Made by a program: the position numbers and the translations under genes
Part shown: piece by piece, positions 1-45,096 of the stretch
Numbering within the stretch: position 1 is the first letter of the stretch
Layout of the letters: every line of letters begins with the position of its first letter
NCBI GenBank assembly: GCA_028721415.1
Contig: JAQYIU010000050.1
Span: forward strand, 1 to 45,096
Source: Lachnospiraceae bacterium
GTDB lineage: Bacteria > Bacillota > Clostridia > Lachnospirales > Lachnospiraceae
DNA length: 45,096 bases
Direction of reading: 5' to 3'
The notes under the pieces: generated by a model
Told to the model about the DNA's origin: nothing
What the model saw: the letters and a program-made list of their open reading frames with translations, nothing else
The model's database searches: none

Positions 1-153
1 ATGCTGTCTAAAACGAAGAAAGTTATTACAACTCCTCCTCCCGTGCTTTGTAGTGTAGCTTCTCGCAAACTATTTTACAGCACAGCGTAGCGAGTTGGAA
101 CACTTTCATTACTATTTGTGCCGCCAGCCGAAGGCGGCGGAATGGAGATTAAA

Positions 154-1059
154 ATGAATAAATATTTGTATTATAGAAAAAAGTATGGTCATATAATTAT
201 ATGTATGTTATTATCAATAACAATATTTTTGTGTAGCACAATTAAAGCATTTGCTACAGTTGGAGGTGAAAATGCACAGTCAGATAATGATTCAACGAAA
301 GAAGTAATATATGATGGTGGTGACACAAAAATTATATATTATGAAGATGAGAAAAGAAATAAAATTTTTCTCCAGTATGTTAATGGTGTATTAGATCAAA
401 AGAACACTATTCTTAATGATTGTAATGACATTATTAGAAGAGAAGTATATACGGCAGGAGATACTGTAAGAGAACATTCCGTTCAAATGGATTATATACA
501 TATAAATGATTTTATTGAAACAGTAAATATAGATGAGAATACAAATATTTCACCGTTGGCAACATTAGGAACCATAAAATATAGTTCAACATCTACTGGT
601 TCGAATAAAAAAACATATTATGGAATAAAGTGTACATATACGTCCACGGTTGGTAATGGTACTTACACAATAAAATCATTTGCGGGAAAAGTTGTAGATC
701 TAGTAACTTTACTAGTAGGTGCAATAAGTTTACCAAAGTCATTAGCAGGAACGTTTGTTAAAAGGGTCTGTGTGGCAGCAGGTATTACAATTACTGGAGG
801 AATAATTAAAAGTAAATTATCTACAACTGTAGCATGTAAAACAACAAAATATAAGTGGAAGCTGGTTGATACGACCAAAACCAGCCATAATAAAAATGTA
901 TATGGCTACAAATATGTTGTAACAGATAGCAAGTATCATACAGGTGAGACTTATTATAGTGGATATAAAATCAGTGATTGGAAAAAAAGAAGTCTTGCAG
1001 TTAATTTACATCATGAAATGTTTTCATACAGTACATTTACAGTAGAAGGTTGGAGTTAA
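154..1059 (+). CDS. Secreted protein of unknown function
   Basis: Function not recognised. An upstream GTG at 118 is in frame, but the ATG at 154 is preferred: GGAG lies just upstream and the protein then opens with a good signal peptide (basic start MNKYLYYRKK, hydrophobic run of about 18 residues, cleavage near AFA-TV around residue 34). The mature part (about 265 residues) is rich in Ser, Thr, Lys and Tyr. It carries one Gly/Ala/Val-rich hydrophobic segment after its midpoint (about residues 178-222), which may be a membrane or amphipathic region. The gene is clearly more AT-rich than the core genes to the right, which suggests acquired DNA. It is followed 5 bp later by a small zinc-ribbon gene and then a terminator, so the two may be co-transcribed. 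A GC-rich hairpin (CCGCC/GGCGG) lies at about 120-140. The first 117 bases hold no gene that I can support. Confidence 0.6.
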   Translation: MNKYLYYRKKYGHIIICMLLSITIFLCSTIKAFATVGGENAQSDNDSTKEVIYDGGDTKIIYYEDEKRNKIFLQYVNGVLDQKNTILNDCNDIIRREVYTAGDTVREHSVQMDYIHINDFIETVNIDENTNISPLATLGTIKYSSTSTGSNKKTYYGIKCTYTSTVGNGTYTIKSFAGKVVDLVTLLVGAISLPKSLAGTFVKRVCVAAGITITGGIIKSKLSTTVACKTTKYKWKLVDTTKTSHNKNVYGYKYVVTDSKYHTGETYYSGYKISDWKKRSLAVNLHHEMFSYSTFTVEGWS

Positions 1060-1064
1060 TAATA

Positions 1065-1283
1065 ATGAAATGTGGATATTGTAAAAAAGAAATGTTAGAA
1101 GGGTATATTACAACACCTTCAATAGAATGGCACCCGAAGTATGGAAAAAACAAACTATTTTATAAAGGAGAGAAAAAGGACGGTTTCAGGCTTGGGAAAT
1201 TTAGTTGTTTAAACCAAAAGGAACAACTTGCTTGGTATTGTCCCCATTGTGATTGTATTGTGATTGACTGTAAAGAATTATAG
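1065..1283 (+). CDS. Small zinc-ribbon protein (DUF6487/PF20097-like)
   Basis: This is a 72-residue cytoplasmic protein. It opens MKCGYCKKEM (CxxC at residues 3-6) and ends with a second cysteine pair in WYCPHCDCIVIDC, the arrangement of a small zinc-binding domain. The CxxC-KKEM-EGYI opening and the closing CxxC-x-I-I-D pattern resemble the DUF6487 family found in many Firmicutes, whose role is not known. An in-frame start at 1050 would overlap the upstream gene. The ATG at 1065 is chosen because the protein then begins at the conserved cysteine motif and a GGAG sits upstream. It directly follows the secreted-protein gene and precedes a strong terminator, so it is probably the last gene of that unit. 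Confidence 0.65.
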   Translation: MKCGYCKKEMLEGYITTPSIEWHPKYGKNKLFYKGEKKDGFRLGKFSCLNQKEQLAWYCPHCDCIVIDCKEL

Positions 1284-1301
1284 ATTGATGAGCTAATGTA
1301 T

Positions 1302-1327
1302 AAAGAGCCGCCAAGTAGCGGCTCTTT
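1302..1327 (+). terminator. Intrinsic terminator after the zinc-ribbon gene
   Basis: A perfect 10-bp stem, AAAGAGCCGC / GCGGCTCTTT, with a 6-base loop. It ends the 154-1283 unit and sits 5 bases before the group II intron 5' end. Confidence 0.8.
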
Positions 1328-1622
1328 CATGGTGCGCCTTGCGGCGCACGTTTCTAATGGATGAAAGTCCCTAATCCGCCCTAGTAGTGGGAAGGATATA
1401 GCCAAAACCAAGGGTGTCCATCGTGAGGTGGAATCTGAAGGAAGGTGGAGGCAAATCTCTGGTCTGACGAACAGAAATCACATCAGGCTATAGTTAAGGA
1501 TAAGGTTGCCATACAAACTGAAGTCCAATAACTACTCGGAATTAGCTATAGTAAATGTGGCAGATAGATGGAGAGAAAGAAACGTGTGGTACCAAGGGCA
1601 ATGTCACTAAGTTAAGATAAGT

Positions 1623-1668
1623 AAAAAGACTTCTATACTATATCAACATAGTATAGAGGTCTTTTTTT
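1623..1668 (+). terminator. Long AT-rich terminator-like hairpin inside the intron remnant
   Basis: GACTTCTATACTAT pairs with ATAGTATAGAGGTC (one G-U) across a 6-base loop, flanked by A5 and T7. It looks like a bidirectional rho-independent terminator. It lies at the point where the intron domain I sequence stops being recognisable, so it probably came in with the inserted or rearranged DNA. Confidence 0.65.
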
Positions 1669-1744
1669 CAACATTTTTTAATAAAACAGTTGACAGCTAT
1701 TCAAAAATAGTAAACGCATCATAGCATGTACCTTGACATATAAT

Positions 1745-1826
1745 GGGCTGCTTTTGCAGCCCGAATTGAATATTACGGTGCGGCGGAGCCGCCAGTCCGG
1801 AGTGGCGAGAGCCACCTGTCCGGACT
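1745..1826. repeat. Two GC-rich hairpins next to the istB fragment
   Basis: GGGCTGC-tttt-GCAGCCC lies at 1745-1762. A longer, nearly perfect hairpin lies at 1794-1826: arms AGTCCGGA / TCCGGACT with an inner stem GTGGC-gaga-GCCAC. They lie just beyond the istB stop codon. They could be a terminator pair or an end structure of the former insertion sequence. Their GC-rich make-up contrasts with the AT-rich surroundings. Confidence 0.55.
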
Positions 1827-1846
1827 AACGGAGCCACTTCATTTCC

Positions 1847-2058
1847 TTACTTAGCTTGTGTCGGATCCAGACCATAGACTTCCCTCATTGAGAGGTCTTT
1901 TGTTGGATCAATGCTTTCGATGTCGATTTTGTATGAATCATAAGAAATACGATCCATAATGGCATCTGCAAGTGTACTTTCACCACTGCAGATTTGTTGA
2001 TACCATTCACTTTCACGAAACTGTGAGCAAAAAATAGTAGAAGATTTTTTTCGTCTTT
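1847..2058 (-). pseudogene. IS21-family istB ATPase, C-terminal fragment
   Basis: The reverse strand encodes RKKSSTIFCSQF, then a WYQQICSGESTLADAIMDR stretch and a DSYKIDIES run. This matches the sensor-2/C-terminal part of IstB, the DnaA-like AAA+ helper of IS21-family transposases. Only about 70 residues remain; Walker A and B are absent, and there is no istA. The reading frame runs on upstream into intron RT sequence on the opposite strand, so the in-frame ATG at 2122 is spurious. The junction with the RT remnant lies near 2058. It is a dead fragment marking an old IS insertion into the group II intron. Confidence 0.75.
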
Positions 2059-2061
2059 TAT

Positions 2062-2409
2062 GTAAGGAAAGGCAAATATAAGCCCAACCCAGTTCGAAGA
2101 GTAGAAATACCCAAGGAAACAAAAGACGAGTTTCGAAAGCTGGGAGTTCCTACTGTTGTCGATAGAGTAATTCAACAGGCAATAGCACAGGAACTAACGC
2201 CAATCTTTGAGGAGCAATTCTCGGAGAATAGTTTTGGTTTTAGACCGAAAAGAGGAGCACACGATGCCCTTAGACAATGCCAAAAGAATGTAAATGATGG
2301 CTACTGGAGAATGGCAAAGGTACTGAACCAAATCTTTTCGAATAAAATAATAGCCAAGCTTGGATACACATCCATGCTTGACTATTATCTAACAGTTTGT
2401 GAAAACTAG
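2062..2409 (+). pseudogene. Group II intron reverse transcriptase/maturase remnant
   Basis: The plus frame reads the canonical RT0-RT2 region of group II intron maturases: a KYKPNPVRRVEIPK stretch, LGVPTVVDRVIQQAIAQ, then FGFRPKRGAHDAL up to about NDGY. It then jumps in frame to the far C-terminus (YWRMAKVLNQIFSNKI ... LGYTSMLDYYLT) and stops at TAG 2407. The whole palm core with the YADD active site is missing, as are the N-terminus and start codon. Complete maturases of this type are about 420-600 residues; about 115 remain. The deletion junction is at the shared GGCTACTGG. No activity is expected. Confidence 0.85.
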
Positions 2410-2490
2410 AGAACCGCCGTGTACCGAACGGTACGCACGGTGGTGTGAGAGGTCGGCTAATCAACTAATGATTAGCCTCCTACTCGATTT

Positions 2491-2769
2491 GTGTGCTTGC
2501 CTCAAACTTCAAGTATCCTTTATGTTCTAAGTTTATATTTTAATCATATTACTTTTGGGACATGGACGTTCCTTTTAAACATTATTTTTATTTTGATACA
2601 GATTTTGTTTTTAAAAAAAGAGTTTCAGCCTGTACAATATTTACAGATTCTGGATATTATTGTTTCTGCTATTTCTGTCGGTAAATGCGTGAATATTATT
2701 AGTAAATATATCCATTTTCTTTTCTGTCTTCAGGAAGAAATGAGAGGGGAAAAATCTGGAGTACTTTGA
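2491..2769 (+). pseudogene. Fragment of a YczE/YitT-like (DUF6198) membrane protein
   Basis: This open frame starts straight after the intron end. Its first part reads SSILYVLSLYFNHITFGTWT followed by a hydrophobic helix and a KKEFQPVQYLQI loop. It resembles the second and third membrane segments of the YczE/YyaS/YitT family of integral membrane proteins. The N-terminal helix and the rest of the protein (normally about 200 residues) are missing, and the last third no longer looks like the family. I read it as a truncated relic whose 5' part was lost with the intron insertion and rearrangement. The frame then runs into the dyad repeat array. Confidence 0.55.
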
Positions 2770-2798
2770 CGCAGACTGAAATAGGAGTTTAGAAAGAT

Positions 2799-3024
2799 GT
2801 TCCAGAAATAGAACGTGAAATGTTCGATTTTCAGAACGATGTTCCAGAAATAGAACGTGAAATGTTCGATTTTCAGAACGATGTTCCGGAAATGGAACGT
2901 GAGATGTTCGATTTTTAGAACGATGTCTCAGGTCTGGAACAAGAAATGTTCGATTTTTAGGCAATGTCCCGGAAATGGAACATAGGATGTCCCACTTTTG
3001 GAACCTATGTCCCATTTCTGGGAC
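2799..3024. repeat. Iteron-like array of 42-bp units made of GTTC-N8-GAAC dyads
   Basis: Eleven 16-bp dyads of the form GTTC/GTCC-N8-GAAC/GGAC start at 2799, 2822, 2841, 2864, 2883, 2906, 2925, 2948, 2966, 2989 and 3009. The step alternates 23 and 19 bp (42-bp unit, two dyads per unit). The first two units are identical; later ones drift. The dyad at 2948 has lost its right arm and 1 bp. The last (3009-3024) is GTCCCA-tttc-TGGGAC, a perfect palindrome. Degenerate material continues to about 3050. Alternating dyads differ in the centre (CAGAAATA-like versus GATTTTCA-like). Possible roles are binding sites for a dimeric protein (iterons, operators or partition site) or tandem hairpins. Confidence 0.85.
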
Positions 3025-3061
3025 AATTCCGGTATCCCACATCCGGGAAATCTGCCCATAT

Positions 3062-3070
3062 TGTGGATAA
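3062..3070 (-). promoter_or_regulatory. Perfect DnaA box beside the dyad array
   Basis: TGTGGATAA is the reverse complement of the consensus DnaA box TTATCCACA. It lies about 40 bp from the last dyad of the array, on the side facing the element's operon. The combination resembles an iteron-type origin. Confidence 0.55.
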
Positions 3071-3090
3071 AAAAGCCGTCAGGCTTTTTG
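3069..3090 (-). terminator. Terminator of the minus-strand integrase operon
   Basis: On the minus strand AAAAAGCC-tgac-GGCTTTTT is followed by T residues. It lies about 55 bp past the stop of the RHH gene and would end the rep-int-RHH transcript. The 18-bp perfect palindrome ATTTTGTATATACAAAAT (3101-3118) and the stem TTAGGGGG-aaaa-CCCCCTAA (3128-3147) lie between it and the stop codon. Confidence 0.7.
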
Positions 3091-3100
3091 CAAGATACGC

Positions 3101-3118
3101 ATTTTGTATATACAAAAT
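3101..3118. repeat. 18-bp perfect palindrome downstream of the RHH mobilization gene
   Basis: ATTTTGTATATACAAAAT is fully self-complementary. It sits between the RHH gene and the dyad array, where a mobilizable element could carry oriT or a protein-binding site. No nic-site motif was recognised, so the role is open. Confidence 0.5.
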
Positions 3119-3143
3119 ACTTTCTTGTTAGGGGGAAAACCCC

Positions 3144-3512
3144 CTAAAACCCATCATCAAGCTGCAAACCATCTAGGATTTCCAGAATGGTTCGCAGAGA
3201 TTCCAGAACAGTAATATCGAGTTCATCTGTATAATGTATGTTATATAGATGCTCGACAATGAGGCCTATCTGGAAACGGATTTCATCAAAAGTTTTGATA
3301 TTTCCAAAAGTGATAATTGATTGATATAAGCAGCTTTGTATAAAATAATCCTGTTTTTTAAGACCGCTAAGTTTGATTCGTTCATCTAATATTTCTTTTT
3401 CTTCCGGAGACATTCTGAAGTTTACGATGACATTTCTTTTGCGGTTTTTTTCATTTCGTGTTTTTGGTTTTGTATTTGCGATTAATGATGATCGTTTGAA
3501 TATTTCGTTCAT
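3144..3512 (-). CDS. MobC-like ribbon-helix-helix plasmid mobilization protein
   Basis: This small basic protein (122 residues from the ATG at 3512) carries KRNVIVNFRMSPEEKEIL followed by DERIKLSGLKKQDYFIQSCL, the ribbon-helix-helix signature of MobC/relaxosome accessory proteins. A NIKTFDEIR stretch and a C-terminal helix follow. Such proteins bind oriT and help a relaxase nick. The in-frame ATG at 3542 overlaps the integrase, whereas the ATG at 3512 has a well-placed AAGGG and is preferred. It is the last gene of the rep-int operon. No relaxase follows; the next DNA is a palindrome, a terminator and the dyad array. The element is therefore either dependent on a relaxase in trans or has lost its own. 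Confidence 0.7.
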   Translation of the reverse strand: MNEIFKRSSLIANTKPKTRNEKNRKRNVIVNFRMSPEEKEILDERIKLSGLKKQDYFIQSCLYQSIITFGNIKTFDEIRFQIGLIVEHLYNIHYTDELDITVLESLRTILEILDGLQLDDGF

Positions 3513-3528
3513 TTTTTCCCTTTCTGCT

Positions 3529-4608
3529 TTATAAATGCTCATGATAATCCTGGTTTAATTTTTCTGCCAGCTCTTTTTGTTTGGATGGATATAGGTGAGC
3601 GTAGTTGTATGTAACAGCAATTCCTTCATGTCCGAGTCTGTCTGCAATTTCTACAGGAGAAAAACCTAACTCGATTAAATGTGCTACATGAGAATGTCTC
3701 AGATCATGTACACGAATTCTTTTAACGCCGCTTTCTTTACAACCACGATCCATTTCATGGTGAAGATAACTTTTGGAGACAGGAAAAAGGCGAGTATCTT
3801 CTGAGCAACCATAAATCATAGCAAAGTAGTCTTCCAATTCCCGGGAGAGGAAATCTGGTAAATCAATGGTTCGATTACTTTTCTCACTTTTGGGAGAGGT
3901 GATATAGTCTTTGCCTTTAAGTCGCTGATATGATTTATTAACAGTCAGTGTTTTTTTCTCAAGATCAATGTCTTTTCTGGTCAATGCAAGCAACTCACCT
4001 TCTCGGATACCACACCAGTATAAAATTTGAAATGCATAAAATGAAATCGGCTTTTTTTTCATTGCTTCAGAGAAAATTAAATACTCCTCCATAGTCCAAA
4101 ATAACATTTCCTTTGCCTTTGCTTTTCCCATTTTTCCGGCTGTGACGGATGGATTGCATTTCAAATTATAATATTTGACGGCATGATTAAAAATTGCCGA
4201 CAATTGATTCTGGACAGTTCTGAGATAGGTTTGTGAGTAGGGATGATTATGTTCATCCCTGATTTGTAAAAGAGTGTTTTGCCATTGAATAATGTCTGTT
4301 GCGGTGATTTCCTGGAGGGATTTATTTTGAAAATATGGTAAAATTTTAGTTTGGATGATATTTTCTTTTGTCAAATAAGTATTGTATTTTAGTCGTGGTT
4401 TTTTATCTTCCAAATAAATATGAACAAAATTTTCAAAGCTCATATTAACATCACGGGATTTTGACTGGAGAAAAGTCCTTTCGTATACCAGAGCATCTTT
4501 TTTTAATTTAAATCCTCGTTTGGTATGAACTTTTCTGTTTCCCTGCCAGTCGATATAACGAATATAAACTGACCAGGTTCCCCGTTGTTTGTCTTTACTT
4601 ACAGACAT
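3529..4608 (-). CDS. int: Tyrosine recombinase / site-specific integrase
   Basis: A 359-residue phage/ICE-type integrase. Order: N-terminal arm-binding domain (about residues 1-50, TWSVYIRYIDWQGNRK), core-binding SAM-like domain (about 57-150) and catalytic domain (about 165-345). Catalytic residues are visible: R202 in CGIREGELLALT, H301 and R304 in HDLRHSHVAHL, H327 in RLGHEGI, and the nucleophile Y336 in TYNYAHLYP. Its length is normal for Tn916-like integrases and nothing appears broken. The start ATG overlaps the upstream rep-like stop (TAATG), with GGAGGTG as SD inside the upstream gene, so the two are translationally coupled. The neighbouring excisionase-like gene and XRE repressor fit an integrative element. 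Target site not determined. Confidence 0.92.
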   Translation of the reverse strand: MSVSKDKQRGTWSVYIRYIDWQGNRKVHTKRGFKLKKDALVYERTFLQSKSRDVNMSFENFVHIYLEDKKPRLKYNTYLTKENIIQTKILPYFQNKSLQEITATDIIQWQNTLLQIRDEHNHPYSQTYLRTVQNQLSAIFNHAVKYYNLKCNPSVTAGKMGKAKAKEMLFWTMEEYLIFSEAMKKKPISFYAFQILYWCGIREGELLALTRKDIDLEKKTLTVNKSYQRLKGKDYITSPKSEKSNRTIDLPDFLSRELEDYFAMIYGCSEDTRLFPVSKSYLHHEMDRGCKESGVKRIRVHDLRHSHVAHLIELGFSPVEIADRLGHEGIAVTYNYAHLYPSKQKELAEKLNQDYHEHL

Positions 4609-5291
4609 TATTGCACCTCCATTCTTCTGTGAGATAATAATTGCTCCAGATTCTGCATTTCCAGAGAGGAATAGGTCCTCTGGTCGAAATTATGAAATAC
4701 ATTTTTGGGAGGCAATAGAGTTTTTTGAGAATATTCCGTACACCATTGAGAAATCGTTGCTTTATTCATACAGCCTTTATAGTGTTTGGTCTGAATTTTA
4801 TTAATCTGATAATCAACCATATCTTTCCCAAAAAGAAGTACCAATTCGTTGTAATCTTCGGGAGAAAGAGACTCACTCTGATGAAGAATAGATTTCTGTT
4901 TATTAGATTGTTTATTATTAAATTGTGTCGGATTTTTCGATGACCGTTTAACCGGTGCCGGTTTAACCGATGGCGGATTTTCCGACGACGGTAAAAGCGC
5001 TCTTTTATCACTGACTTCTATAATGCTGTGTGTAAAATGTCCGTTGGAATCTTTTTCCTGAAATCTTTTAAGATATCCGGCCTCCTCTAGTCTGCGAAGG
5101 CTTTCTCTAATGGAATCTTTTCCGTCTGGTAAAATAGAAGATAACCCTGCTATTGAAAAATTCCAATTGGGTGGAAGGGACATTATAGTTGTCAATAGAC
5201 CTCTATCAATCAGCTTTAATTCTCGGTCATGGAAAACGGTCATGTTTACAATGACGAATTGTCCCTGTGTATTATTTCTTAGTATCACCAA
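4608..5291 (-). CDS. HTH replication-initiator-like protein of an integrative element
   Basis: A 227-residue protein with an N-terminal winged-helix domain. Residues about 8-95 include FVIVNMTVFHDRELKLIDRG, a LPPNWNFSIAGLSSILPDGK stretch and ESLRRLEEAGYLKR. This is the fold seen in Rep/DnaD-like helix-turn-helix proteins of mobile elements. The middle (about 105-140) is Pro, Ser, Lys and Asn-rich and probably a flexible linker. The C-terminal 85 residues are not recognised. The likely start is TTG at 5291 (or the adjacent GTG), 8 bases after AAGGAGG. Its stop overlaps the integrase start. An 11-bp perfect inverted repeat lies just upstream. A role in element replication is inferred from the family and from the iteron-like array with DnaA box at the other end of the operon. 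Confidence 0.6.
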   Translation of the reverse strand: MVILRNNTQGQFVIVNMTVFHDRELKLIDRGLLTTIMSLPPNWNFSIAGLSSILPDGKDSIRESLRRLEEAGYLKRFQEKDSNGHFTHSIIEVSDKRALLPSSENPPSVKPAPVKRSSKNPTQFNNKQSNKQKSILHQSESLSPEDYNELVLLFGKDMVDYQINKIQTKHYKGCMNKATISQWCTEYSQKTLLPPKNVFHNFDQRTYSSLEMQNLEQLLSHRRMEVQ

Positions 5292-5318
5292 ATGTGTTTC
5301 CTCCTTGTTATTGATAGA

Positions 5319-5360
5319 AATCTATGGTATGGTTATCTGGGAATAGGCGTACCATAGATT
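5319..5360. promoter_or_regulatory. Perfect 11-bp inverted repeat upstream of the rep-like gene
   Basis: AATCTATGGTA (5319-5329) and TACCATAGATT (5350-5360) are exact reverse complements separated by 20 bases, 28 bases upstream of the rep-like start. In RNA this would be a leader hairpin; in DNA a candidate operator. A second imperfect hairpin (GGCTCTTCCT / AGGAAGGGCC) lies at 5374-5399. Confidence 0.55.
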
Positions 5361-5407
5361 TTGGTTTGTCTGAGGCTCTTCCTTGGCAGAGGAAGGGCCT
5401 TTCCTTT

Positions 5408-5602
5408 TTACATATTTCGTTGCATTCCATAGCAATTTTCCTCATAAAACTTTCTGTTTGCTTTTCCTGACAGCACAATAAGATTTGGATTGATTTTTAA
5501 CATTTTTTCATTGAGCTGTTTTATCATCTTATATCCTTGTGCTTTCGAGACGCCCCAGTCTTCACAGATATCGTTGACGGTTACATACATTTTTTTGCTC
5601 AT
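5408..5602 (-). CDS. Excisionase-like small HTH DNA-binding protein
   Basis: A 64-residue protein from the ATG at 5602, which has an excellent AGGAGGTGG 5 bases away. The in-frame GTG at 5611 lies inside this SD and is rejected. The sequence MSKKMYVTVNDICEDWGVSK followed by AQGYKMIKQLNEKM is a winged-helix MerR/Xis-type DNA-binding motif. Its gene is the first of the minus-strand element operon (xis-rep-int-RHH) and is driven by the consensus promoter in the divergent region. An accessory role in excision, a regulatory role, or both is inferred from size, fold and position. Confidence 0.65.
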   Translation of the reverse strand: MSKKMYVTVNDICEDWGVSKAQGYKMIKQLNEKMLKINPNLIVLSGKANRKFYEENCYGMQRNM

Positions 5603-5627
5603 AATTTCCACCTCCTATATTATTTAC

Positions 5628-5696
5628 AAGTACATTTATGTACTTGTTTGTATTATAATATAAGAACAACATTATATCAAGTACAAAAATGTACTT
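5628..5696 (-). promoter_or_regulatory. Divergent control region: consensus promoter between twin operators
   Basis: On the minus strand TTGATA (5680-5675) and TATAAT (5657-5652) are 17 bp apart and drive the excisionase-integrase operon. Two 18-bp palindromes of the form AAGTACA-N4-TGTACTT flank it: 5628-5645 (just downstream of the -10) and 5679-5696 (overlapping the -35). A protein bound at both sites would cap the promoter. The obvious candidate is the XRE regulator encoded divergently at 5773. A TATAAT at 5746-5751, with a poor -35, could serve that gene. Confidence 0.75.
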
Positions 5697-5772
5697 ATTT
5701 ATATTTTGCGAAAAAGATTTTCTTTTATTTCTCTTTGTTCTCCGTTATAATGTTAAATGAAAGGGTGATACG

Positions 5773-6717
5773 ATGAGAATAGGAGATAGAATTCGCCAGA
5801 TTCGTATGTTAAAGGGGCTGACTCAAGCCGAATTAGGGGAAAAGATACATTTAAAAGGAGATAGGATTCGACAATATGAAAATAGTGTTCGGACCCCAAA
5901 AGCTGATAAAATAGCTGAGATTGCTGCAGCATTGGATGTGGATGTTTCTGTTTTTTCAGACTTGGATATTTCCAGTGACGAGAAAATCATGCAGATTTTC
6001 TTTGAATTGGAAGAAAAACTGGGATTACATTTGAAAAAAGAGGAACATTCTTTTTCTTTCTGCTTTGAAGATGATGGAAAGTTGTCAGATTCTTTAAGAA
6101 ATTATCTGGATATGTGGTTTGAGAAAAGTGAAAAAGATACTCCTGAATTAACAGATTCTCAATATGAAGTGGAGAGGAAAAAGAAGGATTATACTTTATG
6201 GAAACTCCGTTTCCCTTCATTGATTCAGGGAGAAAATTCTCAGGAGGAAATATATTATCGCTTTCGGCCGCTCGTTGATGGATTATCTGATGATCGCCCG
6301 CCAATGCGAGTTTTTTCTGATATGATAAAACAATTAACAAAGATGATGCAGGCTGGAATTGAAATGTCATTTGGGAGTAGACAAGTGAAGTACGCAGTTT
6401 TAGAAGGAAGAATTTCATTTTCCGATCAGCAGTTACTGAGCTTGACGGATCCGGCTGATAGTTATTTCGCTGAATTTTTATGGGATATCCAGAGTATGGA
6501 GAAATATGGAATGGAGATCAGATTGGAGTCCCATAGGGATGGTGATCGGTCATATTCTGATTATGTGTTTAGAAATAATGAAATCGGAACGATTTTATCA
6601 GGGATGAAAAAGATTCAGGAACAGATAAAGGAAGGAATATTTGATACTCAAAGAAACCAGATAGAATATGAAGATTTCATAAAAGGTTTTAATATCTCGA
6701 TAGAAGATAGTATCTAA
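5773..6717 (+). CDS. XRE-family (Cro/CI-type) repressor with long C-terminal domain
   Basis: A 314-residue protein. Residues 1-65 form a classical HTH_3 domain: IGDRIRQIRMLKGLTQAELG for helices 1-2, then RIRQYENSVRTPKADKIAEI and AAALDVDVSVF. The remaining 250 residues are acidic and not recognised; there is no S24 peptidase motif visible, so SOS-type self-cleavage is not indicated. It is transcribed away from the excisionase operon across a region with two matching operators, the arrangement of a lysogeny-type switch in integrative elements. Start ATG 5773 follows GAAAGGGTGATACG. It is the last gene before guaA and converges with it across a shared hairpin. Repression of int/xis is inferred. 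Confidence 0.75.
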   Translation: MRIGDRIRQIRMLKGLTQAELGEKIHLKGDRIRQYENSVRTPKADKIAEIAAALDVDVSVFSDLDISSDEKIMQIFFELEEKLGLHLKKEEHSFSFCFEDDGKLSDSLRNYLDMWFEKSEKDTPELTDSQYEVERKKKDYTLWKLRFPSLIQGENSQEEIYYRFRPLVDGLSDDRPPMRVFSDMIKQLTKMMQAGIEMSFGSRQVKYAVLEGRISFSDQQLLSLTDPADSYFAEFLWDIQSMEKYGMEIRLESHRDGDRSYSDYVFRNNEIGTILSGMKKIQEQIKEGIFDTQRNQIEYEDFIKGFNISIEDSI

Positions 6718-6756
6718 AAAGAATAATTTGCAAGCATTTTGCAAGCACAAAAAATC

Positions 6757-6781
6757 AAGAGCCGCTAATTTAGCGGCTCTT
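6757..6781 (-). terminator. Terminator between the XRE gene and guaA
   Basis: AAGAGCCGCTAA-tt-TAGCGGCTCTT is a near-continuous 11-12 bp stem. On the minus strand it is followed by GATTTTTT, so it ends guaA transcription; it may also stop the convergent XRE transcript. A short direct repeat GCAAGCA-ttt-TGCAAGCA lies just to its left (about 6730-6747). Confidence 0.8.
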
Positions 6782-6794
6782 GCACGTTTATATC

Positions 6795-8339
6795 CTATTC
6801 CATTTCGATGGTTCCAGGTGGTTTACTGGTGAGATCGTAGAATACGCGGTTGACTCCCTTTACTTCGTTGATGATACGGCTCATGACTTTCTGAAGTACG
6901 TCAAATGGAATGTCGGCCGCTTCTGCGGTCATGAAGTCGATGGTCTTCACGGCGCGGAGCACAACGGCATAGTCGTAGGTTCTCTCGTCACCCATAACGC
7001 CGACAGAGCGCATGTTGGTGAGGGCGGCAAAGTACTGGTTGATGTCCTGATCCAGTTCTGCCTTAGCGATTTCTTCGCGGTAGATGGCATCAGCATCCTG
7101 AACGATGCGGACTTTGTCTGCGGTAACTTCACCGATGATACGGATTCCAAGTCCAGGACCTGGGAATGGCTGACGGAATACCAGGTATTCCGGAATACCC
7201 AGTTCAAGGCCGGCTTTACGAACCTCATCTTTAAAGAGGTCGCGGAGCGGTTCGATGATTTCTTTGAAATCGACGCAATCCGGTAAGCCTCCTACATTGT
7301 GGTGGGATTTGATCACTGCGGATTCTCCGCCGAGACCGCTTTCTACTACATCAGGGTAAATGGTTCCCTGGACGAGGTAGTCGACGGCACCGATTTTTTT
7401 CGCTTCTTCTTCGAAAACACGAATGAATTCTTCACCGATGATTTTACGTTTTTGTTCCGGTTCTTCCACACCGGCTAATTTACTATAATAACGTTCCTGT
7501 GCGTTGACACGGATAAAATTTAGGTCGTAAGGGCCTTCCGGACCGAATACGGCTTCCACTTCATCCCCTTCGTTTTTGCGGAGAAGACCGTGGTCAACGA
7601 ACACGCAGGTGAGCTGTTTTCCGATTGCTTTGGATAAAAGGACCGCTGCCACGGAGGAATCAACTCCGCCGGATAAGGCACAGAGTACTTTTCCGTCGCC
7701 GACTTTTTCACGGATGGCTTCAATGGAGCTTTTTACGAAGGAATCCATCTTCCAGTCACCGGCACACTGACATACGTTGTATACGTAGTTGCTTAAGATT
7801 TCTTTACCTCGAACGGTGTGAAGAACTTCCGGATGGAATTGAATGGCATAAAGCTTTTTCTCACGGTTTTCCGCAGCGGCCACCGGACAGTCTTTGGTAT
7901 GAGCACAGATGTCAAAGCCCGGAGCGACTTTGGAGATATAGTCAAAATGGCTCATCCAGCAGGTTGTAGTTTCTTCTACACCGGTAAAAAGTGGGGATTC
8001 TGTATTGACAAACACTTCTGTTTTTCCGTATTCACGGACATCAGCACGTTCCACTTTTCCGCCTAACAGATGCATCATAAGCTGAGCACCATAGCAGAGA
8101 CCGAGAACCGGAATGCCCAGTTCAAATAATTCTTTTGTGTAGGTTGGGGAATCCGGCTCGTAGCAGCTGTTCGGGCCACCGGTTAAAATGATGCCCTTTG
8201 GATTCATTTCTTTGATTTTTTCAATATCGGTTTTATAAGAATAGATCTCGCAGTATACGTTACATTCGCGGACACGTCTTGCCACAAGCTGGTTATACTG
8301 GCCACCGAAATCTATTACAATCACGGTTTCTCTTTTCAA
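6795..8339 (-). CDS. guaA: GMP synthase (glutamine-hydrolysing)
   Basis: Makes GMP from XMP using ATP and glutamine, the last step of de novo guanine nucleotide synthesis, in the cytoplasm. The 514-residue length is normal. The N-terminal class I glutamine amidotransferase domain (about 1-195) has the nucleophile C82 in GLCYGAQ and the H169/E171 pair in QFHPEV. The ATP pyrophosphatase domain has the P-loop SGGVDSS at 223-229. The C-terminal dimerisation domain ends with the conserved [19 protein letters not shown] precedes the ATG. No purine riboswitch is visible in the 175 bases upstream. The 3' end of guaA is a known insertion hot spot for integrative elements, and the integrase module here ends 78 bp from it, but I could not find an att repeat. 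Confidence 0.97.
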
Positions 8340-8515
8340 TGAAGTTCCTCCTGTTTCTTTTCTTATGGTATGATTTCATCATTTGTTATCTATTCTACAA
8401 CATTTTTTCTCTGACTGCTACCATTATTTCATTTTAGTGGAAGGATTTCCTTTTTTCAGGCAGTTTCCAGGTGTGTGGAATGTGCAGTTTCGAATCATAT
8501 GGTAAGAAAACTGAA

Positions 8516-10048
8516 TTACAGATATGGCTGTGCAATTTCTTTCAGCCGATCTGCATGACCTGCGTACCAGGATTCGAAATCAGAACCAGAGGCAGCGATT
8601 TCTTCTCCCAGATCTTTCAGGAAAGAAGGAATCTGTTCTTCCAGAATCGTGCCGACTTCTTCACCAAAACGGGCACCGTCCTGAATTTCATCTCCGTTTA
8701 TGTAAAGAACGAAAGCAGAAACCGGTTTGCCATCTACTTTTCTCATGCCACCGCGGAAACCGATACGTCCAATCTGATGAGTTCCGCAGGAAGACGGACA
8801 TCCGGAAATGTGGATGCGAGGCAGAACGCCATCGGCAAAGTTCCATTCCCTGGAGGCTTCTGCGAGGGTGTGCATCAGACGCTGGGAATCTCTGACACCT
8901 ACCTGACAGATGGAAGAACCGATACATGCTACGGAACTTTCAAACAGATTGGAAGCGTTGTCTTCTTCAATTAAAGAACGCAGTTTGTCAGCTTCGCTGC
9001 CGGTACAGTTAACGATGTATAAAGTTTCATCCGGAGCAAGACGCAATTCCACCTGATCCATATCCTGGATGGCATTGCAGATCAGGCCGAGCATTTCCGG
9101 TTTTGGACATCCGCCGATCGGATGATATTCCACAGCGTAAAGGCCATCCTGTTTCTGAGCAATGATATGATTGCCGGATACGGATGAGTCGTCACCGGTT
9201 TTTGTGATTTCTGTTGCTGTGACAGTGATGTCCAGATTTTCTCCTTCTGCAAACACTTCGTCTACTTTCTTGGCGAATTCTTCTGCATATTTGTCACCGA
9301 GTACATCCTGCATGTAACGGGTTCTTGCCTTTGCACGGCTCTCGTAGTTTCCGTAGGTGGTGAACATGTTTACCATTGCCTTGATATAGTAAAGCACTTT
9401 AGAAGGTTCTACTGCTTCGGCAACAAGAACGCCCATTTTCGGATTATTTCCAAGACCACCGGCACTGTAAACATCAAATTTACCGTCGCTTCTTGCCACG
9501 AAACCAAGGTCGCGGAAGGTAGCGTGAGTCACATTGGCTGGGGAGTTGGAGAAACATACTTTTAACTTTCTTGGAAGTTTTACGGTCTTGATAAATCCCA
9601 TGAGATAGTCACCGGCAGCTTCCGCATATGGGCTCACATCAAAATGTTCTCCTGCTTCCACACCGGTAAGCGGGGATACCATGACATTTCTTGGAAAATC
9701 ACCGCCGCCTCCGCGAGTCACGATGCCGTGGTCAAGGGCTGCAACTGCCAGCTCGCAGACTGTGTCCACTCCCAGATTGTGTAACTGGACGGTCTGGCAG
9801 GTGGTGAAATGTACTTTATCAATAGCATATTTTTCAATGCTCTCCACGATAAAATTCAGTTTGTCTTTATTGATTTTTCCGCCAGGGAGACGAAGGCGCA
9901 GCATACTTGCTTTGCCACCTCTTTGGGCATAGCTTCCGAAACCGCCGGAAAGTCCTTTGTATTCTGGAACTTTGATCTCACCGGCATAAAATTTACGGGT
10001 GACTTCTTCGAATTCTTCGTAATCTTTTCTCCATTCTGATGTATTCAT
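8516..10048 (-). CDS. Siroheme/4Fe-4S nitrite or sulfite reductase
   Basis: A 510-residue hemoprotein of the NirA/CysI/aSiR family, carrying out six-electron reduction of nitrite to ammonia or sulfite to sulfide. It has the expected two half-repeats (ferrodoxin-like half domains near 35-95 and 290-360). The cofactor motif is C-x5-C (C375, C381 in ACIGSSICQ) plus C-x3-C (C417, C421 in GCPSSCG). Arginine- and lysine-rich substrate loops such as TRGGGGDFPRN are present. Which substrate it prefers cannot be read from the sequence. It is monocistronic: no siroheme synthesis, sulfate or nitrate genes lie alongside. ATG with AAGGAG upstream, and a promoter lies about 45-75 bp further up. Confidence 0.85.
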   Translation of the reverse strand: MNTSEWRKDYEEFEEVTRKFYAGEIKVPEYKGLSGGFGSYAQRGGKASMLRLRLPGGKINKDKLNFIVESIEKYAIDKVHFTTCQTVQLHNLGVDTVCELAVAALDHGIVTRGGGGDFPRNVMVSPLTGVEAGEHFDVSPYAEAAGDYLMGFIKTVKLPRKLKVCFSNSPANVTHATFRDLGFVARSDGKFDVYSAGGLGNNPKMGVLVAEAVEPSKVLYYIKAMVNMFTTYGNYESRAKARTRYMQDVLGDKYAEEFAKKVDEVFAEGENLDITVTATEITKTGDDSSVSGNHIIAQKQDGLYAVEYHPIGGCPKPEMLGLICNAIQDMDQVELRLAPDETLYIVNCTGSEADKLRSLIEEDNASNLFESSVACIGSSICQVGVRDSQRLMHTLAEASREWNFADGVLPRIHISGCPSSCGTHQIGRIGFRGGMRKVDGKPVSAFVLYINGDEIQDGARFGEEVGTILEEQIPSFLKDLGEEIAASGSDFESWYAGHADRLKEIAQPYL

Positions 10049-10094
10049 AAATGATAACTCCTTTATAATATAGTGAAAAATTATGTTTTTTTAT

Positions 10095-10123
10095 ACTATA
10101 TCTTTATTTGTAGAAAAAATCAA
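10095..10123 (-). promoter_or_regulatory. Promoter for the siroheme reductase gene
   Basis: On the minus strand TTGATT (10123-10118) and TATAGT (10100-10095) are 17 bp apart. A nearby ATATAGTG at about 10066 makes a loose inverted pair with the -10 region, a possible operator. Confidence 0.55.
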
Positions 10124-10290
10124 TTTCTATCTTTTTCCTATACTGTTTTTTATGTTGCATTTTTACAGAAGAAAAAAATGTGTCAGAGAACTTTTGAATT
10201 ATGAAACCTGTATTCTTGTGTAATAGTTTTCTACATGTTATCATAATAACAAATGATACGATGTCTGATACACGATATGGAGCGGATAGA

Positions 10291-11966
10291 ATGCACGAGA
10301 AGAAAAATGCAGATATTATGTCTGTGTATGTGGTTGATGATGAATTTAAGATAGTAAGTTTTAATGATATTTTGGGAGAAATATATCCGGATTTGAAAGT
10401 GGGGAGTTTTTGCTATAAGGAACTGTGTCATGAACAAAATCCTTGTGATAATTGTCCGATTCTTCATCACGAAGATGGAAGAACTCTTTTCTTTAATCAA
10501 TGGTTGCAGCAATGGATCGAAGTGAAAGTTGGGAAGATTCCATGGCCGGAGAAAGGGATTTGTCATGTCCTGATCGCCAACAATATTATGGATGATGATA
10601 AAGATCTTCTTTATAATTTAACGCAAATATCATCCTATGAAGAATTACTGGAGAAAAAATCAGAAAGAAATACGTTGACGGGATTATATAATGAATCTTC
10701 TTTTTTTCATTATGCAGAAGAATACCTCAGAACATGTGGGGAAGCACAGCAGTGTCTTCTTGCTATTGATATTGAACATTTCAAGTTGTTTAATGAATGG
10801 TATGGAAGAGAAGCAGGAGATGAATTTTTGATCAGTATGGCTACCTGCCTTAAAACAATCAAAGAGGACTGGGGCGGAATTGCCGGCCATTTTGGTGGAG
10901 ATAATTTTGTACTGATCTTTCCTTACCAGAAAGGTTTGATTTATTATCTTCAGAATAAAATGAGTGGAATTGCAAAGAAATTTGGAGATAATGCCGGATT
11001 TTTACCGATATTTGGCGTCTATCTGATTGAGGATAATACCATTTCTCTGGAAACTATGTATGATCGCGCTACCATTGCTCTGGTTCAGGCAAAAGGCAAT
11101 TATTCCACCAGATTATGTCAGTTTCAGCCGTCCATGATTGAAAAGATGGAGGAAGAGCAGTATTTACTTTCCTGGATTCAGAAAGCATTTGACTCAAAAG
11201 AAATCAGTTTCTATCTTCAACCTCAGTATAATGTACAGACAAGAAAAATCATTGGTGCGGAGGCGCTAATGCGGTGGGAGAGCCCGAAAGATGGTATTGT
11301 CAGTCCAGGAAATTTTCTTCCGCTGTTGGAGAAAAATGGATTTATTGTAAAACTGGATAAATATATCTGGGAAGAAGTCTGTCATTTGCTTCGCGAGTGG
11401 CTCAATGAGGGGCTTCGGCCGGTGCCGATTTCTGTTAATGTTTCCAGAATTGATATGTATTATTTGGATGTGGCTGCTTATTTTAAAAAATTGATCAGGA
11501 AATATCAGTTGGATTCCAGCTATATTAAGATAGAGATTACAGAAAGTGCTTACGTGGAAGAATTTGAAATCGTAACCAAGGCAGTAGCAAACCTGAAGAA
11601 TGCTGGTTTTAAAGTAATCATGGATGATTTTGGAAGCGGATATTCCTCTTTAAATATGCTTAAAAATATGAATATTGACTTAGAAAAGAAGATATCGTCA
11701 GTCGTTTTGGAGGGGACGAATTTTTAATTCTGTGCAAAAATATCACCAGAGAAGTTCTGGAGTGCAAATTAAATGAACTGGTACAGCCTGTGGTAGTTTC
11801 TGACAAAGATCTCGGGCATACCGAAAAATTTACTCTGTCAGCCGGTTATGTGATGATTGAAAGCAACGAAGAGTCTCTGAATGAGCTGTATCAGAAAGCG
11901 GATAAAGCAATGTTTGATGCAAAAAAAAACGGAAAGAGCAATTTTGCAGAATATCAGCAAGAGTAA
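10291..11966 (+). pseudogene. Broken c-di-GMP signalling gene (PAS-GGDEF-EAL...GGDEF)
   Basis: From the ATG at 10291 (SD GGAG) the frame gives a cysteine-rich PAS-like domain, a GGDEF domain with the degenerate motif GGDNF, and the first two thirds of an EAL domain (GAEALMRW, NVSRID, EITESAY, MDDFGSGYSSLNMLKNM). After NMNID the frame runs 15 more codons to a stop at 11725-11727. In the next frame the bases from about 11683 read EDIVSRFGGDEFLIL and continue through a normal GGDEF C-terminus (SAGYVMIES, ADKAMFDAKKNGKSNFA) to TAA 11964. An ancestor with GGDEF-EAL-spacer-GGDEF order, like the intact gene at 17786, evidently suffered an internal out-of-frame deletion. The EAL domain lacks its final metal and catalytic residues, so phosphodiesterase activity is not expected. 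Confidence 0.85.
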
Positions 11967-11972
11967 AAATAT

Positions 11973-12006
11973 GGGGAGGGCTGTCGTGCTAAAAACAGCC
12001 CTCCCC
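11973..12006 (-). terminator. Terminator of the pduB-like gene
   Basis: GGGGAGGGCTGT / ACAGCCCTCCCC, a perfect 12-bp GC-rich stem. On the minus strand it is followed by ATATTTTTAC. It separates the broken GGDEF gene from the convergent shell-protein gene. Confidence 0.8.
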
Positions 12007-12025
12007 CATATGACAGAAAGATTCA

Positions 12026-12739
12026 TCAATCAAAAGAAAAATGTAAAATAGACTCCGGTTTTTTGCCAAATACTTTAATGAGTTCACTGGCTCGTTCATA
12101 AGCGACATCCACTGCTTTGCGCACAGCTCCGTAATCGCCTGTGATTCCGATAATGATCTCGTTGGTCATGGAAAGATTGATGGATGGTGTGCCATACCAG
12201 ACAATATCCACAGGCGCAGCCTTCATTGCCACATCGGCAGCTACCAGTCCGATACCGGCCGGGCCGGCACAGATAAATCCGAAAGCCTTTCGAAGAGGGG
12301 CATTGAAAATCTGATGGAGTACCGGACCGGCATTGGCGGTGGCGTGCATCTCCATGTGACCCACTTCATTAATGTAGATAAATTCTGCTTTCTTATCAAT
12401 TTCTGTCAGGGCAATCTCGACAGCCCGTCTTGCATCTGACACGTCCCGGGCACCCAGAACAATGAGATTGCCGTGACCGGAATATCCTTCCGTATCCCTT
12501 GGTAATTCAAAAATTAAAAGTTCCACGTTGGCAGCCTTGGCAGCTTCATCTACTGCATAGGCCTGAGCTGCAGCGCCGGTTCGGGAAGTGAGAATTCCCA
12601 GAGAAGCATATTCTTCTGAAATATGTAATAGTTCTCTGACCTGTGCATCCACATTGGCGATGACCATTCCTATGGTGTGTCCGGCAGCGGTACCTACATA
12701 TTCTGTTAAATCCGGTTGAAATAAAGCGGTGTCTGTCAT
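12026..12739 (-). CDS. pduB: Orphan microcompartment shell protein, PduB type (tandem BMC)
   Basis: A 237-residue tandem-BMC (BMC-T) trimer protein resembling PduB. The PduB landmarks EYVGTAAGHTIGMVIANVD, ASLGILTSRTGAAAQ, ELPRDTEGYSGHGNLIVLG and DVSDARRAVEIALTEID are visible in the first BMC repeat. The second repeat contains NEVGHMEMHATANA and NEIIIGITGDYGAVRKAVDV. Such proteins form pseudohexameric tiles of microcompartment facets, some with a gated pore. There are no diol dehydratase, aldehyde dehydrogenase or other shell genes nearby. It stands alone with its own SD (GGAGAG) and terminator, so it either belongs to a locus elsewhere or is a relic. The frame is intact with no sign of decay. 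Confidence 0.85.
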   Translation of the reverse strand: MTDTALFQPDLTEYVGTAAGHTIGMVIANVDAQVRELLHISEEYASLGILTSRTGAAAQAYAVDEAAKAANVELLIFELPRDTEGYSGHGNLIVLGARDVSDARRAVEIALTEIDKKAEFIYINEVGHMEMHATANAGPVLHQIFNAPLRKAFGFICAGPAGIGLVAADVAMKAAPVDIVWYGTPSINLSMTNEIIIGITGDYGAVRKAVDVAYERASELIKVFGKKPESILHFSFD

Positions 12740-12865
12740 CTTTTCTCTCCTGCCTGGTATAATATGAGAAATTTTTTCTCTTTTCTTTTCCTGAAATATG
12801 TTTTATCATACATATGTTTTATTATAAAAAAAAGCGACTGAAAAAGCAAGGAAAAGGAGAGACAA

Positions 12866-13516
12866 ATGATAGAAGCAGTGGTATTTGATATGGACGGAGT
12901 TATTTTTGATTCTGAGAAAATATATTTAAAATGCCTGACAGCAGTTGGGGGAAAATACAAGATTCCTGATTTTGAAGATTTATGCTATCAGACTATTGGA
13001 ACCACCGATTTATATATGAAAGAAGTTTTTTTGAATCACTATGGAGAAGAGTTTCCTTTTGATAAATATATGGATGAAATGTTTGTGTTGTTTGAAAAAG
13101 AAGCAGAAGGAGGACTTCCGCTGAAAGAAGGAGTGAAGGAAATCCTTGCTTTCCTGAAACAAAATAATATAAAGATAGCTCTTGCCACCTCTACAATAGA
13201 GGAGAAAGCCTTGCCGGAAATTCGGTTGGCTGGTATTGAAGAATACTTTGATGCATTTATTTGTGGAAATATGATTGAGAATGGAAAACCGGCGCCGGAT
13301 ATTTATCTGAAAGCCTGTGAGGTTCTACAGGTGAACCCGGAAAATGCCTACGCCATTGAAGATTCTTTCAACGGAATCCGTTCTGCCAGCCGGGCGGGTA
13401 TGCATGCCATTATGGTACCGGATCTTTTAAAACCCGACGAAGAGATACGAAATCTGTCAGAATGTGTTCTTCCATCGCTGCTGGATGCCAGAGCATATAT
13501 TGAGGAGAAATGTTAA
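12866..13516 (+). CDS. HAD-superfamily phosphatase / phosphomutase-like hydrolase
   Basis: A 216-residue HAD subfamily IA hydrolase of the beta-phosphoglucomutase/phosphatase type. Motif I is FDMDGVIFDSE with nucleophile D8 and acid/base D10. A helical cap follows (about 15-80). Motif II is LATST, motif III the Lys of NGKPAPDIYLKA, and motif IV EDSFNGIRSA. Substrate cannot be assigned; sugar phosphates are usual in this clade. SD AAGGAGAG precedes the ATG. It is divergent from the shell-protein gene and only 15 bp upstream of the threonine aldolase gene, so the two are probably co-transcribed. Confidence 0.85.
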   Translation: MIEAVVFDMDGVIFDSEKIYLKCLTAVGGKYKIPDFEDLCYQTIGTTDLYMKEVFLNHYGEEFPFDKYMDEMFVLFEKEAEGGLPLKEGVKEILAFLKQNNIKIALATSTIEEKALPEIRLAGIEEYFDAFICGNMIENGKPAPDIYLKACEVLQVNPENAYAIEDSFNGIRSASRAGMHAIMVPDLLKPDEEIRNLSECVLPSLLDARAYIEEKC

Positions 13517-13531
13517 GAAGAGGAAAAGAAA

Positions 13532-14557
13532 ATGTTATCATTTGAAAGCGATTATACGGAAGGAGCCCACGAAAAAATACTGGAGCGCCTGATTGAAACC
13601 AATTATGAATCTCTGTCGGGATATGGCAGTGATCCCTATTGTGAGAGTGCAAAAAGAAAGATCAGGGAAGCCTGTCAGTGTCCTGAGGCAGATATTCATT
13701 TTCTGGTAGGTGGCACCCAGACCAATGCCACTGTAATTGATGCGGTTCTTGATAAATATGAAGGAGTGGTGGCAGCAAAAACAGGTCATGTCAGTACCCA
13801 TGAGGCAGGAGCTATCGAATATACCGGTCATAAGGTACTGGCCCTTGAGGAGCATCAGGGAAAAATTGTTCCAGAAGAGCTGGAAGAATATCTGAAAATC
13901 TTCTGGGCTGATGGAAATCACGAACATATGGTATTTCCGGGAATGGTGTACATTTCTCATCCCACCGAATATGGTACCTTATATTCCAAAGCGGAATTAA
14001 GGGAAATCTCTGATGTGTGTCATCGCTATGAAATTCCTCTCTATCTGGACGGAGCCAGATTGGGCTACGGTTTGATGAGTAGTTATACCGATGTGACACT
14101 TCCTGATATAGCAAAATACTGTGATGTATTTTATATCGGCGGAACCAAAGTCGGTGCCCTTTGCGGTGAGGCAGTGGTATTTACAAAAGGAAATACTCCA
14201 AAACATTTTATGACTATTGTAAAACAGCATGGAGCTTTGCTTGCTAAAGGACGGTTGCTGGGAATCCAGTTTGATACCTTATTTACCGATAATCTGTATT
14301 TTGAAATCAGTGCCCATGCCAACCGAATGGCAGAAAAATTAAAAGGAATTTTTCAGAAGAAGGGATACGAATTTTATATCGATTCTCCGACGAACCAGCA
14401 GTTCATCATTCTGGAAAAAAAGCAGATGGAACAGTTGCAGGAAAAAGTTGCCTTCAGTTTTTGGGAGGCTCTGGATGAGAATCATATCGTTGTCCGATTT
14501 GCCACAAGTTGGGCGACTAGGGAAGAGGACGTGGATGCGTTATTAGAAATTATGTGA
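13532..14557 (+). CDS. Low-specificity L-threonine aldolase (PLP enzyme)
   Basis: A 341-residue fold-type I PLP enzyme of the threonine aldolase/beta-eliminating lyase family, which cleaves L-threonine or allo-threonine to glycine and acetaldehyde. The N-terminus has the expected FESDYTEGAH and YGSDPYCESA segments. A Gly-Gly-Thr phosphate-binding turn (LVGGTQTNA) follows, then the cofactor-binding D173 of DGARLGYG. The Schiff-base lysine K206 lies in YIGGTKVGALCGEA. Length is normal. It follows the HAD gene by 15 bp with an AGAGGA SD. Substrate stereospecificity cannot be read from the sequence. Confidence 0.88.
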   Translation: MLSFESDYTEGAHEKILERLIETNYESLSGYGSDPYCESAKRKIREACQCPEADIHFLVGGTQTNATVIDAVLDKYEGVVAAKTGHVSTHEAGAIEYTGHKVLALEEHQGKIVPEELEEYLKIFWADGNHEHMVFPGMVYISHPTEYGTLYSKAELREISDVCHRYEIPLYLDGARLGYGLMSSYTDVTLPDIAKYCDVFYIGGTKVGALCGEAVVFTKGNTPKHFMTIVKQHGALLAKGRLLGIQFDTLFTDNLYFEISAHANRMAEKLKGIFQKKGYEFYIDSPTNQQFIILEKKQMEQLQEKVAFSFWEALDENHIVVRFATSWATREEDVDALLEIM

Positions 14558-14644
14558 ATTTATTTTTGCAATAAAAAAATATTATCAAGATAATAATTGT
14601 AATAAAAATAGCCAAAACTCCTTGGTGAAAAAACTGTCAAATGA

Positions 14645-14673
14645 TTGACGAAGAGAGGGGATTTTGTTATACT
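14645..14673 (+). promoter_or_regulatory. Strong promoter of the NCS2 permease gene
   Basis: TTGACG (14645-14650) and TATACT (14668-14673) with a 17-bp spacer; predicted RNA start near 14680. It lies 88 bp past the threonine aldolase stop, so the permease is a separate unit. Confidence 0.75.
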
Positions 14674-14700
14674 TTATGCGAAATAAATATTGAGCCGAGG

Positions 14701-14735
14701 AAGGCATGACCAGATGATGTCATGCCTTTTCTTTT
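14701..14735 (+). terminator. Leader terminator (possible attenuator) before the permease
   Basis: AAGGCATGAC-cagatgat-GTCATGCCTT is a perfect 10-bp stem followed by TTTTCTTTTT. It lies about 20 nt after the predicted start and 29 nt before the permease ATG. A terminator inside a short leader implies conditional read-through, but the roughly 20 nt upstream are too short for any aptamer I recognise. Confidence 0.7.
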
Positions 14736-14763
14736 TAAGGGGCAAAAGAAAGAAGGAGAAACT

Positions 14764-16212
14764 ATGATTAAGAAACAAGATATTTCTCAAAATGCTTCCC
14801 CTTATGAATTTTACGGGAAGCTTCCACTGTCCAAAGCCATTCCTCTGGGATTGCAGCATGTCATGGCGATGTTTGTCGGCAACCTGACGCCGATTCTCAT
14901 TATCATGGGAGCATGTGGAATGACGGCAGATGCGGGGTTCGGTGATCTAAGAACCGCGCTTTTGCAGAATGCCATGGTTATTGCTGGAGTTGTCACATTA
15001 ATCCAGCTTTTTTCCATCGGGCCTTGTGGCGGAAAAGTACCGATCATTATGGGTACCAGTTCAGGATTCCTTGGAGTATACCAGAGTGTGGCAGCTACCC
15101 TTGGTGGTGGAGTCCTAAGCTATGGAGCAATTATGGGTGCATCCCTGATTGGCGGTCTTTTTGAAAGTGTACTGGGAGCGTTCTTAAAACCTCTTCGTAA
15201 ATACTTTCCTCCAGTGGTTACCGGTAGTGTGGTAATGGCCATCGGTCTTTCCCTCATCAGTGTAGGAATTAACTATCTGTGTGGAGGAAATGGAGTTGCT
15301 GATTACGGTTCTCTTTACAATCTGGGACTGGGATGTCTGGTGCTTGTTGTTATTCTGGTATTTAAACATTGTTTTAATCCTAAGAGTATGGTAAGTTCCG
15401 CATCGGTACTCATCGGTATTATTGTTGGATATGTAGTTGCCATCATCATGACGTTATTGCTCCCACACACAGGAATCAACGCAGAAGGAGCAGAGTATAC
15501 TTATGCATGGGTTGTCAATTTCCAGCAGGTTAAAGATGCGGCTTGGATTTCATTACCAGGTATTATCGGATTTGGTAAATTATCTGCAATTAAAATGGTG
15601 TTTAAACCGGAAGCAATTTTACCGATTTTAATTATGTTTATTGTGACAGCCGTGGAGACGGTTGGTGATATTTCAGCGGTAGTTGAGGGCGGTATGGACC
15701 GTGAAGCAACAGATACGGAGCTTTCCGGAGGTGTTATCTGTGATGGACTTGGCTCCTCTCTGGCATCTTTCTTCGGTGTGCTTCCGAATACATCTTTCAG
15801 CCAGAATGTTGGACTGGTTTCCATGACAAAGGTGGTTAACCGAAGTGCTCTTACGGTAGGAGCCATTTTTCTTGTTATCTGTGGATTCTGTCCGAAACTT
15901 GCAGCAATCGTGTCGATCATGCCGCAGCCGGTTCTTGGAGGAGCAGCTGTTATGATGTTTGCATCCATCGTTGTTTCCGGTATACAGTTGATTACCAAAC
16001 ATCCGATCGGCGCAAGAGAAGTGACGATTGTATCTGTTGCCCTTGGACTTGGATATGGTATCGGCGCAACAGCAGCAGCCACCAATGCACTGCCATATTA
16101 CGTTCAGTTGATCTTCGGCGGTTCCGGAATCGTTCCGGCAGCAGTAGTGGCAATTATTTTAAATATTGTTCTTCCTCCAAACCAGGATGTTTCCGGGGAA
16201 AAAGCGGAGTAG
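14764..16212 (+). CDS. NCS2-family xanthine/uracil-type permease
   Basis: A 482-residue inner-membrane transporter of the nucleobase:cation symporter-2 family, moving xanthine, uric acid or uracil into the cell. It has about 12-14 hydrophobic segments. Family signatures are the early LGLQHVMAMFVGNLTPILI, the GTSSGFLGVYQ segment, and the substrate-site region VETVGDISAVVEGGMDREA followed by SGGVICDGLGSSLASFFGVL. PNTSFSQNVGLVSMTKVVNR, the NCS2 signature with the conserved Gln and Asn, comes next. The sequence looks more xanthine/uric-acid-like than uracil-like, but specificity is inference. ATG with AAGGAG upstream. Control probably acts at the leader terminator. Confidence 0.9.
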   Translation: MIKKQDISQNASPYEFYGKLPLSKAIPLGLQHVMAMFVGNLTPILIIMGACGMTADAGFGDLRTALLQNAMVIAGVVTLIQLFSIGPCGGKVPIIMGTSSGFLGVYQSVAATLGGGVLSYGAIMGASLIGGLFESVLGAFLKPLRKYFPPVVTGSVVMAIGLSLISVGINYLCGGNGVADYGSLYNLGLGCLVLVVILVFKHCFNPKSMVSSASVLIGIIVGYVVAIIMTLLLPHTGINAEGAEYTYAWVVNFQQVKDAAWISLPGIIGFGKLSAIKMVFKPEAILPILIMFIVTAVETVGDISAVVEGGMDREATDTELSGGVICDGLGSSLASFFGVLPNTSFSQNVGLVSMTKVVNRSALTVGAIFLVICGFCPKLAAIVSIMPQPVLGGAAVMMFASIVVSGIQLITKHPIGAREVTIVSVALGLGYGIGATAAATNALPYYVQLIFGGSGIVPAAVVAIILNIVLPPNQDVSGEKAE

Positions 16213-16220
16213 TTTGCTAT

Positions 16221-16283
16221 AATAAGGCAGGATATGGTTATTTTTTGTGCAAGCACAAGATTTCCCATATACCTGCCTTTTCT
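16221..16283 (+). terminator. Terminator after the permease, with an alternative pairing
   Basis: AAGGCAGG (16224-16231) pairs with CCTGCCTT (16272-16279) followed by TTCT, with an inner TTGTGC-AAGCACAA hairpin. The same left arm, extended to 13 nt (16219-16231), also matches CCTGCCTTATTAT at 16288-16300 exactly. The rest of 16284-16406 holds nothing I recognise. Confidence 0.6.
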
Positions 16284-16406
16284 CCTGCCTGCCTTATTAT
16301 GCGTTCTTTAATTGTCCATGTTCACAGTTGGCGAAAGAAAACTCCATAACTTGCCAGAAAGTCGTCTGCGATTCATACTATAGGTATCACGCCTGTTCAT
16401 AAAAAT

Positions 16407-16444
16407 ATGGCAGCGATTTCATGCAATGCATGAATCCCTGCCAT
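16407..16444 (-). terminator. Terminator of the CaCA exchanger gene
   Basis: ATGGCAG...CTGCCAT with an inner GATTTCATGC / GCATGAATC stem; on the minus strand followed by ATTTTTATG. It lies about 50 bp beyond the exchanger stop codon. Confidence 0.75.
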
Positions 16445-16490
16445 GATCGGTCAAGCCGTTGTCTGTTTTGCCGTCTGTCCTACTGTCTGT

Positions 16491-17408
16491 CTATCTCAAA
16501 ATAATAAAAGCAGTATATACCACATAACAGGTGAGACATGCCATGCCTTCCCAACGTTTGGTTTTTTGACCGGTAATAACAAAAATTGTGACGATAAGAG
16601 ACACAGCAATGAGAATGATCGTATCAACCAGAAGATCGCTGGCTACATGGATTGGTGTGAGAACAGAAGTTGATCCCAGAATAAACATAAGATTAAAAAG
16701 GCAACTTCCCACAGCATTTCCAAGAGCAATGCCCGGTTCCCCCTTTCTGGCTGCCATAACAGAGGTCACTAATTCCGGTAAAGAAGTACCGATGGCTACA
16801 ATAGTAAGTCCTACAAGTGCGTCACTCATTCCTAGAGAGCGAGCGATAATGCTTGCATTATTGACAACCAGCTGCCCCCCGATGATAACAGCACCTAAAC
16901 CAAGAACGACAAAAACGATGCTTTTTGGAATTGGCATGACTTCTACTGATGTTTCCTCCAGACGGTTTTCCATCGCTTTTTTTACGACAATAAATAGATA
17001 GATCATCATACCTGCCAATAAAATCAGTCCGTTTAAGCGACTGATATTTTTATCAAAAATCATGAGAAAAAGAAGTCCTGTTATACCTAGATTCCACCAT
17101 AAATCTCTTTTTACGATTTCCTTTGGAGAGTCAATCGGACGAATGATGGCTGCGCAGCCGATGACGGTTAATAAATTGAAAATATTAGATCCGATGACAT
17201 TTCCAAGAGAAATATCACTGCTTCCGCTAAAAGCGGCAGTGATGCTTACAGCTGCTTCAGGCGCACTGGTTCCCATGGAAACCAGAGTAAGTCCGATGAC
17301 AATGGATGGGATTTTCAAAGCTTTTGCAATGGAAGAAGAACCTTCCACAAAAAAATCAGCACCTTTGATCAACAGAACAAAACCAACTAACAGTAATAAA
17401 TATTCCAT
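16491..17408 (-). CDS. CaCA-family cation exchanger under Mn2+ riboswitch control
   Basis: A 305-residue YrbG-type calcium/cation antiporter with about 10 membrane helices. The two alpha-repeat motifs are visible: GTSAPEAAVSITAAFSG followed by LGNVIGSNIFNLL, and GTSLPELVTSVMAARKG followed by LGNAVGSCLFNLMF. These line the cation-binding site (acidic residues in APE and PEL). The longer frame begins at 17483 inside the riboswitch terminator; ATG 17408 with GGAGGAGCT is the true start. Family members exchange Ca2+ or Na+, but the yybP-ykoY riboswitch in the leader implies that Mn2+ efflux is the physiological task here. Monocistronic, with its own terminator. Confidence 0.88.
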   Translation of the reverse strand: MEYLLLLVGFVLLIKGADFFVEGSSSIAKALKIPSIVIGLTLVSMGTSAPEAAVSITAAFSGSSDISLGNVIGSNIFNLLTVIGCAAIIRPIDSPKEIVKRDLWWNLGITGLLFLMIFDKNISRLNGLILLAGMMIYLFIVVKKAMENRLEETSVEVMPIPKSIVFVVLGLGAVIIGGQLVVNNASIIARSLGMSDALVGLTIVAIGTSLPELVTSVMAARKGEPGIALGNAVGSCLFNLMFILGSTSVLTPIHVASDLLVDTIILIAVSLIVTIFVITGQKTKRWEGMACLTCYVVYTAFIILR

Positions 17409-17465
17409 AGCTCCTCCTGTCTGTGCATTCGCACGAATAAAATTTCTCTGAATGGTACAAAAAAA

Positions 17466-17600
17466 GAGACCATTATCGTACACAAAAAATACGATAAAAG
17501 TCTCGTTACATACAAAAAACGTTGCTGTATATTGTCCGGCTGTAACAGCGTGATGACGAACAATATAACACTCTAAAAGTGCTAACTACTCCCTAATATC
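17466..17600 (-). promoter_or_regulatory. yybP-ykoY (Mn2+) riboswitch with terminator platform
   Basis: Minus-strand order: TTAGGGAGTAG (17596-17586), a hairpin arm, then ATTGTTCGTCATCACGCTG...CAGCCGGACAAT, and a closing CAGCAACG at about 17527-17520. The GGGAGTAG box, the UCGUCAUCAC internal loop facing CCGG, and the two stacked stems are the conserved core of the yybP-ykoY Mn2+ aptamer. Next comes a strong hairpin, GAGAC-ttt-ATCGTA / TACGAT-aatg-GTCTC (17504-17466), followed by T8: the expression platform. By analogy with the family, Mn2+ binding should prevent termination and switch the exchanger on. Confidence 0.85.
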
Positions 17601-17608
17601 AAATTCAT

Positions 17609-17635
17609 ATTATAGTATGGCCATTATACTGTCAA
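17609..17635 (-). promoter_or_regulatory. Promoter upstream of the Mn2+ riboswitch
   Basis: Minus strand TTGACA (17635-17630), followed by TATAAT at 15 bp (17614-17609) or TAATAT at 17 bp. It lies immediately before the aptamer. Confidence 0.65.
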
Positions 17636-17715
17636 GTAAAAAAGAAATTTTTGGATAATTGTTCAATAATAGCCATGTTTGTCCTGAAGTTTTTTGGCAA
17701 TCTTTTTATGCTTCA

Positions 17716-17744
17716 TTGACATTGTTGATAAAACATAGGATAAT
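17716..17744 (+). promoter_or_regulatory. Promoter of the REC-GGDEF-EAL gene
   Basis: TTGACA (17716-17721) and GATAAT (17739-17744) with a 17-bp spacer, 41 bp before the ATG. Confidence 0.7.
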
Positions 17745-17785
17745 AATAAAAATTAAGAAAATCCCAGTATAATGTGAGGTTTCAT

Positions 17786-20700
17786 ATGGAGAAAACGAAA
17801 AATGCCAAATTGAATATTTTAATTGTTGATGATTCGAAGATCAATCGGACTCTTCTGAAAAATATGCTGGAAGATGAATTTGCTATTTTGGAAGCAGCGG
17901 ATGGAATGGAAGCAATTAATGTTCTCAATAACTATCAGGATGATGTGGCATTAATTCTTCTGGATATCATCATGCCACGATTGAATGGCTTTGAAGTGTT
18001 GGAAGTGATGAATGAAAGACATTGGATTGATGAGATCCCGGTTATGATTATTTCTGGAGCAGATTCCTCGGATTATATTAAGAGAACCTACGATCTGGGA
18101 GTCATGGATTATATTAATCGTGACGCATCTCCTGTGATTATTCGAAAAAGAGTAAGCAATACGATTCGGCTTTTTTCCAGACAAAAAAAGATGCTTCGAC
18201 TAATGCAGATTCAGAATGAAAGGCTGATGGAACAGAATCAGAAGATGCAGTATATTGATGAACTGACAGGATGTCTGAACTTTGAAGGATTTAAACTGAA
18301 GGCTCTTAAAGCACTCACTGAGGAGCCGGACAGGAAATACGCCATTGCATTTGGAGATATCAAAGGATTTAAGTTTATCAATGAAGAATTTGGGTATGAA
18401 ACCGGAGACCAGCTGATCTGTCAGTGGGCAGATATCATAAAAAATGATATGAAGTCAGGAGAATTCTGTGCCAGGATATCAGCAGATAATATGGCAGTAT
18501 TGTTAACATATGAAGATCCGCAGAAACTTGCTCAGCGAATTCAACGGAAAAATGATATGATCAGAAATTATCTTAATAGCGACAACCGCAAATATGAAGT
18601 TGAGGTCGCTGTGGGGATTTATCTTCTCAGTGAGAAAGATTATGAAAAAGGAAATATCAGCCGGATGCTCGATTGTGCACATATGGCTCAGAAAAGCGTG
18701 AAAAACAAGAGCGGTGTCAGAATACTCTTTTACGATGACGATTTATGGAAAAAACAGGTTCGGGAGAAAGAAATCTGTCGTTACCTGCGAAGCTCCATGG
18801 AACAACACCAGATCAAAGTCTGGTTCCAGCCGCAATTTGATTATGCAAATGGAAAAATAATTGGAGCGGAAGCCTTAAGTCGTTGGGAACATCCTACTCT
18901 GGGAGATATTATTCCGGGAGAATATATTCCAATCCTTGAAAAAAATGGATTGATTTTTGAGTTTGATAAATTTATCTGGGAAGAAAGCTGTAAATATACA
19001 AGGCACTGGATGGATTTATATGGAAAAATGATTGCTGTTTCTTTTTCGGTCAATGTTTCCCGGCTTGATGTGGGGGATATGGACTTTTATGTGGAACTGG
19101 AACGGCTGGTCGAGAAATACCAGATTCCGAGAGGAAAACTCCATCTTGAAATTACAGAAGGTTCCTATATGAATCGCCCGGATAAAATGATAGAAGCGGT
19201 CACTCATTTACAAAACATGGGATATGTCGTAGAAATGGATGATTTTGGAAGTGGATATTCTTCATTGAATATGCTGAAAGATCTGCCGGTGGATATTTTG
19301 AAGATCGATCTTCGTTTTCTCGATGATGCCCATAACAGTTTTCGAGGAGGGATGATTCTGAATTCTGTCATTCGAATGGCTCAGTGGCTGGATCTTCCGG
19401 TCATTGCAGAAGGTGTGGAAACCAGAGAACAGGCCGATTTTCTGAAAAATATGGGTTGTAATCTGATGCAGGGATATTATTTTTCTCCTCCGCTTCGGAC
19501 AGAAGAGTTTGAATCTTTTCTGAAAGCAGCTGTGGTAGAGTCTGTTAAATATAATTTTCAGGGAGATGGCCTTTGTAATATTTCGGAATTTCTTGATACC
19601 CGAAGTAAAAGTTCCTTCATATTTAACGATTGTATCGGAGGAGCTATTTTACTGGAATACAGCGAAGATATAGTAAGACCGATTCTGGTGAATGATGCAT
19701 TTTTTGAAGTGATTGGCATTGAACGGGCCAAATGTTCCCAATATAGCAATCATTTAATTGCCTTTTTTGATCCCAAAAATGCACAGATTGCGAGAGAAAC
19801 ATTGCGGGAAGCTGGAGAAAAAAGAGTTTCTTCCTGTGAATTGTATGTGAATGACAGTAAACGATGGGTTTTCTGCTCTTGCCGATGTATTTCATCAGGA
19901 ACCAAGGGACAGGTCATTTTTGCTCTTGTGGAGGATATGACCAGTCATCATCAGATGGAAGAAGAACTGCGCTATCTGGAAAAAGAACAATGGTGGAAGC
20001 AGACCATGTACCAGAAACTGGCAGAACTTCCGGGAATGATTACGTATGATTATGATCCGGCCAATGATCGATGGAGTATTCACGCAAGCTTAAAACAGGG
20101 CGGAATGAAAGAAATCGTCGTAGAAGAATTCTTTGAACATCTTTATGAACAGAGTTGGCTTCATCCCGACAGTGCCAGATGTTTTGGAGAAGAGCACAAG
20201 AAAGCTCTGGAAAAAACAGTCAGTGGGGTTGTAGAATTCAAAGGAAGATTTTTCGGAGAAGACTATCGCTGGATGCGTTCTTATTATACCAGTGTTGCTG
20301 ATGAGAATGGAAAAGTATACCGTATTGTAGGGCGGGCAGACGATATTGAAGACGATGTACAGATGACAGAAATCTGGAAAGATAAAGCGCAAAAAGACAC
20401 CATGACAGATCTGCTCAACCATGATGCTTCCAGACAATATATCGAAGAAGCACTGAAAAAATATGGAGGCGGCACTTTATTGATGCTGGATGTTGATGAT
20501 TTTAAGCAGGTAAATGATGTGCTGGGCCATCTCTATGGAGATACCTTCCTTCGGAATGTGGCAGATGCCATTCGAAGCCAGTTCCGCAAAGGAGATATTC
20601 TCGGACGATTTGGCGGTGATGAATTTATCATGTTCATGCCGGGGATAAAAGATGCTCTCCTTGCAAAAAAACGGGCACAGAATGTTCTTACCAAAATCCA

Positions 20701-20911
20701 AGCCATTTCAGTACCGGAACTGGAAAATATCCGTTGCAGTATCGGGATTGCCATTGCCGAATCTGGAGGTATATCTGCAACAGAACTATTTCTGCAGGCG
20801 GATAACGCTCTTTATTATGTTAAACAAACCGGAAAAGGTAATTTTGCTATATTCGATGAACATATTGAGATGAAACCGAGAGTAGATATGATAGAAACCG
20901 GAAGAATATAA
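17786..20911 (+). CDS. Hybrid c-di-GMP response regulator: REC-GGDEF-EAL-PAS-PAS-GGDEF
   Basis: A 1041-residue cytoplasmic protein; ATG 17786 after GAGG is preferred over the in-frame GTG 17774. REC domain about 8-130: acidic DD at 15-16 and phospho-acceptor D60 in LILLDIIMP. The usual switch Lys-Pro is replaced (YINRDASP). A first GGDEF-like domain (about 155-300) has the degenerate motif SADNM and is probably inactive or sensory. The EAL domain (about 325-565) is complete: E362-A-L, NVSRLD, EITEGSY, MDDFGSGYSSLNML, ILKIDLRFL, AEGVETREQA. Two PAS-like segments follow. The C-terminal GGDEF is intact (943-947) with an I-site RKGD five residues before it. It could thus both make and degrade c-di-GMP. 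No adjacent histidine kinase. Confidence 0.9.
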   Translation: MEKTKNAKLNILIVDDSKINRTLLKNMLEDEFAILEAADGMEAINVLNNYQDDVALILLDIIMPRLNGFEVLEVMNERHWIDEIPVMIISGADSSDYIKRTYDLGVMDYINRDASPVIIRKRVSNTIRLFSRQKKMLRLMQIQNERLMEQNQKMQYIDELTGCLNFEGFKLKALKALTEEPDRKYAIAFGDIKGFKFINEEFGYETGDQLICQWADIIKNDMKSGEFCARISADNMAVLLTYEDPQKLAQRIQRKNDMIRNYLNSDNRKYEVEVAVGIYLLSEKDYEKGNISRMLDCAHMAQKSVKNKSGVRILFYDDDLWKKQVREKEICRYLRSSMEQHQIKVWFQPQFDYANGKIIGAEALSRWEHPTLGDIIPGEYIPILEKNGLIFEFDKFIWEESCKYTRHWMDLYGKMIAVSFSVNVSRLDVGDMDFYVELERLVEKYQIPRGKLHLEITEGSYMNRPDKMIEAVTHLQNMGYVVEMDDFGSGYSSLNMLKDLPVDILKIDLRFLDDAHNSFRGGMILNSVIRMAQWLDLPVIAEGVETREQADFLKNMGCNLMQGYYFSPPLRTEEFESFLKAAVVESVKYNFQGDGLCNISEFLDTRSKSSFIFNDCIGGAILLEYSEDIVRPILVNDAFFEVIGIERAKCSQYSNHLIAFFDPKNAQIARETLREAGEKRVSSCELYVNDSKRWVFCSCRCISSGTKGQVIFALVEDMTSHHQMEEELRYLEKEQWWKQTMYQKLAELPGMITYDYDPANDRWSIHASLKQGGMKEIVVEEFFEHLYEQSWLHPDSARCFGEEHKKALEKTVSGVVEFKGRFFGEDYRWMRSYYTSVADENGKVYRIVGRADDIEDDVQMTEIWKDKAQKDTMTDLLNHDASRQYIEEALKKYGGGTLLMLDVDDFKQVNDVLGHLYGDTFLRNVADAIRSQFRKGDILGRFGGDEFIMFMPGIKDALLAKKRAQNVLTKIQAISVPELENIRCSIGIAIAESGGISATELFLQADNALYYVKQTGKGNFAIFDEHIEMKPRVDMIETGRI

Positions 20912-21165
20912 TACGAAAAGAGATAATATAAGGTGAACCGAAGTCTAGACATGATGAAAAGTTGCCTCTACCCGGTGATCTTTTTTTAAAAGCAAAATTG
21001 AGAAAAAAAGGAAGAACCCTTTTAGAAGAAGGTTACCATGAAGTTGTTCAGAAAAAGAAGTAGATTGGTAAGATTGTCCAGACGATAAATGTCAGTGAAC
21101 TGATAGTGCAGGAGTGGCTTGCAGAAAGTGTGAGTGATACACGGTAGTATTTCAAACAATTATAA
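20912..21165 (+). other. Gap with a possible decayed reading frame
   Basis: No intact gene. One plus frame, beginning near 20954, reads a run rich in Lys and Leu (KLRKKGRTLLEEGYHEVVQ), is broken by a TAG near 21061, and continues VQTINVSELIVQEWLAESV to TAG near 21145. This could be a relic of a small gene. I do not recognise a family, and chance cannot be ruled out. Confidence 0.25.
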
Positions 21166-21166
21166 A

Positions 21167-21212
21167 AACGTATCAGATAGAGCTTTGTTGGAACTCTATC
21201 TGGTACGTTTTT
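21167..21212. terminator. Bidirectional terminator overlapping the BlaI-like stop
   Basis: AACGTA-TCAGATAGAG / CTCTATCTGG-TACGTT, followed by T-runs on both sides (TTTTTTT on plus, TTTTTATAA on minus). The stop codon of the minus-strand gene lies inside the right arm. Confidence 0.8.
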
Positions 21213-21576
21213 TTCTTTTGTCCAGATAATCGGACAGTCGATCTAATTCTTGTTGGTTATCGATCTGTTTCAGAATCTCGTCAAAGAGGCAGCGAATCAT
21301 ATCGTCGGAAGATTGGTTGTCGGTAATCTGAGATAACAGCCATTGTTTTTTGGACATAGTTGGGGTGAAGATTCGAGTATAATTTTTGGTGGTTTGTTTG
21401 AGTCCTGCCACCTCGATCATGTTTTTCTTTAAAAGTGAATTGATAATAAGGTGAATATAGCTGTCTTTCCAGGTTTTATCTGTACTTTGTTCTATGATTT
21501 CTCTGGGAGAGAGTGGCTCATCAGAGGCCCAGAGTAATTCCATAACTTCGGCTTCGCTATTCGTTAATTTGATCAT
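21196..21576 (-). CDS. BlaI/MecI/CopY-family transcriptional repressor
   Basis: A 126-residue winged-helix repressor. LTNSEAEVMELLWASDEPLS is the family opening (helix 1), with DKTWKDSYIHLIINSLLKKN as recognition and wing. The family's Thr-Val-Thr-Leu pattern is changed here (SYIHLII), so the target site is probably different. Residues about 80-120 form the dimerisation helices. BlaI-type repressors are usually cleaved by a BlaR1/MecR1 membrane protease encoded next door; no such gene, beta-lactamase or copper ATPase is present. It may control genes elsewhere or itself. It is divergent from the small RHH gene across 259 AT-rich bases. Confidence 0.8.
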   Translation of the reverse strand: MIKLTNSEAEVMELLWASDEPLSPREIIEQSTDKTWKDSYIHLIINSLLKKNMIEVAGLKQTTKNYTRIFTPTMSKKQWLLSQITDNQSSDDMIRCLFDEILKQIDNQQELDRLSDYLDKRKKRTR

Positions 21577-21835
21577 GGCGTTCCCTTTCCTGTGTCATCT
21601 GTTGATATCATCCGTATGATTCTAATTATAATTGTGGATCTCAATGCAAATATTTCCACTGAAATAAAAAGTTCATTTTGTACTTATATTATATATTATA
21701 CACCCGATTTTATAAAATGCATATACATAATATGCGTATACAACATAAAATGCATTGAAATTTCACATTATTTTATGTTATAGATTTGGTTCTTCAATTC
21801 AATTTATAATATAATAAAAAATCGAGGTTACTACA
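21577..21835. other. AT-rich divergent intergenic region
   Basis: No gene seen. It contains two copies of ATAAAATGCAT (about 21713 and 21747) around ATATACATAATATGCGTATAC, which could be operator half-sites for either flanking DNA-binding protein. No clear promoter pair was assigned. Confidence 0.35.
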
Positions 21836-22015
21836 ATGGATAAATTAATAATCAGACCAAAAGAAGATACGCATGTTACGATGACAATCCGTATTGAAAA
21901 ATCAATACAGGAACAGTTTAATGAGTTATCTGCCAAAACAAATCGTTCCAGAAATGAGTTGATTTCAATTGCTCTTCAATATGCGCTGGATAATATGGAA
22001 ATCAGTGAAAGATAG
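21836..22015 (+). CDS. Small ribbon-helix-helix (CopG/Arc-type) protein
   Basis: A 59-residue protein too short for standard ORF cut-offs. It reads MDKLIIRPKEDTHV, then the beta strand TMTIRIEKSI. A helix with QEQFNELSAKTNRSRNELIS and an ALQYALDNME helix complete a classical ribbon-helix-helix dimerising DNA-binding domain. ATG 21836 is preceded by ATCGAGGTTACTACA (SD GAGG). Such proteins act as small repressors, often in mobile elements or as antitoxins. No toxin gene adjoins it: the next 140 bases are noncoding, and then comes the FMN riboswitch. Target unknown. Confidence 0.7.
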   Translation: MDKLIIRPKEDTHVTMTIRIEKSIQEQFNELSAKTNRSRNELISIALQYALDNMEISER

Positions 22016-22110
22016 GTATAAAAAATATAAGAATATTATACATAGTTATCATTAGTTTTGAAAGTTAAAATATCCCACTGGGATGAATACGTGAATACTG
22101 TAAAAAGAGG

Positions 22111-22139
22111 TTGTAGAAACCTTTGTAATGAGTTATAAT
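22111..22139 (+). promoter_or_regulatory. Promoter of the FMN riboswitch transcript
   Basis: TTGTAG (22111-22116) and TATAAT (22134-22139) with a 17-bp spacer, ending 19 bp before the aptamer. Confidence 0.7.
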
Positions 22140-22157
22140 GGATATAATAAACGAATA

Positions 22158-22287
22158 GATTCTTCGGGGCAGGGTGAGATTCCCGACCGGCGGTATTCAT
22201 TCTCTGATGAGATGTAAGCCCGCGAGCCGTTGAGGCATGATCTGGTGTGATTCCGGAGCCGACAGTATAGTCTGGATGTGAGAAGAA
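22158..22287 (+). promoter_or_regulatory. FMN riboswitch (RFN element)
   Basis: All conserved blocks are present in order: ATTCTTCGGGGCAGGGTGA, ATTCCCGACCGGCGGTA, a variable P3 arm, AGCCCGCGAGCC, a variable arm, GATCTGGTGTGATTCCGGAG, CCGACAGT and the closing GATGTGAGAAGA. This is a complete RFN aptamer. It normally precedes rib biosynthesis genes or the riboflavin transporter ribU. Here the first gene downstream is an FGGY-family kinase, and no rib gene is seen in the window. Confidence 0.95.
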
Positions 22288-22384
22288 GGCATATATTTCT
22301 TTTTTTCTGATAGTATGTCAGAATAGATTATTTTAGAAGAAAGAGCTCGCAACTGAGAACTTTCTGATAATATTGATAATCTTT

Positions 22385-22419
22385 CCCTCCCGAATTGATT
22401 TGGGAGGGTTTCTTTTTTT
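22385..22419 (+). terminator. Terminator downstream of the FMN aptamer
   Basis: CCCTCCC-gaattgattt-GGGAGGG followed by TTTCTTTTTTT. It is the expected OFF structure of the FMN switch. It ends about 68 nt before the kinase ATG, with no obvious second promoter in between. Confidence 0.85.
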
Positions 22420-22486
22420 CACAAAAGTAATAAGATATCATTTCGTTTCAGACAAATATGGATTAGAAAACAGGAGGAAGAAGAAC

Positions 22487-24031
22487 ATGAGTCAGTATTA
22501 TCTTGGATTTGATGCAGGTACTCAGAGTGTGAAGGTGGCTGTGTATGATGAGAATATGAATTGTGTCGTATCATCCAGTTCACCAACGACATTGACGTAT
22601 CCGGAACCGGGATGGGTGAATATGGATTGCGATGAATATTTGGCGCTGACCTTGAAGGGGATGAAAGATTGTTCGGATAAGATGAAGGAGAGTGGTCTGG
22701 ATCCGGCAGCGGTAAAGTCGATCATGGGAGATGGAATCATCTGTGGAATCTGTGGTGTGGATGTAGATGGCAATGCGATTACTCCTTATGTAAATTATCT
22801 GGATTCGAGAACGGCAGAAGATGTGGAACGGATCAACAGTTGGGATTTGGATATCTGGGGAAAAGAAACTGGTAATCCGGAAGCTAATTGTATGTTTCCG
22901 GCAATGTTTGCCCGCTGGTTTTTGAAGAATTCCCGTGAGTTTCAGGAGCGGGGTGTGAAATTTGTTCATGATGCCCCATACGTATTAGCTCATCTGGCAG
23001 GTCTGAAGGCGGATGAGATGTTTATTGATTGGGGTACGATGTCCGGATGGGGACTGGGATATAAAGTGGAAGAGAAATGTTGGTCCACAAAACAGCTGGA
23101 ACTTCTTGGCATTCCGGAATCCATGATGCCAAAGATTGTGAAACCATGGGATATTGTCGGACATCTGACTGATGAGATGGCTGAAAAGACAGGATTTCCG
23201 GCAGGTATTCCTATTTGTGCCGGTGCAGGTGACACTATGCAGTCCATGATCGGGAGCGGCAATATGAAACCGGGACAAGCGGTGGATGTGGCAGGAACCT
23301 GTTCCATGTTCTGTGTTTCTACCAGCGGAATTATCCCGGAATTGAGTCAGAAAGGTGCAGGACTCATCTTCAATAGCGGAACTTTACCGGATACTTATTT
23401 TTATTGGGGATATATTCGTACCGGCGGGCTGGCTCTTCGCTGGTATAAAGATAATATTTGCAGACAGGAGAAAGATGGAGATTATTACCAGGTATTAAGT
23501 GCACAGGCAGAAGAGATTCCTGCCGGTTCCAATGGAGTGTTGTTTCTGCCGTATTTAACAGGAGGAACCAATGATATTAAAGATGCCTCCGGCTGTTTTC
23601 TTAATATGACCATGGATACCAATCAGGCGGTGCTCTGGAGAGCCGTGCTGGAAGCTATTGGCTATGATTACATGGAGATTACCGAGTTATATCGATCTGC
23701 AGGAATTGATCTCAGCCGGATCACAATCACAGAAGGAGGAAGTCGCGACAAACTCTGGAACCAGATGAAAGCAGATATGTTGAACAGTCAGACGATAACT
23801 TTGGAGAATGCTGCCGGAGCGGTTATGACAAACTGTCTGTTTGGAGCCTACGCAGTAGGGGATATTATTGATCTGGAGAGTGCAATTAACGAGAATCTTC
23901 ATATTAAAATGATTTGTGAACCGGAGCCGCAAACGCATCAGTTTTATCAGGAACAATATGAGTTAAAAACCCGTCTTGTGAAGAAAGAACTGGTGAAGGC
24001 TTTTCAGACTTTAAAAATGATACGTCGATAA
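22487..24031 (+). CDS. FGGY-family carbohydrate kinase (xylulokinase/ribulokinase-like)
   Basis: A 514-residue sugar kinase of the FGGY/ASKHA fold. ATG 22487 has an AGGAGGAAG SD; the longer frame starts inside the riboswitch terminator. The N-terminal domain has the phosphate-binding LGFDAGTQSVKVAVYD, and PEPGWVNMDCDEY is typical of xylulokinase relatives. The inter-domain region has the conserved AGAGDTMQSMIGSG with the catalytic Asp. The C-terminal FGGY_C domain contains LPYLTGGTND, then a region VLWRAVLEAIGYDYMEI, and the adenine-binding TEGGSRDKLWNQMKADML. It phosphorylates a pentulose, polyol or similar sugar; which one cannot be told. It is a single-gene unit apparently controlled by the FMN riboswitch, which is unusual for a sugar kinase. 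Confidence 0.85.
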   Translation: MSQYYLGFDAGTQSVKVAVYDENMNCVVSSSSPTTLTYPEPGWVNMDCDEYLALTLKGMKDCSDKMKESGLDPAAVKSIMGDGIICGICGVDVDGNAITPYVNYLDSRTAEDVERINSWDLDIWGKETGNPEANCMFPAMFARWFLKNSREFQERGVKFVHDAPYVLAHLAGLKADEMFIDWGTMSGWGLGYKVEEKCWSTKQLELLGIPESMMPKIVKPWDIVGHLTDEMAEKTGFPAGIPICAGAGDTMQSMIGSGNMKPGQAVDVAGTCSMFCVSTSGIIPELSQKGAGLIFNSGTLPDTYFYWGYIRTGGLALRWYKDNICRQEKDGDYYQVLSAQAEEIPAGSNGVLFLPYLTGGTNDIKDASGCFLNMTMDTNQAVLWRAVLEAIGYDYMEITELYRSAGIDLSRITITEGGSRDKLWNQMKADMLNSQTITLENAAGAVMTNCLFGAYAVGDIIDLESAINENLHIKMICEPEPQTHQFYQEQYELKTRLVKKELVKAFQTLKMIRR

Positions 24032-24144
24032 TTAATATTCTCATAAAATTTGTTTGTTAAAAAAGCGATTTTCTTAAAACATTTGTAATATATCTTTAAA
24101 AATGCTATAATACAAATTGATAAGATTTTATAGTGGAGTATATT

Positions 24145-24777
24145 ATGAATGTCAGAAGAAAACTATTTGTATTTTTGTTTATGATAATGTGCTTTCTGCC
24201 AATCTGTTCTATAAAGGCAGAGGCGAAGAAAATTTATACAGGGAATGCCAGAGTGGACTGTGCAGCAGAGAAGATTATCAAACGTTGCACAAAGCCGGGT
24301 ATGAGTCGACGTCAGAAATTAAAATCTGTTTATACATACCTGGTAAAGGCGATGAGATATTCCCACAGTACCGGTCATACTCGGGTTCATGTCATTAAAA
24401 AAGAGATTAGAAAGTATCGAAAATCATCGGTGATGATGCTTTCTTCGAAAAAGATAAGATACAGCTCCCAATTTGCATCTGATTATGCCAATCTTCTTAC
24501 ATTGCAGGGAACCTGTAAAGATATGTCAGGAGTATTCTGCATCCTTGCCAATCATCTGGGATATCGCGCCGGATATGCAAGAGGACGGTATGTGAGAAGC
24601 AACGGTTCTTCTACGGAACATTGGTGGAATTATGTTGTGATTGATGGAAAGAGATATTATTGTGATGTACAGGCTGCCAATGACAGTTGGGACAGGCATC
24701 ATTCCATGTCTGCAGTGAGAAGCTTCTACTTGAGAGATAAAAAGAGTCGTGGCTGGAGAAAGCATCACAGAGGTTGA
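24145..24777 (+). CDS. Secreted transglutaminase-like domain protein
   Basis: A 210-residue protein; ATG 24145 follows GGAG (an in-frame GTG at 24133 overlaps this SD). The signal peptide is about residues 1-27, with hydrophobic FVFLFMIMCFLPICSI and cleavage after KAEA. The mature part has the papain-like triad of transglutaminase-core proteins. Cys is in GTCKDMSGVFCILANHLGY, His in STEHWWNYVVIDG, and Asp in RYYCDVQAAND. It probably acts outside the membrane on proteins or wall peptides; in bacteria this fold is often a protease rather than a cross-linker. The C-terminus is very basic. Monocistronic, followed by a terminator. Confidence 0.8.
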   Translation: MNVRRKLFVFLFMIMCFLPICSIKAEAKKIYTGNARVDCAAEKIIKRCTKPGMSRRQKLKSVYTYLVKAMRYSHSTGHTRVHVIKKEIRKYRKSSVMMLSSKKIRYSSQFASDYANLLTLQGTCKDMSGVFCILANHLGYRAGYARGRYVRSNGSSTEHWWNYVVIDGKRYYCDVQAANDSWDRHHSMSAVRSFYLRDKKSRGWRKHHRG

Positions 24778-24865
24778 TAAAACAGCAGTTCTCCATACCT
24801 TGTACATAAGAATCTTCTTGCTTTTTTGTGAGACATTTGTTAAAATGAATAACACGTAATGACAC

Positions 24866-24899
24866 AGGAAAACAGATTCATCTGTTTTCCTGTATTTTT
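24866..24899 (+). terminator. Terminator upstream of tRNA-Ser
   Basis: AGGAAAACAGA-ttca-TCTGTTTTCCT, a perfect 11-bp stem, then TGTATTTTT. It ends one base before the tRNA. Confidence 0.85.
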
Positions 24900-24987
24900 G
24901 GAGATGTACCCAAGTGGCTGAAGGGTCCGCACTCGAAATGCGGTAGGTCGGGTAACCGGCGCGAGGGTTCAAATCCCTCCATTTCCG
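24900..24987 (+). tRNA. tRNA-Ser (anticodon CGA)
   Basis: An 88-nt class II tRNA. Acceptor GGAGATG / CATTTCC (one G-U) with discriminator G. Anticodon stem CCGCA / TGCGG with loop CTCGAAA (CGA, reads UCG). Long variable arm GTAGGTCGGGTAACCGGCGC and T arm GAGGG-TTCAAAT-CCCTC. The CCA end is not encoded. Confidence 0.95.
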
Positions 24988-24996
24988 TATCAATCG

Positions 24997-25030
24997 GCGG
25001 CAGAGCTTCCAGGAGCTTTGCCGCTTTTTT
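24997..25030 (+). terminator. Terminator after tRNA-Ser
   Basis: GCGGCAGAGCT-tccagg-AGCTTTGCCGC (one mismatch) followed by TTTTTT. Confidence 0.8.
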
Positions 25031-25104
25031 CATCTCAGTGATGAATAAAAATCTCTCACTGAGACTCGCGATGTTAATTAATAAATTAGAAAGAGGTATT
25101 TTCG

Positions 25105-27810
25105 ATGGGGACTGCGTCAGAAAATAAACCAGATAATAGATTAAAAGAACAAGTATGTGTCGGTATTCTTGCCCATGTGGATGCGGGAAAGACAACATTA
25201 TCCGAAGGTATGATGTATCTTACCGGGAATCTGCGAAAAGCAGGAAGGGTAGATCATGGAGATGCCTTTTTGGATAATTTTGCTTTGGAGAGAGAAAGAG
25301 GTATCACGATTTTTTCGAAACAGGCCGTGTTTGAACTGGGAGAGAAACAGATTACTCTGTTGGATACGCCTGGTCATGTGGATTTTTCTGCTGAGATGGA
25401 GAGAACTCTGCAGGTACTGGACTATGCCATTTTAGTGATCAGCGGAGCTGATGGTATTCAAGGCCATACGGAAACCCTATGGAGATTATTGAAAGAGTAT
25501 CAGATTCCGGTGTTTTTGTTCATTAATAAGATGGATCAGGAAGGAACCGATCGGACTCATTTATTGGAGGAACTGAAAAAGAATCTGAGCGATGGTTGTA
25601 TTCCTTTTGATGACGGAACCAGTCAGGAGGACTGGATGGAAGAACTGGCAATGTGTGACGAACAGGTGCTGGAATATTATATGGAGCATGAAGCGGTTCC
25701 AGAGGAGGATATTTGTCGCCTGATTCAGGAGAGAAAAGTGTTTCCCTGTTATTTTGGGGCGGCACTTCGGATGGATGGGGTGGAAGCACTGTTACATGGA
25801 TTGGAGACTTATCTGAAGATTCCGGAATATCCGGAAGAGTTTGGCGCAAAAGTGTTTAAGATATCTAGAGATGAACAGGGGAATCGTCTCACACATCTTA
25901 AGGTGACCGGAGGGAAACTGAAAGTGAAGATGCCGCTGTTTCAGGGAGAAAAAGCAGATCAGGTAAGGATTTATTCCGGTTCGAAATATCAGCTTAGGGA
26001 AGTAGTTCTTCCCGGGACAATCTGTGCGGTTACCGGTTTATCGGAAACCTTTGCCGGGCAGGGACTGGGAATCGAAACCAGGCAGGCTGAGCCGAAGCTG
26101 GAACCGGTACTTACCTGTCAGATGATTCTGCCGAAGGGGGTGGATGTGACGAAAACCCTCAGGGAATTACGACAGCTGGAAGAGGAAGATCCCTTGCTTC
26201 ACCTCGTATGGAACAGCCAGCTGGGAGAAATTCACGTTCAGCTTATGGGAGAAGTGCAGACTGAGATTTTGAAAAGTCTTATTGAAGAGCGTTTTCATTT
26301 GCAGGTAGAATTTGGCCCGGGCAACATTATGTATAAAGAAACAATTCGGAATACAGTATCCGGCGTAGGGCATTATGAACCTCTTCGCCATTATGCGGAA
26401 GTGCATCTTCGGCTGGAACCGGGAGAACCTGGCAGCGGTCTTGTCTTTACTTCTGAATGCAGTGAAGATGTGTTGGATAAAAACTGGCAGAGGCTGATTC
26501 TCACTCATTTGAAGGAAAAAGAACATGTGGGAGTTCTGGCTGGGATGCCAATCACGGACGTGAAGATCACGCTGACAGCTGGGCGGGCTCACTTGAAGCA
26601 TACAGAAGGCGGGGATTTTCGTCAGGCCACATATCGGGCGGTGCGTCAGGGATTAAAAAATGCCGAGTCGATCTTGTTGGAGCCGTGGTATGAATTTCGT
26701 CTTGAAGTTCCAGCAGAGCAAATAGGTCGCGGAATGTCAGATATCCAGAAAATGAGTGGTTCTTTTGAGGCACCGGAATTAATGGAGGATGGCAGTGCGG
26801 TGCTAAAGGGCAGTGCACCGGTGTCAGAAATGAAAGATTATCAGAAAGAAGTCTGGTCTTATACGGGGGGACATGGCAAATTATTCCTGCAAATGAAAGG
26901 ATATGAACCTTGTCATAATGAAGAAGAAGTGTTGGAGAATATCGGCTACGATGCGGAGGCAGATCTGGATAATCCCCCGGGATCCATTTTCTGTTCTCAC
27001 GGAGCAGGATTTTATGTTCCGTGGGATGAAGTACCGGATTATATGCATATCAAAGAAGAAAAAGTTTCTGATGCAGTGAAGGCTGATCCGACAGAAGTTC
27101 TGGAAGATGCTGGGAGAAGGTATGCAGCCTCTTATGCAGAAGATAAGGAACTGGAAGCGATTTTCCTGCGAGAATTTGGCTCCAAAAAACAGCAGGAAGA
27201 CAGATACAGCGGTTATCGAAAGAAATCGGTTGGAGTATCTTCGACCCCTTATCGAAGTCCGTCGACAAAAAGGAAGAGTACGAAAAATTATTTACTGGTT
27301 GATGGATATAATATTATATTTGCCTGGGATTTTCTGAAAGAACTGGCGGATACGAATCTGGATGCGGCGAGAAACAAACTGATGGATATTCTATGTAACT
27401 ATCAGGGATTTGTTGGTTGCACGCTCATTGTGGTGTTTGATGCCTACAAAGTAAAAGGGAATACCAGAGAGATATATCGATACCATAATATTCATGTTGT
27501 CTATACTAAAGAGGCGGAGACAGCAGATCAATATATTGAAAAAACAACCCATGAGCTGGGACGTAAATATAACGTGACGGTGGCGACGTCCGATGGACTT
27601 GAGCAGGTCATCGTCATGGGTCAGGGGGCGACTCGCTGGTCTGCCAGAGATTTTTATGAGGAAGTCGAGCGGGTGAATCAGGAAATCAGTCGGATTAATG
27701 AAGAAAAGAAGATGAAAGGACAGAATTATCTGTTTGATCATATGGAAGAAGAAATGGCTGATTTTGTCGAGAAGGTACGGCTTGGAAAAGCCACCTTCGA
27801 CCAATCTTGA
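25105..27810 (+). CDS. TetM-like ribosomal GTPase fused to a YacP/Rae1-type NYN nuclease
   Basis: A 901-residue fusion. Residues about 1-640 are an EF-G-like GTPase of the ribosomal protection (TetM/TetO/TetW) group: G1 AHVDAGKT 23-30, G2 RERGIT 63-68, G3 DTPGH 87-91, G4 NKMD 141-144. Domains II to V follow. A basic, Ser-rich linker (about 690-727) leads to a C-terminal NYN/PIN-like domain (about 729-870). Its candidate metal ligands are D733 (VDGYN), D779 (VVFDAYK), D808 (ETADQYIE) and D830 (TSDGLEQ), the pattern of YacP/Rae1, a ribosome-associated endoribonuclease. A helical tail ends the protein. The likely job is ribosome rescue or A-site mRNA cleavage rather than drug resistance; this is inference. 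Start ATG has AAGAGG upstream. Monocistronic between tRNA-Ser and the Fe-S operon. Confidence 0.88.
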   Translation: MGTASENKPDNRLKEQVCVGILAHVDAGKTTLSEGMMYLTGNLRKAGRVDHGDAFLDNFALERERGITIFSKQAVFELGEKQITLLDTPGHVDFSAEMERTLQVLDYAILVISGADGIQGHTETLWRLLKEYQIPVFLFINKMDQEGTDRTHLLEELKKNLSDGCIPFDDGTSQEDWMEELAMCDEQVLEYYMEHEAVPEEDICRLIQERKVFPCYFGAALRMDGVEALLHGLETYLKIPEYPEEFGAKVFKISRDEQGNRLTHLKVTGGKLKVKMPLFQGEKADQVRIYSGSKYQLREVVLPGTICAVTGLSETFAGQGLGIETRQAEPKLEPVLTCQMILPKGVDVTKTLRELRQLEEEDPLLHLVWNSQLGEIHVQLMGEVQTEILKSLIEERFHLQVEFGPGNIMYKETIRNTVSGVGHYEPLRHYAEVHLRLEPGEPGSGLVFTSECSEDVLDKNWQRLILTHLKEKEHVGVLAGMPITDVKITLTAGRAHLKHTEGGDFRQATYRAVRQGLKNAESILLEPWYEFRLEVPAEQIGRGMSDIQKMSGSFEAPELMEDGSAVLKGSAPVSEMKDYQKEVWSYTGGHGKLFLQMKGYEPCHNEEEVLENIGYDAEADLDNPPGSIFCSHGAGFYVPWDEVPDYMHIKEEKVSDAVKADPTEVLEDAGRRYAASYAEDKELEAIFLREFGSKKQQEDRYSGYRKKSVGVSSTPYRSPSTKRKSTKNYLLVDGYNIIFAWDFLKELADTNLDAARNKLMDILCNYQGFVGCTLIVVFDAYKVKGNTREIYRYHNIHVVYTKEAETADQYIEKTTHELGRKYNVTVATSDGLEQVIVMGQGATRWSARDFYEEVERVNQEISRINEEKKMKGQNYLFDHMEEEMADFVEKVRLGKATFDQS

Positions 27811-27835
27811 CTTTTTTTATATGGTATGTTATATA
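27807..27835 (+). promoter_or_regulatory. Promoter of the SufC-SufB-like operon
   Basis: TTGACT (27807-27812) overlaps the stop codon of the GTPase-nuclease gene; TATATA (27830-27835) follows after 17 bp. Confidence 0.7.
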
Positions 27836-27873
27836 TAAAATTTGGATGTGACTATTATAATGAGGAGAATACT

Positions 27874-28584
27874 ATGCTTGAATTAAAAAATATCAGCTAT
27901 GTAGTTGATGGAAATAAAGAAATATTAAAAGATATCAATTTATCTTTTGATGATAAGTTTGTGGCGATTACAGGCCCAAACGGAAGCGGTAAATCAACTC
28001 TCGCCAAAATCATTGCGGGAATCATTCAGCCGACTTCCGGACAGATTTTACTGGATGGAGAAGATATTACAAATTTGAACATCACAGAGAGAGCAAAGAA
28101 AGGAATCAGCTATGCTTTCCAGCAGCCGGTACATTTTAAAGGATTGAAAGTAAAAGATCTGATTTCCGTAGCATCCGGCAAGACCATGACGGTAAAAGAA
28201 ATCTGTGATGTGCTTTCCGAGGTTGGCTTATGTGCGAGAGATTACGTGAATCGTGAGCTGAACGGAAGTCTGTCTGGCGGCGAATTGAAACGAATTGAGA
28301 TTGCCATGATCCGTGCCAGAGCCACGAAACTATCCGTATTTGATGAACCGGAGGCAGGAATTGATCTCTGGAGTTTTAACAGTCTGATTCATGTGTTTGA
28401 GGAACTTCATGAAAAGACAGACGGAACAATCCTCATCATTTCTCACCAGGAGAGAATCCTTGAAATTGCAGATAAGATCATTGTTATTAATGATGGACAT
28501 GTTGAGAAAGAGGGAGACGGTTCTGATGTGATTCCGGGTCTTATTTACAAAGCTGCTGCCTGTCACAAGGTTAGCCAGAATTAG
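27874..28584 (+). CDS. sufC: SufC-like Fe-S assembly ATPase (SmsC type)
   Basis: A 236-residue ABC-type ATPase. Walker A is GPNGSGKST, Q-loop FQQPVHFKGLK, signature SGGELKRIEIAMI, Walker B VFDEPEAGID, and H-switch IISHQERIL. The FDEPEAGIDLWSF sequence is typical of SufC rather than transport ATPases. It powers conformational change of its SufB-like partner during Fe-S cluster assembly. ATG 27874 with GAGGAGA upstream; the earlier in-frame ATG at 27826 lies in the promoter. The partner gene follows after 9 bp. No SufS, SufU, SufD or SufA gene is nearby, which fits the two-gene SMS (SUF-like minimal) arrangement known from anaerobes. Confidence 0.88.
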   Translation: MLELKNISYVVDGNKEILKDINLSFDDKFVAITGPNGSGKSTLAKIIAGIIQPTSGQILLDGEDITNLNITERAKKGISYAFQQPVHFKGLKVKDLISVASGKTMTVKEICDVLSEVGLCARDYVNRELNGSLSGGELKRIEIAMIRARATKLSVFDEPEAGIDLWSFNSLIHVFEELHEKTDGTILIISHQERILEIADKIIVINDGHVEKEGDGSDVIPGLIYKAAACHKVSQN

Positions 28585-28593
28585 AAACAGAGG

Positions 28594-29523
28594 ATGGATA
28601 AAAAGATGGATTTAATACAAAAAGAATTACTGGAACAGGTGGCAGATCTTCACGAGGTTCCTGCCGGAGCCTATAATATCCGTACCAATGGATCTGCAGC
28701 CGCAAGAAATACAACAGCGAATATCGACATTGTATCAAAAGAAGATAAAGACGGGATTGACATTATTATTAAACCGGGTACCAAAAAAGAGAGTGTCCAT
28801 ATCCCTGTTGTTTTGAGTCAGAGTGGTATGACCGAAATGGTTTATAATGATTTCTTTATTGGAGATGATTGCGATGTGACGATTATCGCCGGCTGCGGTA
28901 TTCACAACAGCGGTGATGACCTGTCAAAACATGATGGACTTCATTCATTTTATGTTGGAAAGAATTCCAAAGTGCGTTATGTGGAGAAACATTATGGCAG
29001 CGGCGATGGAAAAGGCGGCAGAGTGATGAATCCGGAGACAGCAATTCATCTGGATGAAAATGCATATTTTTATATGGATACCGTTCAGATACGTGGAATT
29101 GACAGTACTAACCGTATTACGACTGCAGATTTGAAAGAAGGTGCAAAACTGGAGATTTCAGAGAAATTAATGACTCATGGGGAACAGAAAGCAACCACTG
29201 TATTTTCTGTGGATCTGAACGGAGCAGGCAGCAGTGCCAATGTCATTTCACGTTCTGTGGCAAGAGGAGAGTCAGTTCAGGATTTCCGGGCGAAAATCAG
29301 TGGAAATGCAGCTTGTGCAGGACACAGCGAATGTGATGCGATCATCATGGATCAGGCGAGAGTCAGTGCAACACCGGAATTGGAGGCCAATGATATCGAT
29401 GCGGAACTGATTCACGAGGCAGCAATCGGCAAGATTGCCGGAGAACAGCTCATTAAACTTATGACGCTCGGTTTAACTGAGGCAGAAGCAGAAGAGATGA
29501 TTATTTCCGGCTTTCTTAAATAA
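28594..29523 (+). CDS. SufB/SufD-like Fe-S scaffold (SmsB type)
   Basis: A 309-residue SufBD-core protein, much shorter than canonical SufB (about 470). The right-handed beta-helix core is recognisable: VVLSQSGMTEMVYNDFFIG, AHIDENAYF-like strands, RSVARGESVQDFRAKISG, GHSECDAIIMDQ. The C-terminal ATPase-docking region is DIDAELIHEAAIGKIAG followed by EEMIISGFLK. Its extended N-terminal domain is missing, as in the minimal SmsB proteins. It is expected to build Fe-S clusters on a SufC2B2-like complex. It follows sufC by 9 bp and is followed by a CsoR-family gene 36 bp later. Sulfur donor not encoded here. Confidence 0.85.
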   Translation: MDKKMDLIQKELLEQVADLHEVPAGAYNIRTNGSAAARNTTANIDIVSKEDKDGIDIIIKPGTKKESVHIPVVLSQSGMTEMVYNDFFIGDDCDVTIIAGCGIHNSGDDLSKHDGLHSFYVGKNSKVRYVEKHYGSGDGKGGRVMNPETAIHLDENAYFYMDTVQIRGIDSTNRITTADLKEGAKLEISEKLMTHGEQKATTVFSVDLNGAGSSANVISRSVARGESVQDFRAKISGNAACAGHSECDAIIMDQARVSATPELEANDIDAELIHEAAIGKIAGEQLIKLMTLGLTEAEAEEMIISGFLK

Positions 29524-29559
29524 TGAAGTACAAAACAACAACAGGAGGAGGCATTGCGT

Positions 29560-29832
29560 ATGAAACAATGTATGGATGCGAAAAATCTTCATCAGAGATT
29601 GAATCGAATCAAAGGCCAGATCAATGCCATCGACAAAATGGTGGATCAGGATGTTCCCTGTGAAGATATTTTGATTCAGATTAATGCAGCCAAATCGGCA
29701 ATGCATAAGGTCGGACAGATTGTTCTGGAAGGACATTTGAATCATTGTGTAAAAGACGGAATCGAACATGGAGATGCCGAGAAAACCATTGCGGATTTCG
29801 CAAGAGCAGTAGAGTATTTTTCCAGATTATAA
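29560..29832 (+). CDS. CsoR/FrmR-family metal-sensitive repressor (DUF156)
   Basis: A 90-residue all-helical repressor. RLNRIKGQINAIDKMV is the DNA-contacting helix pair of the family. The metal ligands line up as C34, H59 and C63, the same 25- and 4-residue spacing as in Cu(I)-sensing CsoR. Copper sensing is therefore possible, though many Clostridial relatives are uncharacterised. ATG 29560 after AGGAGGAGG. It sits in the Fe-S operon (36 bp after the SufB-like gene), with no copper ATPase or chaperone nearby, so it may link metal stress to Fe-S assembly or regulate its own operon. Confidence 0.85.
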   Translation: MKQCMDAKNLHQRLNRIKGQINAIDKMVDQDVPCEDILIQINAAKSAMHKVGQIVLEGHLNHCVKDGIEHGDAEKTIADFARAVEYFSRL

Positions 29833-29870
29833 CAGGTAAGAGTATAGGATATTATTTTGGGGAGGAAAAG

Positions 29871-30077
29871 ATGGCTTCTTTTGATCAGGAAATTAAACGA
29901 TATGAGAATAAAATAAAAACATGCACCACGATGACGGATTTGCTTGTTGCAATGTCTTCATGGCAAAGCTTTGCAGATTCTCGCGGATTATCACCGGAAG
30001 AGAGGAAAAGTGTCGATCAGGCATATATGGCAGCGGAGGCCAGTCTGATCACGCAGGTAAAACCAACACTCTGGTAG
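29871..30077 (+). CDS. Small helical protein of unknown function
   Basis: A 68-residue cytoplasmic protein (MASFDQEIKRYENKIKTC opening, ending VKPTLW). It is predicted to be mostly helical, with no membrane segment and one cysteine. ATG 29871 has a clean GGGGAGGAAAAG SD. It lies 38 bp after the CsoR-family gene and before a terminator, so it is the fourth gene of the sufC-sufB operon. A longer upstream reading frame overlaps the CsoR gene and is rejected. Family not recognised. Confidence 0.6.
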   Translation: MASFDQEIKRYENKIKTCTTMTDLLVAMSSWQSFADSRGLSPEERKSVDQAYMAAEASLITQVKPTLW

Positions 30078-30089
30078 AATAGAAAAAAG

Positions 30090-30152
30090 GTCGGAACTTA
30101 TGAACGTATCAGCAATCATTTTGTCTGATGTTCACAGGTTTCGGCCTCTTTT
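30090..30152 (+). terminator. Terminator of the Fe-S operon
   Basis: GGTCGGAAC (30090-30098) pairs with GTTTCGGCC (30138-30146) with G-U pairs, followed by TCTTTT; the long loop holds further weak pairing. Confidence 0.6.
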
Positions 30153-30170
30153 GGTTTTATGCACAAGATT

Positions 30171-31082
30171 TTAATCTATAATCTCTCCGGAGATGATCCA
30201 TGGAGCCGGTTTGGCTTCAAAAACATTTTTCCGGTTCAGTTTGGACATGGCAATCTGAATAACCTCTGTGCGTGTAATATGATATTTCTCGAATACAGCA
30301 AGAATGTTGGATAAAATATCCAGTTCAAGAGTGTAGACAACAAATTTCATCTGTGGGTTTATTTTCAGCAGATTCTGCACTTCTTCTTCAAAACGTTCTG
30401 TAGCAACAATGAAAGAAAGGGATGGTACCGGCAGAGATTTCATGGAATTTCGGCTGGTATCGCTCACAATGCTTACGTTGGTAAGTCCGAACTTGGTGAT
30501 ATTTTCTTCCATGGAAAAACGGTCATGTTTATTATATTCTACGGCAATGATCTCGCCATCGTTGGCGATCATGGCAGACTCTACAGCGATACTTTCTCCA
30601 CTGATGATACAGATGGTATCCTGATCGTCAAGATGCAGCTTGTTAACAATGATAGAGCGGATTTCGCTGGCAACATAACGGACAGAACCCTGAGAAAAAG
30701 TATCGTTCTGCAAGCCGATCTTATAAGAACTGCGGGCATTTGGATTGAAAATTAGCATGACAGAAGGCTCTGTGATATCTACGTTGATCATCTCAGATAA
30801 CTTGCAAATGGAGACATTGCCTTCCGGTTCCAGACCGGTTTTGAACCAGATATCACATTCGCCAAGACCGTAATCCCAAAGATTAAAAAAGAAATTCGGA
30901 TCACCGGCATCGGCAAAAACAAGGACTCTTTTGTGGGTTTCAATCGTAGGAATCAGATTCTTTTTCTTTTGGCTGATGTCGATCAGCTTGATTTTCTCAA
31001 TATCGAGACCGGCTTTTTTTGAAAAATACTGGAGCCAGGATAAAATCTGTGTGTTTGTGAAGGAAGATGTGTTGTTATCCAT
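30171..31082 (-). CDS. Degenerate CbiE/CbiT-like (precorrin methylase/decarboxylase) protein
   Basis: A 303-residue protein whose layout follows cobalamin-pathway CbiE-CbiT (CobL) fusions. RVLVFADAGDPNFFF resembles the CbiE TSGDP region, followed by a SEMINVDITEPSVMLIFNP stretch. A CbiT-like methyltransferase part begins near residue 125 (QNDTFSQGSVRYVASEIRSI). The SAM-binding glycine motif (DIGAGTGS in CbiT) is replaced by IISGESIA. Later landmarks remain: IAVEYNKHDRFSMEENITKF, VVYTLELDI, and a C-terminal AKPAPWIISGEI. It therefore looks like a non-catalytic descendant. It stands alone, with no cobalamin genes in the window, and is divergent from the Rrf2 gene. Function unknown. Confidence 0.6.
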   Translation of the reverse strand: MDNNTSSFTNTQILSWLQYFSKKAGLDIEKIKLIDISQKKKNLIPTIETHKRVLVFADAGDPNFFFNLWDYGLGECDIWFKTGLEPEGNVSICKLSEMINVDITEPSVMLIFNPNARSSYKIGLQNDTFSQGSVRYVASEIRSIIVNKLHLDDQDTICIISGESIAVESAMIANDGEIIAVEYNKHDRFSMEENITKFGLTNVSIVSDTSRNSMKSLPVPSLSFIVATERFEEEVQNLLKINPQMKFVVYTLELDILSNILAVFEKYHITRTEVIQIAMSKLNRKNVFEAKPAPWIISGEIID

Positions 31083-31176
31083 GAAGAAGACCTCCTTATA
31101 TTTTATAATTCTATTTTAGTACATCTGTTATAAAAAGGCAAGAAAAGGAAAAACCACATTATTTTTTAAATATGGG

Positions 31177-31205
31177 TTGTAAATTCTCTGTATTGGATGT
31201 AAAAT
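31177..31205 (+). promoter_or_regulatory. Promoter of the Rrf2-family gene
   Basis: TTGTAA (31177-31182) and TAAAAT (31200-31205) with a 17-bp spacer. Confidence 0.55.
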
Positions 31206-31247
31206 TAATAAAATAAGCTGAAAATAATAAGGAAAGGGCGATGAGAA

Positions 31248-31688
31248 TTGAAAATATCAACAAAAGGACGATATGCACTGCGTCTGATGCTTGACATTGC
31301 ATTGAATGAAAAAAACGGGAATCCGGTCAGGATCAAAGACATTGCCCACCGGCAGGAACTATCCGGAAAGTATCTGGAACAGATCATTTCCGTACTGAAT
31401 AAAGCAGGTTTTGTGAAGAGCATCAGAGGACCTCAGGGAGGATATCTTCTGACGAAACAACCCTCGGAGTATACAGTGGGGATGATTCTCAGATTGACAG
31501 AGGGAAGCCTTTCTCCGGTATCCTGTCTGGATGATGAGAATAATATCTGTGAGAGACTGGATGAATGTGCGACCATTGTTTTATGGCGTAAATTAAATGA
31601 TGCCATCAGCGGAGTTGTAGATACAGTAACGCTGGAAGATTTGATCGAGTGGCATTATGGTAAGAGTGGAAACGATTACGTAATCTAA
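31248..31688 (+). CDS. Rrf2/IscR-family transcriptional regulator
   Basis: A 146-residue winged-helix regulator. The family opening MKISTKGRYALRLMLDIA fixes a TTG start at 31248; the nearby ATG at 31241 is out of frame. The recognition helix is LSGKYLEQIISVLNKAGF and the wing RGPQGGYLLTKQ. Three cysteines, C93, C101 and C107, sit where IscR binds its [2Fe-2S] cluster, although the first spacing is one turn longer (x7 rather than x5). It may thus sense Fe-S status or redox state. The Fe-S operon lies 1.2 kb upstream, separated by the CbiET-like gene, so control of that operon is plausible but unproven. Confidence 0.85.
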   Translation: MKISTKGRYALRLMLDIALNEKNGNPVRIKDIAHRQELSGKYLEQIISVLNKAGFVKSIRGPQGGYLLTKQPSEYTVGMILRLTEGSLSPVSCLDDENNICERLDECATIVLWRKLNDAISGVVDTVTLEDLIEWHYGKSGNDYVI

Positions 31689-31702
31689 AAGGGAATGAAT
31701 GG

Positions 31703-31754
31703 GTCGTAACTGATGAACGATAAAAAAGCAGGATAATTCGTTCGCAGTTACGAC
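31703..31754 (+). terminator. Strong hairpin after the Rrf2 gene
   Basis: GTCGTAACTG-at-GAACGA / TCGTTC-g-CAGTTACGAC, 16 paired bases around an A-rich loop, followed by only TTTACT. Probably a terminator with a weak T tract. Confidence 0.55.
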
Positions 31755-31854
31755 TTTACTGTATTCACCGCAGTGTGAGGATGTCCCTTCTTTCAATGTG
31801 TGGAAGAGTAGAGAGGGACAGAAATATTTAATATATACATGAGGATGAGTGAAT

Positions 31855-32817
31855 ATGATAGGTCAGTATACTTTATTTGAATGGCTTTTATTTTTTTATA
31901 CATATAGTTTTCTGGGATGGATTTTTGAATCTGTCTATGTTTCTATCCAAAAAAGAAGATGGGTAAACCGGGGATTCTTGAAGGGACCGTTTTTGCCAAT
32001 TTATGGCGGTGGGGCGGTCATGATGCTTTTTGTCTCCTATCCTTTTAAGGATAATCTGATTCTGACTTTTTTTGCGGGAGCTTTTGGCGCTACTTTACTG
32101 GAATTGGTGACAGGAATGCTGCTGGAAGCGATTTTCAAAGTAAGATACTGGGATTACTCCAATCAGAAATTTAATTATAAAGGACATATTTGTCTCTCGT
32201 CGACCATTGCCTGGGGCTTTTTTACTATTGGTATGAATAAGCTTCTGCATCCTGAGATTATCAGTATCTTTTCCGTGCTGCCCGATCAGCCGGTGAGGAT
32301 TGTCATGGCACTGGTTACCTGCTATTTTCTCTGTGATATTATCGTATCTGTTCAGGAAGCGCTGGATCTGCGAAATCTTCTGGTTGGAATGGAAGATATG
32401 CGAAAGGAAATGCTGTTAATGAGACGTCGGGTGGATGTAATCATTGCCTGTGTGGATGACAGTTTCCGGGAATTTGTGGAATCACATCCTGGACTGGAAC
32501 ATATGGAAGAGATTTACAAAAGTGTGGAAAAACGATATAATCAGATCAGGCAGAGTTTACCTGCAATAGAGCAAATCCCAATGAGCCAGAAACAGGAACT
32601 GAAAGAATTGAAAGAGAAATTCCGACAGGTGAAAGAAAAACGTCTTCTTTTACAGCGCAAAGGTGGAAGATCTTTGAAAGGTCGTATTTTGGGCAATCCA
32701 TCTATGGTTTCTAGACATTATAAACTTTCCCTTGAAACATTAAAAGAATGGGTGAAGGAAGAACAGGCGCAGGGGAAAAACAGAAAAAATGACGTAAATA
32801 AAACATCGGAAATGTAA
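31855..32817 (+). CDS. Membrane protein of the CmpB/DUF1113 putative ABC permease family
   Basis: A 320-residue protein (GTG 31849 is an alternative start two codons earlier; the SD GAGGATGAG fits either). The N-terminal 165 residues hold about five membrane segments with the family signature YSFLGWIFESVY, then NRGFLKGPFLPIYGGGAVMM. The ELVTGMLLE-x-RYWDYS region follows. The C-terminal 150 residues are soluble, charged and probably coiled coil (about 180-265), ending in a basic tail. It is annotated as a putative ABC transporter permease in the family, but no ATPase gene is adjacent and the function is unproven. Confidence 0.75.
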   Translation: MIGQYTLFEWLLFFYTYSFLGWIFESVYVSIQKRRWVNRGFLKGPFLPIYGGGAVMMLFVSYPFKDNLILTFFAGAFGATLLELVTGMLLEAIFKVRYWDYSNQKFNYKGHICLSSTIAWGFFTIGMNKLLHPEIISIFSVLPDQPVRIVMALVTCYFLCDIIVSVQEALDLRNLLVGMEDMRKEMLLMRRRVDVIIACVDDSFREFVESHPGLEHMEEIYKSVEKRYNQIRQSLPAIEQIPMSQKQELKELKEKFRQVKEKRLLLQRKGGRSLKGRILGNPSMVSRHYKLSLETLKEWVKEEQAQGKNRKNDVNKTSEM

Positions 32818-32941
32818 ATAATAGTAAAATGTGAGAGAAATATTTGTGTGAAAGGTTGCGGTTTTTCTTTTCAATTGTTACAATAAATATAATATGATGC
32901 CTTTGTTTAAAAAGGTATAACGGAGGAAGGAACAGAATAAA

Positions 32942-33355
32942 ATGAAATTAGATTTAAAAGGAATTCGAATTGTAAAATGTGAGTTCCATAACGAGATGGG
33001 ACCGAATGAAAAGCTGAATTTACAGGTGGGAATGAATAATCAGATCAAGTTGCCGAAAGAACGAAACGAGAATTCTGTCGGAACAGTCATTACTAAGATC
33101 ATGGTAGGATCACCGATGCATCCCCTTTACCTTTATCTGGAACAGATCAGTAATTTTGCCGATACAGAGCCACAAAAAGGAGAGGTACTGGATACCGACA
33201 GCATGATGAGCCTTTACAAAACCATTTGTGTGCCGGTTGCGATTCAGAAGGTCGAGGAAACCATTAAGAATTTATGTGCAGTTTATCATATTCCAGAGAT
33301 TCAATTGCAGAAAAGAGAATCTGCGGATAAAAGCAAACCAGGGTATCTGAATTAG
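32942..33355 (+). CDS. SecB-like small protein
   Basis: A 137-residue soluble protein. The pattern fits the SecB fold: an N-terminal strand (LKGIRIVKCEFHN), two longer beta strands about residues 47-72, then CVPVAIQKVEETIKNLCAVY and HIPEIQLQ. The last part recalls the helix and PPL loop of SecB (LFPYAR...FPQLNL). Stand-alone SecB-like proteins in Gram-positives can be chaperones for toxins or for secretion. No toxin-antitoxin or secretion gene is seen next to it. ATG with GGAGGAAGG upstream. The assignment is tentative; it could be an unrelated alpha/beta protein. Confidence 0.45.
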   Translation: MKLDLKGIRIVKCEFHNEMGPNEKLNLQVGMNNQIKLPKERNENSVGTVITKIMVGSPMHPLYLYLEQISNFADTEPQKGEVLDTDSMMSLYKTICVPVAIQKVEETIKNLCAVYHIPEIQLQKRESADKSKPGYLN

Positions 33356-33486
33356 ACATACAGGTTTACTATTTTATTAAGATAATGTGAATTCTTGGAA
33401 AAAGAATTGACTTATAATCGAAGATGGAGTACAGTTTGATAAGATTGTTAAGTGCATCCTGGGATTTATATATTAAAGGTGATGTT

Positions 33487-34185
33487 ATGAAAGAAAAATT
33501 GAGCCAATATAAACATTGTTTACTGTTACTGTATTTTCCATTTTATTTGACAGCGTTCTTTTTCCTTGAGCGATTTGGGCCAAATAAGATACATATCATT
33601 GATTGTGCGATTGATCAATATATTCCATTTGTTGAAATATTTATCATTCCATATCTGTTGTGGTTTGCATATATGCTGGCAGCAGGTTTATATTTTATGT
33701 TTTGTGAGAAAGAATCATTTGTCCGGATGATGTGTTTTGGAATGATTGGAATGACCATATTTCTGCTGGTGTCCTGGCTGTACCCGAATGGGTTGGAACT
33801 CAGACCGGAGGTGTTTACCAGGGATAATATTTTCATTCGTCTGACACAGTTTATTTACGGTATGGATACACCAACCAATGTGTTGCCGAGTATCCATGTT
33901 TTTAATTCTGTGGGGATATGTATTACGATCGGATACAGTGAGAAGCTTCGGGATAAGAAGTGGGTTCGAAACGGAGCGAAAGTGCTCACTGTTCTGATTG
34001 TTTTATCTACCATGTTTGTGAAACAACATTCCATAGTTGACGTGTTGCTTGCATTGTTTTTGTCCTACATTTCTTATGGCCTGGTTTTTGATGGATGGGC
34101 TGTAAAGCTGTGGAGCAGCATGGAAGAGATGAAATATAAATATCAGAAAAAAGCAAGGAGAAGATCCGGCTGTCTGGAAAAATAA
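33487..34185 (+). CDS. PAP2-superfamily membrane phosphatase / AUR1-like
   Basis: A 232-residue membrane protein with about six helices. The PAP2 catalytic residues are seen in NVLPSIHVFNS (H137) and KQHSIVDVLLA (H181, D185). The arginine-rich first motif of classical PAP2 enzymes is not obvious. The PSIH-HS-x2-D arrangement resembles the inositolphosphotransferase (AUR1-like) branch. It likely handles a lipid phosphate or polyprenyl phosphate at the outer face of the membrane. ATG 33487 with AAAGGTGAT is chosen over an upstream in-frame ATG at 33424 that would add 21 poorly matching residues. It is 23 bp upstream of the EutP-like gene. Confidence 0.75.
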   Translation: MKEKLSQYKHCLLLLYFPFYLTAFFFLERFGPNKIHIIDCAIDQYIPFVEIFIIPYLLWFAYMLAAGLYFMFCEKESFVRMMCFGMIGMTIFLLVSWLYPNGLELRPEVFTRDNIFIRLTQFIYGMDTPTNVLPSIHVFNSVGICITIGYSEKLRDKKWVRNGAKVLTVLIVLSTMFVKQHSIVDVLLALFLSYISYGLVFDGWAVKLWSSMEEMKYKYQKKARRRSGCLEK

Positions 34186-34208
34186 ACGGACAAAGGAAGA
34201 AGAGTATT

Positions 34209-34739
34209 ATGCGTAAGATAATGTTTATTGGGAGAAGTGAGTCAGGGAAAACCACACTGACTCAGGCAATGAAGGGGAAGAAGATTGTATATCATAAGAC
34301 GCAGTATGTGAATCATTATGATGTGATCATTGATACACCGGGAGAGTATGCGGAGACGAAACATCTGGCAGGTTCCCTTGCTGTATACAGTGCGGAATCG
34401 GATGTAGTAGGGCTTCTGATCAGTGCAACAGAACCATTCTCCTTATATCCGCCGAACTGTACTTCCCAGAGCAACCGTGAGGTTGTGGGTATCGTGACAA
34501 AATGCGATCACTGGGCAGGAGATCCGGAACAGGCAGCAGAATGGCTGAGACTTGCCGGATGCAAAAAGATTTTTTATACCAGTGCTTTTACCGGAGAAGG
34601 GATTGCAGATATTATATCCTATCTGAAAGAAGAACATGAAACCTTACCGTGGGAGGTTGTGAAAGCGCAATATGACAACCTGGGTTATGGTAAGGCAGAT
34701 GACGGTAATGATATGAATATCAATGGTGTTGTGATTTAA
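34209..34739 (+). CDS. Orphan EutP/PduV-family small GTPase
   Basis: A 176-residue P-loop protein of the EutP/PduV family. G1 is GRSESGKT (residues 8-15), G3 IDTPGEYAE, and G4 is recognisable in VTKCDHWAG. YHKTQYVNHYDVIIDTPGEY is the family hallmark. EutP has been reported to have acetate kinase or GTPase-like roles in ethanolamine metabolism, and PduV associates with propanediol microcompartments. No eut or pdu operon is adjacent. The window's only other microcompartment gene is the pduB-like gene 21 kb to the left. It follows the PAP2 gene by 23 bp and precedes tRNA-Thr. The C-terminus (about 150-176) is Asn/Asp/Gly-rich and looks poorly ordered. Confidence 0.8.
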   Translation: MRKIMFIGRSESGKTTLTQAMKGKKIVYHKTQYVNHYDVIIDTPGEYAETKHLAGSLAVYSAESDVVGLLISATEPFSLYPPNCTSQSNREVVGIVTKCDHWAGDPEQAAEWLRLAGCKKIFYTSAFTGEGIADIISYLKEEHETLPWEVVKAQYDNLGYGKADDGNDMNINGVVI

Positions 34740-34812
34740 TCATCGAAAAAAATAAATCCGATATTGATTTTTGTTAAGAAGTATAGTAGAATAATTTAGT
34801 CAGTTTAGACAA

Positions 34813-34885
<73 letters not shown>

Positions 34886-35034
34886 TTTTTTGTTTATCTC
34901 AGTAGGATAAGATTCCCACATTTATAGGTGATGAGTAAAATAAAGAGAAAAAAGGAACATCATCAGATTTGGTTATGAAACCGTTACTGTAATGTTCCCA
35001 ATGTATGATAAAATGTTCAAATGTTTTTATAGTA

Positions 35035-35442
35035 TCAGATTGATGTATCAGTGTTTTCGCTGATACATTTTTTACATTTGCCTCGGAAAAGGATACTGTA
35101 TTCTGAAATGACTCCGTCGAATTCCTGAGAAACATTCTCATAGGAAGAGGATTTCAGATGAAATGGAAAATCCTGCAGACAACCACATTCGGTACATACA
35201 AAATGAGCATGATGATGGAGTTCTCCATCAAAATGATCGGCATGATCATCGAAAGTTATCTTCTGGATCTTACCTAACTTGGTAAGGAGAGAAAGATTAC
35301 GATAAACAGTTCCCAGGCTGATATTCGGGAAATCTTTGCGCACTTCCATATAAATATTGTCCGCAGTTGGATGGTCATGATGCGAAAGTACGCATCGAAG
35401 AATGGCCTCTCTCTGTCGGCTTTTTTTTAATGGAACAGCCAC
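35035..35442 (-). CDS. perR: Fur-family regulator, PerR-like
   Basis: A 135-residue metalloregulator that begins at GTG 35442 after GGGAGAGG. HTH region: SRQREAILRCVLSHHDHPTA and SLGTVYRNLSLLTKLGKI. HHHAHFVCTECG (C83, C86) and GKCKKC (C123, C126) give the structural zinc site. His/Asp residues around 66-80 form the regulatory metal site. PerR senses peroxide through metal-catalysed oxidation in anaerobic Clostridia; a Fur role cannot be excluded. An AT-rich dyad TTAATAATAATTATTG in its own promoter region (about 35484-35499) looks like a Per/Fur box and suggests autoregulation. It is divergent from the acyl carrier protein gene. Confidence 0.8.
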   Translation of the reverse strand: MAVPLKKSRQREAILRCVLSHHDHPTADNIYMEVRKDFPNISLGTVYRNLSLLTKLGKIQKITFDDHADHFDGELHHHAHFVCTECGCLQDFPFHLKSSSYENVSQEFDGVISEYSILFRGKCKKCISENTDTSI

Positions 35443-35483
35443 GCTTATCCTCTCCCTTCTTCATATCTTCATTGAATATATTT

Positions 35484-35533
35484 TTAATAATAATTATTGT
35501 TTCTATTCTATAAAAGAACAGATATTTTGTCAA
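35484..35533 (-). promoter_or_regulatory. Promoter and Per/Fur-type box of the perR-like gene
   Basis: Minus strand TTGACA (35533-35528), then TAGAAT after 17 bp (about 35510-35505). The near-palindrome TTAATAATAATTATTG at 35484-35499, resembling the Per/Fur box, sits just past the predicted start. Confidence 0.6.
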
Positions 35534-35567
35534 GAAAAACATGAGTTGCAGGAAACAAGAAAATATA

Positions 35568-35596
35568 TTGACAAAGAAATCTATGGATAGTATACT
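35568..35596 (+). promoter_or_regulatory. Promoter of the acyl carrier protein gene
   Basis: TTGACA (35568-35573) and TATACT (35591-35596) with a 17-bp spacer; near-consensus. Confidence 0.8.
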
Positions 35597-35645
35597 TTGA
35601 ACATCAAATGAATTGTGATTTTATATGTGAAGGAGATCTTTTCTA

Positions 35646-35879
35646 ATGTTAGAGAAAATGAAAGAAATTATCGCAGAGCAGCTCGGTGTCGAAGAAGATG
35701 AGATTACTTTAGATACTTCTTTTAAAGAAGATCTGGGTGCAGATTCTCTTGACTTGTTCGAATTGACAATGGCTTTGGAAGAAGAGTATGACATTGAGAT
35801 TCCGGCAGAAGAACTGGAAGAGATTGAAACAGTCAATGATGTAGTGGAATACTTAAAAGCAAAGGGCGTTGAAGAATAA
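35646..35879 (+). CDS. acpP: Acyl carrier protein
   Basis: A 77-residue acidic four-helix protein that carries acyl chains on 4'-phosphopantetheine in fatty acid synthesis. The attachment serine is S34 in [28 protein letters not shown] is the usual acidic recognition helix. Length and sequence are typical of bacterial type II ACPs. SD AAGGAG precedes the ATG. It is monocistronic, with its own near-consensus promoter and terminator, and separate from any fab cluster in this window, so it may be a second ACP or a relocated one. Confidence 0.93.
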
Positions 35880-35908
35880 TATTCTGTGCGATAAAGAAAA
35901 GCATTGTG

Positions 35909-35945
35909 GGTATTGAAGAATGTTTCATTCTTCAATACCTGTTTT
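35909..35945 (+). terminator. Terminator of the acyl carrier protein gene
   Basis: GGTATTGAAGAAT-gtttc-ATTCTTCAATACC, a perfect 13-bp stem, followed by TGTTTT. The rest of the gap to 36151 holds no recognised feature apart from the mreB SD. Confidence 0.85.
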
Positions 35946-36151
35946 AATGTGCGAAAAAAACAGGTATTGTTTGGAGATGCTTCCTTACAATAATAGAACG
36001 AATCAGTCTTTTTTGTGAAGTTTGAAAAAACTATTGGAAATTCGATTCATTTCGTTTATAATACTCATAAGTGTGTGTAAATTAACAAATGATATTGACT
36101 TTTTTTAGATAGATAAAGATCATTGCGATGGAGATAGAAAGGAGATTCCCA

Positions 36152-37135
36152 ATGGCTACAGATATTGGAATTGATTTAGGTACTGCGAGTATTTTAGTGT
36201 ATGTTAAGGGCAAGGGTGTTGTGCTCAAGGAGCCATCCGTTGTTGCTTTTGATGTGGATACAAGAAAGATTAAGGCAATCGGTGAGGAAGCCCGTCTGAT
36301 GATCGGAAGAACACCGGGGAACATTGTGGCAGTTCGGCCGTTAAGACAGGGGGTAATCAGTGATTATTCCGTTACGGAAAAGATGTTAAAGTATTTTGTT
36401 CATAAGGCTGTCGGCAAGAGTCTTTTCGGTAGAAAGCCGAGAATTTCTGTCTGCGTGCCAAGTGGTGTTACCGAAGTTGAGAAGAAGGCTGTGGAAGATG
36501 CTACTTATGCGGCAGGTGCAAGAGATGTGAAGATTATCGAAGAGCCGGTGGCGGCTGCGATCGGCGCTGGAATTGATATTGCGAAGCCTTGTGGCAATAT
36601 GATCGTTGATATTGGTGGCGGAACTTCTGATATTGCAGTTATTTCCTTAGGTGGAACCGTTGTCAGCACATCCATCAAGGTGGCTGGTGATGATTTTGAT
36701 GAAGCAATTGTTCGTTATATGAGAAAGAAACATAATCTGTTGATCGGTGACCGTACCGCTGAAGATATTAAGATTCAGGTAGGAAGTGCTTATGTTCGTG
36801 CAGAGGAATCTTCCATTGAAGTCAGGGGCCGTAATCTGGTGACAGGTCTTCCGAAGACGGTAACAGTGACTTCTGAGGAGACAAGAGAAGCATTAAAAGA
36901 AGCCACAGCTCAGATCGTTGAGGCTGTTCACAGCGTATTAGAGCGCACTCCACCGGAACTGGCAGCTGATATTTCCGATCGTGGTATTGTTTTGACTGGT
37001 GGTGGAAGTATGCTTCAGGGATTGGAGCAGTTGATTGAGGAGAAGACCGGAATTACCACAATGACAGCCGATGATCCTATGACGGCTGTAGCAATCGGAA
37101 CCGGTCAGTTTATTGAATATCTTGGTGGCAGATAA
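36152..37135 (+). CDS. mreB: MreB-family actin-like cell-shape protein
   Basis: A 327-residue actin homologue that polymerises at the membrane and directs lateral wall synthesis. Phosphate-1 motif DIGIDLGTASILVYVKGKG; RPLRQGVISDYSVTEKML is the MreB/Mbl hallmark. Phosphate-2 is MIVDIGGGTSDIAVISLGG, and the adenosine motif is VLTGGGSMLQGLEQL. ATG 36152 with AAAGGAGA is chosen over the frame start at 36128. mreC, mreD and minCD are not adjacent, so this is a stand-alone copy (mbl or mreBH are possible names). It lies 14 bp upstream of recD2. Confidence 0.9.
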   Translation: MATDIGIDLGTASILVYVKGKGVVLKEPSVVAFDVDTRKIKAIGEEARLMIGRTPGNIVAVRPLRQGVISDYSVTEKMLKYFVHKAVGKSLFGRKPRISVCVPSGVTEVEKKAVEDATYAAGARDVKIIEEPVAAAIGAGIDIAKPCGNMIVDIGGGTSDIAVISLGGTVVSTSIKVAGDDFDEAIVRYMRKKHNLLIGDRTAEDIKIQVGSAYVRAEESSIEVRGRNLVTGLPKTVTVTSEETREALKEATAQIVEAVHSVLERTPPELAADISDRGIVLTGGGSMLQGLEQLIEEKTGITTMTADDPMTAVAIGTGQFIEYLGGR

Positions 37136-37149
37136 GAGGCAAGATTAAG

Positions 37150-39369
37150 ATGGCACATTTGGAAGGCTATGTTAGCCATATCCGCTTTCATAACGAAGAG
37201 AACGGTTATACTGTTCTAGAATTGGAAACGACCCACGGGGATGAGATTCTCGTGGGAACTTTTCATTATATAAGTGAGGGAGAATATCTTCAGGCAGAAT
37301 GCGAATTCACAGAACATCCGACCCACGGACCGCAATATCAGGTGACTTCCTATACAGTAAAGGAGCCGGAAGACAAGGCGGCAATGGAACGATATCTCTC
37401 TTCCGGTGCCATTAAGGGGATGGGACCGGCGCTGGCCGAAAGAGTGATAAAGAAGTTTAAAGGGGATACATTTCGCATTATAGAAGAGGAGCCGGAGCGT
37501 CTGGCAGAGGTGAAGGGGATTTCTCTTAAAAAAGCCATGAACATTGCGGTGCAGTTTCAGGAAAAACAGGAAATGCGTCATGCTATGATGTTTTTGGCAG
37601 ATTACGGAATACCGAATCATTTTGCGGTCCGTATTTTTCAGGAATACGGAGACAGGATGTATGAGATTTTGAAGATCAACCCCTATAAATTGGCGGAAGA
37701 CATTCATGGTATCGGATTCCGGATTGCGGACGGTATTGCCGCGAAGGCAGGCATTGCTGCAGATTCAGAGCACCGTATTGGAGCGGCTATTTTATATGTT
37801 TTGCAGCAGAGTATCGGTTCCGGTCATGTCTATCTCCCGAAAGAGATTCTGTGTCGTAATACGGGACAGCTTCTTGGCATGCCCGCAGAATTTATTGCAG
37901 ACCATCTAATCAATCTTGTGTTAGATAAAAAACTGATGATCCGCACATCGGGGGAAGAAGAACATGTTTATCTCAGTTCATATTATTTTATGGAGATGAA
38001 TACCTCCAGGATGCTTCTTGATCTTGATCTTCAGTTTCCTATGGAAAAAGGAGAGATGGAACAGAGACTGGCGGCACTGGAAGAAGAAGCGGAGATACAG
38101 CTGGATCTTCAGCAGAAATCTGCTGTGGAGAAAGCGATGACGGAAGGTATTCTCATTGTGACCGGAGGACCTGGAACCGGTAAGACAACGACCATCAATC
38201 TGATGATTCGTTGCTTTGAGATGCAGGATATGGAAATCGCTCTGGCTGCACCTACAGGAAGAGCAGCCAAACGAATGACGGAGGCAACCGGTCATGAGGC
38301 CAAAACCATTCATCGCCTTCTGGAACTCAATGGCGGTATTGAAGAGGGAGAACAATATCATTTTGAAAAAAATGAGGAAAATCCCATTGAGGCAGATGTT
38401 ATTATTGTAGATGAGATGTCCATGGTGGATATTTCACTGATGTATGCGTTGCTGAAAGCTGTGCTGCCGGGAACCAGGCTGATTCTGGTCGGAGACTCCA
38501 ATCAGCTTCCAAGCGTAGGACCGGGCAATGTGCTGAAGGATATGATTGAATCCGAAGTGTTTCCGGTGGTTCGTCTCACAAAAATATATCGTCAGGAGGC
38601 CACCAGCCATATTGTATTAAATGCTCATAAAATTAATCATGGAGATAGTATTTCTCTTGATAACAAAAATCGGGATTTTTTCTTTTTCCAGAAGGACGAT
38701 ATTCGTTCTGTAATGGGTGGCATTGTATATCTTGTGAGAAATCGTCTTCCGGAATATATCGGAGCCAATCCCTTTGACATTCAGGTGTTGACGCCAATGA
38801 GAAAGGGAGAGCTGGGAGTGGCTCATCTGAATCAGGTGTTGCAATATTATTTGAATCCCGCATCCCCAGACAAAGAGGAGCGAGAAGTGCGTGACGGTAT
38901 TTTCCGTGAAGGAGATAAGGTTATGCAGATTAAAAACAATTATAAAATTGAGTGGAAAGTGGTCAATGAGAAAGGCTTTTCTGTGGAGGAAGGCCTGGGT
39001 GTATTCAATGGGGATATGGGTATCATCAAACAGATTAACACCTTTACAGAAAGAGTGACCGTCATTTTTGATGAACATCGTCAGGTGGAATACCCATTTT
39101 CTAATCTGGATGAACTGGAACTGGCCTATGCCATCACAATACATAAATCGCAGGGTAGTGAATACCCCGCAGTGGTCCTCCCACTACTCAGCGGACCATC
39201 TATTTTATGTAACCGTAATCTGCTGTATACGGCAGTCACCCGAGCACAAAAATGTGTGGCGATCGTGGGTCGGCAGTCCATGGTGGACCAGATGATTCGA
39301 AACGAGACAGAACAGAAGAGATATACCGGTCTGCGAGAGTGCCTGACTGGCAATAAGAATCTCGTGTGA
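37150..39369 (+). CDS. recD2: RecD2-type ATP-dependent DNA helicase
   Basis: A 739-residue SF1B 5'-3' helicase. The N-terminal OB-like domain (about 1-75, YVSHIRFHNEENGYTVLEL) and helix-hairpin-helix repeats (about 80-200) are specific to RecD2, which works without RecBC. Motif I is GGPGTGKTTT (about 339-348). Motif II VDEMSMVD lies near 421-428, motif III is VGDSNQLPSVGPG, and the late AITIHKSQGSEYPAVVLPL gives motif V. VTRAQK gives motif VI. It is implicated in DNA repair and replication-fork restart. It follows mreB by 14 bp. Its stop codon abuts the stop of the convergent comFC gene with no spacer and no terminator. Confidence 0.93.
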   Translation: MAHLEGYVSHIRFHNEENGYTVLELETTHGDEILVGTFHYISEGEYLQAECEFTEHPTHGPQYQVTSYTVKEPEDKAAMERYLSSGAIKGMGPALAERVIKKFKGDTFRIIEEEPERLAEVKGISLKKAMNIAVQFQEKQEMRHAMMFLADYGIPNHFAVRIFQEYGDRMYEILKINPYKLAEDIHGIGFRIADGIAAKAGIAADSEHRIGAAILYVLQQSIGSGHVYLPKEILCRNTGQLLGMPAEFIADHLINLVLDKKLMIRTSGEEEHVYLSSYYFMEMNTSRMLLDLDLQFPMEKGEMEQRLAALEEEAEIQLDLQQKSAVEKAMTEGILIVTGGPGTGKTTTINLMIRCFEMQDMEIALAAPTGRAAKRMTEATGHEAKTIHRLLELNGGIEEGEQYHFEKNEENPIEADVIIVDEMSMVDISLMYALLKAVLPGTRLILVGDSNQLPSVGPGNVLKDMIESEVFPVVRLTKIYRQEATSHIVLNAHKINHGDSISLDNKNRDFFFFQKDDIRSVMGGIVYLVRNRLPEYIGANPFDIQVLTPMRKGELGVAHLNQVLQYYLNPASPDKEEREVRDGIFREGDKVMQIKNNYKIEWKVVNEKGFSVEEGLGVFNGDMGIIKQINTFTERVTVIFDEHRQVEYPFSNLDELELAYAITIHKSQGSEYPAVVLPLLSGPSILCNRNLLYTAVTRAQKCVAIVGRQSMVDQMIRNETEQKRYTGLRECLTGNKNLV

Positions 39370-40134
39370 TTAATCTCTGGATACTCCGATACAGACAGAA
39401 CAGATATAAACGCTATTTACGCCTCCATCCAGAAGGATACGGGTGCAGGCTTCCATGGTTGCTCCTGTGGTATATATGTCATCAATCAAAAGAACGGAGG
39501 AAAAGGAAGGCAAAAGCTTCTGATATCTGGGATTCAGGGCAAAAGCCTTTTGCAGATTGTTCAGCCTGGCCTGGGGATCGAATTGCTTTTGCGGGAGTGT
39601 ATCAACAGATCGAATCAATATATTAGGATAATAAGAGAGGTTTAACAACACAGACAGATCTTTCGCGAGAAGTTCTGCCTGATTGTAGCCTCTTTTTTTG
39701 TATTTATTTTTGTGGATTGGGATAGGAATGATGGCATCCGGATGCCATTTCTGAAGTAAATCTCTGTGGCGCATGATGATTTCTCTGACAAAAAACTGTG
39801 AGAGAAACCGATTGTTTTCGTATTTGAAAGACATCATCGCCGGGCGTGTTTTTCCGTTGTAGAGAAGAAGGGAACATCCTGAATGAAAGCTTTTCGGGAA
39901 AATACGACAATCATAGCAATATTCCTGCTCTGCTGATGAAATGGGTTTTCCGCAGGAAAAGCAAGTTGGTTCAGTAATAAAAGGAAGTTTCTTCTCGCAT
40001 TTTTTGCAAATAAAAGTCCCGTAAGGTAAAAGAACATTGCATACGGGACAGTGCCGCGGATAGAGGAGCGGCAAAAGAGTATTTTTTAAGAAATAATTTA
40101 TCCGAACGTATCGATCAAAAATTTGCTCGAACAT
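39370..40134 (-). CDS. comFC: ComFC-like phosphoribosyltransferase-fold protein
   Basis: A 254-residue protein. An N-terminal zinc-ribbon pair (CPVCNVLLPYG then CKKCEKK and CFSCGKP then CYDC) is followed by a type I PRTase domain. Its PRPP loop is VLLIDDIYTTGATMEACTRIL, with the preceding KYKKRGYNQAELLAKDL motif. ComFC is required for natural transformation and linked to DNA uptake or repair; the substrate is unknown. The frame extends upstream into dut, but ATG 40134 directly after the dut stop, with AAAGG nearby, gives the normal length. It is the last gene of the minus-strand nrdD-nrdG-dut group. Confidence 0.88.
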   Translation of the reverse strand: MFEQIFDRYVRINYFLKNTLLPLLYPRHCPVCNVLLPYGTFICKKCEKKLPFITEPTCFSCGKPISSAEQEYCYDCRIFPKSFHSGCSLLLYNGKTRPAMMSFKYENNRFLSQFFVREIIMRHRDLLQKWHPDAIIPIPIHKNKYKKRGYNQAELLAKDLSVLLNLSYYPNILIRSVDTLPQKQFDPQARLNNLQKAFALNPRYQKLLPSFSSVLLIDDIYTTGATMEACTRILLDGGVNSVYICSVCIGVSRD

Positions 40135-40135
40135 C

Positions 40136-40570
40136 CTACGCCTTTCCGGTACTCCCATGACCGCCTCGGTCCGGATTGGAAAGGGATTCTGTCTCACAGA
40201 ACTCAATTATCGGCTGGTGTTTCATGATGCGGAACTGACAGATTCGATCATTAAGATGGATTTCTGTGTCTCTCACTGCCAGAGCCGGCATAAACCACTG
40301 GTCGTTGTCTCCGGCATAGCTTTCATCAATAACTCCCATGTGGTTCGTCTGAATAATGCCGAAATTCTTGAAGGTGGAGCTGCGTGGAACCACGTGGGCT
40401 TCATAGCCTTCCGGCAATTCCATGGCAACACCGAGGGGAATTAAAGCAAATTCACCTTTTTTCAGACTGACATCCTTTGCGGCACGCAAATCAATCCAGT
40501 CTGATTTGTTTTCGATATAAGTCAGTTTTTCTATCTTATCAGAAAAATACTTGATACGGATTGTCTCCAT
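40136..40570 (-). CDS. dut: dUTP diphosphatase (trimeric dUTPase)
   Basis: A 144-residue dUTPase that removes dUTP and supplies dUMP for thymidylate synthesis. Motifs in order: DLRAA (motif 1), PRSST (motif 2), [10 protein letters not shown] (motif 3), DRICQFRI (motif 4), GGHGSTG (motif 5). Motif 3 normally reads GVIDxxYRG, so the Ala-Gly-Asp ending is slightly divergent. It lies between nrdG and comFC, 5 bp from nrdG. The placement with ribonucleotide reductase makes sense because RNR products feed into dUTP control. Confidence 0.9.
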
Positions 40571-40575
40571 GATAT

Positions 40576-41058
40576 TTACTCCTTTGGTTTGGTCAAAGTT
40601 ATGATTCGTTGATTGCTGCTTCCGCGGAAAGGAAGAGTGAGATCGCGGAGGGCTTCAATGTAAGGTCCATCAATGAGCTGGTCGGTGACAGCCAGGAGAT
40701 CGCGGATGGCAGGAGTATTCTCTGCCATCTGAAGTAGGTCTTCATATACGTAACCGGTGTATGTAATGACATGACCTCCTGCGTCATGAACTCTTCGCCC
40801 CAGTTCAGCCAGCGGTTCCGGTTGACAAAAAGGTTCCCCGCCGGAAAAAGTGATGCCCGATAAAAGGGGATTCTCCTGATATTGTGCAAAAATATGATCA
40901 ATTTCATCCAGATATCCATCGGTGAAAGAATGGGTCTGGGGATTGTGGCAACCGGGACAATGGTGGGGACAGCCCTGCACAAAGACAACGAAGCGCAGAC
41001 CCGGCCCGTCCACAATGGATTCCTCCACAATACCGCTGAGCCGTATCCTAGATGCCAT
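40576..41058 (-). CDS. nrdG: Anaerobic RNR activase (radical SAM)
   Basis: A 160-residue radical SAM enzyme that makes the glycyl radical on NrdD. The cluster motif is C30-x3-C34-x2-C37 in [26 protein letters not shown] supplies the GGE SAM-binding motif. The ATG at 41058 overlaps the end of the small glycyl-radical gene (CATGGCATCTAG), which indicates translational coupling. An upstream in-frame ATG at 41109 would lie inside that gene and is rejected. It is followed by dut after 5 bp. Confidence 0.92.
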
Positions 41059-41203
41059 GCTTAATACGATCCTGTTCTTCGGCTCTCTTGGCGTTATTAA
41101 ACCGGTCAACGGTACCTACCAGATAGCCGGTAATTCTACGAATACGGTCAAAACCAATGTTTTTGCCAACAGTTTCTTTTTCTATTGTACGTTGTTCAGT
41201 CAT
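41048..41203 (-). CDS. Separate glycyl-radical peptide of anaerobic RNR (split NrdD C-terminus)
   Basis: A 51-residue peptide lying between nrdD and nrdG. It reads MTEQRTIEKETVG, then FDRIRRITGYLVGTVDRFNN, then [21 protein letters not shown] is the C-terminal glycyl-radical loop of class III RNR (RVxGYL), with G26 as the candidate radical site. The large nrdD protein upstream ends without this motif. Its ATG is two bases past the nrdD stop and out of frame with it, and AAGGAGTTTAATT, overlapping the nrdD stop, serves as SD. Its stop overlaps nrdG. So the radical segment appears to be supplied as a separate subunit, in the manner of YfiD for pyruvate formate-lyase. Confidence 0.8.
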   Translation of the reverse strand: MTEQRTIEKETVGKNIGFDRIRRITGYLVGTVDRFNNAKRAEEQDRIKHGI

Positions 41204-41205
41204 AA

Positions 41206-43476
41206 TTAAACTCCTTCTTTTTCATGAATAGATGGGACATTAGGGTATATTTTCTGGAGTTCCCGCAACTTTTCAAGGGAGATTGCTTCTCCTTCCCTTC
41301 GTCCGCAACGTGGACAAACATCATTAATGACTCCAGTATAACCGCAAACCGGGTCACGGTCAACCGGATGATTGATGGAGCCGTAACCGATACCCTGCTC
41401 CTTCATGTAGCGAATAATGGATTCAAAGGCGGGGAGATTGCGGCTGGTATCTCCGTCCAGTTCAACATAGCTGATATGGCCGGCGTTGGTAAAGGCATGG
41501 TAAGGAGCCTCTATCTGAATCTTACGGAATGCTTTTATCGGGTAATAAACTGGAACGTGGAAGGAATTGGTATAATAATCTCTGTCTGTGACTCCTTCAA
41601 TCATGCCGTATTTCTTCCGGTCAATCTTGACGAAGCGACCGCTCAGTCCCTCGGCAGGTGTGGCAAGCAAAGTAAAGTTCAATCCTGTTTTCTCCGATTC
41701 ATCATCCAATTTCTGTCGCATATGTCCGATAATTTCAAGACCCAGTTGCTGAGATGCCTCACTCTCACCGTGATGACATCCGGTCAGCGCCTTTAATGTC
41801 TCGGCTAGCCCGATGAAACCGATACTGAGAGTTCCGTGTTTCAGAACCTCACCGATGGAATCATCAATATCAAGCTTCTCGGAATCAATCCAGATGCCCT
41901 GGGCCATCAGGAACGGGTAATTGCGGACCTTACGTGCTGCCTGAATTTTAAAACGGTGCAGAAGCTGACGGATGACCAGATCCATCATATCATCCAGCTT
42001 CTGATAAAATACCTTGAGATCACCGTGGGCCTCAATGCCCAGACGGGGAAGATTGATGGAGGTAAAACTCAGATTACCCCGACCGAAAGTGACCTGTCTG
42101 TCCGGATCATAATGATTGCCCAGAACTCTGGTACGACAGCCCATGTAAGCAACTTCTGTATTCGGATCGCCTTCTTTATAGTAAGCAAGGTTAAAAGGTG
42201 CATCAATGAAACTGAAATTCGGAAACAGTCTCTTGGCGGAAGTTGCGATAGCCAGCTGGAACAGATCATAATTCGGATCGTCCATATTGTAATTGATCCC
42301 TTCTTTTACCTTGAAAATCTGCACCGGGAAAATCGGAGTTTCGCCTGCCCCCAGTCCGTCCATGGTGGAATCCAGAAGATTGCGTATGACCATACGGCCT
42401 TCCGGCGAGGTGTCTGTTCCATAATTAATGGAAGAGAAAGGCACCTGGGCTCCGGCTCTGGAATGCATGGTATTCAGATTATGAATCAGTGACTGCATGG
42501 CCTGACGGGTCTGTTGTTCTGTATAATCAAGTGCCTGATTGACACAGAAAGCATGCATCTCATCCAGGTTCGCTCTTACCTGTTCCTCCAGAGGGAGTTT
42601 GTGAAGTTCTTCCAGGAAAAGATCTTCCTTGCCCATTTTCAAAGGACGGTTTATTCCATTTTTAATCACTTTCTCCAGAGCCAGAGCTTTCTGACTGTGG
42701 TATCCGCACCGAACCATCACGAAAGACTTCAATGCCTTAAAATATTCTTTATTATATGTTTTGGAAACGCCTTCTGCCATGGCGTAATCGAAATTCGGAA
42801 TACTTTGTCCGCCATGCATCTCATTCTGGTTGGCCTGAATCGCGATACAGGCAAGCGCGGCATAAGTCAGAATCGACTGTGGTTCCCGGACATATCCATG
42901 GCCGGTGGAGAATCCGTCCCGGAATAGCTTGATCAGATCAATCTGACAGCAGGTTTCCGTGAGCATATAAAAATCCATGTCATGGATGTGGATATCACCG
43001 TTGCTATGAGCCGCTCCGATATCCTTGGGAAGAACATGATTAATAATGAAATACTTCGATCCCTCGGATCCATACTTGAGCATGGTTCCCATAGCGGTAT
43101 CTCCGTCAATGTTGGCATTCTCCCTCTTAATATTCTCAGATTTGGCGCTGGAGTAGGTGAGTCTCTTATATATATTCATGAGATCAAACTCAGTACTGCG
43201 GATTTTCGCGTGCTCTGCCCGGTAAAGGATATAAGCCTTGGCAGTGGAGGCGAAATCATAACGTATGAGCATGGCCTCCACAATGTCCTGAACCTGTTCC
43301 ACAGAAGGTACCTCGACATCGGAAACCGCATCGCACACCTTCTGCGTCAGATAAGAAAGATCTGCCGGGGTCATGCTGTCTTCTGTTGCAACGCTCGCCC
43401 GGTGGATGGCATTCAGTATTTTTATGGAATCAAAGGGAACGAGTTCCCCGTTTCGTTTTTGAATCATTTTTTTCAT
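41206..43476 (-). CDS. nrdD: Class III anaerobic ribonucleotide reductase, large catalytic part
   Basis: A 756-residue oxygen-sensitive reductase of ribonucleoside triphosphates. ATG 43476 follows GAGGAG; the longer frame starts in the promoter. The N-terminal ATP-cone (about 1-90, IQKRNGELVPFDSIKILNAI) gives allosteric control. The ten-stranded barrel contains IHDMDFYMLTETCCQIDL and PFSSINYGTDTSPEGR. The C-terminal zinc site VCGYTGVINDVCPRCGRREG has three visible cysteines. After it the protein ends (...IHEKEGV) without a glycyl-radical RVxGYL motif; that motif is in the next gene. NrdR boxes and a promoter lie upstream. It reads first in the nrdD-(glycyl peptide)-nrdG-dut-comFC group. Confidence 0.93.
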   Translation of the reverse strand: MKKMIQKRNGELVPFDSIKILNAIHRASVATEDSMTPADLSYLTQKVCDAVSDVEVPSVEQVQDIVEAMLIRYDFASTAKAYILYRAEHAKIRSTEFDLMNIYKRLTYSSAKSENIKRENANIDGDTAMGTMLKYGSEGSKYFIINHVLPKDIGAAHSNGDIHIHDMDFYMLTETCCQIDLIKLFRDGFSTGHGYVREPQSILTYAALACIAIQANQNEMHGGQSIPNFDYAMAEGVSKTYNKEYFKALKSFVMVRCGYHSQKALALEKVIKNGINRPLKMGKEDLFLEELHKLPLEEQVRANLDEMHAFCVNQALDYTEQQTRQAMQSLIHNLNTMHSRAGAQVPFSSINYGTDTSPEGRMVIRNLLDSTMDGLGAGETPIFPVQIFKVKEGINYNMDDPNYDLFQLAIATSAKRLFPNFSFIDAPFNLAYYKEGDPNTEVAYMGCRTRVLGNHYDPDRQVTFGRGNLSFTSINLPRLGIEAHGDLKVFYQKLDDMMDLVIRQLLHRFKIQAARKVRNYPFLMAQGIWIDSEKLDIDDSIGEVLKHGTLSIGFIGLAETLKALTGCHHGESEASQQLGLEIIGHMRQKLDDESEKTGLNFTLLATPAEGLSGRFVKIDRKKYGMIEGVTDRDYYTNSFHVPVYYPIKAFRKIQIEAPYHAFTNAGHISYVELDGDTSRNLPAFESIIRYMKEQGIGYGSINHPVDRDPVCGYTGVINDVCPRCGRREGEAISLEKLRELQKIYPNVPSIHEKEGV

Positions 43477-43525
43477 ATGCAAACTCCTCTTATATTGTAA
43501 TTTGCCGAAACAAATCGATGAAATA

Positions 43526-43566
43526 CAATATATAGTAATAAAATGTGAAAAATGCACTATATAATG
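43526..43566 (-). promoter_or_regulatory. Tandem NrdR boxes
   Basis: CAATATATAG (43526-43535) matches the NrdR core CWATATATWG exactly; CTATATAATG (43557-43566) matches 9 of 10. They are 31 bp apart start to start, three helical turns, as is usual for NrdR. They sit just past the predicted transcription start, so dATP-loaded NrdR should repress nrdD. Confidence 0.8.
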
Positions 43567-43579
43567 ATTGTGTAAGACA

Positions 43580-43608
43580 ATAGTACCATCGAACACCTGT
43601 TTCGTCAA
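43580..43608 (-). promoter_or_regulatory. Promoter of the nrdD operon
   Basis: Minus strand TTGACG (43608-43603) and TACTAT (43585-43580), 17 bp apart, directly upstream of the NrdR boxes. Confidence 0.7.
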
Positions 43609-43718
43609 TGGGAAAAAGTTGTTGAGAGACATGCCCAATCGGGAAAGAAATTGTCTGATAATATAGAAAAAACAAGAGTGTTGACAGATTTGTTTATATC
43701 TCTGGATATCTGATAAAG

Positions 43719-43848
43719 TTATCCACATCAAAGGATAATTATTAGTTCCTCAAAAAATGTTATTTTAAAAGGGTAAATGAAATGGTATAATCCTACTATC
43801 CACTTTATCCACAATAAAATGTGCGTTTTGTGGATAACTTTATCCACA
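43719..43848. promoter_or_regulatory. Cluster of four perfect DnaA boxes
   Basis: TTATCCACA occurs at 43719-43727, 43805-43813 and 43840-43848 on plus and at 43829-43837 on minus; a near-match CTATCCACT lies at 43796-43804. Three perfect boxes fall within 44 bp. They lie between the divergent nrdD and rpmG promoters, in an AT-rich region with no gene (43610-44030). Confidence 0.85.
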
Positions 43849-43932
43849 ACAAAAATAGACGGATGAATGATGATCTGAAAAAAGAAATAAAAAATGAATT
43901 GAAAAAAATAAGAACAGAATCCATAAAAAAGA

Positions 43933-43961
43933 TTGACTATCTTTGTTGGGTATGCTATATT
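43933..43961 (+). promoter_or_regulatory. Promoter of the rpmG-secE-nusG operon
   Basis: TTGACT (43933-43938) and TATATT (43956-43961) with a 17-bp spacer. A T9 run follows at 43982-43990 in the leader. Confidence 0.75.
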
Positions 43962-44050
43962 AAGTTCGCGATGGAATAGGTCTTTTTTTTATGCCTAAAA
44001 TTGGTTTACCCAAGTAAACCGCATGATTTAAAAAATTGGAGGTGGAAGTT

Positions 44051-44200
44051 GTGCGCGTGAGAATCACATTGGCATGTACAGAATGTAAACAGCGTAACTA
44101 CAATACTACTAAGGAAAAGAAAAATCATCCTGAGAGATTAGAGACCAATAAGTATTGTAGATTCTGCAGAAAGCATACTGTTCATAAAGAAACAAAATAG
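44051..44200 (+). CDS. rpmG: 50S ribosomal protein L33
   Basis: A 49-residue ribosomal protein too short for the usual ORF cut-off. It begins at GTG 44051 after GGAGGTGG. The sequence [20 protein letters not shown] with a later [13 protein letters not shown] is the zinc-binding (C+) form of L33: CxxC at residues 9-12 and a second CxxC near 36-39. It sits at the head of the secE-nusG-rplK operon, as in most Firmicutes. The zinc form is usually the housekeeping or zinc-replete version. Confidence 0.93.
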
Positions 44201-44226
44201 TCGAACCAGTTATAAGGAGAGATAAC

Positions 44227-44424
44227 ATGAGCGACAAAAAAAAGAAAACAGGAATCAAAAACTGGTTCCAGGGTCTCCAGTCCGAGTTCAAGAAAATCAG
44301 CTGGCCTGACAAGGATACGCTGGTTCGTGAGACAGTGACTGTCGCAGTTGTATCCGTTGTCCTCGGCGTTATTATTGCCACCCTGGATATGGTTCTTCAG
44401 TATGGAATTAATTTTCTGGTCTAG
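44227..44424 (+). CDS. secE: Preprotein translocase subunit SecE
   Basis: A 65-residue membrane protein of the SecYEG channel. The conserved amphipathic segment LQSEFKKISWPDKDTLVRET precedes the single C-terminal membrane helix (about residues 36-62, VAVVSVVLGVIIATLDMVLQ). Length is typical of Gram-positive SecE. AAGGAGAG SD; it follows rpmG by 26 bp and precedes nusG by 21 bp. Confidence 0.95.
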   Translation: MSDKKKKTGIKNWFQGLQSEFKKISWPDKDTLVRETVTVAVVSVVLGVIIATLDMVLQYGINFLV

Positions 44425-44445
44425 TAAAAAGGTAAAGGTGAATAT

Positions 44446-44967
44446 ATGTCAGAATTGCACTGGTATGTGGTCCATACTTACTCAGGCTACGAGAATAAAG
44501 TAAAGGCTAATATTGAAAAAACAATCGAGAACAGAAAGCTGCAGGATCAGATATTCGAAGTAAGAGTTCCCCTTCAGGATGTCATTGAGATGAAGGGCGG
44601 AGTCAAAAAAAATGTATCGAAGAAGATGTTCCCTGGATACGTTCTTGTGAACATGATCATGAATGATGACACCTGGTATGTGATCCGAAACACCAGAGGT
44701 GTGACCGGGTTTGTAGGTCCGGGGTCTGAACCGGTACCGCTCACAGAGGCAGAGATGAGAAATCTCGGCATCAGCGGAAATGAAGAAGAGATTCAGATTG
44801 ACGTGGAAGTCGGCGATCTGATCGAAGTTATTTCCGGTGCATGGGAAGGCCGCGAGAGTGTTGTAAGAGACATCAATTTGAATAAACAGACTGTCACCAT
44901 CGAAGTGGATATGTTTGGTCGCGAGACTTCTGTAGAGATTGGATTTTCAGACATCAAGAAATTGTAA
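44446..44967 (+). CDS. nusG: Transcription elongation/antitermination factor NusG
   Basis: A 173-residue factor binding RNA polymerase and Rho or the ribosome. The N-terminal NGN domain opens with LHWYVVHTYSGYENKVKANI and includes KKMFPGYVLVNMIMNDDTWY, then RNTRGVTGFVG. The C-terminal KOW domain has VGDLIEVISGAWEGRESVV and VDMFGRETSVEI. No loss or insertion is seen. Confidence 0.96.
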   Translation: MSELHWYVVHTYSGYENKVKANIEKTIENRKLQDQIFEVRVPLQDVIEMKGGVKKNVSKKMFPGYVLVNMIMNDDTWYVIRNTRGVTGFVGPGSEPVPLTEAEMRNLGISGNEEEIQIDVEVGDLIEVISGAWEGRESVVRDINLNKQTVTIEVDMFGRETSVEIGFSDIKKL

Positions 44968-45041
44968 AATGTAACAAGGCCTGAACAGACAGGCAGTGGG
45001 AGGGAAATCCCCGCAATTACCACAATAGGAGGTTAGCTATC

Positions 45042-45096
45042 ATGGCGAAAAAAGTAACAGGTTATATTAAATTACAGATTCCTGCAGGAAAGGCAA
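45042..45096 (+). CDS. rplK: 50S ribosomal protein L11, 5' end (cut by window edge)
   Basis: Only 18 codons are in the window: MAKKVTGYIKLQIPAGKA. This is the standard L11 start, with AGGAGG upstream. The 74-base gap after nusG holds a short GC-rich stretch and the SD; no clear terminator, so co-transcription with nusG is likely. Confidence 0.95.
   Translation, partial: MAKKVTGYIKLQIPAGKA

Follow-up and report, generated by a model that had tools for sequence, protein, structure and literature searches.

The window analysed here (the whole 45,096-nucleotide stretch) raises the question of why a GTPase resembling the tetracycline resistance proteins Tet(M) and Tet(O) is joined to a nuclease domain of the Rae1/YacP type, and whether the resulting protein serves antibiotic resistance or translation itself.

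The fusion gene and its surroundings

A single ORF encodes, from N- to C-terminus, a complete EF-G/TetM-like GTPase (residues 1-648) joined through a linker of about 80 residues to a Rae1/YacP NYN nuclease domain (residues 729-892; Table 1). Pfam GTP_EFTU matches residues 16-237 (E = 5.5e-50) and is followed by EF-G_D2 (246-317), EFG_III (333-404), EFG_IV (407-520) and EFG_C (524-606), and NYN_YacP matches residues 730-892 (E = 8.1e-55) with 185.8 bits, passing the curated cutoff of 24.6. D733, D779, D808 and D830 align with the same motifs of the solved B. subtilis YacP (5mq9, E = 4e-29; 5mq8, E = 8.1e-29). The first-pass annotation had proposed a Rae1/YacP-type nuclease joined to a ribosomal-type GTPase, and the Pfam domains and the matches to the two solved structures, all within one ORF, bear this out. 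The fusion is not an assembly artefact, because a single ORF holds the same order in each of the 80 named loci retained (the best 80 of 596 confirmed), and 168 of the 180 YacP-positive genomes in a sample of 200 from the family carry it, some copies being broken by contig ends or frame breaks.

Table 1. Features of the fusion gene and its upstream region, in window coordinates
Feature	Position	Strand	Basis
Terminator-like hairpin with T-run, between tRNA-Ser (24899-24988) and the fusion gene; putative function	24996..25025	+	
Putative ribosome binding site aaagaggt, before ATG 25105	25090..25097	+	Likely, as read from the sequence
Whole fusion gene, 901 aa	25105..27810	+	ATG start; ORF call and translation
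GTPase (G) domain, residues 16-237	25150..25815	+	Pfam and alignment
EF-G domains II and III, residues 246-404	25840..26316	+	Pfam
EF-G domain IV, residues 407-520	26323..26664	+	Pfam
Domain IV tip, H496-x-K498-H-T-E-G-G-D-F505	26590..26619	+	Alignment with Tet(M)
EF-G domain V, residues 524-606	26674..26922	+	Pfam
C-terminal module with FCSHGAGF motif, residues 607-648	26923..27048	+	Comparison with unfused sister GTPases
Variable linker, residues 649-728	27049..27288	+	Conservation and predicted model
Recurrent short linker motif DKELEAIFLREFG, residues 680-692	27142..27180	+	Pattern search; predicted helix 677-691, low confidence
NYN_YacP/Rae1-type nuclease domain, residues 730-892	27292..27780	+	Pfam; PDB sequence matches
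D733, predicted catalytic aspartate	27301..27303	+	109/109
D779	27439..27441	+	109/109
D808	27526..27528	+	109/109
D830	27592..27594	+	109/109

The hairpin upstream of the gene suggests that the fusion transcript is separate from that of tRNA-Ser. A search of the upstream region for regulatory RNAs with Rfam at gathering scores returned the tRNA only.

Several other features lie in the window. An FMN riboswitch (22156-22291, plus strand, 110 bits) and a terminator-like hairpin (22385-22408) immediately precede a gene for an FGGY-family sugar kinase (22487-24031, plus strand), not a recognised riboflavin gene; a riboswitch match was likewise present upstream of the orthologous kinase in six of six same-genus loci, which had been chosen for carrying riboswitch and fusion on one contig. 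The fusion gene is followed by genes for a SufC-like ATPase and a SufB/SufD-like protein (27826-29523, plus strand), both below their NCBIfam cutoffs; the pair follows the fusion in four of the six same-genus loci (L347, L348, L351 and L352), and not across the family. A group II intron D1-D4-3 match lies at 1417-1587 (plus strand, 148.5 bits), and a 303-aa protein encoded at 30171-31082 (minus strand), with no Pfam match at E 0.001, is 85-87% identical in three of the six same-genus loci.

The GTPase and the tetracycline resistance reading

A YacP-like NYN domain was described by Atkinson 2015 (PMC4342817) in Tet proteins from ten clostridial species, with the suggestion that an RNase might underlie a resistance mechanism. 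The same arrangement, a Tet-like GTPase followed by a YacP-like NYN domain in clostridia, is therefore already published there, the likeness to those ten proteins being one of published description and not of their sequences. There, however, the proteins are filed under Tet and resistance, whereas here the GTPase forms a separate clade and the gene is family-wide and takes the place of standalone Rae1 (see below).

On the reading of Atkinson 2015, the protein would be a ribosomal protection protein of the tetracycline type, to which an RNase has been added as an aid to antibiotic resistance. The domain order is indeed that of TetM/TetO, with domains I-V and the fold shared with Tet(M) and Tet(O) (3j9y, 4v6v; TetM aligned to residues 14-645 of the predicted model), and both the best PDB sequence match (TetO, 258.7 bits) and the best NCBIfam score (tet_protect, 423.6 bits) point the same way, but all NCBIfam Tet cutoffs shown were missed (NF012153, 423.6 against 775; NF033148, 282.2 against 1100). 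The domain IV tip, the FCSHGAGF stretch, the linker and the nuclease also set the fusion apart from Tet(M) and Tet(O), and its distribution is unlike that of an acquired gene. The tip stands opposite the YSPVSTPADF loop of Tet(M), K498 aligning with P509, which lies in the drug site according to the available text of PMC8161019. This column holds K, Q or R in all 30 fused rows (28, 1 and 1, respectively) and K in 21 of 21 unfused rows (described below), against P in 7 of 13 Tet-like rows. The HTxGGDF tip is present in 29/30 fused, 21/21 unfused and 0/13 Tet-like rows; the 80 named loci had been found with the patterns GH[FY]EPLRH and KHTEGGDF, so that the tip motif was selected for there, and 28 further proteins of the same family had been chosen via the NYN domain, with no selection bias for the tip, but picked as full-length. 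In the GTPase tree, the fused (30), unfused (21) and Tet-like (13) rows each fell on one side of a branch (SH-aLRT 99, 97 and 95, from a quick search). Genes with the Tet(M) loop were found alongside the fusion in three genomes (G247, G350 and G478).

Because the tip is not that of a Tet protein, the clade is separate and true Tet genes coexist with the fusion, the evidence points towards a core factor of translation and away from a resistance gene. With a gene that is single-copy and family-wide, a Tet protein aided by an RNase appears very improbable. Plain tetracycline resistance was rejected on the missed cutoffs, the tip residues, the separate clade and the distribution; the first-pass annotation had already set it aside, and single copy, family-wide spread, absence of the tip proline and the coexisting Tet genes uphold that judgement. 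Its term "TetM-like" is loose for a GTPase whose clade lies apart from Tet.

The GTPase shares its domain order and G motifs with EF-G and EF-G2; it differs in its tip, and the NCBIfam cutoffs were missed (TIGR00484 for EF-G, 287.7 against 659.4). An EF-G-like gene, labelled from its tip, lies elsewhere in the same genome, and that tip differs from the fusion's. Within the G domain, K29, T30, E62, R65, T68, D87, G90, H91, N141, K142 and D144 are each present in 109/109 full-length fused proteins (the window protein, the 28 of the same family and the 80 named, the last being the best 80 of 596 confirmed). Domain IV is the best conserved part (mean identity 0.75 over residues 405-522).

The GTPase has sister proteins with the same tip, unfused HTxGGDF GTPases of Clostridia, for which we found no name. 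They are 640-724 aa long (mostly about 650), are 42-50% identical to the window GTPase and share with it the domain IV tip and the C-terminal module 607-648 (FCSHGAGF), but have neither linker nor nuclease, terminating 1-13 residues past window residue 648 (20 of 21 within 6). Around 20 unfused genes, no neighbour family occurred in more than 4 loci. Some unfused genes (L115-L119, with G381 and G434, the last in two pieces) lie in genomes without a YacP match, so that their product is a ribosomal-type GTPase lacking a known partner. A further Tet-like group (L096, L230, L231, L232, L235 and L236), with tips -HTHPLDF, -HSNPGDF or -HTKAPDF, falls on the Tet side of the GTPase tree, apart from the Tet(M)-loop rows.

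The nuclease domain, its distribution and its former operon

A survey of the fusion across Clostridia, proposed in the first-pass annotation, found it to be widespread. Of 200 genomes sampled from the family, 180 carry NYN_YacP: 168 as the fusion (some copies broken by contig ends or frame breaks), 10 as a standalone gene (one of them, in G016, less certain because it is near a contig end) and 2 as contig-end cases (G095 and G128), fused and standalone copies being told apart by open-frame length, which was tabulated for 150 matches in 149 genomes and read individually for the remaining 31 positives. Neither part was present in 20 of the 200 at the thresholds used, and judging by these genomes the factor is dispensable. 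Within the genus, the protein was matched in 21 of 23 genomes, some matches covering part of its length. The class sample (291 genomes) gave 101 with the fusion, 5 more with a fusion broken by contig ends or frame breaks, 84 with a standalone YacP and 17 with an unfused GTPase; the 84 are YacP-positive genomes lacking a fused GTPase, of which 27 were separately checked (frames 169-217), and G445 lies below the family cutoff. A fusion-length gene was present in 12 of 199 genomes of the phylum sample, counting the window's genome, and an unfused gene in 1. Among the best 80 of 596 confirmed records, fusion bearers include Anaerostipes, Mediterraneibacter, Anaerovorax, Desulfosporosinus and Intestinimonas, and those most similar to the window protein carry the labels Eubacterium, Herbinix, Robinsoniella and Lachnospiraceae.

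A genome-wide domain search found one NYN_YacP domain in the window's genome, the fusion copy itself. In a check for additional YacP copies, the second matches in G334, G399 and G439 scored about 21 bits, below the cutoff. Five family genomes had two YacP matches each, which represent one frame in two pieces in G130 and contig-edge pieces in G173 and G076; in G039 and G154 they may reflect either two copies or a duplicate that was cut. One genome of the class sample, G331, has two fused genes.

The loci of standalone YacP point to where the fused domain may have come from. Among the 19 genomes whose loci were read (RlmB, CysS and SigH being named by NCBIfam), rlmB lies directly before yacP in 15, with sigH directly after it in 11 of those 15, and yacP does not adjoin rlmB in G059, G440, G020 and G459. 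A short ORF before rlmB, which we take to be mrnB, had no NCBIfam match. In the 11 fused genomes examined, the slot after rlmB is empty of yacP without exception: sigH follows rlmB directly in 7 (in G191, rlmB extends to position 2226 of L264 and sigH begins at 2229), and neither yacP nor sigH follows in the other 4, which include the window's genome. Because the nuclease is single-copy in the genome and the operon's yacP slot is empty, it would be the Rae1 orthologue, a single copy that replaces the operon copy; most simply, the fused domain would be the old Rae1, relocated. Since many of the same-family standalone copies sit in the ancestral operon, they are unlikely to be later splits of the fusion. 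A single fusion origin is supported by the GTPase tree (a quick method, no bootstrap) and not by the NYN tree, in which fused domains held as one clade were mildly rejected (p-AU 0.030, in a test that omitted rows L120, L123, L244, L065, L081 and L084 of an earlier NYN tree). This result bears on the number of fusions, which may have been one or several.

The ancestral neighbours, the 23S methylase RlmB and the short ORF presumed to be mrnB, would fit a factor of rRNA or tRNA maturation, with the GTPase docked on ribosomal particles while the NYN domain trims RNA. An RNA maturation role for YacP was proposed by Anantharaman and Aravind 2006, as cited in the available text of Atkinson 2015 (PMC4342817). 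In later work, however, B. subtilis Rae1 is presented as a nuclease acting on mRNA in the A site (PMC6613710 and PMC12320835, in the parts available), and the fused gene has left that operon and has no widely conserved neighbour: across 109 fusion loci, no neighbour family was found in more than 15, and those 15 are the family of the window's ABC-type ATPase, a large superfamily in which the label of the other members was assigned by extension. We regard a maturation role as highly improbable.

The nuclease itself seems to have been kept intact. Besides the aspartates listed in Table 1, Y735, N736, T828, S829 and Q834 are each present in 109/109 full-length fused proteins, and low-scoring fused members, examined by eye, retain the aspartates wherever the stretch is covered. 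The first-pass annotation had read all four metal-binding aspartates as apparently intact and had named loss of nuclease residues in most orthologues as evidence against its proposal; the aspartates are where it placed them, and all 109 proteins retain them. The same columns are conserved in 25/25 standalone copies, and the active-site columns agree between 81 fused and 25 standalone NYN domains. In all six within-genus pairs compared, pN is lower for the nuclease core (residues 729-865; 0.064-0.144) than for the GTPase (0.071-0.204); it is 0.24-0.42 for the linker and 0.072-0.403 for the looser nuclease tail (866-901); synonymous sites being near saturation, dN/dS is left unquoted.

The NYN domain, the four acidic residues and the near-invariant active-site columns are thus common to the fusion and B. 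subtilis Rae1/YacP (5mq8, 5mq9), the NYN part having been compared by sequence and the structure-search rows covering model residues up to about 645. Orthology with B. subtilis Rae1 likewise runs through the emptied operon slot of the fusion's relatives. B. subtilis Rae1, by contrast, stands alone (181-residue chains; usual form about 170 aa), whereas here it is the C-terminal domain of a 901-aa GTPase fusion. A second difference concerns two arginines that are relaxed in many fused relatives: R844, aligned with B. subtilis R118, is R in 55/81 fused versus 25/25 standalone domains, and R892, aligned with the C-terminal R165, is R in 35/81 fused domains (27 gaps) versus 24/25 standalone ones. 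The window copy retains both, the relaxation being a feature of its relatives. In B. subtilis, R166P, adjoining R165, was recovered among suppressors behaving as Rae1 loss of function (PMC6613710, available text). A reading of this pattern is that Rae1's own docking surface may be less important once the GTPase delivers Rae1 to the ribosome.

Linker, coupling and proposed role

The linker is variable (mean identity 0.23 over residues 649-728), with pLDDT below 50 at 655-678 and 691-723 in the predicted model, and the length between the residues aligned with H648 and Y729 ranges from 67 to 155 in 109 proteins (median 86). Within it, a motif of the type ELxxIFxRTYG recurs. A stricter pattern matched 98 of 119 rows, whereas 200 shuffles gave 0.14 matches on average and never more than 2; the window, counted twice among the 119, fails it by one residue, and the misses include rows whose linker was wrongly cut (e.g., L045, L145 and L199). 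A second pattern matched 71 of 119 rows, the window among them. The motif was absent from 11 of 11 standalone YacP proteins read, and the unfused GTPases end before its position.

The gene is family-wide and single-copy, its nuclease has left the old operon slot vacant, and its product combines a complete GTPase with an intact Rae1 domain across a flexible linker. These features are best explained if the fusion is the lineage's Rae1 orthologue, attached C-terminally to a dedicated GTPase of the EF-G family and acting in mRNA quality control or regulation by stalling. We consider this probable. Published work describes Rae1 as cutting mRNA in the A site (PMC6613710 and PMC12320835, available text), which Tet proteins and EF-G overlap (PMC8161019, available text). 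The GTPase would bind ribosomes with a vacant A site, whether stalled or paused, inserting domain IV there; GTP hydrolysis would then release domain IV, and the tethered nuclease, kept near by the linker of about 80 residues, would occupy the same A site next and cut the mRNA. The cut would expose the mRNA to decay and the ribosome to rescue, giving a role in mRNA quality control or stalling-based regulation and not in plain tetracycline resistance. Because the A site is the expected location of domain IV as well as of Rae1, and the two presumably cannot occupy it together, such a sequential hand-over is likelier than simultaneous action.

Whether GTP hydrolysis governs the cut is a separate matter. 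It is possible, and we put it forward tentatively from sequence comparisons, that the fusion is a GTP-clocked stall sensor and mRNA cutter in which hydrolysis licenses the tethered Rae1, and that it replaced freely diffusing Rae1 in a large part of Clostridia. Alternatively, the two parts might be tethered and uncoupled, the GTPase having a ribosome task of its own (e.g., resetting stalled or drug-bound ribosomes) and the nuclease being an ordinary Rae1; the fusion would then give Rae1 only ribosome proximity or equal dose, and cutting would not be controlled by GTP hydrolysis. The long, flexible linker would allow this, as would a GTPase clade and tip motif common to fused and unfused members. 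Moreover, the class sample contains 7 of 17 unfused-GTPase genomes without a YacP match and 74 of 84 standalone-YacP genomes without a GTPase match at E 1e-60, and co-occurrence of the separate genes is not significant there (counts 10, 7, 74 and 94; p = 0.31), from which it follows that the GTPase can probably act without Rae1. At the family level, however, the GTPase is present in 7 of 11 standalone-YacP genomes (the 10 described above and G440, added by hand from the class sample) versus 0 of 20 YacP-less ones (p = 1.3e-4, kinship ignored). The recurrent helix motif within an otherwise variable linker and the frequent loss in fusions of the conserved C-terminal arginine of standalone Rae1 also count against an uncoupled tether, which we hold to be rather unlikely.

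Within the literature searched, no paper was found that links the fusion to Rae1 or tests it, and only PMC4342817, in its available text, describes it. What this analysis adds is a distribution that is single-copy and family-wide, a vacated operon slot, an unfused sister that ends at the fusion point, a tip unlike that of Tet, a recurrent linker motif and the relaxation of two Rae1 arginines. The tie of Rae1 to a GTPase of the ribosome-entering type in many clostridial genera offers a direct, testable clue to how Rae1 is targeted to ribosomes, and a single protein in which GTPase and nuclease can be inactivated separately offers an experimental tool. If our interpretation is true, genes that resemble tetracycline resistance determinants would belong to translation quality control, which matters for resistome annotation.
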